64,000 nt of DNA, from the NCBI RefSeq assembly GCF_015350805.1, contig NZ_JADKSG010000001.1:806001-870000 (forward strand). Reading direction: 5' to 3'. Positions 1 to 64,000 of this stretch are shown piece after piece. The stretch comes from Herbiconiux sp. VKM Ac-1786. Lineage in GTDB: Bacteria; Actinomycetota; Actinomycetes; Actinomycetales; Microbacteriaceae. Every line of letters starts with the position of its first letter. Position 1 is the first letter of the stretch. A model generated the notes under the pieces. It was not told the origin of the DNA, searched no databases, and saw only the letters and a program-made list of their open reading frames with translations. The translations under genes were made by a program, and so were the position numbers.

Positions 1-98
1 ACGTGATCGATGACCTCCGCCTGGTCGCCTCGGAACGAGTCGTACCCGAAGACCCGGCTGAGGGTCTCGAGAGCTGCGGATGCGGTTGTTTCGGTCAC
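1..98 (-). CDS. recQ: RecQ-type DNA helicase, N-terminal fragment (cut by window edge)
   Basis: Only the first 32 codons are visible; the gene runs leftward out of the window. The product starts at a GTG and contains LETLSRVFGYDSFRGDQAEV, which matches the start of RecQ superfamily-2 helicases, where the F-G-x-x-x-F-R-x-x-Q segment (Q motif) contacts the adenine of ATP. The family unwinds DNA 3'-5' in recombinational repair. The GTG lies 6 nt after a TAGGCT -10 element, so the mRNA is probably leaderless. The identification rests on this short conserved stretch; the helicase motifs themselves lie outside the window. Confidence 0.8.
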   Translation of the reverse strand, partial: MTETTASAALETLSRVFGYDSFRGDQAEVIDH

Positions 99-104
99 GG
101 GTCG

Positions 105-110
105 AGCCTA
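105..110 (-). promoter_or_regulatory. -10 element of recQ (leaderless start)
   Basis: TAGGCT on the minus strand, with 6 nt before the GTG. Transcription would start at or next to the start codon. No -35 box is evident, as is common in GC-rich actinobacterial promoters. Confidence 0.5.
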
Positions 111-192
111 GTTCGCGGGGCTGACAGCGAGGTCGCCGGGGCGGTTCTGTGGAGAAGATCCGGAGTCGCCGCGATGGTGCAGGACGGGACGC

Positions 193-2004
193 TCAGCGCG
201 AGAGCGGCACCTCGAGCAGGCTGAAGCCCGCAGGGGGAGATGCGAGGGCCGAGTCGAGGTCTCCCCGGGTGGAGACGGTGCGGTACGACCATCCGAAAGC
301 CTGCGCCAGGGCGGCCAGATCGACGTTCTGGGGCGTGAACATGACCCGGTCGAAGGGGTCGCGCGCCGCCGTGCCGGCCACCTCGAGGCCGTCGAAGATG
401 GTGCCGCCGCCGTCGTTGCCGACCACGAGCTGCACTCGGGGGCGCGGCTCTCCGGGCGGCACGTTCAGGCCGCCGGCGTCGTGCAGCAGCGTGACGTCGC
501 CGAGCAGCACGCGGGTCGTGCCCGTGCGCCCGCCCGCCGCCGAGCCCTCGGTCGCGGCGAGCGCGATGCCGATCGCGGTGGAGACGGTTCCGTCGATCCC
601 GGCGAGGCCGCGGTTCGCGTGCACGACGATCTTCTTGCCGCCGACCGCCGTGTCGACCTCGCGGATCAGCCTCGACGCCCCCAGCACCAGCCGGTCGTGC
701 GGCCAGGTCGCCCGCCACACGGCGTCGGCCAGGAACCGGCGCGTGACCGGAGCCCGCAGCGCCGCCAGCTCGGCCTTCGCGTACTCGCGCGCGCCGGCCA
801 CGTCGGCCGCGCCGCCCGGGATGATCAGGGGCGCGGCCACGTCGTCGGCCGCCGACTGCTCCTCGAGCAGCTCGCGCCCGGCGAAGACCCACTGCCCGGT
901 CCAGGCCCGGGCCGCGCGGTCGCTGCGATCGTCGGGGTCGGCGGTGATCTCGTCGACGACGAGGGTCTCCGGATGCGGGACCACCGCCTCACCGTGACCC
1001 CGCACCACGATCGTGCGCACGTCGTCGCGGGCGAGGAGGGCGGGCACCTGGCGGCTGAGGGTGGGGTGTCCGAACACGACGGCGCGCTCGACCCGGCCGC
1101 CGAAGTCGGGGTGGTCGAGCAGGGTTCGGTAGGCGCTGACGAGGTTCGGGCCGAAGCGGGCGCCGCTCGAGACCTCGGCGATCAGCGGTAGGCCGGCATG
1201 CAGGGCGAAGGCGTTGGCGCGCTCGCCGGCGTCGGCCCCGGCGATGACGAGGGTGCGGGGGCCGCGGTCGAGGTGGAGGGTGCGAGGCGCTGCGACCCTG
1301 GATGCGACCGCACCGCCCAGGTGGTCGACGGATGCGTCAGCCAGGTCGTCCTCGACCGTCGCCTCCTCCGGGAGCACGTCCCCCGAGAGCGGCTCGACGA
1401 ACTGCAGATTGAGATGCGCCGGTCCGGCGCCGATCATCGTCGATTCGTCACCGGCCCGCCGTGAGTCGTCGTTCCGGGTCGCGTGCCCGCCACCCCCGGG
1501 GACGGCCGGCGCCGGAGCGGACAGGGCGGCCGACAGGGCCCGGGTGGCGAGGGCTCGAGCATCCGGAAGCCGGGTGAGGGTGGGCGGGGGGACGTCGAGC
1601 TCGAAACGGGTGAAGCGGCCGAAGAGGCCCGGCTGCCACGTGGTCTGATTGGAGCCGGTGCCGCGGAGGTGCGCCGGGCGGTCGCCGCTCAGCACGATCA
1701 TGGGCACGCCCGAATGGCTCGCCTCGACGACGGCGGGGAGGAGGTTCGCCACCGCCGTGCCCGAGGTGGTGACGACGAGCGCGGGCAGGCCCGACTCGCG
1801 GGCGAGGCCGAGGGCGGTGAAGGCGGCGGCCCGCTCGTCGATGCGGACGTGGAGCGTGATGCGGCCGCGCGTCTCGGCGTCGGCCAGGGCGAGGGCGAGG
1901 GCCTGCGAGCGCGAGCCCGGCGAGACGACCGCATGGCGCACGCCGAGATCGACGAAGGCGTCGACGAGCCGGTGCGCGAAGGTCGCCGCGGGGCTGACGG
2001 TCAC
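193..2004 (-). CDS. menD: 2-succinyl-5-enolpyruvyl-6-hydroxy-3-cyclohexene-1-carboxylate synthase
   Basis: MenD, a thiamine-diphosphate enzyme, condenses isochorismate with 2-oxoglutarate in menaquinone biosynthesis. The 603-residue product opens with TVSPAATFAHRLVDAFVDLG and VSPGSRSQALALALA, followed by the conserved HVRIDERAAAFTALGLAR (ThDP glutamate region) and SGDRPAHLRGTGSNQTTWQ (substrate region). The C-terminal ThDP/Mg region reads LVVGNDGGGTIFDGL. A longer open frame exists upstream, but the GTG at 2004 is preferred because it overlaps the stop of the preceding small membrane protein gene (GTGA), giving translational coupling. The length fits the family (about 550-600 aa). menF and menH are not in the window. 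Confidence 0.95.
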   Translation of the reverse strand: MTVSPAATFAHRLVDAFVDLGVRHAVVSPGSRSQALALALADAETRGRITLHVRIDERAAAFTALGLARESGLPALVVTTSGTAVANLLPAVVEASHSGVPMIVLSGDRPAHLRGTGSNQTTWQPGLFGRFTRFELDVPPPTLTRLPDARALATRALSAALSAPAPAVPGGGGHATRNDDSRRAGDESTMIGAGPAHLNLQFVEPLSGDVLPEEATVEDDLADASVDHLGGAVASRVAAPRTLHLDRGPRTLVIAGADAGERANAFALHAGLPLIAEVSSGARFGPNLVSAYRTLLDHPDFGGRVERAVVFGHPTLSRQVPALLARDDVRTIVVRGHGEAVVPHPETLVVDEITADPDDRSDRAARAWTGQWVFAGRELLEEQSAADDVAAPLIIPGGAADVAGAREYAKAELAALRAPVTRRFLADAVWRATWPHDRLVLGASRLIREVDTAVGGKKIVVHANRGLAGIDGTVSTAIGIALAATEGSAAGGRTGTTRVLLGDVTLLHDAGGLNVPPGEPRPRVQLVVGNDGGGTIFDGLEVAGTAARDPFDRVMFTPQNVDLAALAQAFGWSYRTVSTRGDLDSALASPPAGFSLLEVPLSR

Positions 2005-2351
2005 CGTTCGGCGCGGGGGTTGTCCTGCTCGTCGTCGGTCTCGGCGAGGCGGCGCTCGAGGTCGCGGAGGCGCTCGTCGTCGTCGGGATCGCGAACAGGG
2101 CGGATGGTGCCGAGGAAGTCGGGGTCGTCGTCGGGCCCCATCGCCCGCACGGGTGGCGTGTTCGACCGGCGCCCGCGGCCGATGACCAGCCAGAGAATGC
2201 CGCCGATCGGCGTGAACAGGATGATGATGAAGACCCAGGCGACACGGGGAAGAGCTTTCACGCGCGACTTCGGCACCATCAGGCAGTCGACGAGGGCGTA
2301 CACGGTGAATGCCACGACCACGATGACGAGGGCTAGGAGTACGCGAGCCAT
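2001..2351 (-). CDS. PLDc_N-domain small membrane protein
   Basis: A 116-aa protein with two predicted transmembrane helices (about residues 3-25 and 37-57) joined by a short turn containing DCLMVPKSRVKALPR, then FTPIGGILWLVIGRGRR, the hallmark of the phospholipase D nuclease N-terminal (PLDc_N) family. These are membrane hairpins without the catalytic HKD motif; the molecular role is unknown. The C-terminal 55 residues are charged (RDPDDDERLRDLERRLAE) and probably cytoplasmic. The gene overlaps menD by 4 nt, so the two are likely cotranscribed. The ATG lies 6 nt after a TACAGT -10 element. Confidence 0.85.
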   Translation of the reverse strand: MARVLLALVIVVVAFTVYALVDCLMVPKSRVKALPRVAWVFIIILFTPIGGILWLVIGRGRRSNTPPVRAMGPDDDPDFLGTIRPVRDPDDDERLRDLERRLAETDDEQDNPRAER

Positions 2352-2357
2352 GTCGTA

Positions 2358-2363
2358 ACTGTA
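2358..2363 (-). promoter_or_regulatory. -10 element of the PLDc_N-menD transcript
   Basis: TACAGT on the minus strand, ending 6 nt before the ATG at 2351. It predicts a leaderless transcript carrying the small membrane protein gene and menD. Confidence 0.5.
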
Positions 2364-2449
2364 CCCCCGGCATCCGGGAGCGGACTGCGTGTTCGTCGTG
2401 CGCTGGGGGCGGGATTCACAGGGTCGTCCGGGTGGGTTCCGGTCGGGCT

Positions 2450-2516
2450 CGGGGCGGGTGCTAGGCCGGGCCGGGGCGGGGTGCTCGGCCGGGCCCGGGC
2501 GGGGTGCTCGGCCTGG
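2450..2516. repeat. Three imperfect 21-23 bp tandem units
   Basis: Three consecutive copies of a unit close to GGGCGGGGTGCTCGGCCGGG, starting near 2450, 2472 and 2494. They fill the middle of the 230-bp divergent intergenic region between the PLDc_N/menD and DUF4229 genes. There is no coding potential that I would trust here. Confidence 0.75.
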
Positions 2517-2569
2517 CCCCGGGCAGCCCATTAGGCGGGCTTTCGAGCGGGCGGTCAGGATGCCCGTTC

Positions 2570-2575
2570 TAGACT
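2570..2575 (+). promoter_or_regulatory. -10 element of the DUF4229 gene (leaderless start)
   Basis: TAGACT ends 6 nt before the GTG at 2582, so the predicted transcription start coincides with the start codon. Confidence 0.5.
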
Positions 2576-2581
2576 CGTGGT

Positions 2582-2911
2582 GTGAATCCTGGACGCACGT
2601 GGCTCGTGTACACCCTCATCCGGCTGGGGATCTTCGCCGTCGTGCTCACCGTCCTCTACCTGCTGGGCATCGAACCGTGGATCGCCGCCGTGATCGCCGC
2701 GATCATCTCGCTCTGCATCTCGATCATCTTCCTGCGGAAGCCTCGCGAGGAGGCGTCGCGCACGCTCTACGAGGCGCGGCAGAACCGTGGGCAGGCGAGC
2801 CGGCCGGTGCCCGCCGCGGACTCCACGACCGCTGCACGCCGGGCGGGCTCCACCGAGGACGAGGACGTCGAGGACAGCGCCGTCGACGGCACCGACCGCC
2901 GCACTCCGTGA
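2582..2911 (+). CDS. DUF4229 family membrane protein
   Basis: A 109-aa protein with two adjacent hydrophobic segments: TWLVYTLIRLGIFAVVLTVL (about residues 6-28) and IAAVIAAIISLCISIIFL (about 34-52). These are followed by KPREEASRTLYEARQ and a disordered acidic tail. The layout and the R-x-x-E-A-S-R-x-x-Y-E motif match the actinobacterial DUF4229 family, which commonly neighbours menaquinone genes but has no assigned function. The start is GTG with no Shine-Dalgarno sequence, consistent with the TAGACT element just upstream. It converges on menA. Confidence 0.85.
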   Translation: MNPGRTWLVYTLIRLGIFAVVLTVLYLLGIEPWIAAVIAAIISLCISIIFLRKPREEASRTLYEARQNRGQASRPVPAADSTTAARRAGSTEDEDVEDSAVDGTDRRTP

Positions 2912-2951
2912 GTGACCGGGTGAGCAAGCCCGCCCACCCACACGCCGTGAC

Positions 2952-3938
2952 TCAGTAGGCGAACGAGAGCCCGAGACCGACTCCGTAGAGCAGCCCGAAG
3001 AAGCTCGTGAGCTTCAGCACGGTGACGTATTCCTTGGGCGTGCGCGCGGTGAACATGATGATCGTGGCCGGCACCGTCAGCAGCAGGGTGAAGAAGACCA
3101 GCCACGCCTTCGGGTAGATCAGCGCGAAGAAGCCCAGCACGACGTAGGCGACCAGCAGCCAGACCACGTACAGGATGCGCGAGGCCGTGCGCCCGATCAG
3201 CACCGCCAGCGTGCGCTTCTTGACGAGGCGATCCTGGTCGATGTCGCGGATGTTGTTGGCCATCAGCACCGCGCAGGCGATCGCTCCGGCGGCCACTCCG
3301 CCGACCCAGCCCTCGAAGTTCACGTCGCCCGAGAGGATGAAGGTGGTGCCGGCGGTGGCGACGATACCGAAGAAGGCGAAGACGAAGATCTCGCCGAGGC
3401 CGTAGTAGCCGTAGGGGTGCTTGCCGCCGGTGTAGAACCAGCCGGCCGCGATGGCGGCGGCGCCGACGGCGAGCAGCCACCAGTGGCCGGTGATGATGAC
3501 GATGGCGAGCCCGGAGGCGGCGGCCAGCCCGAAGAAGGCCAGCGCGACCACGAGCACGCGCTTCGCCGGAACGAGGCCGGACCCCGTGAGGCGGGGCGGG
3601 CCGACCCGCACGTCGTCGGTGCCGCGCACGCCGTCGGAGTAGTCGTTGGCGTAGTTGACGCCGATCTGCAGGAAGACCGCGACGAGCAGGCAGAGCGCCA
3701 CGAGCGTCTTGGAGATGTCGAAGTCGCTCGCGACCATGCCGGCGCCGGTTCCGATGGCGACGGGCGCGATGCCCAGGGTGAGGGTGCGGATGCGCGCCCC
3801 CGCGATCCACGCGCCGGCCGCCGATCGCGGGCCGGCCGCGCGCGCTGTGGGCGCGCGACCCGGGGCGGGGCGGGCGCCGGTGCGCGGGGTGGCGGTGCGG
3901 GCGGGGTGGCCGGAGGGGCGCTTCTTCGTCTTGGACAT
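2952..3938 (-). CDS. menA: 1,4-dihydroxy-2-naphthoate polyprenyltransferase
   Basis: MenA is the membrane UbiA-family prenyltransferase that attaches the polyprenyl chain to 1,4-dihydroxy-2-naphthoate, giving demethylmenaquinone. Of the 328 residues, the first 40 are a basic, disordered tail (KTKKRPSGHPARTATPRTG). The first Asp-rich motif is NYANDYSDGVRGTDD and the second is ADGLR-like NNIRDIDQDRLVKKRTLAV; both bind Mg-diphosphate. About eight hydrophobic segments follow the usual UbiA pattern. A TAGAAT -10 element overlaps the menE stop region 8 nt before the ATG, so menA probably has its own promoter in addition to read-through from menE. Confidence 0.95.
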   Translation of the reverse strand: MSKTKKRPSGHPARTATPRTGARPAPGRAPTARAAGPRSAAGAWIAGARIRTLTLGIAPVAIGTGAGMVASDFDISKTLVALCLLVAVFLQIGVNYANDYSDGVRGTDDVRVGPPRLTGSGLVPAKRVLVVALAFFGLAAASGLAIVIITGHWWLLAVGAAAIAAGWFYTGGKHPYGYYGLGEIFVFAFFGIVATAGTTFILSGDVNFEGWVGGVAAGAIACAVLMANNIRDIDQDRLVKKRTLAVLIGRTASRILYVVWLLVAYVVLGFFALIYPKAWLVFFTLLLTVPATIIMFTARTPKEYVTVLKLTSFFGLLYGVGLGLSFAY

Positions 3939-3946
3939 CGGGCCTG

Positions 3947-3952
3947 ATTCTA
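3947..3952 (-). promoter_or_regulatory. -10 element of menA
   Basis: TAGAAT on the minus strand, 8 nt before the menA ATG and overlapping the menE stop codon region. It predicts an internal promoter with an mRNA starting about at the ATG. Confidence 0.45.
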
Positions 3953-5413
3953 TTCTCGCGACGCGGCGTCGCCTGGGAGTGGGACGGGAGCCACCCCGCC
4001 GACCCCGTGCTCCCCGCCGGGATCGGGGGCCGGGGGCGCCTGCCCTGCCGCTTGCGCCGCGCCGCTGGCCGGGGCCAGGGGCGCCTCACTGGCCGCTTGC
4101 GTCGCGCGGGGGTCGGGGGCGGGCGCGGCGACGCCGGGCGCCCCGGCCGCGACGAGACGTTCGATGAGGACCCGATCAGGCTTTCCGGATGAAAGGCGTG
4201 GAAGGTCGCGGACGTGCACGAGAGCCACGGGAGCGGCGGCGCGCCCCGCCTCGGCGACCACGGCCTCGCGGAGGCGGTCGAGGCGCGGGCCAGACAGTTC
4301 GACGACGGGCCCGTCGGCGGACGCAGCGGGGGTCGACGTGGCACCGGCCGACGCAGCTCCGGCGGCGGGGGCCTCGGTGACCACGACCGAGACCTGGCCC
4401 CAGCGGTCGCTCTCGCGGGGGACGACCACGGCCTGCTCGAAGCCGGGCTGGGCCTGGACGAGGCGTTCGACGCGGCCGAGCGAGACCTTGATGCCGCCCG
4501 AGATGATGAGGTCGTCGAGGCGGCCGGTGACGGTGACCACGCCGTCGACGACCGTGCCGGCGTCGCTCGTGCGGTACCAGCGCAGGCCCTCGTCGCTGTG
4601 GAAGCGGGCCGCCGTGAGCTCGTCGTCGCCGAGATAGCCCTCGGCCAGCGACGGGCCGGCGATCTCGAGCTCGCCCGCGTTCAGGCGCACGACGGTGCGG
4701 CCGATCGGCTGTCCGTCGTAGACGCAGCCGCCGGCGGTCTCGCTCGCCCCGTAGGTGCGCACGACGGCGAAGCCGAGGTCGAGCGCCCGCTCGCGCAGCG
4801 GATCGGGCAGGGCCTGCCCGCCGATCAGGATGGCGTCGAACCGCGCGACCGCCCGCCGGATGTCGCGGTCGGCCTCGGCCGCCTCGACCAGCCGGGCCAG
4901 CTGGGCCGGCACCAGCGAGCTGAACCGCAGCGGCAGCTCGAGCCGGCCGGCGAGGGCGGCGAAGGCCTCGGGCGAGAAGTGGCCGGGCGGATGCACGACC
5001 GGCTGCGACCCGGCGGCGATCGACCGCACCAGTACCTGCACCCCCGCCACGTAGTGCGTCGGCAGTGCGAGCAGCCACTGCCCTGGCCCACCGAGCGCCT
5101 GCTCGGACGCCGCCGCCGAGGCGAGCAGCGCGTCGGCGCTCAGCGCCACCCGCTTCGGAACCCCGGTCGACCCCGACGTCTCGATCACGAGCGCCACGGC
5201 CTTCGGCACCTCACGGGGCAGCGGCACGGCGGCCCCCGCGCCGGCATCGCCGAGCGGAGCAGCGTTCTGCATCGATGAGCCCGCCGCACCCCGCGACCCG
5301 TCACCCGCCTCGCGCGGAAGAAGCGCCGGGCCGTCGTTCGACAGCGCCTCACGCAGACGCGCGGAGAGTTCGGGGGCGGACAAACCGCTGACGACCTCGA
5401 GCGGCCGCGTCAT
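3950..5413 (-). CDS. menE: o-Succinylbenzoate--CoA ligase (MenE-type AMP-forming ligase)
   Basis: MenE activates o-succinylbenzoate to its CoA ester through an acyl-adenylate. The 487-aa product has the ANL-family P-loop VIETSGSTGVPKRVALS (about residues 76-92), GGQALPDPLRERAL, VRTYGASETAGGCVYDG (about 218-234), WYRTSDAGTVVDG with the ribose-binding Asp, GRLDDLIISGGIKVSLGRVE (hinge) and the catalytic lysine in LSSGKPDRVLIERL. After that lysine comes a tail of roughly 70 residues dominated by Ala, Pro and Gly (PAPDPRATQAASEAPLAPAS) that is not part of the fold. It lies between menB and menA on the same strand. Confidence 0.92.
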   Translation of the reverse strand: MTRPLEVVSGLSAPELSARLREALSNDGPALLPREAGDGSRGAAGSSMQNAAPLGDAGAGAAVPLPREVPKAVALVIETSGSTGVPKRVALSADALLASAAASEQALGGPGQWLLALPTHYVAGVQVLVRSIAAGSQPVVHPPGHFSPEAFAALAGRLELPLRFSSLVPAQLARLVEAAEADRDIRRAVARFDAILIGGQALPDPLRERALDLGFAVVRTYGASETAGGCVYDGQPIGRTVVRLNAGELEIAGPSLAEGYLGDDELTAARFHSDEGLRWYRTSDAGTVVDGVVTVTGRLDDLIISGGIKVSLGRVERLVQAQPGFEQAVVVPRESDRWGQVSVVVTEAPAAGAASAGATSTPAASADGPVVELSGPRLDRLREAVVAEAGRAAAPVALVHVRDLPRLSSGKPDRVLIERLVAAGAPGVAAPAPDPRATQAASEAPLAPASGAAQAAGQAPPAPDPGGEHGVGGVAPVPLPGDAASRE

Positions 5414-5432
5414 CGGCCGACCTCCAGCCGGT

Positions 5433-5458
5433 GGGTGGGGTGGGTGGGGCGGGTGGGG
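5433..5458 (+). other. G-quadruplex motif between menB and menE
   Basis: Six consecutive runs of 3-4 G separated by single T or C bases fill most of the 52-bp gap between the menE start (5413) and the menB stop (5466). Single-base loops make this a canonical, very stable G4 candidate. The G-rich strand is the plus strand, which is the template for the leftward men genes; the mRNA would be C-rich. Confidence 0.8.
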
Positions 5459-5465
5459 TGCGGCA

Positions 5466-6383
5466 TCAGTAGTGGTACGGGAAGGCCGACCAGTCGGGCG
5501 CCCGCTTCTCGAGGAAGGAGTCGCGGCCCTCGACCGCCTCGTCGCTGCCGTAGGCGAGGCGGGTGGCCTCGCCCGCGAAGATCTGCTGGCCGACCAGGCC
5601 GTCGTCGACGGCGTTGAAGGCGTATTTGAGCATGCGGATGGCCGTCGGCGACTTGCCGAGGATGATGCGGGCCCAGGCCAGCGCCTCGCCCTCGAGCTCG
5701 GCGTGCGGCACCACCTTGTTCACGGCGCCCATCTCGTAGGCGCGCTGCGCGCTGTACTCCTCGGCCAGGAAGAAGACCTCACGGGCGAGCTTCTGCCCGA
5801 TCTGGCGGGCGTAGTAGGCGCTGCCGTAGCCGGCGTCGAAGGAGCCGACGTCGGCGTCGGTCTGCTTGAAGCGGCCGTGCTCGGCGCTCGCGATGGTGAG
5901 GTCGCAGACCGCGTGCAGCGAGTGGCCGCCACCGGCCGCCCAGCCCGGAACGACCGCGATGACGACCTTCGGCATGAAGCGGATGAGCCGCTGCACCTCG
6001 AGGATGTGCAGCCGGCCCGCACGCGCGGGGTCGATGCCCGCCGCCGTCTCTTCATCGGAGTACTTGTAGCCGTCGCGGCCCCGGATGCGCTGGTCGCCCC
6101 CGCTGCAGAACGCCCAGCCGCCGTCGCGCGGGCTCGGGCCGTTGCCCGTGAGCAGCACCACGCCCACCCGCGGGTTCTGCCGGGCGTCGTCGAGGGCGCT
6201 GTAGAGCTCGTCGACCGTCTTCGGCCGGAAGGCGTTGCGCACCGCGGGCCGGTTGAAGGCGATGCGCGCCACCTGACCCTCGGTGTCGAGGTGGTAGGTG
6301 ATGTCGGTGAAGCCCTCGGAACCCGGGGCGACGACCCACGCGGACGGGTCGAAGATGTCGGAGACGGTGCTCTGGTCGGTCAT
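5466..6383 (-). CDS. menB: 1,4-dihydroxy-2-naphthoyl-CoA synthase
   Basis: MenB, a crotonase-fold enzyme, closes the second ring of the naphthoquinone from o-succinylbenzoyl-CoA. The 305-aa product has the expected long N-terminal extension, then RIAFNRPAVRNAFRPKTVDE, the oxyanion-hole segment WAFCSGGDQRIRGRDGY (about residues 90-106), PGWAAGGGHSLHAVCDLTIA and the MenB-specific DAGYGSAYYARQIGQK; it ends APDWSAFPYHY. The ATG is 6 nt after a TAGCCT -10 element. The gene is divergent from menC and separated from menE by the G-quadruplex motif. Confidence 0.96.
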   Translation of the reverse strand: MTDQSTVSDIFDPSAWVVAPGSEGFTDITYHLDTEGQVARIAFNRPAVRNAFRPKTVDELYSALDDARQNPRVGVVLLTGNGPSPRDGGWAFCSGGDQRIRGRDGYKYSDEETAAGIDPARAGRLHILEVQRLIRFMPKVVIAVVPGWAAGGGHSLHAVCDLTIASAEHGRFKQTDADVGSFDAGYGSAYYARQIGQKLAREVFFLAEEYSAQRAYEMGAVNKVVPHAELEGEALAWARIILGKSPTAIRMLKYAFNAVDDGLVGQQIFAGEATRLAYGSDEAVEGRDSFLEKRAPDWSAFPYHY

Positions 6384-6389
6384 GCTGCA

Positions 6390-6395
6390 AGGCTA
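6390..6395 (-). promoter_or_regulatory. -10 element of menB (leaderless start)
   Basis: TAGCCT on the minus strand with 6 nt before the menB ATG. It faces menC across the 111-bp divergent region that also holds the 13-bp direct repeat at 6430 and 6458. Confidence 0.45.
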
Positions 6396-6429
6396 CGCGG
6401 GTCGGGCCGGGGAGTTCTTCGGCGGCGGA

Positions 6430-6470
6430 GATTGTGCAGAAGGCGCGAAGCCTGCGCGATTGTGCAGAAG
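6430..6470. repeat. Pair of 13-bp direct repeats in the menB/menC divergent region
   Basis: GATTGTGCAGAAG occurs identically at 6430-6442 and 6458-6470, 28 bp apart, in the intergenic region between the divergent starts of menB and menC. The near-integral number of helical turns (28 bp, about 2.7) and the position suggest a regulator site, but this is inference. Confidence 0.7.
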
Positions 6471-6494
6471 TGGTGCGGGGTCGAGGATGGGCAG

Positions 6495-7541
6495 GTGGAC
6501 GACACCGACGACCTGCCCGAGCGAGACGGCCTGGCCGAGCAAGACAGCCTGCCCGAGCTCCACGACCTCCTCGACCGGATGCACGTGGTGGACATCCCGC
6601 TGAACACCCGGTTCCGCGGCCAGACGGTGCGGGAACTCGCCCTCTTCGACGGCCCGAGGGGCTGGACCGAGTTCTCCCCCTTCCCCGAGTACGGCGACAC
6701 CGAGGCGAGCGCGTGGCTGCGCGCGGCGATCGACTTCGGCTGGAACGAGGTTCCCGCGGCGGTGGAGGGGCGCACGAGCATCCGCGTCAACGCCACGCTG
6801 CCGGCCGTGGCCGTCGAGCAGGTCGAGGAGGTGCTCGCCCGGTACGACGGCTGCCGCACCGTGAAGATCAAGGTCGCCGAGCGCGGCCAGACCCTCGACG
6901 ACGACATCGCGCGGGTGCGCCGTGCCCGCGAGATCGTGGGCCCGGAGGGACGGGTGCGCATCGACGCGAACGGCGGCTGGAACGTCGACGAGGCCGAGCA
7001 CGCCATCCGCAGCCTGGCCGAGTTCGACCTCGAGTACGTCGAGCAGCCCTGCGCGAGCGTGGAGGAGCTGGTCGAGATCCGCGAGCGGGTGGGCGAGTCG
7101 CTCGGCATCGCGATCGCGGCCGACGAGAGCGTGCGCAAGGCCGACGACCCGATCGCGGTGGCCCGCGCCGGCGCCGCCGACCTGATCGTGGTCAAGGCGC
7201 AGCCGCTCGGCGGTGTGGCCCGCGCGCTGCGGATCGTTGCCCAGGCGGGCCTGCCGGCGGTCGTCTCGTCGGCGCTCGAGAGCTCGGTGGGCATCGCGAT
7301 GGGCGCGCACCTGGCGGCTGCCCTGCCCGAGCTCGACTACGACTGCGGCCTGGCCACCGTCGACCTGTTCACCGGCGACGTCGTGCTACCGGAAGCGAGC
7401 CTCGTCCCACGCGCCGGCACGATCCCAGTCGAGCGCCCCCGCGTCGACCCCACTCTGCTCGTCGAGCACCGGGCGACGGATGCCCGCCGGCAGTGGTGGG
7501 CCGAGCGCGTCACCCGCACCCACGCCCACCTCGCCCGCTGA
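6495..7541 (+). CDS. menC: o-Succinylbenzoate synthase
   Basis: MenC, an enolase-superfamily dehydratase, converts SHCHC to o-succinylbenzoate. The 348-aa product contains LNTRFRGQTVRELALFDGP, the catalytic lysine pair in TVKIKVAERG, metal ligands in VRIDANGGWNVDEAE (Asp), DLEYVEQPC (Glu) and AIAADESVRKADDP (Asp), and the second catalytic lysine in LIVVKAQPLGG. I chose GTG 6495 because GAGG lies 7 nt upstream and the segment SLPELHDLLDRMHVVDIPL aligns with the usual start of actinobacterial MenC; the internal ATG at 6579 would cut this off. It is divergent from menB and converges on ccsB. Confidence 0.9.
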   Translation: MDDTDDLPERDGLAEQDSLPELHDLLDRMHVVDIPLNTRFRGQTVRELALFDGPRGWTEFSPFPEYGDTEASAWLRAAIDFGWNEVPAAVEGRTSIRVNATLPAVAVEQVEEVLARYDGCRTVKIKVAERGQTLDDDIARVRRAREIVGPEGRVRIDANGGWNVDEAEHAIRSLAEFDLEYVEQPCASVEELVEIRERVGESLGIAIAADESVRKADDPIAVARAGAADLIVVKAQPLGGVARALRIVAQAGLPAVVSSALESSVGIAMGAHLAAALPELDYDCGLATVDLFTGDVVLPEASLVPRAGTIPVERPRVDPTLLVEHRATDARRQWWAERVTRTHAHLAR

Positions 7542-7585
7542 CCGCTGACCGCTGGGTCGATCAAGCCAGGAGAACGATCAGCCGA

Positions 7586-8632
7586 TCACAGCCCCGAGTA
7601 CGCGTGCAGACCCTTGAAGAACACGTTGACCACGCCGAAGTTGAACAGCACGGCCGAGAAGCCGACGATGGCGAGCCAGGCCGAGCGGGAGCCGCGCCAG
7701 CCGCGCGTGGCCCGGGCGTGGATGTAACCGGCGTAGATCACCCAGATGATGAAGGTCCAGACCTCCTTGGTGTCCCACCCCCAGTACCGGCCCCAGGCGC
7801 GCTCGGCCCAGATGGCGCCGGCGATGAGCGTGAAGGTCCAGAAGACGAAGCCGACGATGTTGACCCGGTAGGCCAGGCGCTCGAGGGTCTCGGCGTCGGG
7901 CAGGGTCTTGAGGAAGCGCAGGCGCAGCGTGGTGGCGAGGCGCGAGACCGAGTCGCCCTTGGTCTGCAGCAGCTGGATGACCGACAGCGCGCCGCCCAGG
8001 GCGAAGAACGCGGTGCCGAGGATGGCCACCAGCACGTGGATGACCAGCCACGCCGACTGCAGCGCGGGCGGCAGCGGGGCGACGCTGACGTAGTAGTTGA
8101 CGGCGCTGACACCGAGCAGGATCAGCACGAGGCCGGTGACGAAGGTGCCGAGGAAGCGCAGGTCTTCACGCAGCAGCACGACGAGGAAGACGGCGACGAT
8201 CAGCAGCGTTCCGGTGATCGAGAACTCGTACATGTTGGCCCACGGCACCCGCGAGGCCGCGACGCCGCGAAGGATGACGCCGGCGAGCTGCACGACGAAG
8301 GCGAGGATCGTGAACGAGACGCCGAGGCGCAGTGCGATCGAGCGCCGACCGGCGGCATCGACGCCGGCGAGCGACACCAGGGAGGAGTCGGGATCGGGGT
8401 CGGAAGAACCCCGCACGGGGCGGGCGGACGACGAGCCGCCGACGGTCGCCAACTCGGGCATGACCGTGGCGGACGCGGTCGACACGACGGCCGGCGTCGA
8501 GGCCCCGACGGCGGACTTCACCGTCGACGAGCGGCGAGCGAGATCGAGCGCGAACGCGATGAACGCGAGCGCGTACACGGCCATGGCCGAGTAGATGAGG
8601 ATGATCGAGATCTCGTCGAGGGTTTGCGTCAC
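7586..8632 (-). CDS. ccsB: System II cytochrome c biogenesis protein CcsB
   Basis: CcsB (CcsA/ResC family) forms, with ResB, the membrane haem exporter and ligase that attaches haem to apocytochromes c outside the membrane. The 348-aa product has an N-terminal helix, a disordered Ser/Ala-rich loop (about residues 37-90), then about seven further helices. The haem-handling, tryptophan-rich WGRYWGWDTKEVWTFIIW lies about at 265-282, with conserved histidines in LVIHVLVAILG and YIHARATRGW. It starts at GTG 8 nt after the resB stop and is the last gene of the leftward resA-ccdA-resB-ccsB operon. Confidence 0.95.
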   Translation of the reverse strand: MTQTLDEISIILIYSAMAVYALAFIAFALDLARRSSTVKSAVGASTPAVVSTASATVMPELATVGGSSSARPVRGSSDPDPDSSLVSLAGVDAAGRRSIALRLGVSFTILAFVVQLAGVILRGVAASRVPWANMYEFSITGTLLIVAVFLVVLLREDLRFLGTFVTGLVLILLGVSAVNYYVSVAPLPPALQSAWLVIHVLVAILGTAFFALGGALSVIQLLQTKGDSVSRLATTLRLRFLKTLPDAETLERLAYRVNIVGFVFWTFTLIAGAIWAERAWGRYWGWDTKEVWTFIIWVIYAGYIHARATRGWRGSRSAWLAIVGFSAVLFNFGVVNVFFKGLHAYSGL

Positions 8633-8641
8633 GGTAGAAGC

Positions 8642-10363
8642 CTAAGCCTTGGTATCGGGGGGTGTGCCGGGAGTCGGCGAGCCTGTGGACGGAGCTGTGT
8701 CCGCCGGAGCGCTGCCGGCGTGCTTGTCGGCCAGCGCCGCCACCGCCTCCATCAGCCGCGGGTCGTCCCCGCGCGCCAGTCCGGCGTACTCCACGTGCAC
8801 CGATCCGTCGGCCCGCGCGGTGGCCTTGACCCACAGCCGCCGCCGCGGGATGAACAGCGACGTCAGCAGCCCGGCGAGCACGAGCAGCGCGAACAGCAGC
8901 ACCCAGCCCTGGGTCGCGTCGTGGTGCACGTCGAAGGAGGCGAAGCGCTTGACGCCGTCGAGCGAGACGGTGCCGAGGCCGTTCGGCAGCTCGGCGGTGT
9001 CGCCGGGCTTCAGCTCGATCGAGTCGACGCCGGTGGCGCCGCCCGTGAGCTGGTTCATGGTGTCGGTGTCGAGCGAATAGACGGACGCCGGGACGCCGTC
9101 GTTCAATCCGAGGTCGCCGTCGTAGACGTTCAGCGTCAGCACCGGGTACTGCAGGTCGGGGAACGACGAGAAGTAGACGCCGGACTGCGCCTCGGACTGG
9201 GTCGGGTAGAAGAACCCGATCATGCCCACCTGGTCGGGCAGGCCATCCGGAACCTTCACCACACCGAGGGAGGTGAGGTTGGCGTCCTGCGGCAGGAACG
9301 GCACCGAGTCGGTGAAGACGACGTCGCCCGCCGGGTTCCGCACCGTGATCGTCGGCGCGTAGCCGTTGCCGAGCAGGTAGACGTCGGTGCCGCCGATCTT
9401 CAGCGGGTCGTTCACCTTGATGTCGGCGTCGGAGACGGAGCCGTCGGCGTCGGTGGTGGTGACGGCGGCCGTGTAGTCCAGCGGCTGGCCGAAGGCCTTG
9501 AGCGACTGCGTCTCGTAGGTGGCCGAGAACGAGTCGAGGGTGATCTGGTAGGGCGAGAGCGCCCCGTCGCTGAAGAAGCGACCCGGGTTGAACGAGTCGT
9601 AGGCGAGCAGGGTGTTCACGAAGGTCTGCCCCTCGACGACCACGCGCTGGCCCTGGTAGCCGAACCCGCCGCCGATGCCCACGGCCAGAAGGATGCCGAC
9701 GAGCGCCGAGTGGAACACCAGGTTGCCGGTCTCGCGCAGGTAGCCGCGCTCGGCCGACACCGAGGCGGTCTCGAGACCCGTGGCCCGGTCGACCCCGGTG
9801 AACACGACGGTGCGGTAGCGCTGGCGCTTCAGCAGCGCCCGCGCCGAGTCGACGACGGAGGCGGCCGAGGCACTCGAGGCGGTGGACGCCGGCACCTCCC
9901 GCGTCGTGAACCCCGCCAGCCGCGACAGCCGCGCCGGCGTGCGGGGCGGCTTCGCCCGCAGCGCGTCGAAGTGGTGCTTCGTGCGCGGGATGATGCAGCC
10001 GATCAGGGAGACGAACAGCAGCAGGTAGATCGACGAGAACCAGACCGAGGTGTAGACGTCGAAGGCCTGGATCTTGTCGAGCACCGGCGCGAGGTCGGGG
10101 TTGTCGACGAAGTACTGAGTGACGCCGTTCGGGTCGGCCGCGCGCTGGGGCACGAGCGATCCGGGCACCGCCGCGAGGGCGAGCAGCAGCAGCAGGAACA
10201 GCGCCGTGCGCATGCTCGTCAGCTGCCGCCAGAACCACCGCAGGTACCCGACGAAGCCCAGCTTGGGCAGGGCGACGTCGTCGGAGCCGGGCCCGGAGCC
10301 GGAGCCGAACGACGGCCGCCGCGCGGGGTCGGGAGAGTCGATGTGATCAGATGGACGGGACAA
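8642..10363 (-). CDS. resB: System II cytochrome c biogenesis protein ResB
   Basis: ResB (Ccs1), the partner of CcsB in haem delivery to apocytochromes. The 573-aa product has a first helix at LTSMRTALFLLLLLALAAVP, the conserved PGSLVPQRAADPNGVTQYF, a second helix at SSIYLLLFVSLIGCIIPRT, a third at NLVFHSALVGILLAVGIGGG, a large extracytoplasmic domain (about residues 220-460) and a final helix GWVLLFALLVLAGLLTSLF followed by a basic cytoplasmic tail. The start is TTG, located inside the last codons of ccdA (17-nt overlap), which implies translational coupling; no better start is visible. Confidence 0.93.
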   Translation of the reverse strand: MSRPSDHIDSPDPARRPSFGSGSGPGSDDVALPKLGFVGYLRWFWRQLTSMRTALFLLLLLALAAVPGSLVPQRAADPNGVTQYFVDNPDLAPVLDKIQAFDVYTSVWFSSIYLLLFVSLIGCIIPRTKHHFDALRAKPPRTPARLSRLAGFTTREVPASTASSASAASVVDSARALLKRQRYRTVVFTGVDRATGLETASVSAERGYLRETGNLVFHSALVGILLAVGIGGGFGYQGQRVVVEGQTFVNTLLAYDSFNPGRFFSDGALSPYQITLDSFSATYETQSLKAFGQPLDYTAAVTTTDADGSVSDADIKVNDPLKIGGTDVYLLGNGYAPTITVRNPAGDVVFTDSVPFLPQDANLTSLGVVKVPDGLPDQVGMIGFFYPTQSEAQSGVYFSSFPDLQYPVLTLNVYDGDLGLNDGVPASVYSLDTDTMNQLTGGATGVDSIELKPGDTAELPNGLGTVSLDGVKRFASFDVHHDATQGWVLLFALLVLAGLLTSLFIPRRRLWVKATARADGSVHVEYAGLARGDDPRLMEAVAALADKHAGSAPADTAPSTGSPTPGTPPDTKA

Positions 10364-11129
10364 AACCGGAGATCACCGCCTGCAGCTCGTAGATCCACAG
10401 CGACCAGAGCCCGGTCACCATCAGCAGGCCGATGACGACCAGCAGCACGCCGCCCACGATGTTGATTGTGCGGATATGCCGCTTGAGGAATGCGACCGAC
10501 CCGGTCACCCAGTTCAGCCCCAGCGCGACCAGCAGGAACGGCACGCCGAGGCCGATGCAGTAGAAGAAGCCGAGCAGCAGGCCGTTCCAGGCCGAGCCGC
10601 TGGTGAGGCTGAGCGCCTGGATGGCGCCGAGGGTCGGGCCTATGCACGGCGTCCAGCCGAGGCCGAACACGATACCGAGCAGCGGGGCCCCGGCGAGGCC
10701 GGTCGCCGGGCGGAAGGCGGGCTTCAGCGTGCGCTGCAGGAAGCTGAACTGGCCGATGAAGACGAGCCCGAGCGCGATCACGACGACACCCATGATGCGG
10801 GTGATCAGGTCCTGCCAGCGGAAGAGCCAGGTGCCGAGGGCACCGAACGCGGCCGAGTAGGCGAGGAAGACGAGCGAGAAGCCGAGCACGAAGAGCGAGA
10901 TGCCGAGGAGCATGCGCCGCCGGGCATCCTTCGCCGCTTTGCGCGCCTCTGCCTCGGAGGAGCCGGTGGAGGTGGGAATGCCCGCGATCCCGCTGACGTA
11001 GCCGAGGTACCCGGGCACGAGCGGCAGCACGCACGGCGACGCGAACGACACCAGCCCGGCGAGGAGCGCGATCGGGATGGCGAGCAGCAGCTGTCCGCTC
11101 AGGACGATCTCGGCGAAGGGATTGTTCAC
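10347..11129 (-). CDS. ccdA: Thiol-disulfide transmembrane transporter CcdA
   Basis: CcdA passes reducing equivalents from cytoplasmic thioredoxin across the membrane to the extracytoplasmic thioredoxin-like protein that keeps apocytochrome c cysteines reduced. The 260-aa, six-helix product carries the two redox cysteines in SFASPCVLPLVPGYLGYVSG (about residue 31) and GWTPCIGPTLGAIQAL (about 150). I chose GTG 11129, 1 nt after the stop of the upstream thioredoxin gene; the longer frame would read through that gene. It overlaps resB by 17 nt. Confidence 0.95.
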   Translation of the reverse strand: MNNPFAEIVLSGQLLLAIPIALLAGLVSFASPCVLPLVPGYLGYVSGIAGIPTSTGSSEAEARKAAKDARRRMLLGISLFVLGFSLVFLAYSAAFGALGTWLFRWQDLITRIMGVVVIALGLVFIGQFSFLQRTLKPAFRPATGLAGAPLLGIVFGLGWTPCIGPTLGAIQALSLTSGSAWNGLLLGFFYCIGLGVPFLLVALGLNWVTGSVAFLKRHIRTINIVGGVLLVVIGLLMVTGLWSLWIYELQAVISGFVPSI

Positions 11130-11130
11130 G

Positions 11131-11802
11131 TCAGCCGGCAGCCGGGGTGGGCGACGGGGACGAGGTCGCACCGGGCTCGGGCAACGTGCCGAGGCTCGTC
11201 TTGATCAGCGTGTCGAGGATGGCCGGCTCGCTCACACTGCCGAGGATGCGGGCCGCCACGCGGCCCTCGGTGTCGAGCACGAGCGTGGTCGGCACCGCGT
11301 TCGGGGCCACCGTTCCGGCGAACGCGTACTGCATCGCGCCGTCGGTGTCGATGATGGAGGGGTAGGTGACGCCGTAGTTCTCGGCGAAGGAGCGTGCGGT
11401 GGCCGCCTGGTCGCGCACGTTGACCCCGAGGAAGGAGGCGCCGGTGCCCGCGTACTCGGTATTCAGCTTCTCGAGGTCGGGTGCCTCGGCCCGGCACGGG
11501 GCGCAGCCGGCGTACCAGAAGTTCAGCACGAGCACCTGCCCGGCGTAGTCGGCCGAGCTGACGGGGTCGCCGTTCTCGTCGGTTCCCTCGAACGCGATGG
11601 GCTCGCCGCGATCGGCCTCGTTCACCTCGGTGACGGTGCCGTCGCCCGAGATGTAGCCCTTGCCGCTGCCCTCGAGGTACTGCTCGGCCAGGGGGTCGTT
11701 CGAGCATCCGGCCAGCAGCAGGGCGACCAGCGCCAGACCCGCGGCGACGCCGACGCGAGCACGCGAGCGGGACGAGCGGGATCGGGAAGACGTGACCGTC
11801 AT
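11131..11802 (-). CDS. resA: ResA-like thioredoxin lipoprotein of the cytochrome c maturation operon
   Basis: A 223-aa TlpA/ResA-family disulfide reductase predicted to act outside the membrane on the CXXCH motif of apocytochrome c. It has a signal peptide with a lipobox (ALVALLLAGC, Cys about residue 32), then a thioredoxin fold with the active site NFWYAGCAPCRAEAPDLEKL (CAPC), GVNVRDQAATARSF and the cis-proline region APNAVPTTLVLD. The C-terminal tail is Pro/Ser-rich. The ATG overlaps the stop of the upstream histidine phosphatase gene (ATGA). Position before ccdA-resB-ccsB supports the ResA role. Confidence 0.92.
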   Translation of the reverse strand: MTVTSSRSRSSRSRARVGVAAGLALVALLLAGCSNDPLAEQYLEGSGKGYISGDGTVTEVNEADRGEPIAFEGTDENGDPVSSADYAGQVLVLNFWYAGCAPCRAEAPDLEKLNTEYAGTGASFLGVNVRDQAATARSFAENYGVTYPSIIDTDGAMQYAFAGTVAPNAVPTTLVLDTEGRVAARILGSVSEPAILDTLIKTSLGTLPEPGATSSPSPTPAAG

Positions 11803-12455
11803 ACCGCCCCCACGTCGGTGGCCTCGGCCTGCAGCCCCGCGGCCGGGTCGCTGTAGCCGACCTCGACGAGCGTGCCGTCGCGCAGCTCGAAGCTCGTGAT
11901 GCTCGACAGGGAGCAGCGGCGTTTGCGGGGGTCGTGCGGGAGGGATTCGCCCACGATGGAGCGGTGCGCCATCCAGATGGGGAGCTGGTGGCTGACCATC
12001 ACGACGTCGCCCGCCTCGCCGGACGCCTCGGCGGCGGCGTGCGCGTCGGTCATCGCCGCGCGCATCCGCCCCGCTATCGAGGTGAAGTGCTCGCCCCAGG
12101 CCGGCAGCCACGGGTTCCAGAGGAAGCGCCACATGCGCGGATCGCGGAGTGCGCCGCCCTTGCCCTCCATGCGCCGGCCCTCGAAGGCGTTGGTGGGCTC
12201 GATGATGCGGTCTTCGATCGAGGGCTCGAGACCCAGGGCCTCGGCGATGGGGCGGCCGGATTCGCGCGCCCGCTGCAGAGGGGAGGTGTAGAGAGCGGCG
12301 ATCGGCCGGTCGCGCGCGACGATGTCGGCCGCGGCCGCCGCCGCCATGCGGTGGCCCAGTTCGGAGAGGCCGAAGCCCGGGATGCGGCCGTAGAGCACGC
12401 CGCTCGGGTTGAAGACTTCTCCGTGGCGGACGAGGTGGATCTGGCGGGCGGGCAC
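11799..12455 (-). CDS. Histidine phosphatase family protein
   Basis: A 218-aa member of the histidine phosphatase (phosphoglycerate mutase-like) superfamily. The phosphate pocket is IHLVRHGEVFNPSGVLYGR (RHG at about residues 10-12), with LYTSPLQRARESGRPIAEAL supplying the second arginine and VVMVSHQLPIWMAHR the second catalytic histidine. The substrate cannot be told from sequence; homologues often sit at the head of the resA-ccdA-resB-ccsB operon, and the gene overlaps resA by 4 nt. It starts with GTG 6 nt after a TAGACT -10 element, which probably drives the whole operon. Confidence 0.88.
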   Translation of the reverse strand: MPARQIHLVRHGEVFNPSGVLYGRIPGFGLSELGHRMAAAAAADIVARDRPIAALYTSPLQRARESGRPIAEALGLEPSIEDRIIEPTNAFEGRRMEGKGGALRDPRMWRFLWNPWLPAWGEHFTSIAGRMRAAMTDAHAAAEASGEAGDVVMVSHQLPIWMAHRSIVGESLPHDPRKRRCSLSSITSFELRDGTLVEVGYSDPAAGLQAEATDVGAV

Positions 12456-12461
12456 CCGACA

Positions 12462-12467
12462 AGTCTA
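12462..12467 (-). promoter_or_regulatory. -10 element of the cytochrome c maturation operon
   Basis: TAGACT on the minus strand, 6 nt before the GTG of the histidine phosphatase. The five genes that follow overlap or nearly abut, so this is the likely operon promoter. Confidence 0.5.
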
Positions 12468-12549
12468 CGAGCGCACCACCCGAGCATTCGCCGAGAACGA
12501 GGAGTCCGTCGATTGTGAAGGCACGCTACAAGAGACGTGTAGAACTATG

Positions 12550-12570
12550 AGATTGTGCTGAACAGTCTCA
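12550..12570. repeat. Inverted repeat upstream of the 37-aa peptide gene
   Basis: GAGATTGT and ACAGTCTC flank a 5-nt loop (one G-U pair). The hairpin lies 32 nt before the ATG at 12603, in the untranslated leader or promoter. It could be an operator or an mRNA structure. Confidence 0.55.
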
Positions 12571-12602
12571 CGGGGTGGAATAGAGGACAGAAAGGCTTAC
12601 TC

Positions 12603-12716
12603 ATGACTCTCATCACGCTCTCCGCATTCGCTCTCGTCTCCCTCGCCGGCATCGCCGCCACCGTCCGTGCCATCGGCATCGACGGCTACCACCGCGTGCC
12701 CACCCGCAAGGCCTGA
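12603..12716 (+). CDS. 37-aa single-helix membrane peptide
   Basis: A short ORF translating to one hydrophobic helix (LITLSAFALVSLAGIAATVR, residues 3-22) followed by the basic tail AIGIDGYHRVPTRKA. AGAAAGG lies 6-12 nt upstream as a ribosome binding site. The codon use is the same GC3-rich pattern as in neighbouring genes, and small proteins ending in a D-G-Y-x-R-x-P-T-R motif after one helix are familiar from actinobacterial genomes. The function is unknown. It stands alone between the divergent histidine phosphatase and aspS, about 145 bp from each. Confidence 0.72.
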   Translation: MTLITLSAFALVSLAGIAATVRAIGIDGYHRVPTRKA

Positions 12717-12848
12717 CGCAGCGATCCACCCCTAGACCCTGAGCAGCCGGGCGTGCAGTCCCGCCGCTCAGTCCGAGCCCACCGGCGTGCAGTCCGGTCC
12801 GCTCGGTCCTGCGCCGGCGCCGGCCCCCGTGCGCCGCGGCGGCGCAGG

Positions 12849-12854
12849 TAGACT
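12849..12854 (+). promoter_or_regulatory. -10 element of aspS (leaderless start)
   Basis: TAGACT ends 8 nt before the GTG start of aspS; no Shine-Dalgarno sequence is present. Confidence 0.5.
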
Positions 12855-12862
12855 TCTCTACC

Positions 12863-14191
12863 GTGACCGAACCCGTGAGCGCCTCCACCCGCACCCTCGT
12901 CAAGAACCTGTCCGCCCTCGATGACGGCCCGGTGACCGTCTCGGGCTGGGTCGACACCGTTCGCGATCAGAAGAAGGTGCAGTTCGTCGTCCTGCGCGAC
13001 GAATCCGGCGCCGTGCAGCTCGTGAACCCGCGCACCGACGACACCGCCGAGGTCGCCGAGACCATCTCCGGCTTGGCGCAGGGCTCCTTCATCACCGTCA
13101 CCGGTGAGCTGAAGCACGACGAGCGCGTGAAGCTCGGCGGCATCGAGGTCAAGCTCGCGAGCCTCGAGGTCGTCACCGCGGCCATCCCCGAGACGCCGAT
13201 CGCGGCCGACTCGGGCATCGACAAGCGCATGGACTGGCGTTTCCTCGACCTGCGCCGCCCCGAGCAGAACCTCGTCTTCCGCGTGCAGACCACGCTCGAG
13301 CACGCCTGGCGCACCTACTGGGTCGAGCATGACTTCATCGAGATCCACACCCCGAAGCTGATGGCCTCGGCGAGCGAGTCGCGCGCCGAGCTGTTCGAGG
13401 TCGAGTACTTCGAGACCAAGGCCTACCTGTCGCAGAGCCCGCAGTTCTTCAAGCAGATGGCCCAGCCCGCCGGCTTCGGCAAGGTCTTCGAGGTCGGGCC
13501 CGCGTTCCGCGCCGACCCCAGCTTCACCAGCCGCCACGCCACCGAGTTCACGAGCGTCGACGCCGAGATCTCCTGGATCGACTCGCACGAAGACGTCATG
13601 CAGCTGCACGAGGAGCTCATGGTCGCGGGCCTCCGCGCCGTGAAGGAGAAGCACGGCGAGGAGATCAAGGCCCTCTTCGACGTCGACATCGAGGTTCCGA
13701 CGCAGCCGTTCCCGCGCATCCCGCTCGCCGAGGCGAAGGAGATCGTGGCCTCACGCGGCTATGTCGTGCCCCGCGAGGACGACGACATGGACCCGGAGGG
13801 CGAGCGCCAGATCGCGGCCTACGTCAAGGAGACCTACGGCCACGACTTCGTCTTCCTCACCGACTATGCGGCGAGCATCCGGCCGTTCTACCACATGCGC
13901 AATGCGGGCGACGAGACGATCACCAACAGCTACGACCTCGTCTACAACGGCGTCGAGATCTCGACCGGTGCGCAGCGCGAGCACCGCGTCGAGGTGCTGA
14001 TCGAGCAGGCGAAGGAGAAGGGTCTCGACCCCGAGGAGCTCGGCTTCTACCTCGACTTCTTCCGTTACGGGGTGCCGCCGCACGGCGGATTCGGCATGGG
14101 CCTCTCGCGCGTGCTGATGCTGATGCTGCACCAGACGAACCTGCGCGAGGTCGTCTACCTGTTCCGCGGCCCGACGCGGCTCACGCCGTAG
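12863..14191 (+). CDS. aspS: Aspartate--tRNA(Asp/Asn) ligase, archaeal/eukaryotic-type
   Basis: A class II aminoacyl-tRNA synthetase of 442 aa. The N-terminal OB fold (about residues 15-105) binds the anticodon; the catalytic domain has motif 1 in the FIEIHTPKLMASASESRAE region, YLSQSPQFFKQMA, motif 2 FEVGPAFRADPSFTSRHATE and motif 3 GFGMGLSRVLMLML. Bacterial AspRS is about 590 aa because of a GAD insertion; that domain is missing here, so this is the short archaeal/eukaryotic type. Such enzymes in bacteria are often non-discriminating and also charge tRNA-Asn for the GatCAB route; whether this one is cannot be decided without checking for asnS and gatCAB elsewhere. The start is GTG. Confidence 0.95.
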   Translation: MTEPVSASTRTLVKNLSALDDGPVTVSGWVDTVRDQKKVQFVVLRDESGAVQLVNPRTDDTAEVAETISGLAQGSFITVTGELKHDERVKLGGIEVKLASLEVVTAAIPETPIAADSGIDKRMDWRFLDLRRPEQNLVFRVQTTLEHAWRTYWVEHDFIEIHTPKLMASASESRAELFEVEYFETKAYLSQSPQFFKQMAQPAGFGKVFEVGPAFRADPSFTSRHATEFTSVDAEISWIDSHEDVMQLHEELMVAGLRAVKEKHGEEIKALFDVDIEVPTQPFPRIPLAEAKEIVASRGYVVPREDDDMDPEGERQIAAYVKETYGHDFVFLTDYAASIRPFYHMRNAGDETITNSYDLVYNGVEISTGAQREHRVEVLIEQAKEKGLDPEELGFYLDFFRYGVPPHGGFGMGLSRVLMLMLHQTNLREVVYLFRGPTRLTP

Positions 14192-14224
14192 GGCGCTGCC
14201 CGGCGCGGCTCACGCCGTCGGGCG
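14171..14224. repeat. 25-bp direct repeat at the converging ends of aspS and the GNAT gene
   Basis: The 25 bases from 14171 recur from 14200 with two mismatches (shared core CGCGGCTCACGCCGT). The first copy contains the aspS stop, the second the GNAT stop, and the genes converge with only 18 bp between stops. Confidence 0.8.
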
Positions 14225-14767
14225 AGGCGCCGCGAGCGCGTAGCGCACGTGCGGCACGAGCGGCGAGCCCGCGGGCACCCGTGGGTTGTCGAAGTGCTCG
14301 ACCGGCTCCATGCCGAGCCGGCGCATCACGGCCTGCGAGCGCTCGTTGAGCACCGAGGTGACCGAGCTCACCTCGTCGAGCCCGAGCGTGTCGAAGGCGA
14401 AGCGGATGCTCGCCCGCGCCGCCTCGGTCGCATACCCCGCGCCCCAGAAGGCCCGCGCCAGCCGCCAGCCGACCTCGACCCCGCCGAACGCGTCGGGCAT
14501 CGGCGTGAGCCCGGTGAAGCCGAGGAACTCCCCCGACTCCGGCAGCTCGAGCGCCCAGAGCCCGTAGCCGTGCTCCTCGAACGAGGAGTCGGCCCGCGCC
14601 GCGAGGGCGTCGCTCTCGCCGCGCGTCAGTGGCCCCGGGAAGTAGCGCATCACCTCGGGATCGGCGTTCATCGCGGCGAACGGTGGCCGATCATCCGCTC
14701 GCCATCGACGGAGCAGCAGCCGTTCGGTGCGGACCTCGAAAGGCGTGGGCGGGGAACCCGCGCTCAC
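14210..14767 (-). CDS. GNAT family N-acetyltransferase (RimJ/RimL-like)
   Basis: A 185-aa acetyl-CoA-dependent N-acetyltransferase. It begins FEVRTERLLLRRWRADDRPP, the standard opening of the RimJ/RimL subgroup, and has the acetyl-CoA binding region VEVGWRLARAFWGAGYATEA with the R-x-x-x-G-x-G-Y-A pyrophosphate loop, then SSVTSVLNERSQAVMRRLGM. The substrate is unknown; relatives modify ribosomal-protein N-termini, antibiotics or small amines. GTG 14767 overlaps the stop of the upstream Dabb gene, so it is the third gene of a coupled glutaredoxin-Dabb-GNAT operon. Confidence 0.88.
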   Translation of the reverse strand: MSAGSPPTPFEVRTERLLLRRWRADDRPPFAAMNADPEVMRYFPGPLTRGESDALAARADSSFEEHGYGLWALELPESGEFLGFTGLTPMPDAFGGVEVGWRLARAFWGAGYATEAARASIRFAFDTLGLDEVSSVTSVLNERSQAVMRRLGMEPVEHFDNPRVPAGSPLVPHVRYALAAPRPTA

Positions 14768-15063
14768 AGCTCGAAGTCGACGGCCGCCCGCTGGGAGACG
14801 AGCGCCTTGATCTGCGGCACGACGGCCTGGTGCGACGGATGCACCTGGTACGCGTCGAGGTCGGCGAGCGTCTCGAAGTCGGCGACCAGCACGACGTCCC
14901 AGTTCGACTCGAAGTAGGCCATGTTCGGACCGACGGTGAGCGACGAGATCGACGGCACGAGCGGCGGCAGCGACGCCAGCAGCCGGGTGATCTCGGCGGC
15001 GGCCGCGGCGACCTCGGCGGGCTCGGTGGCGGCGACCTTCCAGGCGACGACGTGACGGATCAT
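14764..15063 (-). CDS. Dabb (stress-responsive alpha-beta barrel) family protein
   Basis: A 99-aa protein with the dimeric alpha/beta barrel signature: it begins IRHVVAWKV and ends with the conserved DVVLVADFETLADLDAYQVH and PSHQAVVPQIKALV. Related small barrels include stress proteins and cyclase- or monooxygenase-like enzymes, but no catalytic activity can be assigned. It overlaps the upstream glutaredoxin gene (ATGA) and the downstream GNAT gene (GTGA), so the three are translationally coupled. Confidence 0.88.
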   Translation of the reverse strand: MIRHVVAWKVAATEPAEVAAAAAEITRLLASLPPLVPSISSLTVGPNMAYFESNWDVVLVADFETLADLDAYQVHPSHQAVVPQIKALVSQRAAVDFEL

Positions 15064-15323
15064 GCGGAGGCCTCCAGGAGGGCGGTGCGGAGGCGGGCCG
15101 GCTCGACCCGCCAGATGGTGTGGACCCGGCCCTCGATCATCACGACCGGGATCTCCTCGGCGAACTCGTCCCTCAGCGCCGGGTTGTCGAGGATCGACAG
15201 CTCGGTCACCTCGACCTCGACCGCGGGGGCCAGCGAGTCGATGACCTCGCGCACCACACCGCGGGCGTCGTCGCAGAGATGACACCCCGGCTTGGCGATG
15301 AACGTGAGGGAGACGGCGGCCAC
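15060..15323 (-). CDS. Glutaredoxin family protein
   Basis: An 87-aa thioredoxin-fold protein with the redox motif AKPGCHLCDDARGVV (CHLC, residues 14-17) and the cis-proline segment FAEEIPVVMIEGRVHTIWRV. This is the DUF836/glutaredoxin-like group common in actinobacteria, which lack glutathione; a mycothiol-linked or thioredoxin-linked role is likely but not shown. The start is GTG, 6 nt after a TAGGCT -10 element, with no Shine-Dalgarno. It is the first gene of the three-gene operon. Confidence 0.88.
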   Translation of the reverse strand: MAAVSLTFIAKPGCHLCDDARGVVREVIDSLAPAVEVEVTELSILDNPALRDEFAEEIPVVMIEGRVHTIWRVEPARLRTALLEASA

Positions 15324-15329
15324 GCCCCC

Positions 15330-15335
15330 AGCCTA
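15330..15335 (-). promoter_or_regulatory. -10 element of the glutaredoxin-Dabb-GNAT operon
   Basis: TAGGCT on the minus strand with 6 nt before the glutaredoxin GTG. Confidence 0.5.
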
Positions 15336-15374
15336 GGCGTTCCGCCGTCTCCCCCGCGGGGCATATGCGTCCGA

Positions 15375-19045
<3,671 letters not shown>

Positions 19046-19163
19046 GGAACTCTCCTCGATAGAGAATCCCGGCTTCACGCGGTTGCCCTGACGCGGCTTC
19101 GGATTCGGTGTGTGTGTTCGGTTTCGGTGGGACGGATGGAACGGGTGGTGCGGGTCGTGCGGA

Positions 19164-19988
19164 CTACAGGAAGTTGGCGATGTGCAGCCCGAGGTAGACC
19201 TTCTCGGAGGCGCTCATCGCGTGGCCGTGACTGCGCATCACGAAGGCGTCCACCTTGTCGACCGACACGAACGCCGCCGGCCGCTGCGACCGCAGCAGCT
19301 GCAGCAGCTCGGCGTCGTCGCGCTGCACCGACTCGCCGAGCAGCACGCGCTGGGCGAAGAAGCGCACGTGGGTGACGAAGCGCAGGTAGGCCGGGTCGTC
19401 GTCGCGGTAGTCGAGCCCGAAGTGCAGGCGCACGATGTCGAGCACCGCGCGGGTCAGCTCCATCATGCGCGCTGCGCTGTCGGCGGCGCCGCCCACCTGC
19501 GCGTTGATCACGTGCAGGGCGATGCTCGTCGCCTCCTCGGCCGGGAGCTCGACGTCGAGCCGGTCGTTGAGCTCGGCGACCGCGCTGCGGGCGAAGGCGT
19601 ACTCGCTCGGATAGAAGCGCTGCACCTCCACGGCGAGCGGCACCGTGAACTGCTCGCCCGAGCGCACCCGCTGCACCGCGAACGACAGGTGGTCGGCGAG
19701 CGAGGCGTAGAGGCTGTCGCTGATCTTCGCCGTCAGCTCGGCGCGGGCCCGGGTGACGAGGTCGGCAGTGGCCGAGAGCACCTCGGCCGGCACGCTGCCG
19801 ACGATCGAGGCGAAGTGCCGGCTCGCGGCGTCGTCATCGAGCCGGAAGATCTTCTCGATCATCGACTGGTCGATGGTGTCGCCCGGCTTCGACGCGAAGC
19901 CGATGCCCCGCCCGAAGACGATGACCTCCTGCAGGGAGTCGTCGAGCGCGTCGACGACGCTATTGTTCAGCACCCGCCGCACGATCAT
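19164..19988 (-). CDS. BglG/LicT family transcription antiterminator
   Basis: A 274-aa RNA-binding antiterminator. The N-terminal CAT domain (residues 1-55: IVRRVLNNSVVDALDD, EVIVFGRGIGFASKPGDTID) binds a RAT hairpin and prevents a terminator from forming. Two PRD domains follow, with all four regulatory histidines in place: SLADHLSFAV, ATSIALHVINAQ, RFVTHVRFFAQR and VYLGLHIANFL. In the family these are phosphorylated by the PTS permease (inactivating) and by HPr (activating). ATG 19988 is chosen over longer frames because the CAT domain begins there. It heads the beta-glucoside operon and a good RAT match sits in its own leader. Confidence 0.94.
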   Translation of the reverse strand: MIVRRVLNNSVVDALDDSLQEVIVFGRGIGFASKPGDTIDQSMIEKIFRLDDDAASRHFASIVGSVPAEVLSATADLVTRARAELTAKISDSLYASLADHLSFAVQRVRSGEQFTVPLAVEVQRFYPSEYAFARSAVAELNDRLDVELPAEEATSIALHVINAQVGGAADSAARMMELTRAVLDIVRLHFGLDYRDDDPAYLRFVTHVRFFAQRVLLGESVQRDDAELLQLLRSQRPAAFVSVDKVDAFVMRSHGHAMSASEKVYLGLHIANFL

Positions 19989-20054
19989 GGCTTCGCCTCG
20001 CACACATTCACTCCTAGGGACACTCGTGCTGTCGTCGTCGTCGAGAACAGCTGC

Positions 20055-20083
20055 GGTGTTGCCTGCGGGAGCAGTGACAAGCC
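20055..20083 (-). promoter_or_regulatory. RAT antiterminator site in the leader of the beta-glucoside operon
   Basis: On the minus strand this 29-nt element begins GGCTTGTCACTG, has a short spacer, and ends GCAGGCAACACC. It matches the E. coli bgl RAT pattern (GGATTGTTACTG ... GCAGGCAAAACC) at most positions, in the right order and spacing. It lies 67 nt before the antiterminator ATG. A GCTGT/ACAGC stem with outer ACAC/GTGT pairs (within about 20029-20060) starts inside its 3' end and could be the competing terminator, though no U-tract follows. Confidence 0.75.
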
Positions 20084-20106
20084 ACGAAGACGGTACCACG
20101 CCCCGC

Positions 20107-20409
20107 TCAGAGCACGAAGTCGGGCTTCACCGTCCACGCCGTCCGCTCCTCGAGGCGCGCCAGGAGCGCCAGCGCGGCGATCTTCGCGTGGTCGTCGCCG
20201 AGCGCCGAGTAGACGTCGAGGGCGAGGGGCGGCGGCTCGCCGAACTTCGGGATCTCGACCTCGACCCACGCGCCGCCCGTCAGCAGCACCTTGGGACGCA
20301 CGGTGCCGGGGTCGGTGACCACCGCATCCGCCGCCAGGGCCACGATCGCCAGGGCGTCGAGCTTCGTGACCGCGTCGCGCACGACGAGGGTGGCGCAGTA
20401 GAGGGGCAT
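20107..20409 (-). CDS. Conserved-looking hypothetical protein, 100 aa
   Basis: I do not recognise a family. The 100-aa product is an alpha/beta-type sequence with no membrane segment or signal: YCATLVVRDAVTKLDALAIV, then VLLTGGAWVEVEIPKFGEPP and DDHAKIAALALLARLEERTA. Strong GC3 bias and a TAGGCT -10 element 6 nt before the ATG argue that it is a real gene. It lies between the bS22 terminator (20425-20454) and the RAT-controlled operon, and its stop is only about 24 nt upstream of the RAT, so the operon promoter may lie inside its 3' end. Confidence 0.65.
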   Translation of the reverse strand: MPLYCATLVVRDAVTKLDALAIVALAADAVVTDPGTVRPKVLLTGGAWVEVEIPKFGEPPPLALDVYSALGDDHAKIAALALLARLEERTAWTVKPDFVL

Positions 20410-20415
20410 GGCGTC

Positions 20416-20421
20416 AGCCTA
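20416..20421 (-). promoter_or_regulatory. -10 element of the 100-aa hypothetical gene
   Basis: TAGGCT on the minus strand, 6 nt before the ATG at 20409; it lies just past the T-tract of the bS22 terminator. Confidence 0.45.
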
Positions 20422-20424
20422 AGC

Positions 20425-20454
20425 AAAAAGCGCCAGCCCCGAAGGTCTGACGCT
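20425..20454 (-). terminator. Rho-independent terminator of the HTH-bS22 transcript
   Basis: On the minus strand AGCGTCAG and CTGGCGCT form an 8-bp stem (one G-U pair) around a 10-nt loop and are followed by TTTTT. It lies about 35 nt downstream of the bS22 stop. Confidence 0.85.
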
Positions 20455-20488
20455 CTGCTCGCGCAACGGCGAGGCGGAAGCCTCGGCG

Positions 20489-20587
20489 CTACTTCTTGTT
20501 GCGACGCTGGTGGCGAGTCTTGCGAAGCAGCTTGCGGTGCTTCTTCTTCGCCATGCGCTTGCGTCGCTTCTTGATTACAGAACCCAC
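20489..20587 (-). CDS. Small ribosomal subunit protein bS22 (AURKAIP1/COX24 domain)
   Basis: A 32-aa, extremely basic peptide: GSVIKKRRKRMAKKKHRKLL followed by RKTRHQRRNKK. It matches the actinobacterial AURKAIP1/COX24-domain protein described as bS22 in mycobacterial 30S ribosomes. The start is GTG 20587. The gene follows the small HTH gene at 20672 by 84 bp; the same HTH-bS22 order is known in Mycobacterium (Rv0500A-Rv0500B, next to proC). Here proC is 6 kb away. A strong terminator follows. Confidence 0.92.
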   Translation of the reverse strand: MGSVIKKRRKRMAKKKHRKLLRKTRHQRRNKK

Positions 20588-20671
20588 ACAGACCTCACAC
20601 GTTTCGGGGATGACCGCACGAAAACGGCGGCCAGGGGCAGAAAGAGCCTCGCAGAAGTGTAGCAGTCGCCG

Positions 20672-20875
20672 TCAGGCGCTGTCGGCGATGTGGTTTCTGA
20701 GCGCCACGGCGACCGCCGACTCGGGCACGCGGAAGGAGCGGCCGAAGCGGATGGCCGGCAGATCTCCGGCGTGAACGAGACGGTAGACCGTCATCTTCGA
20801 CACCCGCATCATCTCGGCCACTTCGGCGACGGTGAGGAACTTCACGTCGCCGAGCTCGGACGAGGAGGTGGTCAT
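20672..20875 (-). CDS. Excisionase-family helix-turn-helix protein (BldC-like group)
   Basis: A 67-aa DNA-binding protein consisting of one MerR/excisionase-type winged HTH: LTVAEVAEMMRVSKMTVYRL then VHAGDLPAIRFGRSFRVPES. Family members bind DNA as small dimers or cooperative filaments. Nothing here suggests a phage excisionase; the constant pairing with the bS22 gene in actinobacteria points to a housekeeping role. The ATG follows a near-consensus TATAGT -10 element by 6 nt. Confidence 0.88.
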   Translation of the reverse strand: MTTSSSELGDVKFLTVAEVAEMMRVSKMTVYRLVHAGDLPAIRFGRSFRVPESAVAVALRNHIADSA

Positions 20876-20881
20876 GGCGAA

Positions 20882-20887
20882 ACTATA
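20882..20887 (-). promoter_or_regulatory. -10 element of the HTH-bS22 transcript
   Basis: TATAGT on the minus strand, 6 nt before the ATG. It is among the best matches to the TATAAT consensus in the window and predicts a leaderless mRNA. Confidence 0.6.
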
Positions 20888-20914
20888 GTGCGCCGGGAGC
20901 CCCGGCGGGTACGG

Positions 20915-21376
20915 CTAGCGCCGGAGCTTGGAGACCAGGTCTTCGGTGACCGACTTGACCGCGTGCGAGGTCTGCGCCGCGCGCCGCCCCACGTTCTGCC
21001 CGAAGGTCGCGGCGGCCGAGCGCACGGCGTCGGAGGCGTTGTCCCAGAGGGCGTCCTCCTCGGCGGTGTCGAAGTCGGCGGAGAGGAAGGGGATCAGCCA
21101 GTCCTCGACGTCTTCCAGCGGCGACGTGTCGATCTTGTAGAAGCGGTGCTGGCCCTCCTCGCGGACGGCGACGAGGCCGGCGTCGCGCAGCACCTTGAGG
21201 TGCTTCGAGACCGTCGGCTGGCTCAGCTCGAGGTGCCCGACGAGCTCCGAGACGCTGTACTCGCCCTCCGAGGTTCCGGAGGCGGTGGCCGACTCGGCGG
21301 AGACGTAGCGCTCCAGCAGCAGCGACAGCAGCTGACGCCGGGTCGGGTCAGCGATCACGGAGAAGATGTCGGCCAT
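20915..21376 (-). CDS. ArsR-family winged-helix regulator
   Basis: A 153-aa regulator. It starts ADIFSVIADPTRRQLLSLLL and has the HTH VSELVGHLELSQPTVSKHLK (about residues 44-63) and the wing GLVAVREEGQHRFYKIDTSP. The C-terminal 55 residues are amphipathic and probably a second helix pair. No metal-binding cysteine motif is visible, so it is not a typical arsenic sensor; the inducer is unknown. It is divergent from trkH, 81 bp apart, and could control potassium uptake. ATG 21376 lies 6 nt after a TACCCT element. Confidence 0.88.
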   Translation of the reverse strand: MADIFSVIADPTRRQLLSLLLERYVSAESATASGTSEGEYSVSELVGHLELSQPTVSKHLKVLRDAGLVAVREEGQHRFYKIDTSPLEDVEDWLIPFLSADFDTAEEDALWDNASDAVRSAAATFGQNVGRRAAQTSHAVKSVTEDLVSKLRR

Positions 21377-21382
21377 GCGACC

Positions 21383-21388
21383 AGGGTA
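21383..21388 (-). promoter_or_regulatory. -10 element of the ArsR-family gene
   Basis: TACCCT on the minus strand with 6 nt before the ATG at 21376. Confidence 0.4.
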
Positions 21389-21444
21389 GTGGGCAGGGGC
21401 CCGTTCGGCGCGACATCCCGCTCCGCGCGCGGTGACCCGCCGAG

Positions 21445-21450
21445 TAGCAT
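21445..21450 (+). promoter_or_regulatory. -10 element of trkH (leaderless start)
   Basis: TAGCAT ends 7 nt before the GTG at 21458. Confidence 0.45.
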
Positions 21451-21457
21451 TGCTGCG

Positions 21458-22951
21458 GTGAGCGCCCGCACCCTCCCGGCTCGACCCAATCCGTTCAATC
21501 GGAGCGCCACTCTGGCGGGCCGCATCCGCGACGGCATGCGGGAGTTCTCGGAGAACTCGCCCTCGCGCTTCGCGATCCTCATCTTCGCCACGCTCATCCT
21601 GATCTTCACGATCCTGTTCTCGCTGCCCATCGCGGCCACCGACGGGAAGATGACCCCGCTCGCCGACGCGCTCTTCACCGCGGTCTCGGTGATCTGCGTG
21701 ACCGGGCTCTCCACCGTCGACATGGCCACCCACTGGTCGGCCTTCGGCCACACCATCGTCTACATCGGTGTGCAGATCGGTGCTCTCGGGGTGCTGACGC
21801 TGGCGAGCATCCTGGGCCTGGCCATCTCGCGCAAGCTCGGACTGCGCGCCCGGCTGATCGCCGCGAGCGACACCAACCCGCTGCGCATGCACCACGGCCC
21901 GGTCGCCGAGGGGCAGGCGGTGCGGCTCGGCGAGATCGGCTCGCTGCTGTCGACGGTCGCCATCAGCGCCCTGGTGATCGAGGCGCTCCTGGCCGCGCTC
22001 CTCTTCCCGCGGATGCTCATCGACGGCATCCCGCTCGGTGAAGCCGTCTGGCACAGCTTCTACTACTCGGCCATGGCGTTCACGAACACCGGGTTCTCGC
22101 CGAACGCGGAGGGCCTGACGCCCTTCGCCGACGACTACTTCTTCCTCGGCGTGCTGATGCTCGGCGTGGTGCTCGGCGCCATCGGGTTCCCGGTGATCTA
22201 CACGCTGTCGCGGAGTCTGCGCGCGTGGGGCATCCGCCGGCGCACCGGGCGCGTGCACGGTACCGAGACGCGGGTGCGCTGGTCGGTGCACGTGAAGCTC
22301 ACCATCGTCACGAGCCTGCTGCTGATCGTGATCGGGGCCGCCCTCTACATCGCGCTCGAGTTCGACAACCCCAAGACCTTCGGGCAGCTCGACGCCGGCG
22401 ACACCGTGTTCCAGAGCTTCTTCCTGTCGGTGATGACGCGGTCGGGCGGCTTCTCGACCATCTCCATCCCCGACCTGAACGGCTCCAGCCTGCTGGTCAC
22501 CGACATGCTGATGTTCATCGGCGGCGGCTCGGCCTCCACGGCGGGCGGCATCAAGGTGACGACGCTGGCGGTGCTGTTCCTCGCCGCGTTCGCGGAGGCG
22601 CGCGGCGTGCACGACATGGAGTCGTTCGGGCGCCGCATCCCGGGCGACGTGCTGCGCCTCGGTGTGTCCGTGGTGCTCTGGGGGGCCACCACGGTCGCGG
22701 TGTCGAGCATCCTGATCCTGCAGATCTCGAAGGCCTCGCTCGACTTCGTGCTGTTCGACGTGATCTCGGCGTTCGCCACCTCGGGGCTGACGACCGGTCT
22801 CACCGCCTCGCTGCCCGACGCGGGCGTCTACGTCATGGCCGCCACGATGTTCATGGGCCGCGTTGGTACAGTGACACTCGCCGCGGCGCTGGCGGCCAGC
22901 CAGCGGCAGCAGCTCTACAAGCGCCCGGAAGAGAGGCCCATCGTTGGTTGA
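21458..22951 (+). CDS. TrkH/KtrB family potassium uptake channel subunit
   Basis: The 497-aa membrane subunit of a Trk/Ktr K+ uptake system. Four M1-P-M2 repeats are visible through their selectivity-filter segments: AVSVICVTGLSTVDMAT (about residue 80), YSAMAFTNTGFSPNAEG (about 206), LSVMTRSGGFSTISIP (about 328) and VISAFATSGLTTGLTASLP (about 437), each with the filter glycine. The start is GTG 21458 behind TAGCAT. It overlaps the downstream RCK gene by 8 nt, so the channel and its gating ring are coexpressed. Confidence 0.94.
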   Translation: MSARTLPARPNPFNRSATLAGRIRDGMREFSENSPSRFAILIFATLILIFTILFSLPIAATDGKMTPLADALFTAVSVICVTGLSTVDMATHWSAFGHTIVYIGVQIGALGVLTLASILGLAISRKLGLRARLIAASDTNPLRMHHGPVAEGQAVRLGEIGSLLSTVAISALVIEALLAALLFPRMLIDGIPLGEAVWHSFYYSAMAFTNTGFSPNAEGLTPFADDYFFLGVLMLGVVLGAIGFPVIYTLSRSLRAWGIRRRTGRVHGTETRVRWSVHVKLTIVTSLLLIVIGAALYIALEFDNPKTFGQLDAGDTVFQSFFLSVMTRSGGFSTISIPDLNGSSLLVTDMLMFIGGGSASTAGGIKVTTLAVLFLAAFAEARGVHDMESFGRRIPGDVLRLGVSVVLWGATTVAVSSILILQISKASLDFVLFDVISAFATSGLTTGLTASLPDAGVYVMAATMFMGRVGTVTLAAALAASQRQQLYKRPEERPIVG

Positions 22952-23615
22952 TCGCATCAGACACGACGCGCCCGTGCTCGTGATCGGCCTCGGCCGGTTC
23001 GGCGCGGCGACCGCCGGCGAGCTCGATCGGCTGGGCCGCGAGGTGCTCGCGATCGACGAGGACGAGCGGCTCGTGCAGAAGTGGTCCGAGCGGGTGACCC
23101 ACACGGTTCAGGCGGATGCCCGGAACGTCGAGGCCCTGCGCCAGATCGGGGCCCCCGAGTTCCAGATCGCGGTCGTCGCGGTCGGCTCGTCGATCGAGGC
23201 CTCGGTGCTGATCACGGCGAACCTCGTCGACCTCAGGGTGCCGCAGATCTGGGCGAAGGCGATCTCGCGCTCGCACGGCAAGATCCTCGAGCGCATCGGC
23301 GCCAACCACGTCATCTATCCCGAGGCCGAGGCCGGCGAGCGCGTCGCGCACCTCGTCTCGGGGCGCATGCTCGACTTCATCGAGTTCGACGACGACTTCG
23401 CGCTGGTGAAGATGTACCCGCCGAAGCCCATCCGCGGGCTGAACCTCACCGAGTCGGGGGTGCGGTCGAAGTACCACGTCACCGTCGTGGGCGTGAAGAG
23501 CCCGGGGAAGCCGTTCACCTATGCGACCGAGTCGACAGTGGTGTCGAATCACGATCTGATCATCGTGTCGGGAAAGTCGTCGGACATCGAGACGTTCGCG
23601 GCGCTCGGGAACTAA
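22944..23615 (+). CDS. TrkA/KtrA family RCK gating protein
   Basis: A 223-aa cytosolic protein that assembles as a nucleotide-gated ring on TrkH/KtrB. The RCK-N Rossmann domain has VLVIGLGRFGAATAGELDRL (GxGxxG), the acidic end of beta-2 (EVLAIDEDERLVQ) and QADARNVEALRQIGA. The RCK-C domain (about residues 140-223) carries IRGLNLTESGVRSKYHVTVV. The only start that fits is TTG at 22944, with AGAGAGG upstream and an 8-nt overlap with trkH; translational coupling explains the weak start codon. Confidence 0.93.
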   Translation: MVDRIRHDAPVLVIGLGRFGAATAGELDRLGREVLAIDEDERLVQKWSERVTHTVQADARNVEALRQIGAPEFQIAVVAVGSSIEASVLITANLVDLRVPQIWAKAISRSHGKILERIGANHVIYPEAEAGERVAHLVSGRMLDFIEFDDDFALVKMYPPKPIRGLNLTESGVRSKYHVTVVGVKSPGKPFTYATESTVVSNHDLIIVSGKSSDIETFAALGN

Positions 23616-23653
23616 GCGCTTTCGGCCGGAGTCGCGCGGCTGAGGCTGTGGCG

Positions 23654-24379
23654 TCAGCCGAAGAGGCCGAGGCCGAGGGCGGCGTCGCGGGCCAGCAGGA
23701 AGCCCACGATGCCGACGATCCACGCCGTGGTCGAGGCCGCATGCGCGCTCAGCCAGTCGCTGAGCCGCCGCAGCACCGGTTCGACCGCGCGCGCCGCCAC
23801 CGTGCGCACGACGAGCAGCACGAGCGCGGGCACGATCATCACCGCGCAGTAGCCCGCGACCACGAGCCCCGAGGCCGGCCAGTCGATTCCGGATGCGCTG
23901 ACCAGCCCGATCCCGGCGAGGTAGGGCAGCATCGATCCCACCTCGACGAGTGCCGCGGCGAGCGCCAGCAGCACGAGACCGCCGCTCCGGCCCTCCCCCA
24001 TCGCCTGCTCTCGCCATCGGTTCAGGCGACCGGGCCCCTTCGAGGCGGCCGCCGCCCTCCGCTTCGGCGAGTCGATCCAGAAGCTCCCGACGAGCAGGGC
24101 CACCCCGAGCACGAGCTCCGCGATCCGCACGCCCGGCAGCTCGAGCAGCCGCGCCGGATCGGCGCCGCCCAGCGCGCTCCACAGTCCCGTCGCGCCCGCC
24201 AGGAGCAGCAGCCCGACGCCGAGGTAGAACGCGGCGACGGTGCCGAGGAAGACGATCACGCGTGCCGGTCGCACGCGTCCGGGGGCGAGCATCAGCCAGA
24301 GCGGGATGACCAGGGTGCCGAAGGTGGTGCTGTCGATCAGGGCCAGCACCGCGAGGGTGCCGAGGAGCGTGGGCGTCAT
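23654..24379 (-). CDS. GAP family integral membrane protein
   Basis: A 241-aa protein with about six membrane helices, starting TPTLLGTLAVLALIDSTTFG and LVIPLWLMLAPGRVRPARV. The sequence fits the actinobacterial GAP/Sap family (LysE-like fold), members of which help move peptidoglycolipids or sulfolipids to the envelope in mycobacteria. The substrate here is unknown. A charged cytoplasmic loop (DSPKRRAAAASKGPGRLNRW) lies about at residues 103-125. ATG 24379 is the family-consistent start; an ATG six codons upstream is possible. It is divergent from the sensor kinase gene. Confidence 0.8.
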   Translation of the reverse strand: MTPTLLGTLAVLALIDSTTFGTLVIPLWLMLAPGRVRPARVIVFLGTVAAFYLGVGLLLLAGATGLWSALGGADPARLLELPGVRIAELVLGVALLVGSFWIDSPKRRAAAASKGPGRLNRWREQAMGEGRSGGLVLLALAAALVEVGSMLPYLAGIGLVSASGIDWPASGLVVAGYCAVMIVPALVLLVVRTVAARAVEPVLRRLSDWLSAHAASTTAWIVGIVGFLLARDAALGLGLFG

Positions 24380-24507
24380 GGGTTCACGCTCGCCCATCGG
24401 GGCTCGGCGGGCATCCGTCGAAGGAGGTGTCTCCGCCCCGGCTCTCCACCTCGGCCTCCACCCTTCGGAGGATGCCCCGGCCCGCGACCGTGTGATGGGA
24501 TGACGGC

Positions 24508-25896
24508 ATGACGAACCGCCCCGACGACAGCCGGACCGGCTCATCGTCCGCCGCCCGTCGCCCTCCGGCTCCCTCCGGGGGTGCGGCAGGCCCGGTCGTG
24601 GCGATCGCGGGTGCCCTCCGCCGGCTCGACGACCGGGTGCGCGCCGAGCCACGGCTCGAGGACGCCCTCACCGCCGCCATCGTCTTCCTGCTCGGCGCCG
24701 CGCTGATCGCCGTCGGCGTCACCGGCACCTGGACGGACGCACCGGCGATCATCGAGACACCGTGGGTGCACCTCGCGCCCCTCGCCGTCGCGTGCGCGGC
24801 CATGCTGGCGAAGCGGCGGCATCCGCTCGCCATGCTGCTGGTCGGGGTCGCAGCGACGGTGGCCGACGGGATGCTCGGCGGCAGCATCGGCGTCGTGCTC
24901 GCCCTGTTCGACCTGCTCTTCGCGGCGTGGCTGTTCACCACCGTCGCCGGGCGACGCCTGATCACGCGCACGGTCGCCGTGGTGCTGGTGGGGATCACGC
25001 TGGCCTCCGCGCTCTCGGGGGCGCCGCCGCGGGTGACCGTGCTGCTCGTGCTGCAGGCGGTGGCGCTCATCGTGCTGCCGCTCTGGTGGGCGGCGAACGT
25101 GCAGCAGAAGAGCGAGCTGGCCGAGCTCGCCGAGGAGCGCGCGCGGCTCGAGACCTCGCGCGCCGACGCGCTGGCGCGGGAGGCGGAGGCCCTTCGCCTC
25201 GTCGCCTCGGCCGAGCAGGCGGCGGCCGTGCGGGGCGAACGGGCGCGGATGGCGCGCGACCTGCACGACACGATCGCAGGGCAGGTCTCGGTGATCGCGA
25301 TCCAGGCCGAGGCGAGCCTCGCGCAGGCGCCCGACCCGGCGCGCGACCGGCGGACGCTCGCCGTGGTGCGGGAGTCGGCGCTGGAGTCGCTCGAGGAGAT
25401 GCGGCAGCTGATCGGGCTGCTGCGGGGCGCCGAGGCCGATCCGTGGGCGACGGCGCCGGGGCTCGAGGGGCTGGGGGCCGTGATCGAGCGGGCGCGGCGG
25501 ACGGGGATGGTCGTCTCGGTCGTCGGGGGGCTCGACTTCGCGCGCGTCGGACCGCCGCGGGCCGCCGAGCAGGCGGCGGTGCGGATCGTGCAGGAGGCGC
25601 TGATGAACGCCGGGAAGCACGCGCTCGGCGCGGCGGTGAGCGTGGCCGTGGTGCGGGAGGCGGAGCCGCCGCGGCTCGTGGTGACGGTGCGGAACGGGGT
25701 GGGGTCTTCGGCGGGGGCCGGGTCCGGGTCCGGTTCTGTTCCCGGCTCCGGCTCCGGGTCGGGGTCCGGCTTCGGTCTGCTCACCATGCGCGAGCGGGCG
25801 GCGGCGCTCGGCGGCTTCGTGGTGACGGGTCGGCAGGAGGACGAGTGGCTCGTGCACGCCGAGCTGCCGATGCCCCGGCTGCGGGGTGGAGCGTGA
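24508..25896 (+). CDS. NarL-type sensor histidine kinase
   Basis: A 462-aa HPK7-class kinase. About five membrane helices lie between residues 45 and 205, with no sizeable external domain. A coiled coil (ELAELAEERARLETSRADAL) leads to the H-box MARDLHDTIAGQVSVIAIQA (phospho-His about residue 254). The N-box is IVQEALMNAGKHA; note AGKHA where most relatives have AxRHA/ANxxKHA. The ATP lid before the G-box (GFGLLTMRERAAALGG) is a Gly-Ser repeat of about 26 residues. It overlaps its response regulator by 4 nt. The signal is unknown. Confidence 0.92.
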   Translation: MTNRPDDSRTGSSSAARRPPAPSGGAAGPVVAIAGALRRLDDRVRAEPRLEDALTAAIVFLLGAALIAVGVTGTWTDAPAIIETPWVHLAPLAVACAAMLAKRRHPLAMLLVGVAATVADGMLGGSIGVVLALFDLLFAAWLFTTVAGRRLITRTVAVVLVGITLASALSGAPPRVTVLLVLQAVALIVLPLWWAANVQQKSELAELAEERARLETSRADALAREAEALRLVASAEQAAAVRGERARMARDLHDTIAGQVSVIAIQAEASLAQAPDPARDRRTLAVVRESALESLEEMRQLIGLLRGAEADPWATAPGLEGLGAVIERARRTGMVVSVVGGLDFARVGPPRAAEQAAVRIVQEALMNAGKHALGAAVSVAVVREAEPPRLVVTVRNGVGSSAGAGSGSGSVPGSGSGSGSGFGLLTMRERAAALGGFVVTGRQEDEWLVHAELPMPRLRGGA

Positions 25897-26543
25897 CGGG
25901 CATCCGGGTTCTCGTCGTCGACGACCACCCGATGATCCGCAGCGGACTGCGCGCGATGCTCGAGACCGACCCGGCCGTGGTGGTCGTGGGCGAGGCGGGG
26001 GACGGCGACGAGGCCGTCGTCTCGGCCCGGCGGCACCGGCCCGACGTGGCCCTGGTCGACGTGCGGATGCCCGTCCGCGACGGCATCGACGCCACCCGCC
26101 GCATCACGGCCGAGGGTCTCGCCGCGGTCGTCGTGCTGACGACCTTCGACCTCGACGAGTACGTGTTCGGGGCGATCCGCGCCGGGGCGGCCGGCTTCCT
26201 GCTCAAGTCGACGGATGCCCGCACCCTTCTCGAGGCCGTGCACCGCGTCGCGGCGGGCGAGGGCATGCTCTCCCCCGCGGTGACCCGGCGGGTGCTCGAC
26301 GCGGTGGCACTGGACGTCCCGGCGGCGCCATCCACCGCGGTGCCTTTCGCCGAGTTGACCCCGCGGGAGCGCGACGTGCTCGGGTGCCTGGCCGAGGGGC
26401 TCGGCAATCAGGCCATCGCCGCGCGCCTCGTCATCACCGAGACCACGGCGAAGTCGCACGTCAGCCGGGTGCTGATGAAGCTCGGATGCTCGTCCCGGCT
26501 GCAGGCCGCCGTGCTCGCCCGCGACGCCGGCTTCGCCCCCTGA
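25893..26543 (+). CDS. NarL/FixJ-family response regulator
   Basis: A 216-aa two-domain regulator: a receiver (residues 1-120) with the acidic pocket VLVVDDHPMIRSGLR, phospho-Asp in VALVDVRMPVRDGID (about residue 54), the conserved Thr in VVVLTTFDLDEYVF and Lys in GFLLKSTD; and a LuxR-type HTH (about 150-210) with LTPRERDVLGCLAEGLGNQA and ETTAKSHVSRVLMKLG. GTG 25893 overlaps the kinase stop (GTGA), so kinase and regulator form one coupled system. Targets cannot be inferred. Confidence 0.94.
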   Translation: MTGIRVLVVDDHPMIRSGLRAMLETDPAVVVVGEAGDGDEAVVSARRHRPDVALVDVRMPVRDGIDATRRITAEGLAAVVVLTTFDLDEYVFGAIRAGAAGFLLKSTDARTLLEAVHRVAAGEGMLSPAVTRRVLDAVALDVPAAPSTAVPFAELTPRERDVLGCLAEGLGNQAIAARLVITETTAKSHVSRVLMKLGCSSRLQAAVLARDAGFAP

Positions 26544-26553
26544 CCGGCTTCTC

Positions 26554-27444
26554 TTAGCCGGCGGCGAGCTCGCGGGCGCGTGCCAGGGCGGCGTCGGTGG
26601 CCCGGCCGAAGAGCTCGGGCAGTCCCGCCTCCTGCAGCACGGCGAGCGCGCGCTCGGTGGTGCCCTTGGGGCTCGTCACCTGCACGCGCAACTCGGTCGG
26701 TGTCTTCCCCGACGCCACGAGGAGCTCGGCGGCGCCCGCGAAGGTGCCGTTCACGAGCTCGGCGGCCTGGGCATCCGTGAACCCCTTCTGCACAGCAGCT
26801 TCGGTCAGCGCTTCTATCAACAGGAAGACGTAGGCGGGCCCCGAACCGGAGATCGTGCTGAGAGCATCGAGCTGGCTCTCCGGAACCTCGACCACCGTTC
26901 CCACGGTCTCGAACAGGCGGCGCACCAGCGCGAGGTCGTCGTCGCTCGAGCGGGTCCCGGCCGAGATGCCGGTGACGGCACGCCCCACCACCGCGGGCGT
27001 GTTCGGCATCGACCGCACCACAGACACCGACGAAGGGAGGTGCTCCTCGAAGGTCCCCACGGTCACCCCGGCCGCCACGCTCACGACCACGGCGCCCGGT
27101 TCGAGCGCATCCGCGATCTCGTCGAGCAGATCGACCACCATCGAGGGCTTCACCGCGACCAGCACCACGTGGGCACCGGCGACGGCCCGGCGGTTCGCCT
27201 CGGGGTCGTCGTCGGTCGCGAACGCCGTCACACCCGGCGTGCCGGTCAGTTCGGCGGCCTTCGCGGAGCTCCGGTTGGTCACACGGATGGGGCCGTCCAC
27301 CTCGACGGTCGGCGCGAGCAGCCCGCTCAGGATGGCGCGGCCCATCGAGCCGGCGCCGAGCAGGGCGATCGTCGGCAGGGCGAGCGGGGCCGCGGCCTCG
27401 TCGCTCGGCGGGGTGATGGTCGGCTGGGGCTCTGCGTCGGTCAT
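26554..27444 (-). CDS. proC: Pyrroline-5-carboxylate reductase
   Basis: ProC makes L-proline from pyrroline-5-carboxylate with NAD(P)H. The 296-aa product has the N-terminal dinucleotide-binding loop IALLGAGSMGRAILSGLL (about residues 26-43), VLVAVKPSMVVDLLDEIA, RSMPNTPAVVGRAVTGISAG and the P5CR signature ALSTISGSGPAYVFLLIEAL followed by ASGKTPTELRVQVTSPKGTT. The first 20 residues are disordered. It has its own promoter (TAGGAT 6 nt before the ATG) and converges on the response-regulator gene with 10 bp between stops. Confidence 0.95.
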   Translation of the reverse strand: MTDAEPQPTITPPSDEAAAPLALPTIALLGAGSMGRAILSGLLAPTVEVDGPIRVTNRSSAKAAELTGTPGVTAFATDDDPEANRRAVAGAHVVLVAVKPSMVVDLLDEIADALEPGAVVVSVAAGVTVGTFEEHLPSSVSVVRSMPNTPAVVGRAVTGISAGTRSSDDDLALVRRLFETVGTVVEVPESQLDALSTISGSGPAYVFLLIEALTEAAVQKGFTDAQAAELVNGTFAGAAELLVASGKTPTELRVQVTSPKGTTERALAVLQEAGLPELFGRATDAALARARELAAG

Positions 27445-27450
27445 CCCGCC

Positions 27451-27460
27451 ATCCTAGGAT
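27451..27460. promoter_or_regulatory. Palindromic double -10 element between proC and the CDF gene
   Basis: ATCCTAGGAT is self-complementary and reads TAGGAT on both strands. Leftward it ends 6 nt before the proC ATG (leaderless). Rightward it would start an mRNA near 27468 with a 26-nt leader holding AGGAAGAAGG before the CDF GTG. Confidence 0.55.
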
Positions 27461-27493
27461 TGGCATCATCCCACCGCAGGAAGAAGGTCTCAC

Positions 27494-28456
27494 GTGAGCG
27501 CATCGGGCGGCACCAGGGCGATCATCGCGGCCCTGCTGGCCAACGTCGGAATCGCCGTCGCGAAGTTCGTCGCGTTCCTCATCTCGGGCTCGTCGTCGAT
27601 GCTCGCCGAGAGCGTGCACTCGCTGGCCGACTCGGGCAACCAGCTCCTGCTGCTGCTCGGCGGCCGCAAGGCGAAGAAGAAGGCCGACCGCGAGCATCCC
27701 TTCGGCTACGGCCGCGAGCGCTACGTCTACGCGTTCGTGGTGTCGATCATCCTGTTCTCGGTCGGTGGCGTCTTCGCCATCTACGAGGGCATCGAGAAGA
27801 TCTCCCACCCCGAGGAGATCTCGAACCCGATCGTGCCGCTCGCCGTGCTGGTGATCGCCATCGCACTCGAGAGCTTCTCGCTGCGCACGGCGATCAAGGA
27901 GAGCAACCACACCCGCGGGACGCAGAGCTGGGTGCAGTTCGTGCGACGCGCCAAGGCGCCCGAGCTGCCCGTGGTGCTGCTGGAGGACACGGCGGCCCTC
28001 ACCGGTCTCGCCTTCGCCCTCGTGGGCGTGGGCCTCTCGGTGATCACGGGCGACGGGGTGTGGGACGGCATCGGAACCCTCTTCATCGGCGCCCTGCTCG
28101 TCTGCGTCGCGGTCATCCTCGGCATCGAGACCAAGAGCCTCCTCGTCGGCGAGGGCGCGACCGATGCCGACCACGACAAGATCGTGCAGGCGATCGAGTC
28201 GACGCCCAAGGTCGACCGCCTCATCCACATCAAGACGCTCTACCTCGGGCCCGACGAGCTGCTGGTCGGCGCGAAGATCGCGCTCGCGCCCGACTCCGAA
28301 CTGCGCGACGTCGCCGAGACGATCGACGAGGTCGAGGGCCGCATCCGCGAGGTCGTGCCGATCGCCCGCGTCATCTACCTCGAGCCCGACGTCTACGTGC
28401 CGCCGGTCGACGTCGAGCTCAACACCTCGGCCATCGTCATCAAGAGCGCGGATTGA
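27494..28456 (+). CDS. Cation diffusion facilitator family transporter
   Basis: A 320-aa CDF protein, which exports divalent metal ions (Zn, Fe, Mn or Co) in exchange for protons. Six helices are expected; the helix-2 metal site reads LAESVHSLADSGNQLLLLLG and the helix-5 site LLEDTAALTGLAFALVGV. A basic loop (GRKAKKKADREHPFGYGRER) follows helix 2. The C-terminal ferredoxin-like domain (about 225-310) has DRLIHIKTLYLGPDELLVGA. The start GTG has AGGAAGAAGG upstream. Metal preference cannot be read reliably. It overlaps the next gene by 4 nt. Confidence 0.92.
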   Translation: MSASGGTRAIIAALLANVGIAVAKFVAFLISGSSSMLAESVHSLADSGNQLLLLLGGRKAKKKADREHPFGYGRERYVYAFVVSIILFSVGGVFAIYEGIEKISHPEEISNPIVPLAVLVIAIALESFSLRTAIKESNHTRGTQSWVQFVRRAKAPELPVVLLEDTAALTGLAFALVGVGLSVITGDGVWDGIGTLFIGALLVCVAVILGIETKSLLVGEGATDADHDKIVQAIESTPKVDRLIHIKTLYLGPDELLVGAKIALAPDSELRDVAETIDEVEGRIREVVPIARVIYLEPDVYVPPVDVELNTSAIVIKSAD

Positions 28457-29226
28457 CCGAGCGCCCGGCGACCGAGCGGCCCGCGACCGGGCGCCAGCCC
28501 GTGCCGCCCGTCACCCGCCGCGCGGTCGTGGTGCAGCACCAGCCGTCGGTGCACCTCGGCAACTTCGCCCCGGTGCTCGCGCGGCACGGCTACGCGATCG
28601 ACCTCGTCGACGCCTCGGCCCCGGCCCCGGAGTTCGCGGCCGGACTGTCCCGCGCCCGCGACGCCGAGCTCGTGATCGTGCTCGGCTCGACCGACGGCGT
28701 CTACGACCGCGGCCGGCTCGGCTACATCGACCCCGAACTCGACTTCCTGCGGGCCCGCCTCAGGGAGGAGCGCCCGGTGCTCGGCGTCTGCTTCGGGGCG
28801 CAGGCGGTGGCGGCGGCGCTGGGTTCGTCCGTGCATCCGGGGCCCACCGTCGAGGTCGGCTACCGCGTCGTCGAGCCCACCGCGGCCGGTGCCGACTCAC
28901 CCGTGCGGCACGTCGCCGGCGTACCGATGGCCGAGTGGCACGGCGACACCTTCGACCTGCCCGACGGCGTCACGCTGCTGGCCTCCTCGGCCGCGTACCC
29001 GAACGAGGCCTTCGGCATCGGCGAATGGATGCTCGCGGTGCAGTTCCACCCGGAGCTGACCTCCGCCATGCACGAGCAGTGGCTCGCGGGCGACGAGGCC
29101 TACGTCACGGCGGCGGGCTACTCCCCCGCGGCGCTCCGCGCCGAGCGGGCGCAGCACTCGGACGCGATGCAGACCGCCTCGTCCCGCCTCCTCGACGACT
29201 ACCTCACCCGCATCGCGCCCCTCTGA
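28453..29226 (+). CDS. Class I glutamine amidotransferase-like protein
   Basis: A 257-aa GATase1-family protein (GuaA-type amidotransferase domain). The nucleophile elbow is RPVLGVCFGAQAVAAALG (Cys about residue 117) and the catalytic His-Glu pair is MLAVQFHPELTS. No synthetase domain follows, so it acts either with an unknown partner or as a gamma-glutamyl hydrolase-like enzyme. TTG 28453 overlaps the CDF stop (TTGA) and would be translationally coupled; GTG 28501, 16 codons later, is the alternative. Confidence 0.82.
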   Translation: MTERPATERPATGRQPVPPVTRRAVVVQHQPSVHLGNFAPVLARHGYAIDLVDASAPAPEFAAGLSRARDAELVIVLGSTDGVYDRGRLGYIDPELDFLRARLREERPVLGVCFGAQAVAAALGSSVHPGPTVEVGYRVVEPTAAGADSPVRHVAGVPMAEWHGDTFDLPDGVTLLASSAAYPNEAFGIGEWMLAVQFHPELTSAMHEQWLAGDEAYVTAAGYSPAALRAERAQHSDAMQTASSRLLDDYLTRIAPL

Positions 29227-29281
29227 CCCCTCCCCCTGACCCCTCCCCTGCCCCCCTCGGGCCGCCCAACCCCGCGCGCCT

Positions 29282-29343
29282 CGCCCGGGTCGCGCAAAGG
29301 GCCCTTGCCCGCGCTGCGAAGGGCCGTTAGCGCGACCCGGGCG
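29282..29343. terminator. Long bidirectional hairpin between converging genes
   Basis: A perfect 14-bp inverted repeat (CGCCCGGGTCGCGC at 29282, complement at 29330) encloses a second stem, GGCCCTT/AAGGGCC, in the 34-nt interior. It lies between the stops of the amidotransferase (29226) and tadA (29354). No T-tract; the stem is likely to stop transcription in both directions. Confidence 0.75.
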
Positions 29344-29353
29344 CGGGAGCAGG

Positions 29354-29836
29354 TCAGGGGGCGCGGAAGAAGTCCGTGAGGAGGACGGCACACGCCTCGG
29401 CGCGGACGCCCGCGATCACCTCGACGCGGTGGTTGAGGCGGCGGTCACGCAGCACGTCGTAGACCGAGCCCGCGGCGCCCGCCTTCTCGTCCCAGGCGCC
29501 GAACACCACGCGCGGCACCCGCGCCGAGAGGATCGCGCCCGCGCACATGACGCACGGCTCAAGCGTGACGACGAGGGTCGCCCCGGTCAGGTGCCAGTCG
29601 CCGAGTGCCTCGGCCGCCTGACGGAGGGCCAGCACCTCCGCGTGGGCGGTGGGGTCGTGGCGCGCCTCGCGCTCGTTGCGTCCGACGCCGATCACGGCAC
29701 CGGTCGCGTCGAGCACGATGGCGCCGACGGGGACGTCGTCGGTGTCGAGCGCTGCCTCGGCCTCGAGGAGCGCGACGCGCATCCACTCGTCGAGCACGGC
29801 CGCGGGCGGCAGTGGCGGGGCGGCGTTCTCGGGCAC
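29354..29836 (-). CDS. tadA: tRNA-specific adenosine deaminase
   Basis: TadA converts A34 of tRNA-Arg(ACG) to inosine and is normally essential in bacteria. The 160-aa product has the zinc deaminase signature: PTAHAEVLALRQAAEALGDW (HAE, catalytic Glu about residue 67) and LEPCVMCAGAILSARVPRVV (PCxxC), plus VFGAWDEKAGAAGS and the C-terminal VRAEACAVLLTDFFR typical of TadA. It starts with GTG and is divergent from upp, with 32 bp between starts. Confidence 0.94.
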   Translation of the reverse strand: MPENAAPPLPPAAVLDEWMRVALLEAEAALDTDDVPVGAIVLDATGAVIGVGRNEREARHDPTAHAEVLALRQAAEALGDWHLTGATLVVTLEPCVMCAGAILSARVPRVVFGAWDEKAGAAGSVYDVLRDRRLNHRVEVIAGVRAEACAVLLTDFFRAP

Positions 29837-29856
29837 GGTGGCGCCGTCCTCTCCAG

Positions 29857-29862
29857 TAGATT
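29857..29862 (+). promoter_or_regulatory. -10 element of upp (leaderless start)
   Basis: TAGATT ends 6 nt before the upp ATG; no Shine-Dalgarno is present. Confidence 0.5.
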
Positions 29863-29868
29863 GGCCTC

Positions 29869-30501
29869 ATGCGAGTTCACGTTGCCGATCACCCGCTCAT
29901 CACCCACAAGCTCACCGTGCTGCGCGACCGCACGACGCCCTCGCCGACGTTCCGCGCGCTCACCGAGGAGCTCGTGACCCTCCTAGCCTACGAGGCGACG
30001 CGCAACGTGAGCGTGGAGCCGATCACCATCCAGACCCCCGTCGCCGAGACGCAGGGCCTCGCGCTGAGCGAGCCGCGGCCGCTCGTGGTGCCGATCCTGC
30101 GCGCCGGGCTCGGCATGCTCGAAGGCATGGTGAAGCTGGTGCCGTCGGCCGAGGTCGGCTTCCTCGGCATGGTTCGTAACGAGGAGACCCTCGAGCCGAC
30201 CACGTACGCAGAGCGCCTGCCCGACGACCTCTCCGACCGCCAGTGCTTCGTGCTCGACCCGATGCTCGCGACCGGCGGCTCGCTCTCGGCCGCGATCGAG
30301 TTCCTCTTCGACCGCGGGGCGCAGGACGTCACCGCGATCTGCCTGCTCGGCGCCCCCGAGGGTGTCGCGGCGCTCGAGAAGGCCACGGAAGGACGCGACG
30401 TCACCCTCGTGCTCGGCGCCCTCGACGAGCGCCTGAACGAGAAGGGCTACATCGTGCCGGGCCTCGGCGACGCGGGCGACCGCCTGTACGGCCTGGTCTA
30501 G
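29869..30501 (+). CDS. upp: Uracil phosphoribosyltransferase
   Basis: Upp salvages uracil to UMP using PRPP. The 210-aa product is full length and contains [40 protein letters not shown], the PRPP-binding loop [19 protein letters not shown] and the uracil-binding C-terminus [17 protein letters not shown]. The arrangement tadA / upp divergent is common in actinobacteria. A TAGATT element immediately precedes the ATG. Confidence 0.97.
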
Positions 30502-30573
30502 CCGGCCGCCCACCCTCCCGACCCGCCCGTCGCTCGCCCGCCCGTCGCCCACCCACCGCCTCCGCTCGCTCGC

Positions 30574-31479
30574 ATGGTCTCGCTCGACGACACTCTCGGG
30601 GTCGAGACCCCCGTCGTGCTAGGGCCCTTCGGCGGGGTCTCGTCGATCGAGCTCACGGCGCTCGTGAGCGATCGCGGCGGGCTCGGCTCGTTCGGGCTGT
30701 ACGGGTACGACGCCGACCGCATCCGGCAGACCGCCGCGGCCATGCAAGCCCGCACGCCGCGGCCGTTCGCCCTCAACCTGTGGGTGCCGACCGGTGACGA
30801 AGCCGAGCCCGCCGACGCGGCGACGGCGTTCGCGGAGGCGGCGGCATCCGTCGCGTCGCTGTTCGCCGAGGTGGGGCTCGAACCGCCCGGGCTGCCCGAG
30901 AGCTTCCTGCCGCCGTTCGGCGAGCAGGTCGACGCCGTGCTGGAGGTGCGGCCGTCCGCCGTGTCGTTCGTGTTCGGCGTGCCGCCCGCCGACGTCGTCG
31001 AGCGTGCGCACCGCGCGGGGATCGTCGTGCTCGGCACCGCCACCACCGTCGACGAGGCGGTCGCGCTCGAGCAGGGCGGGGTCGACGTCGTCGTCGCCTC
31101 GGGCTCGGAAGCCGGAGGGCACCGCACCTCGTTCCTCCGCCCGGCCGAGCAGTCGCTGGTCGGCACGATGGCGCTGGTGCCGCAGGTGGTCGATGCCGTC
31201 GGCGTGCCGGTCGTGGCGGCCGGCGGCATCGCCGATCGGCGCGGGGTGGCGGCGGCCTTCGCGCTCGGCGCCGTCGGGGTTCAAGTAGGCACGGCGTTCC
31301 TGCGGACCCGGCAGTCGGCCGCGCCCGAGTCGCACCAACAGGCCATCGCCGCCGCCGCGGCCCACGACACCGTGCTCACCCGGGCGATGAGCGGCCGCCT
31401 CGCCCGCGGACTGCCGAACCGGGCCCTCCGCCGGATCGAGGCGGGCGGCGCGATCGCCCCCTTCCCGGCGCAGAACTAG
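30574..31479 (+). CDS. Nitronate monooxygenase-like flavin oxidoreductase, ended early by an amber codon
   Basis: An FMN-dependent TIM-barrel protein of the nitronate monooxygenase (2-nitropropane dioxygenase) family, 301 aa as translated. Visible features: VVLGPFGGVSSIELTALVSD near the start, ASGSEAGGHRTSF (FMN phosphate loop), PVVAAGGIADRRGVAAAFAL and VQVGTAFLRTRQSAAP. The frame ends PFPAQN-stop with TAG at 31477, but the same frame continues for 53 more codons with typical family C-terminal sequence. The TAG replaces what in relatives is usually Trp (QNWLTG), a one-base change from TGG. The barrel core is intact, so the short protein might still fold. Confidence 0.85.
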   Translation: MVSLDDTLGVETPVVLGPFGGVSSIELTALVSDRGGLGSFGLYGYDADRIRQTAAAMQARTPRPFALNLWVPTGDEAEPADAATAFAEAAASVASLFAEVGLEPPGLPESFLPPFGEQVDAVLEVRPSAVSFVFGVPPADVVERAHRAGIVVLGTATTVDEAVALEQGGVDVVVASGSEAGGHRTSFLRPAEQSLVGTMALVPQVVDAVGVPVVAAGGIADRRGVAAAFALGAVGVQVGTAFLRTRQSAAPESHQQAIAAAAAHDTVLTRAMSGRLARGLPNRALRRIEAGGAIAPFPAQN

Positions 31480-31641
31480 CTGACCGGGCGCTTCCGCTCC
31501 GAGGCGTCCCGCCTCGATCGACCCGAGCTGCTCTCGCTCTGGGCCGGTCAGGCCGCGGGGCTCTCCCGGCTCGACGACGCCGAGGCCGTCTTCGACGAGC
31601 TCCGCGCCGGCGTCCCGCCCGCTGACCCGCCCGCCCGCTGA
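31480..31641 (+). pseudogene. In-frame C-terminal remnant of the nitronate monooxygenase-like gene
   Basis: Directly after the TAG the same frame reads LTGRFRSEASRLDRPELLSL and WAGQAAGLSRLDDAEAVFDE to a TGA at 31639. This is the expected conserved C-terminus (L-x-S-L-W-A-G-Q-A) of the family. It has no start codon or ribosome binding site and is not an independent gene. It is either a nonsense-mutated tail, a read-through extension or the result of a sequencing error. Confidence 0.8.
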
Positions 31642-31653
31642 CCCGCCCACCCG

Positions 31654-31699
31654 CTGGCGGGCCCACGCCCGGGCAATTCGCTAGACGCCGGCCCGCCAG
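31654..31699. terminator. Bidirectional terminator hairpin
   Basis: CTGGCGGGCC at 31654 and its exact complement at 31690 form a 10-bp stem around a 26-nt loop, between the oxidoreductase frame (ends 31641) and the converging MFS gene (stop 31756). Confidence 0.65.
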
Positions 31700-31755
31700 G
31701 GCCCGAGCGCCGGCACCCGACGCCTCACGCCGAGGCCCCGGTGACGCGACCCCGT

Positions 31756-33249
31756 CTACGGAGCCGCTGAACCGGCCGGCTCGCCGGCATCCGGAGCGGC
31801 CGCCTGCTTCGCCCGCCGCCGCAGGTCGAGCAGCCCGATCACGAGCGCCACCGCCAGCAACCCCAGCGCCACGAAGAACGCGTTGCGGAACCCGTCGTGG
31901 TAGATCATCACGTTGTCGGCGTTGCCCGGCCCCTCGCGGTACAGCGTCGCGAAGAAGATCGACGAGGCCGCCGCGACGCCCATCGCCGTGCCGACGCGCT
32001 GGCCGACCTGCGCCATCGAACCGGCCACGCCGCCCTCGGTCACCGGGATCTCGGCGAGCGTCAGCGTCTGGTTCGGCGAGATCACGAAGCCTCCGCCGGC
32101 CCCCGCGACCGCCATGGCCCCGGCCATCAGCCAGATCGACCATCCGGCCGGCGGCAGCACCGCCGCCAGCAGCACCAGCACGAAGCCGACCATCGCCACG
32201 ACGACGCCGATGACGACGAGCTTGCGGCCGACGCGCATCACGAGCCGCCCGCCGATCAGCGACGCGATCGCCGAGGTCAGCGCGAACGGGATGCTCACCA
32301 TCCCCGCGAACACCGGCTCGAACCCGAGCCCCTCCTGCAGGAACAGCGTCGTCAGCAGGAACACCGCCGGCACCGCCGCGAACCAGGCCGTCGCGAGCAG
32401 CAGCCCGTTGCGGTACGAGCTGATCGTGAAGAGCGAGAAGCGGATGGCCGGCGACTTGCCGCTCGCCTGGTACCGCCGCTCCCACCAGATGAACAGCGCC
32501 ACGGCGACGACCGTGCCCGCCAGCCAGAACCAGCGGAAGTTGCTGTCATCGGGCCCACCGGTGGTCAGCACGAACGGCAGCATGAAGGTGAAGACGGATG
32601 CTCCGAGCAGCACGATCCCGACGAGGTCGAGGTTCCTCGCGCCGGGGTCGCGCACCTGCGTCTTGGGCAGCAGCCTGATGGCGATCAGCAGCAACACGAT
32701 GCCGAGCGGCACGTTCATCCAGAACAGCAGGCGCCAGCCATCGGTGGGCCCGCCGATCGCGATGAGCAGCCCGCCGAGCGTCGGACCGAACGCCGTCGCC
32801 ACGCCGATCGTCGCCCCGAAGAGTCCGAAGGCGCGGCCGCGCTCCTCGCCCTGGAAGAGCTGCTGCACGAGCCCGAGCACCTGCGGCATCTGGATGCCCG
32901 CCGCCACACCCTGCACGATGCGCGCGATCACGAGCGTGTTGATGTCCGGCGCCACCGCGCAGGCCGCGCTCGCGAGGGTGAAGGCGCTGAGGCCGATGAT
33001 GAACAGCAGCTTGCGCGAGTAGAGGTCGCCGAGCCGGCCGGAGGGCACGAGCGCCAGGCCGAACGCGAGGGCGTACCCGGCGACGATGATCTGCAGCTCG
33101 GTCGGGCCGGCGCCGAGCGACTTCTCGATCGACGGCAGCCCGACGTTCACCTTCGACAGGTCGAGGATCGTCAGCGCGGCGACCGCGACGCAGACCGCGA
33201 AGGCCTGCCAGCGGGCCCGGTCGGCGATGGGTGGGGACGTCTGGGTCAT
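31756..33249 (-). CDS. MFS drug exporter, DHA2 (EmrB/QacA) family
   Basis: A 497-aa proton antiporter with about 14 membrane helices. DHA2 features: the helix-1 region ALTILDLSKVNVGLPSIEKS, motif A between helices 2 and 3 (SGRLGDLYSRKLLFIIGL) and motif C-like GATIGVATAFGPTLGGLLIA in helix 5. The D-x-x-x-V-N-V-x-L-P pattern is typical of multidrug exporters. It is divergent from the Cys-codon leader ORF and winged-helix regulator (113 bp between starts), which may control it. A GGAGCGAGG ribosome binding site precedes the ATG. The substrate is unknown. Confidence 0.9.
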   Translation of the reverse strand: MTQTSPPIADRARWQAFAVCVAVAALTILDLSKVNVGLPSIEKSLGAGPTELQIIVAGYALAFGLALVPSGRLGDLYSRKLLFIIGLSAFTLASAACAVAPDINTLVIARIVQGVAAGIQMPQVLGLVQQLFQGEERGRAFGLFGATIGVATAFGPTLGGLLIAIGGPTDGWRLLFWMNVPLGIVLLLIAIRLLPKTQVRDPGARNLDLVGIVLLGASVFTFMLPFVLTTGGPDDSNFRWFWLAGTVVAVALFIWWERRYQASGKSPAIRFSLFTISSYRNGLLLATAWFAAVPAVFLLTTLFLQEGLGFEPVFAGMVSIPFALTSAIASLIGGRLVMRVGRKLVVIGVVVAMVGFVLVLLAAVLPPAGWSIWLMAGAMAVAGAGGGFVISPNQTLTLAEIPVTEGGVAGSMAQVGQRVGTAMGVAAASSIFFATLYREGPGNADNVMIYHDGFRNAFFVALGLLAVALVIGLLDLRRRAKQAAAPDAGEPAGSAAP

Positions 33250-33324
33250 GCCTCGCTCCGGGTCATGGGGTCGAACCTATACCTCGGGCGACGCCGTGCC
33301 ACTGCACAGAAGTCGAGTGGATGC

Positions 33325-33354
33325 TTGACTTTCGTCTCACGGATCCGCTTTGAT
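33325..33354 (+). promoter_or_regulatory. Promoter of the Cys-codon leader ORF
   Basis: A -35-like TTGACT (33325-33330) and a -10 TTTGAT (33349-33354) are 18 bp apart. The predicted start falls at 33361-33362, on the ATG of the leader ORF, so that ORF is predicted to be leaderless. Confidence 0.55.
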
Positions 33355-33361
33355 TGTGCAC

Positions 33362-33460
33362 ATGACTGACAACGCGTTCGCCCCGACCTCCTTTGAGGCC
33401 CCCGGGAACGCCGGCATGATGGCCGGCGGCGCCGTCATGTGCTGTCGAATGTGTCGCTGA
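33362..33460 (+). CDS. 32-aa leader peptide ending in Cys-Cys-Arg-Met-Cys-Arg
   Basis: A short ORF whose last 14 residues are MMAGGAVMCCRMCR. Three of its last six codons are for cysteine, spelled TGC TGT ... TGT. It begins where transcription is predicted to begin and has no Shine-Dalgarno. The 183 nt after its stop hold two strong hairpins and then the winged-helix regulator gene. This is the architecture of cysteine-responsive leaderless uORFs reported in mycobacteria, in which slow Cys codons change downstream expression. I infer, but cannot show, such a role here; the peptide itself may have no function. Confidence 0.6.
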   Translation: MTDNAFAPTSFEAPGNAGMMAGGAVMCCRMCR

Positions 33461-33562
33461 CGAGAACCTTCCTCCTCTCGCTCGAGCATCGACCCCCGCG
33501 CATCTGATCGCGGAGAGCGTCGTGCTCCCCGGCATCCGTCTCATCTGATTCGGTCTGCCGTC

Positions 33563-33621
33563 TCCGGATCCGCACCAGGATCCTCCGGAATGACACATCT
33601 CCGGCCCGTCGACCACGGGCC
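33563..33621 (+). promoter_or_regulatory. Two mRNA hairpins between leader ORF and regulator
   Basis: The first pairs TCCGGATCC with GGATCCTCCGGA (33563-33588, one bulged base, 6-nt loop). The second pairs GGCCCGT with ACGGGCC (33603-33621, 5-nt loop) and ends 22 nt before the regulator ATG. Neither has a T-tract. They may form an attenuator or a structure that masks the ribosome binding site (AAGGAC). Confidence 0.55.
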
Positions 33622-33643
33622 GCTCCCGCAAGGACACTCCGCC

Positions 33644-34342
33644 ATGTCGATCGCCCACCTGGATTCCCGCCCCACCACCGTCACCCCCCTCCGTTCGGGC
33701 GTCGCCGCGGAGCCCACCGCCCGCATCCGCGCCGTGCCCGACGGCACCGAGGCCCGCGGCTTCGTGCTCTACGTCGGCATCGACGAGGACAAGGCCGCCG
33801 CCGACGGAACCGACCTCGGCCGCATCGTCGAGCAGCTCAAGGCCCTCGCCGCGCAGATCGCGCCGTCGTCGGAGACCTATGCCGCCGTCGCCCTCGCCCC
33901 CCGCGGCGCCGGCGGTCGCGACGTCGAGGTCGTGCGCCTCGCCCTGCAGGACCCGGCCGCCCTCGCCAAGCACCGCCAGGCTCCCGAGGAGGAGCAGGAC
34001 CGCGCCCGCGACGGCGTCGTCGTCGACCTCTCCCGCAAGCGGGTGCTGCTCGACAACCAGGCCGCCAACCTCACCTACAAGGAGTTCGAGCTGCTGCAGT
34101 ACCTCGTTCTGCGCGAGGGCCGCACCATCGAGCGCGCCGAGCTGATCGCGTCGCTCTGGTCGGCCGGCGACGAGGAGGTGCCGAACGAGCGCACCATCGA
34201 CGTGCACGTGCGGCGCCTGCGCTCGAAGCTCGGCGACTACGAGGACATCGTGCGCACCGTGCGCGGCGTCGGCTACCGCTTCGACCGGCACGCCGACGTC
34301 TCGGTGCGCCACACCTCGACGCCCTCGCCCGACCTGTTCTGA
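33644..34342 (+). CDS. OmpR-type winged-helix DNA-binding regulator without a receiver domain
   Basis: A 232-aa protein whose C-terminal half (about residues 125-215) is a Trans_reg_C winged helix: DLSRKRVLLDNQAANLTYKE, FELLQYLVLREGRTIERAEL and NERTIDVHVRRLRSKLGDYE followed by TVRGVGYRFDRH. The N-terminal half is not a receiver: no phospho-acceptor Asp or acidic pocket is seen, only GFVLYVGIDEDKAAADGTDL and ETYAAVALAPRG, of unknown fold. It is preceded by the Cys-codon ORF and hairpins and lies beside a drug-type exporter. The start ATG 33644 has AAGGAC upstream; an ATG 18 codons earlier is less likely. Confidence 0.85.
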   Translation: MSIAHLDSRPTTVTPLRSGVAAEPTARIRAVPDGTEARGFVLYVGIDEDKAAADGTDLGRIVEQLKALAAQIAPSSETYAAVALAPRGAGGRDVEVVRLALQDPAALAKHRQAPEEEQDRARDGVVVDLSRKRVLLDNQAANLTYKEFELLQYLVLREGRTIERAELIASLWSAGDEEVPNERTIDVHVRRLRSKLGDYEDIVRTVRGVGYRFDRHADVSVRHTSTPSPDLF

Positions 34343-34603
34343 GCCCTGCGTGCCCCTCGTTGTGGTGACACAGCGAACTCCCAGAAAAATAACGATTCGA
34401 TAACTAGCGCTCCGTTACCTAGCCGTTATATATTCATGGAGCGGAAGTTGTTTGCTGTGGCAGCTCCCGCGGAATGTGATTGCAGGACACTCTTGGTGCA
34501 AGGGAGAGGGCCCGTCGTTAGCCTCTACGACGGGCCCTCAATCATTTAACCTGCGGGGCCTATTGCCCCCTGCCCCTGCCCTTGCCTCTCCCGGCTCGCC
34601 GGT
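34343..34603. other. AT-richer intergenic patch, candidate small RNA
   Basis: No protein-coding gene is convincing here. Bases 34380-34440 are far richer in A and T than anything around and contain TTATATATT (a good -10) near 34425. From there to the terminator at 34506-34539 would be a transcript of about 100 nt. A 38-codon frame from the ATG at 34436 runs through the terminator stem and lacks a ribosome binding site, so I do not call it. Confidence 0.4.
34506..34539. terminator. Strong 13-bp stem terminator
   Basis: GAGGGCCCGTCGT and its exact complement (34527-34539) enclose an 8-nt loop and are followed by AATCATTTAA on the plus strand. It separates the winged-helix regulator from the converging cell-wall-binding protein gene and works in either direction. 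Confidence 0.8.
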
Positions 34604-36178
34604 TCAGCTGCACGGTGTGAGCTGCTCGACCTCCGGGCTCAGGGCCCTCTCGCCGCCGAGCAGCACGACGTGCTGGGCCCCCAGCCGCGCCATGTCGTCG
34701 AGCACCGACTGAGGCACGCAGTTCCCGGGGACCGTGTAGATCGGAGAGTGCCCGGCCCCGGCGGCCACACTCCCGACCAGCGCGTCGGGGAAGTTCAGCC
34801 CGGTGGCGAAATACACCGTGTCGGCCGTCGAGAAGACCGCCTTCGACACCGCCACCGCGGTCTCGTATCGATCAGCACCCATCAACCGGTCGACACTCGC
34901 CAGCCCCTTCAGCGTCGTCTCGATTCCATTCGAGACCGCATTGGGCCCGCCGACGACGGCCAGCCGCGACGTCGACAACCCCGACAGCGCCGCCTTCGTT
35001 TCCGCATCCACTGTCTCGGCCTGCCCGTTGACCATCAGCACCGGCTCGCCTCCGCTCCCGGCCGCGGCCCCCGCGGCCAGCGCATCCGGGAAGTTCAGCC
35101 CCGTGGTCACGAACGAATGCGCCGACGTCCCGAAGAACTGCTTCGCGATGGCCCGACTCACGACGAACCGATCGGCCCCACCGATCCGCTCGACCTTCGC
35201 CCCGACCGGCAGCAGCCGCGCGATCTCCGCCACCACTCCGTCCGAAATGGCCGCCGGCCCACCCACGACCGTCACCTTCATCGGCCTCAACCGCGATATC
35301 TCCCCCGCCGTAGCGCTTGGCAACGTCGCCTTGGTCGCCAGCAGCAACGCGGCCCCACTCTTCACGGCAGCCGGCGCAGCACTCAACGCATCGGCATACC
35401 CCTCCCCCGACGCCACCACCACATCCGCGGGCCCCACCGGATGCTCCCGCTGCGCCACCCCCGCAGCCACCGCAAACCGATCGGCACCCCCCACCCGCAC
35501 CACGTCCGGCCCCCCGCCTACGTTCAGGACGACAACGGCAGGATCGGACGCACAGGCCCCGCCGCCAAAGGTAGCCAGGCAGTACTGGAATGTGTCCAAC
35601 CCGATGTATGCAGGGTCCGTGAGGTTGTAGGTGAAAGCCCCGAAAAACGGGCTCGCCATGAAACTACCGTGCGTCGGCTTGGTGAGCCATGTCGGCTGCA
35701 AGCCACCCGACGGTTGATCATTGGCCATGACGCCCGGGGTGGTTACGACGAGAGGCGATCCGGCGGTGACGTCATATTGGTCGGGAACAGCGACTGACGC
35801 AGTGACGTCGATGTTTACTGTGGCGTCAGCCGAAACACACGGGCCACCGTCGAAATCTGCCGCCAGGCAATACGTGAAGTCGTCGTGACCGACGAAGGTT
35901 GCGTCGGTGGGTTCGTAAAGGAAGCCGCCCGGCACGGTCATGAAGTTGACGCTTCCATGTTTCGTTTTCGTCTTGAGCGTGTAGTGCAACCCAGGTGTGT
36001 CGTTCGCCAGATAGCCTGGACTTTCGACCTTCAGCTGCACCCCCTGATATGAGCTGTAGAAGTCATCCCTTGCCACCGGCAGACTGTCCGCAGATGCTGG
36101 CGAACTGCCAAGGCAGGTGACTGTGAGCAGGACAACAGCTGCTGAAGGCACCACAACGGGTGCTGTGAGTCGCCGCAT
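34604..36178 (-). CDS. Secreted surface protein with two cadherin-like modules and three CWB2 repeats
   Basis: A 524-aa exported protein. A signal peptide (residues 1-31, ending SSPASA) is followed by two similar Ig/cadherin-like modules (about 32-125 and 126-215). Each opens D-x-Y and contains LANDTPG or MANDQPS, KHGS or THGS, and YCLA with a second Cys about ten residues later (GGPC, GGAC), probably a disulfide. Three cell wall-binding repeats 2 (CWB2) follow, starting VRVGGADRFAVAAGVA, VERIGGADRFVVSRAIA and VDRLMGADRYETAVAVS; these anchor proteins to cell-wall polymers. The half encoding the modules is visibly lower in GC than neighbouring genes, suggesting acquisition or recombination. 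It is divergent from a MarR regulator. Confidence 0.88.
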   Translation of the reverse strand: MRRLTAPVVVPSAAVVLLTVTCLGSSPASADSLPVARDDFYSSYQGVQLKVESPGYLANDTPGLHYTLKTKTKHGSVNFMTVPGGFLYEPTDATFVGHDDFTYCLAADFDGGPCVSADATVNIDVTASVAVPDQYDVTAGSPLVVTTPGVMANDQPSGGLQPTWLTKPTHGSFMASPFFGAFTYNLTDPAYIGLDTFQYCLATFGGGACASDPAVVVLNVGGGPDVVRVGGADRFAVAAGVAQREHPVGPADVVVASGEGYADALSAAPAAVKSGAALLLATKATLPSATAGEISRLRPMKVTVVGGPAAISDGVVAEIARLLPVGAKVERIGGADRFVVSRAIAKQFFGTSAHSFVTTGLNFPDALAAGAAAGSGGEPVLMVNGQAETVDAETKAALSGLSTSRLAVVGGPNAVSNGIETTLKGLASVDRLMGADRYETAVAVSKAVFSTADTVYFATGLNFPDALVGSVAAGAGHSPIYTVPGNCVPQSVLDDMARLGAQHVVLLGGERALSPEVEQLTPCS

Positions 36179-36218
36179 GAAAATCAACCTCGCTTTTGAT
36201 ATTTGCTCAACTATAGAC

Positions 36219-36226
36219 ACAGCTGT
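36219..36226. promoter_or_regulatory. Candidate MarR operator
   Basis: The palindrome ACAGCTGT sits inside a looser dyad (AGAC ... GTCT) in the 94-bp region between the divergent surface-protein and MarR genes. MarR proteins commonly bind such dyads in their own divergent promoters; no other site supports it. Confidence 0.35.
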
Positions 36227-36272
36227 AGCGTCTGTCGAGTAGACCTCAGGCACGAGAACTATCGGAGGGTCC

Positions 36273-36716
36273 ATGGGCGCGGAGGTGGGGCCGGTCGCGG
36301 CGTGGGAGTCGTTGTTCCGCGCGCAGGTGAGCGTGATGCGGGAGTTGGCCGCCGAGTTCCCGTCGAGCATCGTGTCGTTGAACGAATACGACGTGCTGTT
36401 CAACCTGTCGCTGTGCCCGGGGCGCACACTGCGCATCAAGGATCTGGGCGAGAAGGTGCTGCTCACCCAGCCGAGCATCAGCCGGCTCGTGGATCGGCTG
36501 GTGGCGCGCGGCATCCTCGAGAAGGCCGACGACCCGAACGACGGGCGGGGCACGCTGGTGCGGCTGACCGACGAGGGCGTCAACGTCTACCGGCAGGCCG
36601 CCGTCGTGCACGCGCAGTCGATCACCGCGCACATGACCGGGCACCTCTCCCCCGACGAGCTGGCCGAGCTGGCCCGCCTCTGCGACAAACTCCGCGAGGG
36701 CGTCTCCGGCCACTGA
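36273..36716 (+). CDS. MarR-family transcriptional regulator
   Basis: A 147-aa winged-helix dimer. The HTH reads LRIKDLGEKVLLTQPSISRL (about residues 66-85) and the wing EKADDPNDGRGTLVRLTDEG, the classic MarR D-x-R-G beta-hairpin. The N-terminal dimerisation helix contains WESLFRAQVSVMRELAAEFP. Its divergent neighbour is the cell-wall-binding surface protein, the most likely target along with its own gene. GGAGGG lies 4 nt before the ATG. Confidence 0.92.
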   Translation: MGAEVGPVAAWESLFRAQVSVMRELAAEFPSSIVSLNEYDVLFNLSLCPGRTLRIKDLGEKVLLTQPSISRLVDRLVARGILEKADDPNDGRGTLVRLTDEGVNVYRQAAVVHAQSITAHMTGHLSPDELAELARLCDKLREGVSGH

Positions 36717-36794
36717 CTCCAGAATTGACCCCGGCCGCGAAGGCCACCTGCGATCGCGAGGGAGACGCGGCGGGGGGCCGCGGGGTGGGGTTGG

Positions 36795-38177
36795 ATGGGG
36801 AGGGTGAGCGAGAGAGCTACTTCCGTCGTCTGGTTCCGCGAAGACCTGCGCGTGGCCGACAACCCGGCCCTGCACGAGGCCGTGCGGCGCGGCGACCCGA
36901 TCGTGTGCCTGTACGTGCTCGACGACGAGTCGCCGGGCATCCGGCCGATCGGTGGGGCGGCCCGGTGGTGGCTGCATCACTCGCTCGAGGCGCTCGGCGA
37001 GCGGCTGCGCGAGGTGGGGCTGACGCTGACCCTGCGGCGGGGCCCGGCGCGCGAGGTGGTTCAGAGCGTCGTCGACGAGGTCGGTGCGACGCGGGTGCTG
37101 TGGAACCGACGGTACGGCGAGATCGAGCGGGGCATCGACGGCGACCTCAAGGCGGGCCTGCGCAAAGCAGGCCTGGAGGTCGAGAGCTTCCAGGGCTCCC
37201 TGATCGCCGAACCGTGGACGGTACTGACCGGCCAGGGCGGCTGGTACAAGGTCTTCACCCCCTTCTATCGGGCGGTGCTCGCGAAGCAGACACCGCGGCA
37301 TCCGCTGCCGGCGCCGACGAAGGACGACGGGCTGCACCACCGCGAGGTCCGGTCCGACGCGCTCGGCGACTGGGCCCTGCTGCCCACGAAGCCCGACTGG
37401 GCGGGCGGGCTGCGCGAGCGCTGGCGACCGGGCGAGGCGGGGGCGGCCGAGCGGATGGAGACGTTCCTGACCGAGCGGGTGTCCCATTACGTCGCCGAGC
37501 AGGATCTGCCGGGCGAGGAGGGCACCTCGATGCTGTCACCGCACCTGCGCTGGGGCGAGATCAGTCCATTCCAGTTCTGGCATGCGCTCGACGGGCACCG
37601 CGCCCGGGCCTCGAAAGACGCCGAGGGAGCCGCCGCCGTGCTGCGGCAGCTGATCTGGCGCGAGTTCTCGTACCACCTGCTCTACCACCTGCCCTCGATC
37701 ACCACCGAGAACATGCGGTCGGAGTTCGACCGCTTCCCCTGGGCCGAGCTGACGGACGCCGAGCTGCAGCAGTGGCAGCAGGGCGAGACGGGCATTCCGC
37801 TCGTCGACGCCGGCATGCGCGAGCTGTGGCAGACGGGCGTGATGCACAACCGGGTGCGGATGGTCGTGGCGTCGTTCCTCGTCAAGAACCTCCGGGTCGA
37901 CTGGCGCGTCGGCGAGGCCTGGTTCTGGGACACGCTGGTCGACGCCGATCCGGCCGCGAACGCCCTGAACTGGCAGTGGGTGGCGGGGTCGGGTCCGGAC
38001 GCGGCGCCGTACTTCCGCATCTTCAACCCCGAGCTGCAGGCGTCCAAGTTCGACAAGCACGGCTCGTACGTCAATCGCTACGTCCCCGAGGCGGGCACGC
38101 CGGCCTACCCCGAGCCGATGGTCGACCTCAAGGAGTCGCGCCGGGCCGCGCTCGACGCCTACGCGACGGTCAGATGA
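36795..38177 (+). CDS. Deoxyribodipyrimidine photolyase (CPD class I type)
   Basis: A 460-aa flavoenzyme that uses blue light to split cyclobutane pyrimidine dimers. The N-terminal Rossmann domain (SVVWFREDLRVADNPALHEA) holds the antenna chromophore; the C-terminal FAD domain has LSPHLRWGEISPFQFWHAL, LIWREFSYHLLYHLP, the FAD signature region HNRVRMVVASFLVKNLRVDW, and the electron-transfer and lesion-binding DPAANALNWQWVAGSGPDAA. It ends FDKHGSYVNRYVPE. ATG 36795 and GTG 36804 are both possible starts; both are preceded by G-rich sequence. Its stop overlaps the start of a repeat-encoded 27-codon ORF (ATGA). Confidence 0.93.
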   Translation: MGRVSERATSVVWFREDLRVADNPALHEAVRRGDPIVCLYVLDDESPGIRPIGGAARWWLHHSLEALGERLREVGLTLTLRRGPAREVVQSVVDEVGATRVLWNRRYGEIERGIDGDLKAGLRKAGLEVESFQGSLIAEPWTVLTGQGGWYKVFTPFYRAVLAKQTPRHPLPAPTKDDGLHHREVRSDALGDWALLPTKPDWAGGLRERWRPGEAGAAERMETFLTERVSHYVAEQDLPGEEGTSMLSPHLRWGEISPFQFWHALDGHRARASKDAEGAAAVLRQLIWREFSYHLLYHLPSITTENMRSEFDRFPWAELTDAELQQWQQGETGIPLVDAGMRELWQTGVMHNRVRMVVASFLVKNLRVDWRVGEAWFWDTLVDADPAANALNWQWVAGSGPDAAPYFRIFNPELQASKFDKHGSYVNRYVPEAGTPAYPEPMVDLKESRRAALDAYATVR

Positions 38178-38257
38178 GCCAGGTGAATCAGATGAGCCAG
38201 ATGAATCAGGTGAGCCAGGTGAAGACGGTCACGCAGGGCCTGGCAAGGGCTCAGTAG
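38174..38257 (+). other. 27-codon repeat ORF overlapping the photolyase stop
   Basis: An 18-bp unit (ATGAGCCAGGTGAATCAG and variants) is repeated nearly three times from 38174. The plus-strand frame reads MSQVNQMSQMNQVSQVKT then VTQGLARAQ. Its ATG overlaps the photolyase TGA, so it could be translated by coupling. Its end overlaps the last codons of the converging reductase gene. It may be an expanded microsatellite rather than a selected gene. Confidence 0.45.
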
Positions 38258-39777
38258 CCCGCGAACGCGTCCGTGTGCACCCGCCGTGCCCCCGCCCGCC
38301 GCAGCTGCGCCGCGACATGGTCCACGTACCCGGGAGGCCCTGACACGTACGCCCGCCGGGACGCGAGGTCGGGCAACGTCGCACGAGCCGCCTCGGCCGT
38401 GAGCCGCGCGGGCCCGAGGTACGTCCACCCGGGCGCCAGCTCGGCGGGCCGGTCCGGTGCGATCACCAGCACGCGGATGCCCGTGGCCGCGATCTCGTCG
38501 GCATATGCCAGCTCGTCCGGAGCCGACGCCGAGTAGATCAGCACCACGTCGCCCGCCGTGCCGCGCCGGGCCCGTTCGGCGAGCTGGCTGACGAACGGCG
38601 TGACACCGATCCCGCCGGCGGCGAGCACCAGCGGCACCGAGACGTCGGACGGCAGCAGGAAGTCCCCGCCCACCCAGGTGGCGTTCACGGTCGTCCCGGG
38701 CGTCAGGGAGGTCAGCGTCCGCTTGAACGAGCTCGACGGGTCCGAGAGCTTCACCCCGAGCGAGACCGGCGCGGGCGTCGAGGCGTGCAGGCGGGCGGGT
38801 GGCGGCGTGGTGATGCTGAACATCCGCCGCGCACCGCGGGTGTCGGGGCGCGCGTGCGGCAGCGACAGCTCGAGGTACTGTCCGGCGCGGAAGGGAACAG
38901 GCGAGAGGGGCTCGAAGTCGAACGCCGCCGAGGTCGGGGTCAGCGCGCGGCTGCCCGCGAAGCGGAGGCGCACCCCCCGCCGCTGGCCGAACGCGAAGGC
39001 GACGACGTTGCCGATCACGAGCGCGATCTCAGGCGTCGAGTAGACCGTTCCGATCGTGAACGGGATCGAGAACGGCACCGCGACGACCACCGCGACGAGC
39101 AGCTGCTGCCAGCGCCGGGGCGGCAGCGTCAGCGGCTCGCTCAGCATGAAGCCGGCGAGGAAGACGATCGGGAACGACCCGTAGGCGAGCACCAGGGCGT
39201 CGGGGAAGGCGGTGCCGGTCAGCATGATCCGGCCGATCGTGATCGCTCCGGCGGCCACGACGAAGGTGAGGCCGAGGGCCAGCTTGCGGGTGCGCCAGAG
39301 CACGAGGAACGCACCGATCGCCACGAACGGCAGCAGCACCGGCGTCGCCACCCACCACGCCGACGGGTACAGGCCGGTGACGCTCATCACCACGGCCGCC
39401 GCGGCGACCGGGTTCAGGATGTGCCGGCCCCGGAAGGCGAGCACGAACTTCGACGCCGCCGCGAGCACGCCGGTCAGGGCGATCAGCGCGAGCCCGGCGG
39501 GGTCGGCCGTCGGCATGAAGACGAAGACGATGATCAGCCCCGAGATCGCCGACGACGGCAGGTGCGCGCGGGTGCGGAACAGCCGCGCCAGCAGCCAGCT
39601 CGCGGCCGCGGTCGCCACCACCGCCACCACCGTCGACAGCAGCAGCTGCAGCGGCGTGTAGAACAGCTGCCCGAGGGCGCCGGCGACGATCGCGATCACG
39701 ACCAGCGCCGCGAGCACCAGCACGATCAGGTTGTACATCGTGACGCGCCCGATCAGCGTGTCGAGTCGTGCTTTCAT
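38251..39777 (-). CDS. NqrB/RnfD-like membrane protein fused to an FAD/NAD ferredoxin reductase
   Basis: A 508-aa fusion. Residues about 1-275 form eight to ten membrane helices resembling the NqrB/RnfD/flavin-conduit family (TPLQLLLSTVVAVVATAAAS, FRGRHILNPVAAAAVVMSVT, AYGSFPIVFLAGFMLSEPLT). Residues about 285-508 are a ferredoxin-NADP reductase module with the FAD motif FRAGQYLELSLPHA, FSITTPPPA, VLAAGGIGVTPFVSQLAERA and the C-terminal AYVSGPPGYVDHVAAQLRRA for NAD(P)H. I infer that it takes electrons from cytoplasmic NAD(P)H and passes them across the membrane to the FMN-binding lipoprotein encoded next door. It overlaps apbE by 4 nt. Confidence 0.88.
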   Translation of the reverse strand: MKARLDTLIGRVTMYNLIVLVLAALVVIAIVAGALGQLFYTPLQLLLSTVVAVVATAAASWLLARLFRTRAHLPSSAISGLIIVFVFMPTADPAGLALIALTGVLAAASKFVLAFRGRHILNPVAAAAVVMSVTGLYPSAWWVATPVLLPFVAIGAFLVLWRTRKLALGLTFVVAAGAITIGRIMLTGTAFPDALVLAYGSFPIVFLAGFMLSEPLTLPPRRWQQLLVAVVVAVPFSIPFTIGTVYSTPEIALVIGNVVAFAFGQRRGVRLRFAGSRALTPTSAAFDFEPLSPVPFRAGQYLELSLPHARPDTRGARRMFSITTPPPARLHASTPAPVSLGVKLSDPSSSFKRTLTSLTPGTTVNATWVGGDFLLPSDVSVPLVLAAGGIGVTPFVSQLAERARRGTAGDVVLIYSASAPDELAYADEIAATGIRVLVIAPDRPAELAPGWTYLGPARLTAEAARATLPDLASRRAYVSGPPGYVDHVAAQLRRAGARRVHTDAFAGY

Positions 39778-40712
39778 GCGAAGAGCTCCCCGGGGAAGTC
39801 ACGGGAGCGCTCGGCGCGCCCGTCGGCGTACATGCGGACATAGCTGAAGTGGAATGTCTTCGCCAGCTGGTGCGCGCCGGTGAAGAAGAGGGCGGTCGCG
39901 AGACCGTCGGCGAGGGCGGTCGACGAGGCGACGACCCAGGTGGCGATCACCTCGCGGGCGGGCGATCCGGTGCGCGGGTCGACGATGTGGTGCAGCCCGT
40001 CGCCCCAGGCCCGCCGGTTGCTCGCCGAGGCGCAGAGCGAGAGGCCGGCGAACTCGGCCACGCCGATCGCCTTGCGCGGGTCGAGCGGATGCTCGAGCCC
40101 CACCCGCACGGGAGCACCGCCCGAGTGCGCCAGATCCCCGCTCCCGTCGACGACGTACTCGCGGTGACCGGCGTCGCGCAGCACGGTCGCGACCAGGTCG
40201 ACGAGGTACCCCTTGCCGGCGGCACCGAGGTCGATCACCGTTCCGGCGGGGGCCGAGACGGTCACGCCGGAACCCGGCGACGCGGAGGCGCGGGTGACGG
40301 TGGTGGACCAGCGGGGGCGGGCTCGGGCATCCGGAATCGAGGACTCACCCGCGGGCGACGCACGCAGTGAGTAATTCGCGTCGTATCCGAGCTGTTCGAG
40401 GCGCGCGCCGACCAGCGGGTCGACCGCCCCGTCGGTGGCGGCGTGCAGCCGGTCGTAGAGCTCGAACAGCGGCTCCGCGTCGGCCGGGAACTCGACCGAG
40501 GCCGCCCCGCGGGCGAGCGCCGTGACGAGCGAGTCGGGCCGGAACCGCGAGTAGTCGCGGTCGAAGGCCTCGACCCGCATGAGAACGGCGGCCCGGGTGG
40601 CCGCCGGGAGCGGCTGCGGCGTCTCGATCTGCCAGTGCGTGCCGATCGCCTCGAAGTCGAAGCGCGCCGGACTCGGCGCCGGGGCGACGGGAACGGACGG
40701 ATCGGCGATCAT
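39774..40712 (-). CDS. apbE: FAD:protein FMN transferase
   Basis: ApbE cleaves FAD and attaches FMN through a phosphoester to a Thr or Ser of a partner protein. The 312-aa product has the family landmarks RFRPDSLVTALARG, VIDLGAAGKGYLVDLVATVL, VVDGSGDLAHSGG, LCASASNRRAWGDGLHHIVD followed by PRTGSP, and the Mg-site region ASSTALADGLATALFF. No signal peptide is seen, so it may act inside the cell or be exported otherwise. It is coupled to the reductase fusion downstream and lies 32 nt after the FMN-binding lipoprotein gene, the obvious substrate. Confidence 0.94.
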   Translation of the reverse strand: MIADPSVPVAPAPSPARFDFEAIGTHWQIETPQPLPAATRAAVLMRVEAFDRDYSRFRPDSLVTALARGAASVEFPADAEPLFELYDRLHAATDGAVDPLVGARLEQLGYDANYSLRASPAGESSIPDARARPRWSTTVTRASASPGSGVTVSAPAGTVIDLGAAGKGYLVDLVATVLRDAGHREYVVDGSGDLAHSGGAPVRVGLEHPLDPRKAIGVAEFAGLSLCASASNRRAWGDGLHHIVDPRTGSPAREVIATWVVASSTALADGLATALFFTGAHQLAKTFHFSYVRMYADGRAERSRDFPGELFA

Positions 40713-40744
40713 GGCGAGGTCGATGGCGGCGAGGACGGCCGGCG

Positions 40745-41239
40745 TCAGGCCGCGTCGGACTTGATGGTCTCGACGGCCTCGTTGAAGCCGCCGCTCGTCA
40801 GGCTCGAGCCGGCGACGCGGGACACGTCGATCTCGTCGATGTCCTTGCCCACGACGACCTCGGAGATGCCGTCGGCGAACTGGGTCTGGTAGTTGACCGA
40901 GTTCGGGTTGGTGGCCTCGGGCGTGACCGTGACGGCGGTGATGACGTCGCCCGCGAGGGTGAGCGAGACGTCGATCTCCTCCTGGCCGTTGGGCGAGGTG
41001 TAGCTGCCCTTGGCCTCGTAGGTGCCGTCTTTGTAGGTGGACGAGGCGGAGGAGGAGCCGGCGGCGGCGGTCGCGCCCGGAGTCGCGGCCGGGGTCGCCG
41101 CGGCCGAGGCGGCCGGCGTGGAGGCCGAACCGGTGTCCGACTCGGCCGTCGCATCGGTGGCGCAGCCGGCCAGGGCGACGGAGAGGGAGACTCCGGCGAG
41201 GGCGGAGAGGCCGATCTTCTTCTGTCGGGTGGTCATCAT
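40745..41239 (-). CDS. FMN-binding domain lipoprotein
   Basis: A 164-aa protein with a lipoprotein signal (LSVALAGC, Cys about residue 26), an Ala/Ser/Thr-rich linker (about 27-68) and a C-terminal FMN_bind domain: YKDGTYEAKGSYTSPNGQEE, ITAVTVTPEATN and VSRVAGSSLTSGGFNEAVE. In NqrC and RnfG the FMN is carried by the Thr of S-G-A-T; the aligned positions here are A-G-S-S, so the acceptor would be Ser, or the nearby Thr. AGGA lies 7 nt before ATG 41239. It is the first gene of the three-gene flavin module. Confidence 0.88.
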   Translation of the reverse strand: MMTTRQKKIGLSALAGVSLSVALAGCATDATAESDTGSASTPAASAAATPAATPGATAAAGSSSASSTYKDGTYEAKGSYTSPNGQEEIDVSLTLAGDVITAVTVTPEATNPNSVNYQTQFADGISEVVVGKDIDEIDVSRVAGSSLTSGGFNEAVETIKSDAA

Positions 41240-41411
41240 GGGCGCATCCTGTCGTTCGGGAGGGGGCGGGCGGGGGTGCGAGCGGTCTCGACGGTATTCA
41301 GCGAAGCTGGCAGAGCCCTATGGCGATTCTCTGCGCCCGGCCTGAAGCCGGTGTGCGAGGAGGGCTGCCGACGGCCTCATCCTCGGACAACGGGGGTCGC
41401 CGCCGAAACGT

Positions 41412-42080
41412 TCAGGCGCGTTTCTGCCGCCGCAGCCGCCGGAGGGTGCTGATGGTGCGCTGCTCCGGCAGGCTCCAGCCGAAGCGCACGGCCAGCAGGC
41501 GGATGAGCGTGGTCACGATCACGCAGCCGATGCCCGCGATCGTGATGTTCGCGCCCACGCCGATGGCCACGGTGAGGAAGATCGCGCCCACGCCCGCCGC
41601 GACGGCGTAGAGCGACCCGACGTGCATCACGCCGATCGGCAGCCCGAGCAGGATGTCGCGGAGCATTCCACCGCCGACCGCCGCCACGATCCCGACGAAG
41701 ATCGCCGGCACCACGGGCAGGCCGAACGAGAGCGCCTTGCTCGTGCCGATCGCGCAGAACAGCCCGAGGCTGACGGCGTCGAGCACCGTGACCAGCACGT
41801 TCAGCCGCGTGAACACGCGCTCGAGCGCCATTCCGAGCAGCGCGGCCACGATCGCGACGGGGATGAACCAGTTCGACTCCAGCGCCGCCGGCACGGTGTT
41901 CAGCAGCAGGTCGCGGATGAGACCGCCGCCGAACCCGGCGACCACCCCGATCAGGCCGACGCCGAGCAGGTCGAGCCGTCGGTCCTTGAACTGCGCCGCG
42001 AACGACGCCCCCTGAACGCTGCCGAGGCCGGTCGCCGCGAGGTCGAGCCAGAACGGCGTGACGAACTGCTCGGCGACCAT
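41412..42080 (-). CDS. TRIC-type (YadS/UPF0126) membrane channel family protein
   Basis: A 222-aa protein with seven helices arranged as two three-helix repeats, each with the family signature: GFGGGLIRDLLLNTVPA (about residue 51) and VGGGMLRDILLGLPIGV (about 136). Bacterial homologues of trimeric intracellular cation channels conduct K+ or Na+; others have been linked to glycine transport. The C-terminus is basic (STLRRLRRQKRA). A TAGGAA sequence lies 6 nt before the ATG, a weak -10 candidate. It stands alone between the flavin module and the carboxylesterase. Confidence 0.9.
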   Translation of the reverse strand: MVAEQFVTPFWLDLAATGLGSVQGASFAAQFKDRRLDLLGVGLIGVVAGFGGGLIRDLLLNTVPAALESNWFIPVAIVAALLGMALERVFTRLNVLVTVLDAVSLGLFCAIGTSKALSFGLPVVPAIFVGIVAAVGGGMLRDILLGLPIGVMHVGSLYAVAAGVGAIFLTVAIGVGANITIAGIGCVIVTTLIRLLAVRFGWSLPEQRTISTLRRLRRQKRA

Positions 42081-42163
42081 GCAGCATTCCTATCACGACG
42101 GCACGACGCGGCGGGTGCGGCGGCCGGCAGGCGAGGGCAGAGGGGCGGATGCTCGCCCGCTCG

Positions 42164-43807
42164 TCACCGGAAGGCGAGGATCTCCGGCCCCCACGCCTCG
42201 CGGATCTCCCCGTCGGGGTCGTGCTCGACCCGCTCCTCGCGGTCGATGATGAGCGTGGGACGGGTCTCGGGATCGTAGGGCGGCCAGGGCACGACGTCGT
42301 CGGAGCCCGCGGCGTCCGGATCTGCGCCGGCCGAGAGCTCGGGCGCCTCACCGCGGGCGAACGCGATCCAGCGGCCGCGCATCCGCCCCGCCACCCGCAG
42401 CGCCTCGGGTCGGCCGCCCAGCCCGAACACGATGTCGCGGCCGCGCGGCGCGAACGAGCCGAAGACGTAGGCCAGCTCGGCGGCGTGGGTGGCGCCGATG
42501 CCGGTGACCTTGAGGAGGGGCGTGGCGTGGTCGAAGCGGTACATCCAGGTGGGGGCGTTCCGGCTGTGGGCCTCGGCGAGCCAGATGCTGGGCATCCGGA
42601 ACCCCGCGTCGCGGGAGACCTCGGCGGGTGTGCGGCGCCGGGGGTAGCTCGGGTAGGCGCTCGTGATGCGCGCCCCCGCCTCGTCGAAACCGGGCGCACC
42701 GGGGTTGTCGGCGGCGATCTCGGCGAACATCTGCTCGATCTTCTCGGAGGTGATCGGCAGGAGCGGCGAACGCATCAGCTTGAAGAACGACGACTCGTCG
42801 CGGTTGGTGCCGATGATCAGCGGCAGGCGGGGCACATGCCCCTCGCGGAATGCGGTCAGCGGGTACTCGGGCACGACCTCGTCGTCGATCACGGGCGCCA
42901 TCGCGAGCGTGCCGGGCACCGAGCCGGAGACCTCGTGCACCAGCTCGGCGCCGGCGTCGACGAGGTCGAAGGGGTCGAGCTCGCGCAGGCGGTGGGCGTC
43001 GCCCGGCTCGATGCCGACGATGTCGAGGAAGCGGTGGGCCACGGTGGCCGCGCGCTCCCGGCCGTAGACCGAGGTGACGGGGGCGCTCTGCGCGATGGCC
43101 CGGTGGAAGAGGCCGGCCGTCAGGGGCGAGGCCATCAACGCGATGACGGATGCTCCCCCGGCCGATTCGCCGAACAGCGTGACGTTGCCGGGGTCGCCGC
43201 CGAAGGCGGCGATGTTCTGCTGCACCCACGTCAGGCCCGCGATCTGGTCACGGAGGCCGACGTTCGCGTCGAAGCCGTGGCCGAACGACTCCCCGGTCGC
43301 GCGGTTCAGGGAGGAGAAGTCGACGAAGCCCAGGATGCCCAGCCGGTAGTTGACCGTGACCACGACGACGTCGCCCTCGGCCGCGAGGGTCGTGGCGTCG
43401 TAGAAGCGCTGGGCGGTGGAGCCGGCGAAGTAGCCGCCGCCGTGGATCCAGACCATGACCGGCCGGCCCGCCGCGCCGGACGCGCCCGCGCCACCCGGCG
43501 CACCCGCCGGGGCCGCCGCGCCCGCCGGCGCCCAGACGTTGACCGTCAGGCAGTCCTCGCTGAGCGGCACCGAGGGGTCGACGTCCATCGACTTCAGCAC
43601 GTGCTGCGGGGCCATCGCCCCGAACGCCGTCGCATCCCGCAGCTCGTGCCAGGGCGCGGGCGGCTGCGGCCGGCGGAAGCGGCGGTTCCCGGTGGGCGCG
43701 GCCGCGAACGGGATGCCCTTCCAGCTGAGCACCTCGCCGTCCCGGGCGCCGCGCACGGCACCGGCGGCGGTCTTGCGGATGAGCGATTCCCGGTCTCCGC
43801 GCGTCAT
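42164..43807 (-). CDS. Type B carboxylesterase
   Basis: A 547-aa alpha/beta hydrolase of the carboxylesterase B family. The oxyanion hole is VMVWIHGGGYFAGSTAQRFY, the nucleophile elbow VTLFGESAGGASVIALMASP (Ser about residue 218), with SEDCLTVNVWAPAGA the family's N-terminal signature. The acid residue probably lies in GTNRDESSFFKL and the His in TGIGATHAAELAYVFGSF. It has no signal peptide, so it is likely cytoplasmic. The natural ester is unknown. The ATG is 6 nt after a TAGCAT element. Confidence 0.93.
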   Translation of the reverse strand: MTRGDRESLIRKTAAGAVRGARDGEVLSWKGIPFAAAPTGNRRFRRPQPPAPWHELRDATAFGAMAPQHVLKSMDVDPSVPLSEDCLTVNVWAPAGAAAPAGAPGGAGASGAAGRPVMVWIHGGGYFAGSTAQRFYDATTLAAEGDVVVVTVNYRLGILGFVDFSSLNRATGESFGHGFDANVGLRDQIAGLTWVQQNIAAFGGDPGNVTLFGESAGGASVIALMASPLTAGLFHRAIAQSAPVTSVYGRERAATVAHRFLDIVGIEPGDAHRLRELDPFDLVDAGAELVHEVSGSVPGTLAMAPVIDDEVVPEYPLTAFREGHVPRLPLIIGTNRDESSFFKLMRSPLLPITSEKIEQMFAEIAADNPGAPGFDEAGARITSAYPSYPRRRTPAEVSRDAGFRMPSIWLAEAHSRNAPTWMYRFDHATPLLKVTGIGATHAAELAYVFGSFAPRGRDIVFGLGGRPEALRVAGRMRGRWIAFARGEAPELSAGADPDAAGSDDVVPWPPYDPETRPTLIIDREERVEHDPDGEIREAWGPEILAFR

Positions 43808-43813
43808 GCTCCG

Positions 43814-43819
43814 ATGCTA
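43814..43819 (-). promoter_or_regulatory. -10 element of the carboxylesterase gene
   Basis: TAGCAT on the minus strand, 6 nt before the ATG; it overlaps the stop codon of the upstream MFS gene (43817). Confidence 0.45.
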
Positions 43820-45148
43820 CTCACGGCGGCTGGGTTCGGCCGGAGCGTCGGCGACGCCCGCGTCGACCGCCGGCGAGGCACCCTCCGGCGCTCCGGAGTC
43901 GCCCGCCGCCTCCTTCTCGGCCACCGCCCGCGACGCCGCGATCGCCGCGCGCCCCGAGGGCAGCGCGATCGCGACCACCACCACGACCACCGTCACCGCG
44001 CCCGCCACGACGAGCAGCAGCTGCACGCTGATCACGTCGGCCAGCGGCCCGAAGACGCTCATGCCGATGGGGGCGGCCAGCGCCATCACGATCCCCACGT
44101 AGCTGAACACCCGCCCGTGCTTGTCGGGGTCGACCGTCTCCTGCACCAGCGTCATGAACGGCGCCGAGAACAGGGGCACCAGCAGGCCGAAGCCGAACAT
44201 GAAGCCGTAGAACACCCAGAGGTTCGGGCTCAGCCCGAGGGCCGTGGTGAACACGGCGAAGCCGAAGGTGGCGAACAGGATCAGCCCCATCCGGCTGAAC
44301 CGGGCGAGCACGGTCGAGACGAGGACGCCGCCGATGATCATGCCGACGCTGAAGGCGAGTTCGAGCACCGTCACCATCCACACCTCGTCGCCGAAGGTGC
44401 GCGCGACCAGCAGCGGGGTGATGAACGACGGCGCCACCGTGAGCAGGAAGATGATGGCGAACACCACCAGCAGCCAGCGCACCACCTTGTGCCGCCAGAT
44501 GTACTGCAGCCCCTCGACGAGGTCGTAGCGGAAGCTCGTCTCCTTCGCCGCGATCGACGCCAGCGTCGGCACCGTCACGAACGCGAGCAGGCCGACGCCG
44601 ATCACCGCCGTCACCACGTCGATGAAGAACACCGGCACGATGCCGAACACCCCGAACACCGCCCCCGCCGCGGCGGGCGCGAGCAGCGCCATGGCCGACT
44701 GGATGGTCTGGAACAGCCCGTTCACCCGCATCAGCTGATCGGGCGGCGCGATCTGCGGGATCATCGCCTGCACAGCCGGCGACTGCACCCCGGCCCCGAT
44801 CGAGCGCACGCCGACCGCGACGAGGATGATCCACAGATCGGTGAGGCCGTTGAGCATCAGCAGGGCCAGCGCGAGCGTGGCCAGCGCGATGCTGCTGTCG
44901 GCGATCATCACGAGCACCTTGCGGTTGACCCGGTCGGCGATCACCCCGCCGAAGATCGACACGATGCCCTGCGGCAGGAAGGCGGCGAGCGCGTAGAGCG
45001 CCACGGCCAGCCCCGACCGGGTCTCGAAGGTGACGTACCACATGACCGCGTACTGCACGATCATCGACCCGAACAGCGACACCGTCTGCCCGGTGAGGAA
45101 CAGACCGGTGTTCCTCTTCCAGTGCTCCGGAGCTTCGGCGGTGGTCAT
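43817..45148 (-). CDS. MFS transporter (MFS_3/enterobactin exporter-like)
   Basis: A 443-aa, 12-helix exporter. It begins WKRNTGLFLTGQTVSLFGSM and has motif A FGGVIADRVNRKVLVMIADS, as in the MFS_3 group that exports macrolides or siderophores. The second half repeats the layout (FSRMGLILFATFGFAVFTTA). The last 40 residues are a disordered acidic tail. ATG 45148 is 6 nt after a TACGCT element. It abuts the carboxylesterase gene (9 bp), so the two may be partly cotranscribed. The substrate is unknown. Confidence 0.88.
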   Translation of the reverse strand: MTTAEAPEHWKRNTGLFLTGQTVSLFGSMIVQYAVMWYVTFETRSGLAVALYALAAFLPQGIVSIFGGVIADRVNRKVLVMIADSSIALATLALALLMLNGLTDLWIILVAVGVRSIGAGVQSPAVQAMIPQIAPPDQLMRVNGLFQTIQSAMALLAPAAAGAVFGVFGIVPVFFIDVVTAVIGVGLLAFVTVPTLASIAAKETSFRYDLVEGLQYIWRHKVVRWLLVVFAIIFLLTVAPSFITPLLVARTFGDEVWMVTVLELAFSVGMIIGGVLVSTVLARFSRMGLILFATFGFAVFTTALGLSPNLWVFYGFMFGFGLLVPLFSAPFMTLVQETVDPDKHGRVFSYVGIVMALAAPIGMSVFGPLADVISVQLLLVVAGAVTVVVVVVAIALPSGRAAIAASRAVAEKEAAGDSGAPEGASPAVDAGVADAPAEPSRRE

Positions 45149-45154
45149 GTGAAC

Positions 45155-45160
45155 AGCGTA
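45155..45160 (-). promoter_or_regulatory. -10 element of the MFS_3 transporter gene
   Basis: TACGCT on the minus strand, 6 nt before the ATG at 45148. Confidence 0.4.
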
Positions 45161-45201
45161 CACATCACCACCGACACCGGGGAAGGTGCGGGCCGGAACC
45201 C

Positions 45202-46806
45202 CTAGGCGCTGTGCCGGTGGCGGGTGCGCGGCAGGGTCGGCAGGTCGCTCAGCGCCGGGCCCTCGAGCCGCGTGCCGTCGGCCGCGAAGCGCGAGGCGTG
45301 CAGCGGGCAGTCCCAGCTGCGCTCGGCGTCGTTCCACTCCAGCACCCCGCCGAGGTGCGGGCAGACGGCGCTCACGGCACAGGTGCGACCCTCCACCGTC
45401 GAGATCCCCACGGGGCGACCGGCCGAGTTGGCCACCACTCCCTCGCCCTCCCGGGGCTTCGGCACGGGCGTCGAGCGGGTCTCGGCGCCCAGCCACCCCT
45501 TGGCCGTCTGAAGGCCCACGGATGCTCCTGCCGCCGCCCCCTTGGCCAGGTCGGCCGGCCGCGTGAGCCGCGTGCCGAGCACCGTCTGCCAGTGCGCCCG
45601 CTCACGCCGCGGCGTGCCGGTCAGCTCGTCGGTCAGCCGGATGGCGGCCCCCGCCGAATTGGTCAGCCCCCACTTGGCGTACCCGGTCGCGAGGAGGATC
45701 CGGCCGCGACCCCGCGGCAGCGACCCCACGAAGGGGATCATGTTGAGCGACTCGTAGTCCTGCGCCGACCAGGCGTGCGTCAGCCGGGCCCCCGGCCACT
45801 GAGCCTCGGTCCAGCGCTCGAGCTGGGCGACGCGCTCCTTCTCGGAGCGGTCGCCGGGGCGCCCGACCGAGTGGCCGTCGCCGCCGATCACCAGCAGCTC
45901 CGTCCCCTCGTGCGGGGCCGTGCGCACCGAGCGCGAGCCCTCCTCGGCCGAGTCGCCGACGGAGATGAACATGCCGTCCGGGAGTGCGCCGGCACGGGCA
46001 TCCGGAATCTCGAACGCCAGCCCGTAGCTGCGGAGGCCCTCGACCTTGGCGAAGTAGAGGCCCCGGTCGAGGATCGGCGTCGCCGTCGCGAGCACGACCG
46101 ACCCGGCCCGCAGCTCGCCGCGGCTCGTGCGCACGCGCGCCGGCTTCGAGGCACGCACCCCGGTGACGCGGGTCTGCGTGTGCAGCACCCCGCCGGCGGC
46201 GACGAAGGCGGCGGCGAGCGCCTCGAGCACGTCCATCGTGTCGAGCTGCGCCTGCTCGGGCAGAGCGACACCGAAGGCGAAGGGGAACGGCACGTCGACG
46301 TCGTCGGGGGTGACGAGCGACACCGGCAGCCCGGCCTCGCGCGCGGCCCGGTACTCGGCGTCGACCGTGTCGGCGGCCTTCGAGTCGGGGTGCTGGGCGT
46401 AGCTGTAGGCGGTGCGGTACTCCACCGGCACCCCCGCCTCCTCGCAGAACCCGAGCAGCCACTCCTGCCCGTCGCGGTTCATCGCGGCATAGGCCTTCAG
46501 GATGCGCGACGAGTGGTGCGAGCGGATGCTCGAGAAGCGGCTGCCCTGCAGGAGCGACACCTTCCCGGTCGTGTTGCCCGAGGCCAGCGCGCCGATGTCG
46601 AGGGCTTCGAGCACCGCGACCCGCTTGCCGGCGCGGGCGAGCCGAAGGGCGGTGATCAGGCCGGTCAGGCCGGCGCCCACGACGGCGACGTCGTGGACGG
46701 GGCTCGGGTCGAAGGGCGTCGCGACGGATGCGCGGGCGGGCCGGTCGCGCCAGAGCGAGCGTCCGGCGGGCGGCTGGGCCGAGGCACTGGGGTGAGAGTC
46801 AGGCAT
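45202..46806 (-). CDS. DAO-type FAD oxidoreductase with C-terminal Rieske domain
   Basis: A 534-aa fusion. The N-terminal FAD-binding domain begins DVAVVGAGLTGLITALRLAR (GxGxxG, about residue 43) and is of the D-amino-acid/glycine oxidase (DAO) fold. The C-terminal Rieske domain (about 455-530) has both cluster motifs: CAVSAVCPHLGGVLEW (CPH) and WDCPLHASRFAADG (CPLH), giving the 2Fe-2S ligands C-x-H and C-x-x-H. The substrate is unknown; such fusions are widespread in actinobacteria. A GAGGAG ribosome binding site abuts the ATG. It is divergent from the acidic 59-aa protein. Confidence 0.92.
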   Translation of the reverse strand: MPDSHPSASAQPPAGRSLWRDRPARASVATPFDPSPVHDVAVVGAGLTGLITALRLARAGKRVAVLEALDIGALASGNTTGKVSLLQGSRFSSIRSHHSSRILKAYAAMNRDGQEWLLGFCEEAGVPVEYRTAYSYAQHPDSKAADTVDAEYRAAREAGLPVSLVTPDDVDVPFPFAFGVALPEQAQLDTMDVLEALAAAFVAAGGVLHTQTRVTGVRASKPARVRTSRGELRAGSVVLATATPILDRGLYFAKVEGLRSYGLAFEIPDARAGALPDGMFISVGDSAEEGSRSVRTAPHEGTELLVIGGDGHSVGRPGDRSEKERVAQLERWTEAQWPGARLTHAWSAQDYESLNMIPFVGSLPRGRGRILLATGYAKWGLTNSAGAAIRLTDELTGTPRRERAHWQTVLGTRLTRPADLAKGAAAGASVGLQTAKGWLGAETRSTPVPKPREGEGVVANSAGRPVGISTVEGRTCAVSAVCPHLGGVLEWNDAERSWDCPLHASRFAADGTRLEGPALSDLPTLPRTRHRHSA

Positions 46807-46888
46807 CTCCTCAGTACACTCCTCCCGCCGCCCGAAAGGTGCGTAAGTTGGAGGGGTTGCAGCTATCGATTTCCCCGAGAGGAACGGC

Positions 46889-47068
46889 ATGTCCGACGTG
46901 AACGACCGAATCGAAGACCCCGACCTGACCGACATCGGCGCGGAGGACGTCGATCTCGACGACACCGTCAGCATCGACGAGGTGCAGGACGACGACGCGG
47001 AGGAGATCAACCCCGTGTTCGGCGACGACCAGGAGGTCATCGCCGACAACCTCAACTACGACGAGTAG
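46889..47068 (+). CDS. 59-aa highly acidic protein
   Basis: A short, strongly acidic ORF (DVNDRIEDPDLTDIGAEDVD, DLDDTVSIDEVQDDDAEEIN, PVFGDDQEVIADNLNYDE). About 40 percent of the residues are Asp or Glu and there is one basic residue. It has a good ribosome binding site (GAGAGG, 6 nt before the ATG) and is followed by a strong bidirectional terminator, which supports a real gene. No family is recognised and no membrane or metal-binding motif is seen. It is divergent from the Rieske oxidoreductase and converges on argG. Confidence 0.72.
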   Translation: MSDVNDRIEDPDLTDIGAEDVDLDDTVSIDEVQDDDAEEINPVFGDDQEVIADNLNYDE

Positions 47069-47079
47069 CCCTCACGCCA

Positions 47080-47123
47080 ACGGCCCCGGCCGCCCGGCTC
47101 GATGAGCGGGTGACCGGGGTCGT
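47080..47123. terminator. Bidirectional terminator between the acidic protein gene and argG
   Basis: ACGGCCCCGG (47080) pairs with CCGGGGTCGT (47114) with one G-U, and inside it CCC-GCTC pairs with GAGC-GGG around a GAT loop. It lies between converging stops at 47068 and 47153. Confidence 0.7.
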
Positions 47124-47152
47124 CGTGCGTGCGGGCCTGGGCGCGGACGACG

Positions 47153-48595
<1,443 letters not shown>

Positions 48596-48599
48596 CTAA

Positions 48600-48605
48600 A
48601 TCCTA
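48600..48605 (-). promoter_or_regulatory. -10 element of argG
   Basis: TAGGAT on the minus strand, 7 nt before the ATG; it predicts a leaderless mRNA, so no ARG-type leader would exist. Confidence 0.5.
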
Positions 48606-48647
48606 TGGTCTCGCCGCACCCGCCTCGGAACGGTGTTGACTGACGGG

Positions 48648-50003
48648 ATGAGCTCCTGGGTCGACCACGTGATGTGGTGGCATGTCTATCCGCTCGGCTT
48701 CACGGGGGCACCCGTGCGTCCCGAGGCGGGTGAGGCTGCGTCGACGGATGCTCCCGCCCACCGCCTCGGCCGCCTCGAGTCCTGGCTCGACCACGTGGTC
48801 GACCTCGGCCTGAACGGCCTCGCGCTAGGCCCCGTCTTCGCGAGCTCCACCCACGGCTACGACACCACCGACCACTTCCGCATCGACCCGCGGCTCGGCG
48901 ACGAGGCCGACTTCGACCGGCTGGTCGCCGCCGCGCACGAGCGGGGCGTGCGCGTGCTGCTCGACGGGGTCTTCAACCATGTGGGCCGGGCTCATCCTGC
49001 CTTCGCCGCGCTGGAGGAGTCGGGGCCGTCTGCCGCCACCGCCGGCCTCTTCCGGGTCGACTGGGACGGCTGGCAGCCGGGCGACCCCGTGCGCGCCGAC
49101 GTCTTCGAGGGGCACGACCAGCTCGTCGCCCTCGACCACTCCTCCCCCGCGGTGGCCGACCTCGTGGTCGAGGTCATGACGTACTGGCTCGGCCGCGGCG
49201 CCGACGGCTGGCGGCTCGACGCGGCGTACGCGGTGCCGCCGGCGTTCTGGGCCTCGGTGCTGCCGAGGGTGCGGGACGCGCATCCGGAGGCCTGGTTCAC
49301 CGGCGAGGTGATCCACGGCGACGCGCTCGCGATCGTGGCCGAGTCGGGGCTCGACTCGCTCACCCAGTACGAGCTGTGGCAGGGCCTCTGGCACGGCATC
49401 GCCGACGCGAACCTGTTCGAGCTGAAGCACGCCATCGAACGCGGCAACGAGCTGCTCGAGGGCTTCGTGCCGACCACCTTCGTGGGCAATCACGACGTCT
49501 CGCGCATCGCCTCGGCGATCCCGGATGCGCGGCATCTGCCGCACGCCCTCGCCCTGCTGTTCACCCTGGCGGGCACGCCGATGGTCTACGCGGGCGACGA
49601 GTACGGGCTGCGCGCCGTGAAGGAGGAGCGGCTCGGCGGCGACGACGCGGTGCGGCCGGAGTTCCCGGACTCGCCGCCGTCGCCGGACACTCTTCCCGCC
49701 TCGCTGCCGGGTGCCGGGGCGGATGCGGTCGAGCTGCTGGCGCTGCACGGCGAGCTGATCGCGCTGCGGCGGCGGCACGCCTGGCTGCACTCGGCGCGGT
49801 CGGACGTGCTGCACGTCACGAACACGGCGCTCGTCGTACGCACGGCGACCGGGTCGGGCGCGGTGGTGACGGCGCTGAACATCGGCGACGAGGCGGTCGC
49901 GGTGCCGGCGGGCGGGGCCTCGGCGGTGCTGGCCGGGTCGGCGTCGCTCGCGGCGGGGCGGGCGAGCCTCCCGCCGCACGGGTGGGCGGTGCTCGGCGAC
50001 TGA
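48648..50003 (+). CDS. GH13 alpha-amylase family glycosidase
   Basis: A 451-aa (beta/alpha)8-barrel enzyme. The four conserved GH13 regions are visible: VRVLLDGVFNHVGRAH (region I), DGWRLDAAYAV with the nucleophile Asp (II), WFTGEVIHGDAL with the acid/base Glu (III) and TFVGNHDVSRIA with the transition-state Asp (IV). A small C-terminal beta domain follows (about 390-451). There is no signal peptide, so it probably works on intracellular alpha-glucans, maltodextrins or trehalose-related sugars. ATG 48648 is preferred; 55 bp separate it from divergent argG. Confidence 0.92.
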   Translation: MSSWVDHVMWWHVYPLGFTGAPVRPEAGEAASTDAPAHRLGRLESWLDHVVDLGLNGLALGPVFASSTHGYDTTDHFRIDPRLGDEADFDRLVAAAHERGVRVLLDGVFNHVGRAHPAFAALEESGPSAATAGLFRVDWDGWQPGDPVRADVFEGHDQLVALDHSSPAVADLVVEVMTYWLGRGADGWRLDAAYAVPPAFWASVLPRVRDAHPEAWFTGEVIHGDALAIVAESGLDSLTQYELWQGLWHGIADANLFELKHAIERGNELLEGFVPTTFVGNHDVSRIASAIPDARHLPHALALLFTLAGTPMVYAGDEYGLRAVKEERLGGDDAVRPEFPDSPPSPDTLPASLPGAGADAVELLALHGELIALRRRHAWLHSARSDVLHVTNTALVVRTATGSGAVVTALNIGDEAVAVPAGGASAVLAGSASLAAGRASLPPHGWAVLGD

Positions 50004-50044
50004 CGCCCGGTCGGGCCTCGCCGCCAGTCAGGCTTCGCCGCGGG

Positions 50045-50377
50045 TCAGGCCTCGGTGTGGGCGGCCGACTTGTCCTGAAGGAACTGGCAGAGCGCGGCGG
50101 CCACCGCCAGCTCGGCCACCAGGGCCTGAAGGTCGAGCGACGACAGCTCGAGAGGCTTGGTGCGCTCGCCGAGCGTCACGCTCCAGTGCGGATCGCCGAC
50201 GCTGACCGGCTGCATGTAGATCTCGGTGCCCTCGTTCTTCAACGGGACGACGACGAGACCGGTGTCGGCGCCATCGCCTCCGTGCTGCACCAGGACGTTG
50301 ATGAGCTGCCCACCCTCGCGGGTGGTGCGGAACTCGTCGAGCCAGGCCTCCAGGGTCTCTTTGCTGTGGAACGGCAT
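50045..50377 (-). CDS. Hypothetical protein, 110 aa
   Basis: I do not recognise a family. The product is a soluble alpha/beta sequence: PFHSKETLEAWLDEFRTTRE, then strands VLVQHGG, TGLVVVPL and EIYMQPVSV, and a C-terminal helix LQALVAELAVAAALCQFLQD. No signal or membrane segment. Strong GC3 bias and a near-consensus TATCAT -10 element 6 nt before the ATG support a real gene. It converges on the GH13 gene. Confidence 0.7.
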   Translation of the reverse strand: MPFHSKETLEAWLDEFRTTREGGQLINVLVQHGGDGADTGLVVVPLKNEGTEIYMQPVSVGDPHWSVTLGERTKPLELSSLDLQALVAELAVAAALCQFLQDKSAAHTEA

Positions 50378-50383
50378 CTGCCG

Positions 50384-50389
50384 ATGATA
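50384..50389 (-). promoter_or_regulatory. -10 element of the 110-aa hypothetical gene
   Basis: TATCAT on the minus strand, 6 nt before the ATG at 50377. Confidence 0.5.
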
Positions 50390-50446
50390 TCGGGCGCCAC
50401 CGACACCGGGGTCGGAGCTGGCCGGATTGCGTCCGCTCGCCGAGGC

Positions 50447-51337
50447 CTAGAGCGGGCCGACCCCGAACGCCCGCGCCAGGCGGTCGATCTTCTCGGCGCG
50501 ACCGAGCCGCGGCAGGTCGCTGCCGTCGCGGATGACCCGACCGCGCGCCTCGAAGTCGGACAGGAAGTCGCGCGCCCACGTCACGTCGGACTGCGTCGGG
50601 CTGATCGCCTCGTTGATCACGGGCAGCTGGTCGGTGTCGAGGCAGAGCTTGCCGGTGAGCCCGAGCGCGACGGCGGTGGCCGACTGCTCGCGCAGCACGG
50701 GGTGGCTCGACGAGACGGTCGGCCCGTCGATCGGGCCGGGCAGGCCGCCGACGCGGCTCGCCACGACGAGGCGCGAGCGCGGGTAGGCCATCGCGATGTC
50801 CTCGGCGCTGGTGCCGGTGTCGCGGCGGTAGTCGCCGCTGCCGAAGGCGAGCCGGAACGCGCCTCGGGCGCGGGCGATGTTCACCGCCTCCTCGATGCCG
50901 AGGGCCGACTCGATCAGCACGAGCACGGGGGTGGTGCCGCCGAGGCGGTCGAAGGTCTCGGTGACGTGCGAGGCGTCCTCGGTCTTGGCGAGCATCACGC
51001 CCTTCAGCCCCGGCAGGCCCTTCAGCTGGTCGACGTCGTCGCTCCAGAAGTCGCTGGCGCGGTCGTTGATGCGCACCCAGGCGCTGCCGCCGCCGCTCAG
51101 CCAGGCGGCGACGTCGTCGCGGGAGGAGTCCTTGTGCTTCGGGTCGATCGCGTCCTCGAGGTCGAGCACGAGCTGGTCGGCGCGCGAGCGGGAGGCGCGG
51201 TCGAAGTCCTCGGTGCGCCGGGCCGACAGCAGCAGCCACGAGCGCGAGATCTCGGCGGGCACCTCGTGCCGCTCGGCGGCGGGTGCGGCGGGTGCGGCGG
51301 GCGCGCTGGTCGGCGTGGTCGTGGTCTCTGACGTCAT
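50447..51337 (-). CDS. HpcH/HpaI aldolase/citrate lyase family protein (CitE-like)
   Basis: A 296-aa TIM-barrel enzyme of the CitE-like group, which cleaves or hydrolyses malyl-, citramalyl- or related CoA esters. Characteristic segments: SWLLLSARRTEDFDRASRSR (N-terminal arginine), LVLDLEDAIDPKHKDSSRDD (metal/substrate acid), WVRINDRASDFWSDDVDQLK, VMLAKTEDASHV, VLVLIESALGIEEAVNIARA (metal-binding Glu) and RLAFGSGDYRRDTGTS (Asp). The exact substrate is not determinable. The first 20 residues are a disordered Ala/Thr tail. It is monocistronic, with GAGAGAAGC before the ATG. Confidence 0.9.
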   Translation of the reverse strand: MTSETTTTPTSAPAAPAAPAAERHEVPAEISRSWLLLSARRTEDFDRASRSRADQLVLDLEDAIDPKHKDSSRDDVAAWLSGGGSAWVRINDRASDFWSDDVDQLKGLPGLKGVMLAKTEDASHVTETFDRLGGTTPVLVLIESALGIEEAVNIARARGAFRLAFGSGDYRRDTGTSAEDIAMAYPRSRLVVASRVGGLPGPIDGPTVSSSHPVLREQSATAVALGLTGKLCLDTDQLPVINEAISPTQSDVTWARDFLSDFEARGRVIRDGSDLPRLGRAEKIDRLARAFGVGPL

Positions 51338-51421
51338 GGTGCTTCTCTCTTCATCGACAGGCTGCCCCTCAACCCTACGGTCCCCCGCCCCACCTCTCGA
51401 CTTGCGTGCATAACGAACGCA

Positions 51422-51457
51422 AGGGGCGAACGCGGGGTGACCCCCGCATCCGCCCCT
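51422..51457 (-). terminator. Hairpin downstream of the SDR gene
   Basis: AGGGGCG/CGCCCCT (7 bp) encloses an inner GCGGGG/CCCCGC stem. It follows the stop of the leftward SDR gene (51472) and lies before the lyase gene start; no T-tract. Confidence 0.6.
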
Positions 51458-51471
51458 CAGTCACAGCAGGT

Positions 51472-52365
51472 CTAGTGCGTCGGGGAGCCCCCGGTGACCG
51501 CGATCGTCTCGCCCACCACGTAGCTCGACTCCTGTGAGGCGAGGAAGACGAAGGCCGGGGCCAGCTCGACCGGCTGGCCGGCGCGGCCCATGGGGGTCTC
51601 GCTGCCGAACTCCTCGATCTTCTGGTTCGGCACGAAGGCCGGCTGCAGCGGCGTCCAGACGGGGCCGGGGGCCACGCCGTTCACGCGGATGCCGCGCTCG
51701 ATCAGCTGCTGCGCCATGGCCCGGGTCCAGTTGGCGATGCCCGCCTTCGAGACCGCGTACTCGGCGAGCGACGGCGACGGCACGAAGCCCTGGATGCTCG
51801 ACGTGGTGATGATCGACGCGCCCGGCTTCAGGTGCGGCGAGGCCGCCTTCGTCAACCAGAACAGCGGGTAGATGTTGGTCTTCAGCACGTGGTCGAGTGT
51901 CTCCGTCTCGAAGTCGTCGATGCTGTCGACGGTGGGCATGGTGCCGGCGTTGATGACCAGGATGTCGAGGCCGCCGAGACCCTCGACGGCGTCGGCGACG
52001 ACCTGCTGGTCGACGGCCTCGTCCTGCAGGTCGCCCGGCAGCAGCACGGCGGTGCGGCCCTCGGCGCGGATCAGCTCGGCGACCTCCTCGGCCTCCGCCT
52101 GCTCCTCGGCGAGGTAGCTGAGCGCGACGTCGGCGCCCTCGCGGGCGTAGGCGATCGCGACGGCCCGGCCGATCCCGGAGTCGGCTCCGGTGACCAGCGC
52201 CTTGCGGCCCGGCAGACGTCCGGTGCCGACGTAGGTGGTCTCGCCGTGGTCGGGTGCCGGGTCCATCTTGCGGGTGTCGCCGGGGCCGCTCTGCTGCTGG
52301 GCCGGGAACGGCGGGCGGGGGTGCTGGGTGGTCGGATCCTGGGGCGTGTACATGGTCTCGGACAT
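51472..52365 (-). CDS. SDR family oxidoreductase (YghA/glucose dehydrogenase-like)
   Basis: A 297-aa short-chain dehydrogenase with the roughly 45-residue N-terminal extension typical of the stress-linked YghA/YhdF subgroup (contains QQQSGPGDTRKMDPAPDHGE). NAD(P) motif KALVTGADSGIGRAVAIAYA (TGxxxGIG), NAG motif LDILVINAGTMPTVDS, catalytic Ser in SIITTSSIQGF and YxxxK in AEYAVSKAGIANW. Substrates of this group are poorly known (aldehydes, sugars). ATG 52365 starts 7 nt after a TAGCGT element; an in-frame GTG three codons upstream is less likely. Confidence 0.9.
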   Translation of the reverse strand: MSETMYTPQDPTTQHPRPPFPAQQQSGPGDTRKMDPAPDHGETTYVGTGRLPGRKALVTGADSGIGRAVAIAYAREGADVALSYLAEEQAEAEEVAELIRAEGRTAVLLPGDLQDEAVDQQVVADAVEGLGGLDILVINAGTMPTVDSIDDFETETLDHVLKTNIYPLFWLTKAASPHLKPGASIITTSSIQGFVPSPSLAEYAVSKAGIANWTRAMAQQLIERGIRVNGVAPGPVWTPLQPAFVPNQKIEEFGSETPMGRAGQPVELAPAFVFLASQESSYVVGETIAVTGGSPTH

Positions 52366-52372
52366 GCCCGCC

Positions 52373-52378
52373 ACGCTA
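52373..52378 (-). promoter_or_regulatory. -10 element of the SDR gene
   Basis: TAGCGT on the minus strand, 7 nt before the ATG at 52365. Confidence 0.4.
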
Positions 52379-52485
52379 CGACGGTCGATCCGATCGCGCG
52401 CGGGGCTTGCCGCCGATCGGCAGTCGGCGTACTCACGGGCGCGAACCGGTGCCGTGGGCGTCGCACAGGGCCATGATCGAGAGCG

Positions 52486-54444
52486 ATGACACCCTCACCG
52501 GCCGACGCCGCGCCCCAGCTCCCCACCCGCTACGTCGACCTGCGCGACTACGCCGCCATCGGCGACGGCCGCACCGTCGCGCTGATCGCCCTCGACGGCC
52601 AGGTCGACTGGATGCCCGTGCCGGCCCTGCACTCTCCCCCCGTCTTCGCCGCCCTCGTCGACGCCCCCGGCGGCGGCCGCTTCGAGCTCCGGCCCGTGGA
52701 CGACTTCACCAGCAAACGCGTCTACCTCCCGGGCACGAACGTGCTGCAGACCACGTTCACCACGGCGACCGGCGTGGTGCGGGTGACGGATGCGCTGGTC
52801 ACCGGTGTGGCCGGCCGGCTGCCCTGGCTCGAGCTCGCCCGCCGGATCGAGGGGCTCGAGGGCTCGGTGCCGATGCGGTGGGCGGTCGTGCCGGGGGCCG
52901 TGTTCGACGGGCTGCAGGACGACGGGGCGGGGCTGGAGGACGGCGACGACACGTCGTCGCACGAGGACGGCGCGGAACGCGCATCCGGAACCATCGACGA
53001 CCGGGGCGAGGACGGCAGCGACATCCCCGGGGTGAAGCGGATCGACACCGTGCACGGGCCCATCCTGCGCGTCGGGCAGATCGACCTCGTGCTGGTCGGC
53101 AGCGAGCACGGCCGGATCGACCCCGCCGAGCCGGGCGACGGGTTCCCCGAGGGGCCGCTGTCGTTCTACGGCGCCTTCACCGCGTCGGCCGGATCGCGGC
53201 ACCTGCTGACGCTCTGCGGAACCGACGACGAGCCGATCCACGTTCCGGTGCCCGAGAACGTCGACCGCGGCATCGACCGCTCGATCGAGAGCTGGCAGGC
53301 CTGGACCCGCGAGTTCGACGGGCCGGAGGACGACGAGGACGACGAGTGGACCGACGTCGTGCAGCGCAGCGCCCTCGCCCTGAAGCTCCTGATCTTCAGC
53401 CCCACCGGCTCGATCGCGGCCGCCGCCACCTCGGGCCTGCCCGAGAACCGCACCGGCGGCAAGAACTACGACTACCGCTTCGCCTGGGTGCGCGACCTGG
53501 CCTACACCGTCGGCGCGCTGGTCGAGTTCGGCCTGCGAGAGGAGACCCACGCGGCCGTGTCGTGGGTGCTGAAGACGCTGAAGCAGTACGAGGGCGAGCT
53601 GCACATCTTCTTCCGCCTCGACGGCTCGCTGCCGGGCGACATGCACGACGCCCCCGCCGAGGGCTGGCGCGGCATCGGCCCGGTGCGCATCGGCAACGAC
53701 GCGAGCGACCAGCTGCAGCTCGGCGTCTACGCCGACGTCGTGGGGATCATGGCGCGCTACGTGGATGCGGGCAACATCCTCGACGAGCGCACCAGCGAGC
53801 TCATCGTCGCCTTCACGGATGCGGCCTGCCACAACTGGCCGAAGAAGGACTCGGGCATGTGGGAGCTGCCCGAGGAGGAGCACTACGTCTCGAGCAAGGT
53901 CGGCTGCTGGCAGGCCATCACCGACGCGCTGCACCTCGCCGATATCGGCGAGATCAAGCCGAGCGAGGACGACCTGGCGCACTGGCGCGAGAACCGGCGC
54001 CTGATCGAGGAGTGGGTCGCCGAGCACGGCTGGAGCGAGGAGCGCGGCGCCTACCTGATGCACCCGGGCAGCGACCGGCTCGACGCGTCGATCCTGCTGC
54101 ACGCCGACCGCGCCTTCGGGCCGCGCTCGCGCATGGACGCCACCATCTCCCGCATCGACGAGGAGCTCTCGGCCGGCCCGCTGCTCTACCGCTACAGCGG
54201 CGTCGACGAGGAGGAGGGCACGTTCGTGGCGTGCGCCTTCTGGCTGACCGAGGCTCTGGCGCGCACCGGGCGTGTCGACGAGGCGACCGAGCGGATGCGC
54301 GCCCTGCTCCCCCTCGCCAACGACGTCGGGCTCTACTCCGAGATCATCGCGGCGTCCGACCACGCGTTCCTCGGCAACCTGCCGCAGGGGCTGAGCCACC
54401 TGGCGCTGATCAACGCGGCGCTCTCGATCCGCTCGGCGTCGTAG
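52486..54444 (+). CDS. Glycoside hydrolase family 15 protein (glucoamylase/trehalase-like)
   Basis: A 652-aa inverting glycosidase. The N-terminal beta-sandwich (TPxDAAIGDGRTVALI-like region, DLRDYAAIGDGRTVALIALD) is followed by a linker of acidic residues (about 150-180) and the (alpha/alpha)6 barrel with YDYRFAWVRDLAYTVGALVE, IFFRLDGSLPGD, GNDASDQLQLGVYADVV, MWELPEEEHYVSSKVGCWQA (catalytic Glu) and ACAFWLTEALARTGRVDEAT. Actinobacterial members of this branch include trehalases as well as glucoamylases; the substrate is open. It lacks a signal peptide. The start ATG 52486 has only a weak ribosome binding site. Confidence 0.92.
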   Translation: MTPSPADAAPQLPTRYVDLRDYAAIGDGRTVALIALDGQVDWMPVPALHSPPVFAALVDAPGGGRFELRPVDDFTSKRVYLPGTNVLQTTFTTATGVVRVTDALVTGVAGRLPWLELARRIEGLEGSVPMRWAVVPGAVFDGLQDDGAGLEDGDDTSSHEDGAERASGTIDDRGEDGSDIPGVKRIDTVHGPILRVGQIDLVLVGSEHGRIDPAEPGDGFPEGPLSFYGAFTASAGSRHLLTLCGTDDEPIHVPVPENVDRGIDRSIESWQAWTREFDGPEDDEDDEWTDVVQRSALALKLLIFSPTGSIAAAATSGLPENRTGGKNYDYRFAWVRDLAYTVGALVEFGLREETHAAVSWVLKTLKQYEGELHIFFRLDGSLPGDMHDAPAEGWRGIGPVRIGNDASDQLQLGVYADVVGIMARYVDAGNILDERTSELIVAFTDAACHNWPKKDSGMWELPEEEHYVSSKVGCWQAITDALHLADIGEIKPSEDDLAHWRENRRLIEEWVAEHGWSEERGAYLMHPGSDRLDASILLHADRAFGPRSRMDATISRIDEELSAGPLLYRYSGVDEEEGTFVACAFWLTEALARTGRVDEATERMRALLPLANDVGLYSEIIAASDHAFLGNLPQGLSHLALINAALSIRSAS

Positions 54445-54482
54445 GCGTTCTGCGCCAGCGCCCGCCGCGGATCGTCGCCGGG

Positions 54483-55262
54483 TCAGCCCTGGGCGATGGT
54501 GAGTGCGCCGAAACCCTGGGTGATGAGGTTCTTCGCCAGGTAGAGCGGCTTGCCGTCGAGCAGCACGTTGTGCGTGAGCACCAGAACGGGTGCCTTCGCG
54601 GGCAGGCCGATGCTGCGGCCTCGCTCGGCGCCGGCGCGACCGACCGAGACGTCGTAGACGGCCGGCCCGAGGCGGCCGCCCAGCACGTCCATCACGGCGG
54701 CGAGCAGACTGCGGCCCTCCGTCTCGAGCTCGGGCAGCCGGGCCGCGAGCTCCGGGCTCCGCTCGGCCAGCACCGCTCCGGCGGGCAGCACCTCGAGCAT
54801 CTGCGCCACCGGCTCGCCGTCACGCTTCAGCACGTTCTCCTGCACCCAGGTCTCGCTGTCGGGTTCGAGCTGCAGGCCGCGGCTGATGAAGTCGCTCGTG
54901 GGCTGGAGCTCGTGCAGCGTGCGCACCACCTCGACGGCGCCGTCGCCCGTCGCCGCGATTGACTCCAGGGGTCGCAGCTGCTCGAGCCCGACCTGCGGCA
55001 GTGCCTCGGCCACGAACCGTCCGATGCCGCGGCGGGTGCGGATCAGCCCGTCCTCTTCGAGCAGCATCAGAGCCTCGCGCACCACCGTGCGGCTGACCCG
55101 GAGGGCGACGCCGAGGTCGGTCTCGTTCGGCAGCAGCGAGCCGAGCTCCACCCGTCCGCTCCGGATCGCCTCGGCGAGGGAGGAGTAGACCGCGACCCGC
55201 AGAGGCTGCCCCGTGGGCACCACGAGCGGATCGAGTCGGAGGGTGGTGACTGCAGCTGCCAT
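54483..55262 (-). CDS. GntR-family regulator with UTRA ligand domain (HutC type)
   Basis: A 259-aa repressor-type regulator. The N-terminal winged HTH reads VAYSSLAEAIRSGRVELG-like (residues about 24-42), then LLPNETDLGVALRVSRTVVR and EALMLLEEDGLIRTRRGIGR (about 44-83). The UTRA domain (about 105-255) binds the effector; it contains ENVLKRDGEPVAQMLEVLPA. GGAGAAC precedes the ATG. It is divergent from the nucleoside phosphorylase gene, and the element GTATAACATC occurs in this intergenic region and again before the nucleoside hydrolase gene, making this the likely regulator of the locus, with a nucleoside or base as effector. Confidence 0.92.
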   Translation of the reverse strand: MAAAVTTLRLDPLVVPTGQPLRVAVYSSLAEAIRSGRVELGSLLPNETDLGVALRVSRTVVREALMLLEEDGLIRTRRGIGRFVAEALPQVGLEQLRPLESIAATGDGAVEVVRTLHELQPTSDFISRGLQLEPDSETWVQENVLKRDGEPVAQMLEVLPAGAVLAERSPELAARLPELETEGRSLLAAVMDVLGGRLGPAVYDVSVGRAGAERGRSIGLPAKAPVLVLTHNVLLDGKPLYLAKNLITQGFGALTIAQG

Positions 55263-55324
55263 GGACGTTCTCCTCGTCGCGCGGACGTCGGTGCCGATCA
55301 TCCGTCGGCCATTGACGCCGACCT

Positions 55325-55340
55325 GGATGTATAACATCAT
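55325..55340. promoter_or_regulatory. Candidate GntR operator, copy 1
   Basis: GGATGTATAACATCAT, 24 nt before the nucleoside phosphorylase ATG and on the divergent side of the regulator gene. It shares GTATAACATC with copy 2 at 56170 and fits the GT-N-TA-N-AC style of HutC-type sites. It also overlaps a possible -10 (TATAAC). Confidence 0.65.
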
Positions 55341-55364
55341 ACTCACTCAAGACAGGGAGACACC

Positions 55365-56135
55365 ATGGCATCGACAGCGGTCGACAAGAACTCGGTCGGA
55401 CTCGGCGAACGGCAGTACCACATCGGCATCGCGCCGGGCGAGGTCTCGACCGTCGCCCTGCTGCCCGGCGACCCCTTCCGGGTGCCGATGATCGCGGAGT
55501 TCCTGTCCGACGTGACGACCGTCGCGCATCAGCGGGAGCACCTCACCATGACCGGGCGCTACAAGGGACGGCTGATCACGGCAACCTCCACCGGAATGGG
55601 ATGCCCGTCGACCGCCATCGCCGCCGAGGAACTGATCCGGGTCGGCGTCACCTCGCTCATCCGGGTGGGCTCATCGGCCGGGCTGCAGACGGGTATCCGA
55701 CCCGGCGACCTGCTCGTCAGCGAGGGCACGCTGCGGAACGACGGCACGACCGCCGCCTATGCGCACCCGGGATACCCGGCGGTACCCGACCTGCAGATCG
55801 CCACCAGCCTCGCCGAGACGGCGCGGTCGCTCACCGCCGGCACCTCGACCACCGTGCACTCAGGCCTGAACGTCAGCGACGACGCGTTCTACGCCGAGAC
55901 GCCCGAGTGGATCGCCGAGCTGAACGGCCTGGGCATCCTGAACGTCGAGATGGAGAGCTCGGCGCTGTTCGTCGTCGCGCGTCTGCGCGGGGTGCGGGCG
56001 GGGATGATCTGCGCGGCCTCGAGCAACCTCCACGACGGCACGAGCCTCTACGACGGCGTCAAGGAGGCGCTGGCGGCGGGCTGGATGACGAGCATCGAGG
56101 CGGCGCTCGAGACCGCCGTGCGGCTGGAGCTGTGA
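55365..56135 (+). CDS. Nucleoside phosphorylase (uridine phosphorylase family)
   Basis: A 256-aa NP-I family enzyme that splits a nucleoside with phosphate into base and ribose-1-phosphate. Family segments: VALLPGDPFRVPMIAEFLSD (phosphate loop), GRYKGRLITATSTGMGCPST, LIRVGVTSLIRVGSSAGLQT (phosphate Arg) and GILNVEMESSALFVVARLRG (ribose-binding M-E). The E-M-E-S signature is common to uridine and purine members; the base preference is uncertain, with uridine phosphorylase the closest call. GGGAG lies 6 nt before the ATG. First enzyme gene of the nucleoside locus. Confidence 0.9.
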   Translation: MASTAVDKNSVGLGERQYHIGIAPGEVSTVALLPGDPFRVPMIAEFLSDVTTVAHQREHLTMTGRYKGRLITATSTGMGCPSTAIAAEELIRVGVTSLIRVGSSAGLQTGIRPGDLLVSEGTLRNDGTTAAYAHPGYPAVPDLQIATSLAETARSLTAGTSTTVHSGLNVSDDAFYAETPEWIAELNGLGILNVEMESSALFVVARLRGVRAGMICAASSNLHDGTSLYDGVKEALAAGWMTSIEAALETAVRLEL

Positions 56136-56169
56136 TGCGCCGGCCCGATCGTAACACCAGCGACACATT

Positions 56170-56185
56170 GGACGTATAACATCCA
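56170..56185. promoter_or_regulatory. Candidate GntR operator, copy 2
   Basis: GGACGTATAACATCCA, 49 nt before the nucleoside hydrolase ATG. It repeats GTATAACATC of copy 1 (13 of 16 positions equal), inside an intergenic region of 98 bp. The flanks GGA...TCC are symmetrical. Confidence 0.65.
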
Positions 56186-56233
56186 ACTTCATACCCGCGG
56201 CAGCACCTCCGCCGCCCTTCGAGAAGAGTCACG

Positions 56234-57199
56234 ATGAACCCCGTTCCCCTGTACGTCGACTGCGACACCGGCATCGACGACGCCCTCGCGCTCGGCTGGC
56301 TGGCCGCATCGCCCGAGGTCGAGGTGGTGGGCGTCGGCACGGTGAGCGGCAACGTGTCGGCCGCGCAGGGGGCCCGCAACACGATCGACGTGCTCGCGCT
56401 CGCCGGCCGGTCGTGGCCGGTCGCCGTCGGCGCGGCCGAGCCGTCGGCCGGCGGGTTCACGCGCGCCGGCTTCGACGGCGGCGCCACCCACGTGCACGGG
56501 CCGGCCGGGCTCGGTGCATTCTCCGCGCCGTCGTCGGGTGACGAGCCCCTCGCCGTCGATGCGGCCGAGCTGCTGATCTCGCTCGCCCGACGCCACGGCG
56601 GAGAGCTGCGCATCCTCGCCGTCGGCCCGCTGACCAACCTCGCCGAGGCCCTGCGCCGGGAGCCGTCGCTGCCCTCCCTGATCGCCGAGGTCACCGTCAT
56701 GGGAGGTGCGGCGCTCGTGCCCGGCAACATCTCCCCCGTCACCGAGGCCAACATCGGCAACGACCCCGAGGCGGCCCAGGCCGTGCTCTCGGCGCCGTGG
56801 CCGGTCACGCTCGTCCCCCTCGACGTGACGCTGGCGCATCCGCTCGACGAGGCCGGTCGCCACCGGCTGCTCGACTCGGGACGGCCCCTCGGCCGCGCAC
56901 TCGGCGAGATGCTCGACTTCTACTTCGACTTCAACTCCACCTTCTACGGCGAGCGCCGCTCGGCGCTGCACGACCCCCTGGCGGCGGCGATCGCCACCGG
57001 GACGGTGCGGCCCACCGTCGCACCGAGGGTGCACGTCGAGGTGGACACCACCGACGGGCCGGGCCGGGGCCAGACCATCTGCGACCTGCGCGGCCGCTTC
57101 CTCGGGCATCCCGACCAGCCGGGCGCCCACGTGCGGGTCGTGCTCGAGCTCGGCACCGACTTCGCGCCCGTGCTGCTCGGCCGGCTGCTGGAGGTGTGA
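56234..57199 (+). CDS. Nucleoside hydrolase
   Basis: A 321-aa inosine/uridine-preferring-type nucleoside hydrolase, releasing the free base and ribose. The Ca2+/ribose site DxDxxxDD is complete near the N-terminus: LYVDCDTGIDDALALGWL (residues about 5-22). Further family segments are GVGTVSGNVSAAQGARNTID, RILAVGPLTNLAEALRREPS, VTVMGGAALVPGNISPVTEA and EANIGNDPEAAQAVL. ATG with AGAAGAG upstream. It is followed 1 nt later by the deaminase-like gene, so the two are cotranscribed; its own upstream operator candidate suggests a second promoter. Confidence 0.93.
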   Translation: MNPVPLYVDCDTGIDDALALGWLAASPEVEVVGVGTVSGNVSAAQGARNTIDVLALAGRSWPVAVGAAEPSAGGFTRAGFDGGATHVHGPAGLGAFSAPSSGDEPLAVDAAELLISLARRHGGELRILAVGPLTNLAEALRREPSLPSLIAEVTVMGGAALVPGNISPVTEANIGNDPEAAQAVLSAPWPVTLVPLDVTLAHPLDEAGRHRLLDSGRPLGRALGEMLDFYFDFNSTFYGERRSALHDPLAAAIATGTVRPTVAPRVHVEVDTTDGPGRGQTICDLRGRFLGHPDQPGAHVRVVLELGTDFAPVLLGRLLEV

Positions 57200-57200
57200 C

Positions 57201-58178
57201 GTGCTGATCGATCTGCACTCCCATCTCGAGGGGCGGCTGCGCCCGTCGACGGCCGCCGAGCTCGCCGGGGCGGCCGGCCTCCCCGAGCCTCCGGCGGGGT
57301 GGGCGGATGCTCTGCAGCTGACCGGCCCCGCCGACCTGACGGTCTACCTGCAGAAGGTGGCGTCGAGCTACCCGTTCTTCCGGCGCCGGGAGATGCTCGC
57401 CCGGATCGCGCGGGAGGCCGTGGAGGACGCGGCCGCCGACGGAGGCGACTACCTCGAGCTGCGCTTCGGGCCGGCCACCCACGTCTCCGACTCCCTGCCG
57501 CTCGACGAGGTCGTGGCGGCGGTCTGCGAAGGTGTCGCCGACGGCGTCGCTCTGACCGGTATGCCGGCGGGCGTCGTGGTGGCCGCGCTGCGGCATCACT
57601 CGCCCACGGTCAACGAGGACGTCGCGGCCAGCGCCGCCCGCTTCGCCGGACGCGGCGTCGTCGGCTTCGACCTGGCCGGCGACGAGCTGCTCTTCCCCGC
57701 GCTGGAGCCGCATGTCGGTTCCTTCCGGGTCGCCCGAGCCGCCGGTCTCGGGCTCACCTGCCACGCCGCGGAGTCCGCTCCCGGGCACGCCGCCCGGTCG
57801 GCGGTCGAACTGCTCGGTGTCAGCCGGATCGGCCACGGTGCGCACCTCGCGAGCGACCCCGACGCACTGGCGTGGATCGTCGACGAGGGGATCGTGATCG
57901 AGATCTGTCCCACGTCGAACTGGTACACCGGCGCGATCCCGTCGGTGGCCGCGCATCCGGCGGGGCTGTTCGCCCGCGCCGGGGCGGCCCTCGCGCTCGG
58001 CGACGACAACCCGGTGCAGACCGGGTCACCGCTGTCGGCCGAGCGGGCACTGCTCGGCCCGACCCTCGGCTTCACGGCCGCCGACCTCGAGCGGCTCGAC
58101 CGCACCAGCGCGGCGGCGGTCTTCGCCGACGACTCGGTGCGGCTGGGGCTGATCGCGGCGGCGGCGGGAGGGCACTAG
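57201..58178 (+). CDS. Adenosine deaminase family protein
   Basis: A 325-aa zinc amidohydrolase of the adenosine/AMP deaminase family. Metal and catalytic residues appear in order: LIDLHSHLEGRLRPSTAAEL (HxH), VVGFDLAGDE, GLTCHAAESAP (His zinc ligand and catalytic Glu region), SRIGHGAHLASDPDALAWI (His), IEICPTSNWYTGAI and ALALGDDNPVQTGSPLSAE (Asp-Asp). It would convert adenosine (or a related purine nucleoside) to inosine, which the hydrolase can then split. GTG 57201 lies 1 nt after the hydrolase stop with GGAGG upstream. Confidence 0.92.
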   Translation: MLIDLHSHLEGRLRPSTAAELAGAAGLPEPPAGWADALQLTGPADLTVYLQKVASSYPFFRRREMLARIAREAVEDAAADGGDYLELRFGPATHVSDSLPLDEVVAAVCEGVADGVALTGMPAGVVVAALRHHSPTVNEDVAASAARFAGRGVVGFDLAGDELLFPALEPHVGSFRVARAAGLGLTCHAAESAPGHAARSAVELLGVSRIGHGAHLASDPDALAWIVDEGIVIEICPTSNWYTGAIPSVAAHPAGLFARAGAALALGDDNPVQTGSPLSAERALLGPTLGFTAADLERLDRTSAAAVFADDSVRLGLIAAAAGGH

Positions 58179-58243
58179 GCACCCGTTCCCACCGCACCAC
58201 CCGCACCGTTCCGACACCGCATCAGCGAAACCTGGAGATCACG

Positions 58244-59356
58244 ATGACCCTCACCACGAGAACCCGCTTCCTCAGCTTCGGCTCGGTCACGGCCGCCGCC
58301 GCCCTCGTTCTGGCGGGCTGCGCCAGTGCCCCGGAGACGGAGGCCGGAGCATCCGGGACCACCACCGACGACTTCCTGCCGTGCGCCGTCTCCGACCTGA
58401 CCGGGTTCAAGGACGGCCAGTTCAACGAGCTCACCTATGACGGTGTCGCGCAGGCCGCCGACGAGCTCGGTGTCGACACCCGCACCGCCGAATCGACCTC
58501 CGAGGACCAGTACGCCGGCAACATCTCGGCCATGGTGAACGAGGACTGCAGCCTCATCGTGACCGTCGGCTTCGCCCTCGCCGCCGCCACCCGTGACTCG
58601 GCCGCCGAGAACCCCGACATCGACTACGCCCTGATCGACTCGACCGTCTCCGACGACGACGGCACCCCGGTGGAGGTCGACAACGTGAAGCCCGTGCTCT
58701 TCGACACCGCCCAGGCCGCCTACCTCGCCGGCTACCTGTCGGCCGCCGCCTCGAAGACCGGCGTCGTCGGTACCTACGGCGGGATGCCCTTCCCCTCGGT
58801 CACCGTCTTCATGGACGGTTTCGTCGACGGGGTCGCGAAGTACAACGAGGCTCACAGTGCGTCGGTCAAAGTGGTCGGCTGGGACAAGGCCGCCCAGGAC
58901 GGGCTCTTCGTCGGCAACTTCGACGACCAGGTGCAGGCGAAGACCCTGAGCGAGGGCCTGCTCGACCAGAACGTCGACGTGATCATGCCGGTCGCCGGTT
59001 CGCTCTTCCTCGCCTCGATCGAGGCCATGAAGGACCGCGGGGTCGACGGTGCGATCCTCGGCGTGAACAACGACGCGTACGAGGCCGAGCCGGAGGGCGC
59101 TCCCTACTACCTGACGTCGGTGCTGAAGAACCTGACGACTGCCGCCTCCGAGGTCACGACGGCCGCGGGCGCCGGCGACTTCGACAGCGCACCCTACGTC
59201 GGCACCCTGGAGAACGACGGCGTCGGCATCGCGCCGCTGCACGACTGGGAGAGCCGGATCGATCCGTCCGTGATCACGGAGCTCGACCAGCTCAAGGCGG
59301 ACATCATCGCCGGCACCGTCGTCGTCGAGTCGCCGTCGTCGCCCGCTCAGGGCTGA
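58244..59356 (+). CDS. BMP family substrate-binding lipoprotein
   Basis: A 370-aa lipoprotein of the basic membrane protein (BMP/PnrA/Med) family, whose members bind purine or pyrimidine nucleosides for ABC import. It has a lipobox (AALVLAGC, Cys about residue 26), then LTGFKDGQFNELTYDGVAQA (family opening), FALAAATRDSAAENPDIDYA, TAQAAYLAGYLSAA, VVGTYGGMPFPSVTVFMDGF and DVIMPVAGSLFLASIEAMKD. GGAG lies 6 nt before the ATG. Unusually the ATPase and two permease genes that normally follow are absent; the next gene lies on the other strand. Confidence 0.93.
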   Translation: MTLTTRTRFLSFGSVTAAAALVLAGCASAPETEAGASGTTTDDFLPCAVSDLTGFKDGQFNELTYDGVAQAADELGVDTRTAESTSEDQYAGNISAMVNEDCSLIVTVGFALAAATRDSAAENPDIDYALIDSTVSDDDGTPVEVDNVKPVLFDTAQAAYLAGYLSAAASKTGVVGTYGGMPFPSVTVFMDGFVDGVAKYNEAHSASVKVVGWDKAAQDGLFVGNFDDQVQAKTLSEGLLDQNVDVIMPVAGSLFLASIEAMKDRGVDGAILGVNNDAYEAEPEGAPYYLTSVLKNLTTAASEVTTAAGAGDFDSAPYVGTLENDGVGIAPLHDWESRIDPSVITELDQLKADIIAGTVVVESPSSPAQG

Positions 59357-59396
59357 CTCGGCGCGGGCCGTCGGTTCGGGGCGTCGGTTCGGGGCG

Positions 59397-59897
59397 TCAG
59401 GGGCGGGCTTCGTGGTGGCGGCGGCCGTGGGTGCGGCGGTCCTCCTTCATCTCCGCCTCGAAGAGGTGGCGGCGGCCGTCCGCGAGCTGGTCGCGGGCGT
59501 CGCGTTCGGCCGCCCGGAAGGCCGCGTAGTAGTTGTCGTCGAAGTCCTCGACGATCTGGAACGTCCAGCGGCCCTCGATGACGTTGCGTCCGACGATCTC
59601 GCGGTCGATCCGCTCGGCCAGCTCCTCGTGGCCGGCCTCGCGGAGCAGCCCGATCGCCTCGCCGAGAGCGAGATCGGCCTTGCCGGTCATCCGGTGGAAG
59701 CCGTAGAGGAAGCCGCGCGCCTGCTCCACCACTTCCAGCGCCTCGGACAGCTTGCCCAGCGCCTCGACGGTCGCGTCGTCCAGGCCCTCGGGCCGGCGGT
59801 GCGCGGCGTCGGGGCCGGCGTCGCGGTCGGTTGCGCCGCGGGTGTCGCCGTCGCGGTCGGTGGGCTCGGGCATCCGCTCGTCACTCTGCTCGGTCAT
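59397..59897 (-). CDS. Conserved-type hypothetical protein, 166 aa
   Basis: No named family recognised. After a disordered charged N-terminus (about residues 1-40) comes a helical region: ATVEALGKLSEALEVVEQAR, GFLYGFHRMTGKADLALGEA, IGLLREAGHEELAERIDREI, then GRNVIEGRWTFQIVEDFDDN with YYAAFRAAERDARDQLADGR and a His/Arg-rich tail. The pattern resembles a widespread actinobacterial protein of unknown function. No Shine-Dalgarno is evident. It converges on the BMP gene and is divergent from nothing; cysE lies 76 bp further downstream on the same side. Confidence 0.75.
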   Translation of the reverse strand: MTEQSDERMPEPTDRDGDTRGATDRDAGPDAAHRRPEGLDDATVEALGKLSEALEVVEQARGFLYGFHRMTGKADLALGEAIGLLREAGHEELAERIDREIVGRNVIEGRWTFQIVEDFDDNYYAAFRAAERDARDQLADGRRHLFEAEMKEDRRTHGRRHHEARP

Positions 59898-59973
59898 GCT
59901 TCGAGCTTGCCCCGATGACGGATGCGCGACCACGCCTCACCCGCCACGGTCGGCCGCGCGGTCGACGCTCGGG

Positions 59974-60657
59974 TCAGATGTAGATGCCGGGGTCGAGGTA
60001 GAAGGCGGGGTCGGTGAGCGAGCCGGGGCCGGTCGAGGCGTGCTGCGAGAGGTCGCGGGCGGGGATGCCGACGAGGATGGCGCCGGCCGGGGCGTCCTTC
60101 ACGACGACCGCGCCCGCGCCGACGCTCGCATCGGCACCGATGTGCACCGGACCCAGGATCGTGGCGCCCGCGCCGACCGTCACCCGGTCGCCGAGCGTCG
60201 GGTGCCGCTTCTCGCGCCGGGTGCTCTTTCCACCCAGCGTGACCGCGTGGTACAGCATCACGTCGTCGCCGATCACCGCGGTCTCGCCGATCACGACGCC
60301 CATGCCGTGGTCGATGAACAGCCGTCGGCCGATGCGGGCCCCGGGGTGGATCTCCACGCCGGTGAGGAATCGGGCGAACTGCGACAGCAGCCGCGCGGGC
60401 AGCCGGAGCCCCGGGCTGCGCCACCACCGGTGCGCGACCCGGTGCACCCACACCGCATGCACGCCCGGGTACGCCAGCACGATCTCGAGACCCGACCGCG
60501 CCGCCGGATCCCGCAGCCGCGCCGCCCGCACGTCCTCCCGCAGCCGCGCCCGCACCCGCGCGATGCCGCCCGCGGGCAGCGCCGACCGGTCGCGTCCGCC
60601 GCGGCCGCGCGCGGCGCGCACGTCGTTCGACGGCGGCAGCGCCGACCGGTCGCTCAC
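59974..60657 (-). CDS. cysE: Serine O-acetyltransferase
   Basis: CysE (EpsC type) acetylates serine with acetyl-CoA, giving O-acetylserine for CysK. The product has [20 protein letters not shown], then the left-handed beta-helix with hexapeptide repeats: [40 protein letters not shown] and [23 protein letters not shown] 60657 gives 227 aa with a 34-residue Arg/Gly-rich extension made of duplicated pieces (DRSALP and DVRAAR each occur twice); GTG 60555 gives 193 aa, closer to the family length, and may be the true start. It follows cysK by 25 nt. Confidence 0.9.
60575..60653. repeat. 19-bp direct repeats at the cysE 5' end
   Basis: GGCAGCGCCGACCGGTCGC occurs exactly at 60575-60593 and 60635-60653, 60 bp apart, in the region between the two possible cysE starts. 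The spacing is a multiple of three and the repeats encode DRSALP in both places. Confidence 0.8.
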
Positions 60658-60682
60658 CCCTCGCCTGCTCGCCGGTCGCGCG

Positions 60683-61621
60683 TCAGTCGCCGAGGCCGGC
60701 CCAGAGGGGCGTCGAGATGTAGCGCTCGCCGAGGTCGCAGACGATCGCGACCACGGTCTTGCCCGCGTTCTCGGGCCGCTTCGCGACCTCGAGGGCCGCC
60801 CACATGATGGCGCCCGACGAGATGCCGGCCATGATGCCCTCCTCGCTGGCGAGCTCGCGGCCCACCCGCAGCGCGTCGTCGAGCGAGACGTCGATGATCT
60901 CGTCGTAGACCTCGCGGTCGAGGATGTCGGGGACGATGTTCGCGCCGATGCCCTGGATCTTGTGCGGCCCCGCCTTGCCCTCGGTGAGCAGCGGCGAGTC
61001 GAGGGGCTCGACGCCGACGATCTGCACGCCGGGCTTGCGCTCCTTGAGCACCTGGCCGACACCGGTGATGGTGCCGCCGGTGCCGATGCCGGCGACGAAG
61101 ATGTCGACGCCGCCGTCGGTGTCGGCCCAGATCTCCTCGGCGGTGGTGGTGCGGTGGATCTCGGGGTTCGCGGCGTTCTCGAACTGGCGCGCGAGGATCG
61201 AGTTCGGAGTGGCGTCGACGATCTCGTGCGCCTTGGCGAGGGCACCGCGGATGCCCTCGGGGCCCGGGGTGAGCACGATCTCTGCCCCGTAGGCACGCAT
61301 CACGACGCGGCGCTCGGTCGACGCGGTCTCGGGCATGGTGATGATGACCTTGTAACCGCGGGCCGCGCCGACCATGGCCAGCGCGATGCCGGTGTTGCCG
61401 CTCGTGCCCTCGACGATGGTGCCGCCCGGCTTCAGCTCGCCCGACTTCTCGGCGGCGTCGATGATGGCCACACCGATCCGGTCCTTCACGCTGTTGGCGG
61501 GGTTGTAGAACTCGAGCTTGCCGAGCACCGTGGCGTCGATGCCCTCGGTGAGCCGGTTGATGCGCACGAGCGGGGTGCGGCCGACGAGCTGGGTGACGTC
61601 GTCGTAGATGCGAGCAGCCAT
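60683..61621 (-). CDS. cysK: Cysteine synthase (O-acetylserine sulfhydrylase)
   Basis: CysK makes cysteine from O-acetylserine and sulfide with PLP. The 312-aa product contains [16 protein letters not shown], the PLP lysine in [20 protein letters not shown] (about residue 43), the substrate loop [20 protein letters not shown], the PLP-phosphate loop [20 protein letters not shown] and [16 protein letters not shown] 61621 is chosen for its AGAAAG upstream and family alignment; an extended TTG frame 20 codons longer is unlikely. It is transcribed with cysE, the usual pair that can form the cysteine synthase complex. Confidence 0.95.
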
Positions 61622-61771
61622 GGTGAACCGTCTTTCTGGGAGCTTCTGGAGCGTGAACTGGTCGTGGAGCGTCGGTGCCAACTCTAGTTCGACAGCCTCC
61701 GCGGAGCCCGAATGTTGCGGCGGCTGTCAGTGAGCGGCGGCCGGCGAGCGGGGGCCGCGCATCCTGAACCG

Positions 61772-61811
61772 ACGACGAAGCCCCGAGGGTCGACCCCCGG
61801 GGCTTCGTCGT
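61772..61811 (-). terminator. Strong terminator downstream of the DUF4190 gene
   Basis: ACGACGAAGCCCC (61772) and GGGGCTTCGTCGT (61799) form a perfect 13-bp stem with a 14-nt loop. It lies 15 nt after the leftward DUF4190 stop and insulates cysK from read-through. Confidence 0.85.
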
Positions 61812-61825
61812 TCGGCAAAGCCGGA

Positions 61826-62293
61826 TCAGCTGCAGGTGTAGGTGCGGCCGTCGACCTCGTAGACACCGGGGCCGAGATCGGCGCACTGCGCGATGACGCC
61901 GCCGATGACCACGATGAAGATGATCACACCGATGATCTGCAGCACCAGCGCGACGATCGAGATGATCAGACCGGCCTTGGCCGGGGTGTTCTTGACCCCG
62001 GCGGCCTTCGACTGGCGGCCGGCGATGACGCCCGTGATGATGCCGGCGATCGGCGCCGCGAAGGCGATGATGAAGAAGCCGACGAGACCGAGCACGAGGC
62101 TGACGATGCCGAGGGTCTTGCCGGGCACCACCTGGCCCTGGCCGGCGGGCGGGGCGGCGTTGTACTGCGGGGCCGCGTTGTACTGCGGAGCCGCCGGGTA
62201 CGCCTGGCCGGGCTGCTGGCCCTGCGGCGCCTGGTACTGCGGTGCGGCGGGCGGAGGCGTCGGCTCGCCCGGGCGCTGGCTGTCGTCGGTCAT
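61826..62293 (-). CDS. DUF4190 domain membrane protein
   Basis: A 155-aa protein. The first 60 residues are a Pro/Gln/Ala/Tyr-rich cytoplasmic tail (QYQAPQGQQPGQAYPAAPQY, with AAPQYNAAPQYNAAP repeated). Two helices follow: TLGIVSLVLGLVGFFIIAFA and AGLIISIVALVLQIIGVIIF, joined by the DUF4190 signature AGIITGVIAGRQSKAAGVKN. It ends with an external CADLGPGVYEVDGRTYTCS containing two cysteines. The function is unknown. GAAGGGGA precedes the ATG and a strong terminator follows. Confidence 0.88.
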   Translation of the reverse strand: MTDDSQRPGEPTPPPAAPQYQAPQGQQPGQAYPAAPQYNAAPQYNAAPPAGQGQVVPGKTLGIVSLVLGLVGFFIIAFAAPIAGIITGVIAGRQSKAAGVKNTPAKAGLIISIVALVLQIIGVIIFIVVIGGVIAQCADLGPGVYEVDGRTYTCS

Positions 62294-62523
62294 CGTGTCC
62301 CCTTCGGTTGATGAGCTGGTGCATCACGAACCTACCGCGAAGCTCCTCCACAGGCTCGGATGCTCGGCGGACCGTCCACAGATGGCCGACGCCGCCCGGG
62401 CCGGCGCCGACGAGGCGCTAGCGTGGAGGCGCGATGAGGTCTCGGGCCCGACGTCGCGCCCTGCCCGTCCCGCTCAGCCCGTCCCGTCTCGTCCCGCCCG
62501 TCTCGTCTGGAAGAAGCACCGCC

Positions 62524-63459
62524 GTGAACGCCTCCCGCCGCCCCCTGTCCGGATCGCGGATCGACCTCGAAGCCGGCGCCTACCGCGCCTCGATCGCCAG
62601 CATCGGCGCCACCCTGCGCCTGCTCCAGCACGAGGGCCGCGACCTCGTCGTGCCGTTCGGCCTCGACGAGCTGCGCCCCGCCTACCGCGGCGCCACCCTC
62701 GCGCCCTGGCCCAACCGCGTGGTCGACGGCCTCTACACCTTCGACGGCATCGACCAGGTGCTCGCCCTCACCGAGCCGGCCCGCGGCCACGCGCTGCACG
62801 GGCTGGCGGCCTGGCTCGACTTCGCGGTGCTCGAGCGCGACGCCTCCCGCGTGCTGCTCGGCGCGACCGTCGAGCCCCAGGCGGGCTACCCGCACCGTCT
62901 CGAGCTCGCGGTCGAGTACGCGCTCGACGCCGAGGGCGGCCTGCGCCAGTCCGTCACGGCGACGAACGTCTCCGACACCCCGGCGCCGTACGGCACCGGC
63001 CCGCACCCCTACCTCGTGGCCGGCCCCGGCCCGGTCGACGAGTGGATGCTCACCCTGCCGGCCGCGGAGGTGCTCACCGTCACGCCCGACCGTCTCATCC
63101 CCGTCGCGATCGCCGACGTCGCGAGCGAAGACGGCGGGGTCTTCGACTTCCGCAGCGAGCGCCTGATCGCCGACACCTTCATCGACCACGCGTTCCGCTC
63201 GCTCTCGCGCGATGCCGACGGCGTCGCGACGGTCACCGTCCGCTCCCCCGAGGGCACGGCCACCGCCATGACCTTCGGCCCCGAGTGCGGCTGGGTGCAG
63301 GTGCACACGGCCGACAACGTCGACCCATCGATGCACCGCGCGGGCCTCGCGGTCGAGCCCATGACCTGCCCGCCCGACGCCTTCAACTCGGGCACCGACC
63401 TCATCGTCCTGGCCCCGAACGCCTCGACCACCGCCGCCTGGACCATCGCGGCCGTCTAG
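62524..63459 (+). CDS. Aldose 1-epimerase family protein
   Basis: A 311-aa galactose mutarotase-like enzyme that interconverts the alpha and beta anomers of aldoses. Landmarks: YRASIASIGATLRLLQHEGR, RGATLAPWPNRVVDGLYTFD (NR substrate-binding Arg), ARGHALHGLAAWLDFAVLER (first catalytic His), PAPYGTGPHPYLVAGPGPVD (second His, G-x-H-P-Y) and LAVEPMTCPPDAFNSGTDLI (catalytic Glu). GTG 62524 is chosen over a longer frame because the upstream 30 codons are unlike the family; GGAAG lies 10 nt upstream. Its stop codon directly abuts the stop of the converging MFS gene (TAGCTA). Confidence 0.9.
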   Translation: MNASRRPLSGSRIDLEAGAYRASIASIGATLRLLQHEGRDLVVPFGLDELRPAYRGATLAPWPNRVVDGLYTFDGIDQVLALTEPARGHALHGLAAWLDFAVLERDASRVLLGATVEPQAGYPHRLELAVEYALDAEGGLRQSVTATNVSDTPAPYGTGPHPYLVAGPGPVDEWMLTLPAAEVLTVTPDRLIPVAIADVASEDGGVFDFRSERLIADTFIDHAFRSLSRDADGVATVTVRSPEGTATAMTFGPECGWVQVHTADNVDPSMHRAGLAVEPMTCPPDAFNSGTDLIVLAPNASTTAAWTIAAV

Positions 63460-64000
63460 CTAGTCGGGCAGGCTCGCGCCGCGCAGCGCCGCCGCGCGCC
63501 GCGGGATGAACACCGTCAGCACCACGCCCACCGCCGCCGCGACCGCCGAGATCACGAACGTCACCTGGAACGCCGACGCGCTCGGCGTCGTCACCCCGTT
63601 GGCGGTCACCAGGTTCCCGGCGAGCACCACGCCCAGCACCGCGCTGGCGATCGTCGACCCCAGCGTGCGCATCACCGAGTTCAGCCCGTTCGACGCGGCC
63701 GTCTCGGTCGCGGGCACCGCCGCCATGATCAGCGTCGGCATCGACGAGTACGCGAACCCCACCCCGAACCCCACCGCGGTGGCGATCACGATCGTGTGCC
63801 ACACCTCGGTCATCAGGAACAGCGCCAGCACGTAGCCCACGGCGATGATCGCGATCCCGAGCATGAAGCTGGTGCGTGCCCCGCGAGCCTTGATCAGCCG
63901 CGCGGCCACGGGCGACATCGCCCACATCACGAGCCCGCTCGGCATCAGGCAGAGCGAGGCGACGAGCATCGTCTGCCCCAGCCCGACCCCGGTGCCGGTC
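63460..64000 (-). CDS. MFS transporter, C-terminal part (cut by window edge)
   Basis: The last roughly 180 residues of a multidrug-type MFS exporter; the gene continues past 64000. The visible part starts TGVGLGQTMLVASLCLMPSG, includes SPVAARLIKARGARTSFMLG (the motif A-like loop of the second half), VGFGVGFAYSSMPTLIMAAV and ETAASNGLNSVMRTLGSTIA (typical of the DHA2 group), and about five helices. The substrate is unknown. The stop TAG touches the epimerase stop with no base between. Confidence 0.88.
   Translation of the reverse strand, partial: TGTGVGLGQTMLVASLCLMPSGLVMWAMSPVAARLIKARGARTSFMLGIAIIAVGYVLALFLMTEVWHTIVIATAVGFGVGFAYSSMPTLIMAAVPATETAASNGLNSVMRTLGSTIASAVLGVVLAGNLVTANGVTTPSASAFQVTFVISAVAAAVGVVLTVFIPRRAAALRGASLPD

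Follow-up and report, generated by a model that had tools for sequence, protein, structure and literature searches.

The gene for an OmpR-type winged-helix regulator in Herbiconiux is preceded by a short upstream open reading frame (uORF) that recurs across the Microbacteriaceae, is predicted to start at the very 5' end of its transcript, and is as rich in Met and Cys as the regulator is poor in them. On balance it seems probable, if by no means secure, that this leaderless leader ORF senses the supply of sulfur amino acids and controls the sulfur-free regulator behind it. The fuller reading is offered tentatively and is less likely true than not: a family-wide sulfur-starvation switch, in bacteria mostly unable to reduce sulfate, in which the uORF would read both Cys and Met through a cluster of codons pinned by CGA and through its own folded RNA, and would induce a regulator that needs no sulfur.

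The window, which is the whole stretch of 64,000 nt that was analysed, is from Herbiconiux (Microbacteriaceae), and the nearest named orthologue of its regulator is in H. gentiana (96%). The features of the locus are in Table 1. TTG 33350 is a possible alternative start in the frame of the uORF; the start that relatives conserve is the ATG at 33362. A search of Rfam over 33000-34700 gave no credible match, the single one being at E 0.74 and far below its cut-off.

Table 1. Features at the uORF-regulator locus of Herbiconiux, by position in the window
Feature	Position	Strand	Basis or remark
tadA (tRNA adenosine deaminase, named by eye from its translation)	29357-29866	-	located in the window only; 3.5 kb upstream
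upp, divergent from tadA	29869-30501	+	upstream of the uORF in the window
Promoter, -35 TTGACT (33325-33330) and -10 TTGATT (33350-33355)	33325-33355	+	elements shared by relatives
Predicted leaderless uORF, 32 codons, MTDNAFAPTSFEAPGNAGMMAGGAVMCCRMCR then stop	33362-33460	+	ORF translation; counterparts in relatives
Hairpin P2 in uORF coding RNA, CCUC-CUUU-GAGG	33387-33398	+	helix 3; seen too when the window's own uORF is folded
Hairpin P3 around Met codons, GCCGGC-AUGAUG-GCCGGC	33410-33427	+	helix 4; also in the window's own fold
Proposed stall site, codons Met-Cys-Cys-Arg(CGA)-Met-Cys-Arg-stop	33437-33460	+	constancy of CGA in relatives
C-rich structured leader, uORF stop to regulator start, 183 nt	33461-33643	+	composition, fold z
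Hairpin 1, CCGGAUCC-GCACCA-GGAUCCUCCGG	33564-33588	+	RNA fold
Hairpin 2, 8 pairs, directly before the Shine-Dalgarno	33602-33622	+	RNA fold
Shine-Dalgarno of the regulator, AAGGA	33630-33634	+	AAGGA type before a conserved MS(I/L) start in most relatives
Winged-helix OmpR-type regulator, 232 residues, no Cys, no internal Met	33644-34342	+	ORF, Pfam
Conserved non-coding element directly after the regulator	34399-34550	+	candidate small RNA

Conservation of the uORF in the Microbacteriaceae

The loci compared were 30 from relatives and 80 from named genomes, 110 in sets that overlap in species. A counterpart of the uORF is present 5' of the orthologous regulator in 109 of these, and the remaining locus, L055, is cut short and starts too near the regulator for its uORF to be judged. 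The preliminary description of this DNA had picked out a 32-codon ORF ending C-C-R-M-C-R with the regulator downstream of it; the ORF is real, its tail Cys codons are conserved near the stop across relatives, and the regulator is the conserved downstream gene across the Microbacteriaceae loci. Loss of the uORF and its Cys codons from orthologous loci, which would have spoken against that description, is not what was found.

An ORF ending C-R-M-C-x-stop precedes the regulator in 101 of the 110 loci, 90 of them distinct in sequence. Seven of the other nine have a uORF ending CCRM[S/H]x-stop, with Ser or His in place of the last Cys, and that of L030, which was left out of the 90-locus set, ends CACRMCCCC-stop. 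The 90 loci were picked by the peptide pattern C-R-M-C, so that those two Cys are given by the selection, while the CGA codon is not. For the uORF start, the in-frame ATG that gave a length closest to 33 codons was used, and a script chose the regulator starts; the former was set by hand in L073 and L102 and the latter in L001 and L002. The uORFs of the 90 loci have 25, 26, 32, 33, 34, 38, and 45 codons. Five of six further loci in the family keep the Met/Cys tail in other wordings (RRRMCR in L144, by eye, CRMRA in L145, RCRMCR in L147, CMCMCMCMCR in L148, and SKMCA in L149), and the sixth, L146, has no recognisable uORF. Tail wordings in diverged genomes of the family thus include PCSMCMCMCMCR, RCRMCR, and SKMCA. 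In the f7 relative L143 a candidate uORF, MHRSPCHRLARSAIAMMRCVRGLR, was seen by eye.

The tail pattern TGYCGAATGTGYNNNTRA is present in 126 of 199 genomes of the family and its reversed-pattern control in none of the 199, which, together with the recurrence of the uORF before regulator orthologues, indicates that the uORF is more than a product of chance. The C-R-M-C tail pattern occurs a single time in the Herbiconiux genome itself. Among 16 pattern-positive genomes in which the position of the regulator is known, the match is at the regulator in 15; the sole match in G019 is elsewhere, its uORF (L019) ending CCRMHA, and a further match, unlinked to the regulator, is present in each of G018 and G034. 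A looser CGN pattern was found in 19 of 21 genomes inside the family and 28 of 373 outside it in a sample of the class, and since its reversed control was found in 11 of the 394 genomes, the looser pattern outside the Microbacteriaceae is not far above chance.

Promoter and predicted transcript start

Relative to the ATG of the uORF, information content across the 90 distinct loci is highest at -36 to -33 (TTGAC type) and at -13 to -7. A T[AT]nnnT hexamer is at -13 to -8 in 50 and at -12 to -7 in 24 (74 of the 90), and position -1 is C or T in all 90; in the window, the -10 ends 6 nt before the ATG. By this near-fixed promoter spacing and the pyrimidine at -1, a transcript start on the ATG itself, and so leaderless initiation, is well supported on comparative grounds, as had been predicted for the window before relatives were compared. 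A strict consensus promoter scanner reported no promoter at the uORF, because it accepts a -10 only with A as its second base.

In Agromyces loci such as L093, L097, and L101, a GTCAT/GTCAC-type direct repeat, spaced at 11 bases, was seen by eye adjoining the -35. This could be a candidate OmpR-type operator for autoregulation.

Tail codons and evidence of coding

Without exception, the 90 loci encode the tail Arg by CGA, as do 8 of 8 further loci; the more distant uORFs of L149 and L148 depart from this, with AAA in this position in L149 and no such codon in L148. CGA makes up 3.5% of the Arg codons in the regulators (78 of 2,216) and 10.7% in flanking ORFs. Selection of the loci was on the peptide and not on the codon, yet CGA is constant, and the tail TGY-CGA-ATG is therefore held at the codon or nucleotide level. 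The last two tail Cys codons are TGT in 77 and 65 of the 90 loci (TGT:TGC 77:13 and 65:25), where TGT is 12.5% of the Cys codons in flanking ORFs. Cys-Cys is present in 74 of the 90 tails with a third Cys two codons on, and there is no longer run there within the 90. Scarce codons such as TGT and CGA just before the uORF stop are what a stall site would be expected to have.

An open frame is a precondition of the ORF search, and signs of coding are therefore needed that are independent of it. Three such signs point to translation of the uORF: the near-fixed distance from the promoter despite differences in length, the use of all three stop codons (TGA 46, TAA 31, and TAG 13 over the 90 loci), and the use of both TGT and TGC for the same Cys.

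Covariation in the uORF coding RNA

An alignment was made of the 56 distinct gapless uORFs of exactly 33 codons, representing 62 of the 90 loci and thus not including the 32-codon uORF of the window. Its fold has 21 pairs in four helices; 85.2% of cells are paired in it and 33-45% in slid versions, a comparison in which the fold is favoured by being derived from the same sequences. Changes on both sides are seen in 14 of the 21 pairs (shuffle mean 7.8) and there are 58 double-change cells (shuffle mean 19.3), neither value being reached in any of 500 shuffles; here relatedness favours the fold over the shuffles, and the more robust measures are those based on counts of pairs and types. Helix 3 (P2) has 87.1% of cells paired and double changes in 3 of 5 pairs among the 56 relatives. 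In helix 4 (P3), which in many relatives reads GGCAU-GAUG-AUGCC, 7 of 9 pairs have double changes, such as GC to AU in 4 sequences. The folding energy of the uORF alone is modest, with a mean z of -1.37 and 10 of 47 loci below -2, these 47 of the 90 having been picked by us across clades, and the window's own uORF is at -1.14. Taken together, the covariation indicates that the coding RNA of the uORF is folded.

One of these helices encloses the Met codons, and conservation of the 'GMMMP' motif is therefore partly conservation of RNA. Some relatives (e.g., L060 and L063) have no Met run in the uORF. The earlier view of the uORF as one of Cys codons alone holds as far as those codons are conserved; it is incomplete in that Met codons are widely conserved too and the coding RNA is structured, and it passed over CGA, which varies least among the tail codons.

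A structured, covarying coding RNA could explain part of the conservation through RNA function, and the uORF might then be translated and sense nothing, doing no more than set a constant level of the regulator, whether by keeping the leader open or by acting as an RNA element that also has coding potential. We consider this unlikely, although it is the best placed of the alternatives, as the other Met/Cys wordings, the use of both Cys codons, and the three stops all point to amino acid identity being kept and not to one RNA shape.

The regulator and its lack of sulfur

Pfam finds Trans_reg_C (PF00486) at residues 139-213 of the regulator (E 3.6e-22) as the sole match and no receiver domain, in agreement with the preliminary description of an OmpR-type DNA-binding protein without one. 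In AlphaFold2 predictions, for which 36 regulators were the input, most of residues 121-220 is good (block mean pLDDT 71-93 for 131-220), and residues 1-120 are without strands and mostly of low confidence (block means 34-84). In the PDB list, the entries nearest to its DNA-binding domain are 8hml, 8hig, and 8hih, which we take to be GlnR. That the regulator is itself GlnR was rejected, as the genome has a separate and closer candidate, L181 (by eye).

Met, with the initiator excluded, makes up 14.6% of the uORFs and Cys 9.2%, about 24% together, and the 90 regulators have no Cys and three non-initiator Met in 21,821 amino acids, although orthologues do not count as independent samples. As a control, 20 related regulators encoded in the same genomes, counted as far as the fetched stretches reach, have 28 Cys and 19 Met, 47 in 4,700 amino acids. 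In 328 flanking ORFs, Cys is 0.714% and Met 1.635%, and 12 of the 328 are without any sulfur residue. The scarcity of sulfur in the regulator may be independent of the uORF, since in relatives L141 and L142, which have no recognised Cys uORF, the matched part of the regulator has no Cys and one Met; the regulators of L148 and L149 have 2 and 3 Cys. The contrast between uORF and regulator supports the sulfur-sensing reading without proving it.

The leader between the uORF and the regulator

The two hairpins that had been described 5' of the regulator are borne out, with a fold z of -4.03 for 33560-33625 and none of 200 shuffles as good; over the whole 282 nt the fold stands out less, at z -1.76, and 9 of 200 shuffles match it. 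Across the 47 loci the leader folds better than its shuffles, with a mean z of -2.3 and 26 loci below -2. No intrinsic terminator with a U-tract was found in 33230-34600.

It had been proposed that ribosome stalling alters the folding downstream, and conserved pairing between the uORF and the leader was not found behind this claim: the uORF tail against the leader gives a mean duplex z of +0.24 with 3 of 90 loci below -2, and five uORF segments against two leader regions give means of -0.31 to +0.30 over the 47 loci, the largest count, 5 of the 47 below -2, coming from uORF nt 58-75 paired with the final 60 nt. Pairings of tail and leader picked out by eye in Herbiconiux (AUGUGUC:GACACAU), Agreia (CGAAUG[U]GUGC:GCACCAUUCG), and Agromyces (CGAAUG[U]GCC:GGCCAUUCG), and others hinted at in per-clade consensus folds, are not above shuffled leaders; clade-specific helices between uORF and leader are possible.

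CATCAT is found within 60 nt 5' of the regulator start in 41 of the 90 loci (e.g., L046, L082, and L060) and once in the remaining 11,615 nt of leaders. Its pairing with the AUGAUG of the Met codons was rejected as a general rule, 10 loci having CATCAT without ATGATG and 47 ATGATG without CATCAT.

The leader has more C than G in all 90 loci, with a median C/G of 1.67 against 0.98 upstream of the promoter. Such a C-rich, G-poor leader would also suit the same sensor acting with the opposite sign, in which a stall leaves the leader open to Rho or the regulator start masked and shortage lowers the regulator; for the copper uORF CruR, PMC9426467 describes how relief of arrest triggers termination by Rho in the stretch that separates the uORF from its gene. 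The hint of Rho from composition is weakened by the regulator genes, which are likewise C-rich with a C/G between those of the leader and the upstream sequence, at about 1.3 (C 0.403, G 0.309), and a sulfur-free regulator fits better as a protein that is needed in sulfur shortage. The opposite sign comes second among the alternatives and is judged improbable.

Neighbouring genes and a downstream RNA element

The usual neighbour of the uORF-regulator unit is upp, which is 5' of it, on the same strand and within 400 nt, in 68 of the 90 loci, although L001-L030 extend only 1.5 kb upstream and missing neighbours there may be out of range. A divergent DHA2 exporter, thought earlier to be a possible target, is the neighbour in 16 of 90 loci, which are exactly the 16 from Herbiconiux. 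The exporter stands outside the conserved unit.

That the usual neighbour is upp, and no metal gene, bears on a reading in which the nascent peptide is the sensor, its Met and Cys side chains binding copper or another soft metal or reporting redox state, with arrest or release as the result. Much of the peptide is conserved beyond its Cys (GMMM, MCCRMC) and copper-sensing uORFs are known (PMC9426467, PMC9973294). Against this, the Cys cluster lies within some six residues of the stop and would be inside the ribosome while it matters, RNA folding explains part of the peptide conservation, the window's peptide has no Pfam or NCBIfam match, and no RAPP, Pro-rich arrest motif, or signal peptide was seen by eye in the uORF peptides of the loci compared. 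We place this reading third, with little probability.

TadA makes the inosine needed for reading CGA. That the cluster reports CGA decoding by inosine-34 tRNA-Arg would accord with the constancy of CGA and with tadA beside upp, but it is very improbable, given that tadA was located in the window only, that CGA may persist merely as a slow codon, and that L149 and L148 do without it.

The strongly conserved non-coding element at 34399-34550 consists of a promoter block with a large dyad (ATAACG..GTAAC / GTTACC..CGTTAT) followed by an RNA of about 110 nt, with a 5' stem changing on both sides (by eye), a near-invariant GGAATGTGATTGCAGGACACTCTTGGTGCAAGGG, and a terminator-like stem. Matches by blastn are present in 70 of 110 loci, from which 64 distinct copies were aligned, and the element is on the other strand in Cryobacterium and in one Subtercola locus. 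The fold z of the window copy is -3.85 and there is no Rfam match in the window or in the loci of 8 relatives, which makes this a candidate small RNA of no recognised family.

Sulfur metabolism

In the genomes tested, that of the window included, the family PAPS_reduct (PF01507) is missing from all 16 of Herbiconiux and from 24 of 25 of the Microbacteriaceae, and is present in 8 of 15 other genomes of the order and in all 14 named control genomes. Sulfate assimilation has thus probably been lost in the Herbiconiux and Microbacteriaceae tested, which would probably depend on reduced sulfur. To our knowledge, control of sulfur metabolism in the Microbacteriaceae has not been described. The metE family is present in 4 of 13 Herbiconiux genomes. 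The repeat CGTTAC-N5-CGTTAT, from the promoter of the downstream RNA, occurs once in the genome at 0 mismatches, and none of its four 1-mismatch sites is near recognisable sulfur genes. Neither the metE family nor these sites in the genome tied a sulfur gene to the regulator.

Proposed mechanism

In the preferred, sulfur-sensing reading, transcription would begin on the ATG of a uORF of which about a quarter is Met and Cys and which ends in the scarce-codon cluster C-C-R(CGA)-M-C-R/A-stop. With ample charged tRNA-Cys, and probably tRNA-Met too, ribosomes would complete the uORF, and its RNA and the C-rich leader would then fold or lie open to Rho, keeping the level of the regulator low. When sulfur amino acids are short, a ribosome would stall on the cluster, the P1/P3 fold of the uORF would be kept open, and the stalled ribosome would shield the leader, so that output of the regulator goes up, at a step that may be translational (a masked start) or Rho. 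The regulator could be made in sulfur shortage because it needs almost no sulfur. Sequence comparison establishes the uORF with its Cys, Met, and CGA conservation, the promoter spacing, the coding-RNA fold, the structured C-rich leader, the sulfur-free regulator, and the absence of the PAPS-reductase family from most genomes of the family tested; we infer the stalling and its sign, the output step, the RNA switch, the sensing, and the regulon.

If this is true, the Microbacteriaceae have a sulfur-shortage regulator that can be recognised through its own leader, and Cys attenuation extends from metabolic genes to a regulator. The logic, in which the scarce residue is used for sensing and the protein of the response is independent of it (24% against almost none), is testable, and the leader permits codon identity, RNA fold, and peptide to be separated by recoding.

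Comparison with known systems

The regulator shares the winged-helix domain of the two-component OmpR/PhoB response regulators and, unlike them, has no receiver domain that could be found. The DNA-binding domains nearest to its own in the PDB list are those of the GlnR-type orphan OmpR regulators, from which it differs in that its genome carries a separate protein of that type (L181) and in its missing receiver domain. Unlike a classical transcription attenuator, the locus has no U-tract terminator in the region searched. The copper uORFs (CruR, with DUF2946, and CutF) differ from this one, in which there is no DUF2946 or other Pfam match and none of the peptide motifs looked for by eye.

The leader of whiB7/wblC answers to ribosome-targeting antibiotics via an intrinsic terminator and is not known to have any Cys codon logic. 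It resembles the present one as an actinobacterial leader 5' of a transcription regulator, uORF attenuation of whiB7/wblC being among the cases cited in PMC13236596. The claim that a regulator would be a new type of target is thus too broad, since a regulator behind an attenuating uORF is not new; it holds, as far as we have seen, for Cys attenuators. Literature searches around the Cys leader theme returned no paper on this locus among the best matches.

Candidate cys leader peptides in Mycobacterium, P. acnes, and B. longum are presented in PMC1262725 as short ORFs with Cys runs near the stop and no conserved terminator, for which Rho was suggested too; in its sections on these leaders they precede cys operons or cbs, and none is described 5' of a regulator. 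Cys-rich leaderless uORFs of mycobacteria were proposed in PMC4633059, and the polycysteine leaderless ORFs were tested by Canestrari et al. 2020, according to the summaries in PMC9031893, PMC9094748, and PMC13236596, where the speed of the ribosome is said to depend on Cys and the ORFs precede the genes reportedly controlled. Like these attenuators, the Herbiconiux uORF is predicted, by comparison of relatives, to be at the 5' end of its transcript and has contiguous Cys codons near its stop. Unlike them, its target is a sulfur-free winged-helix regulator and not cysteine biosynthesis genes, Met codons and a constant CGA are in the cluster, and the coding RNA has a covarying fold; against the masking of the Shine-Dalgarno in the mycobacterial case, there is here no general excess of complementarity between uORF and leader. 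As a target in sulfur metabolism, one of the defining features of the mycobacterial type, is missing here and the response to Cys is a predicted one, the uORF is not filed as a member of that type. By analogy, the best reading is nevertheless of a Herbiconiux leader that would operate as the mycobacterial Cys attenuators do, on a target of a new kind and with a possible Met input.
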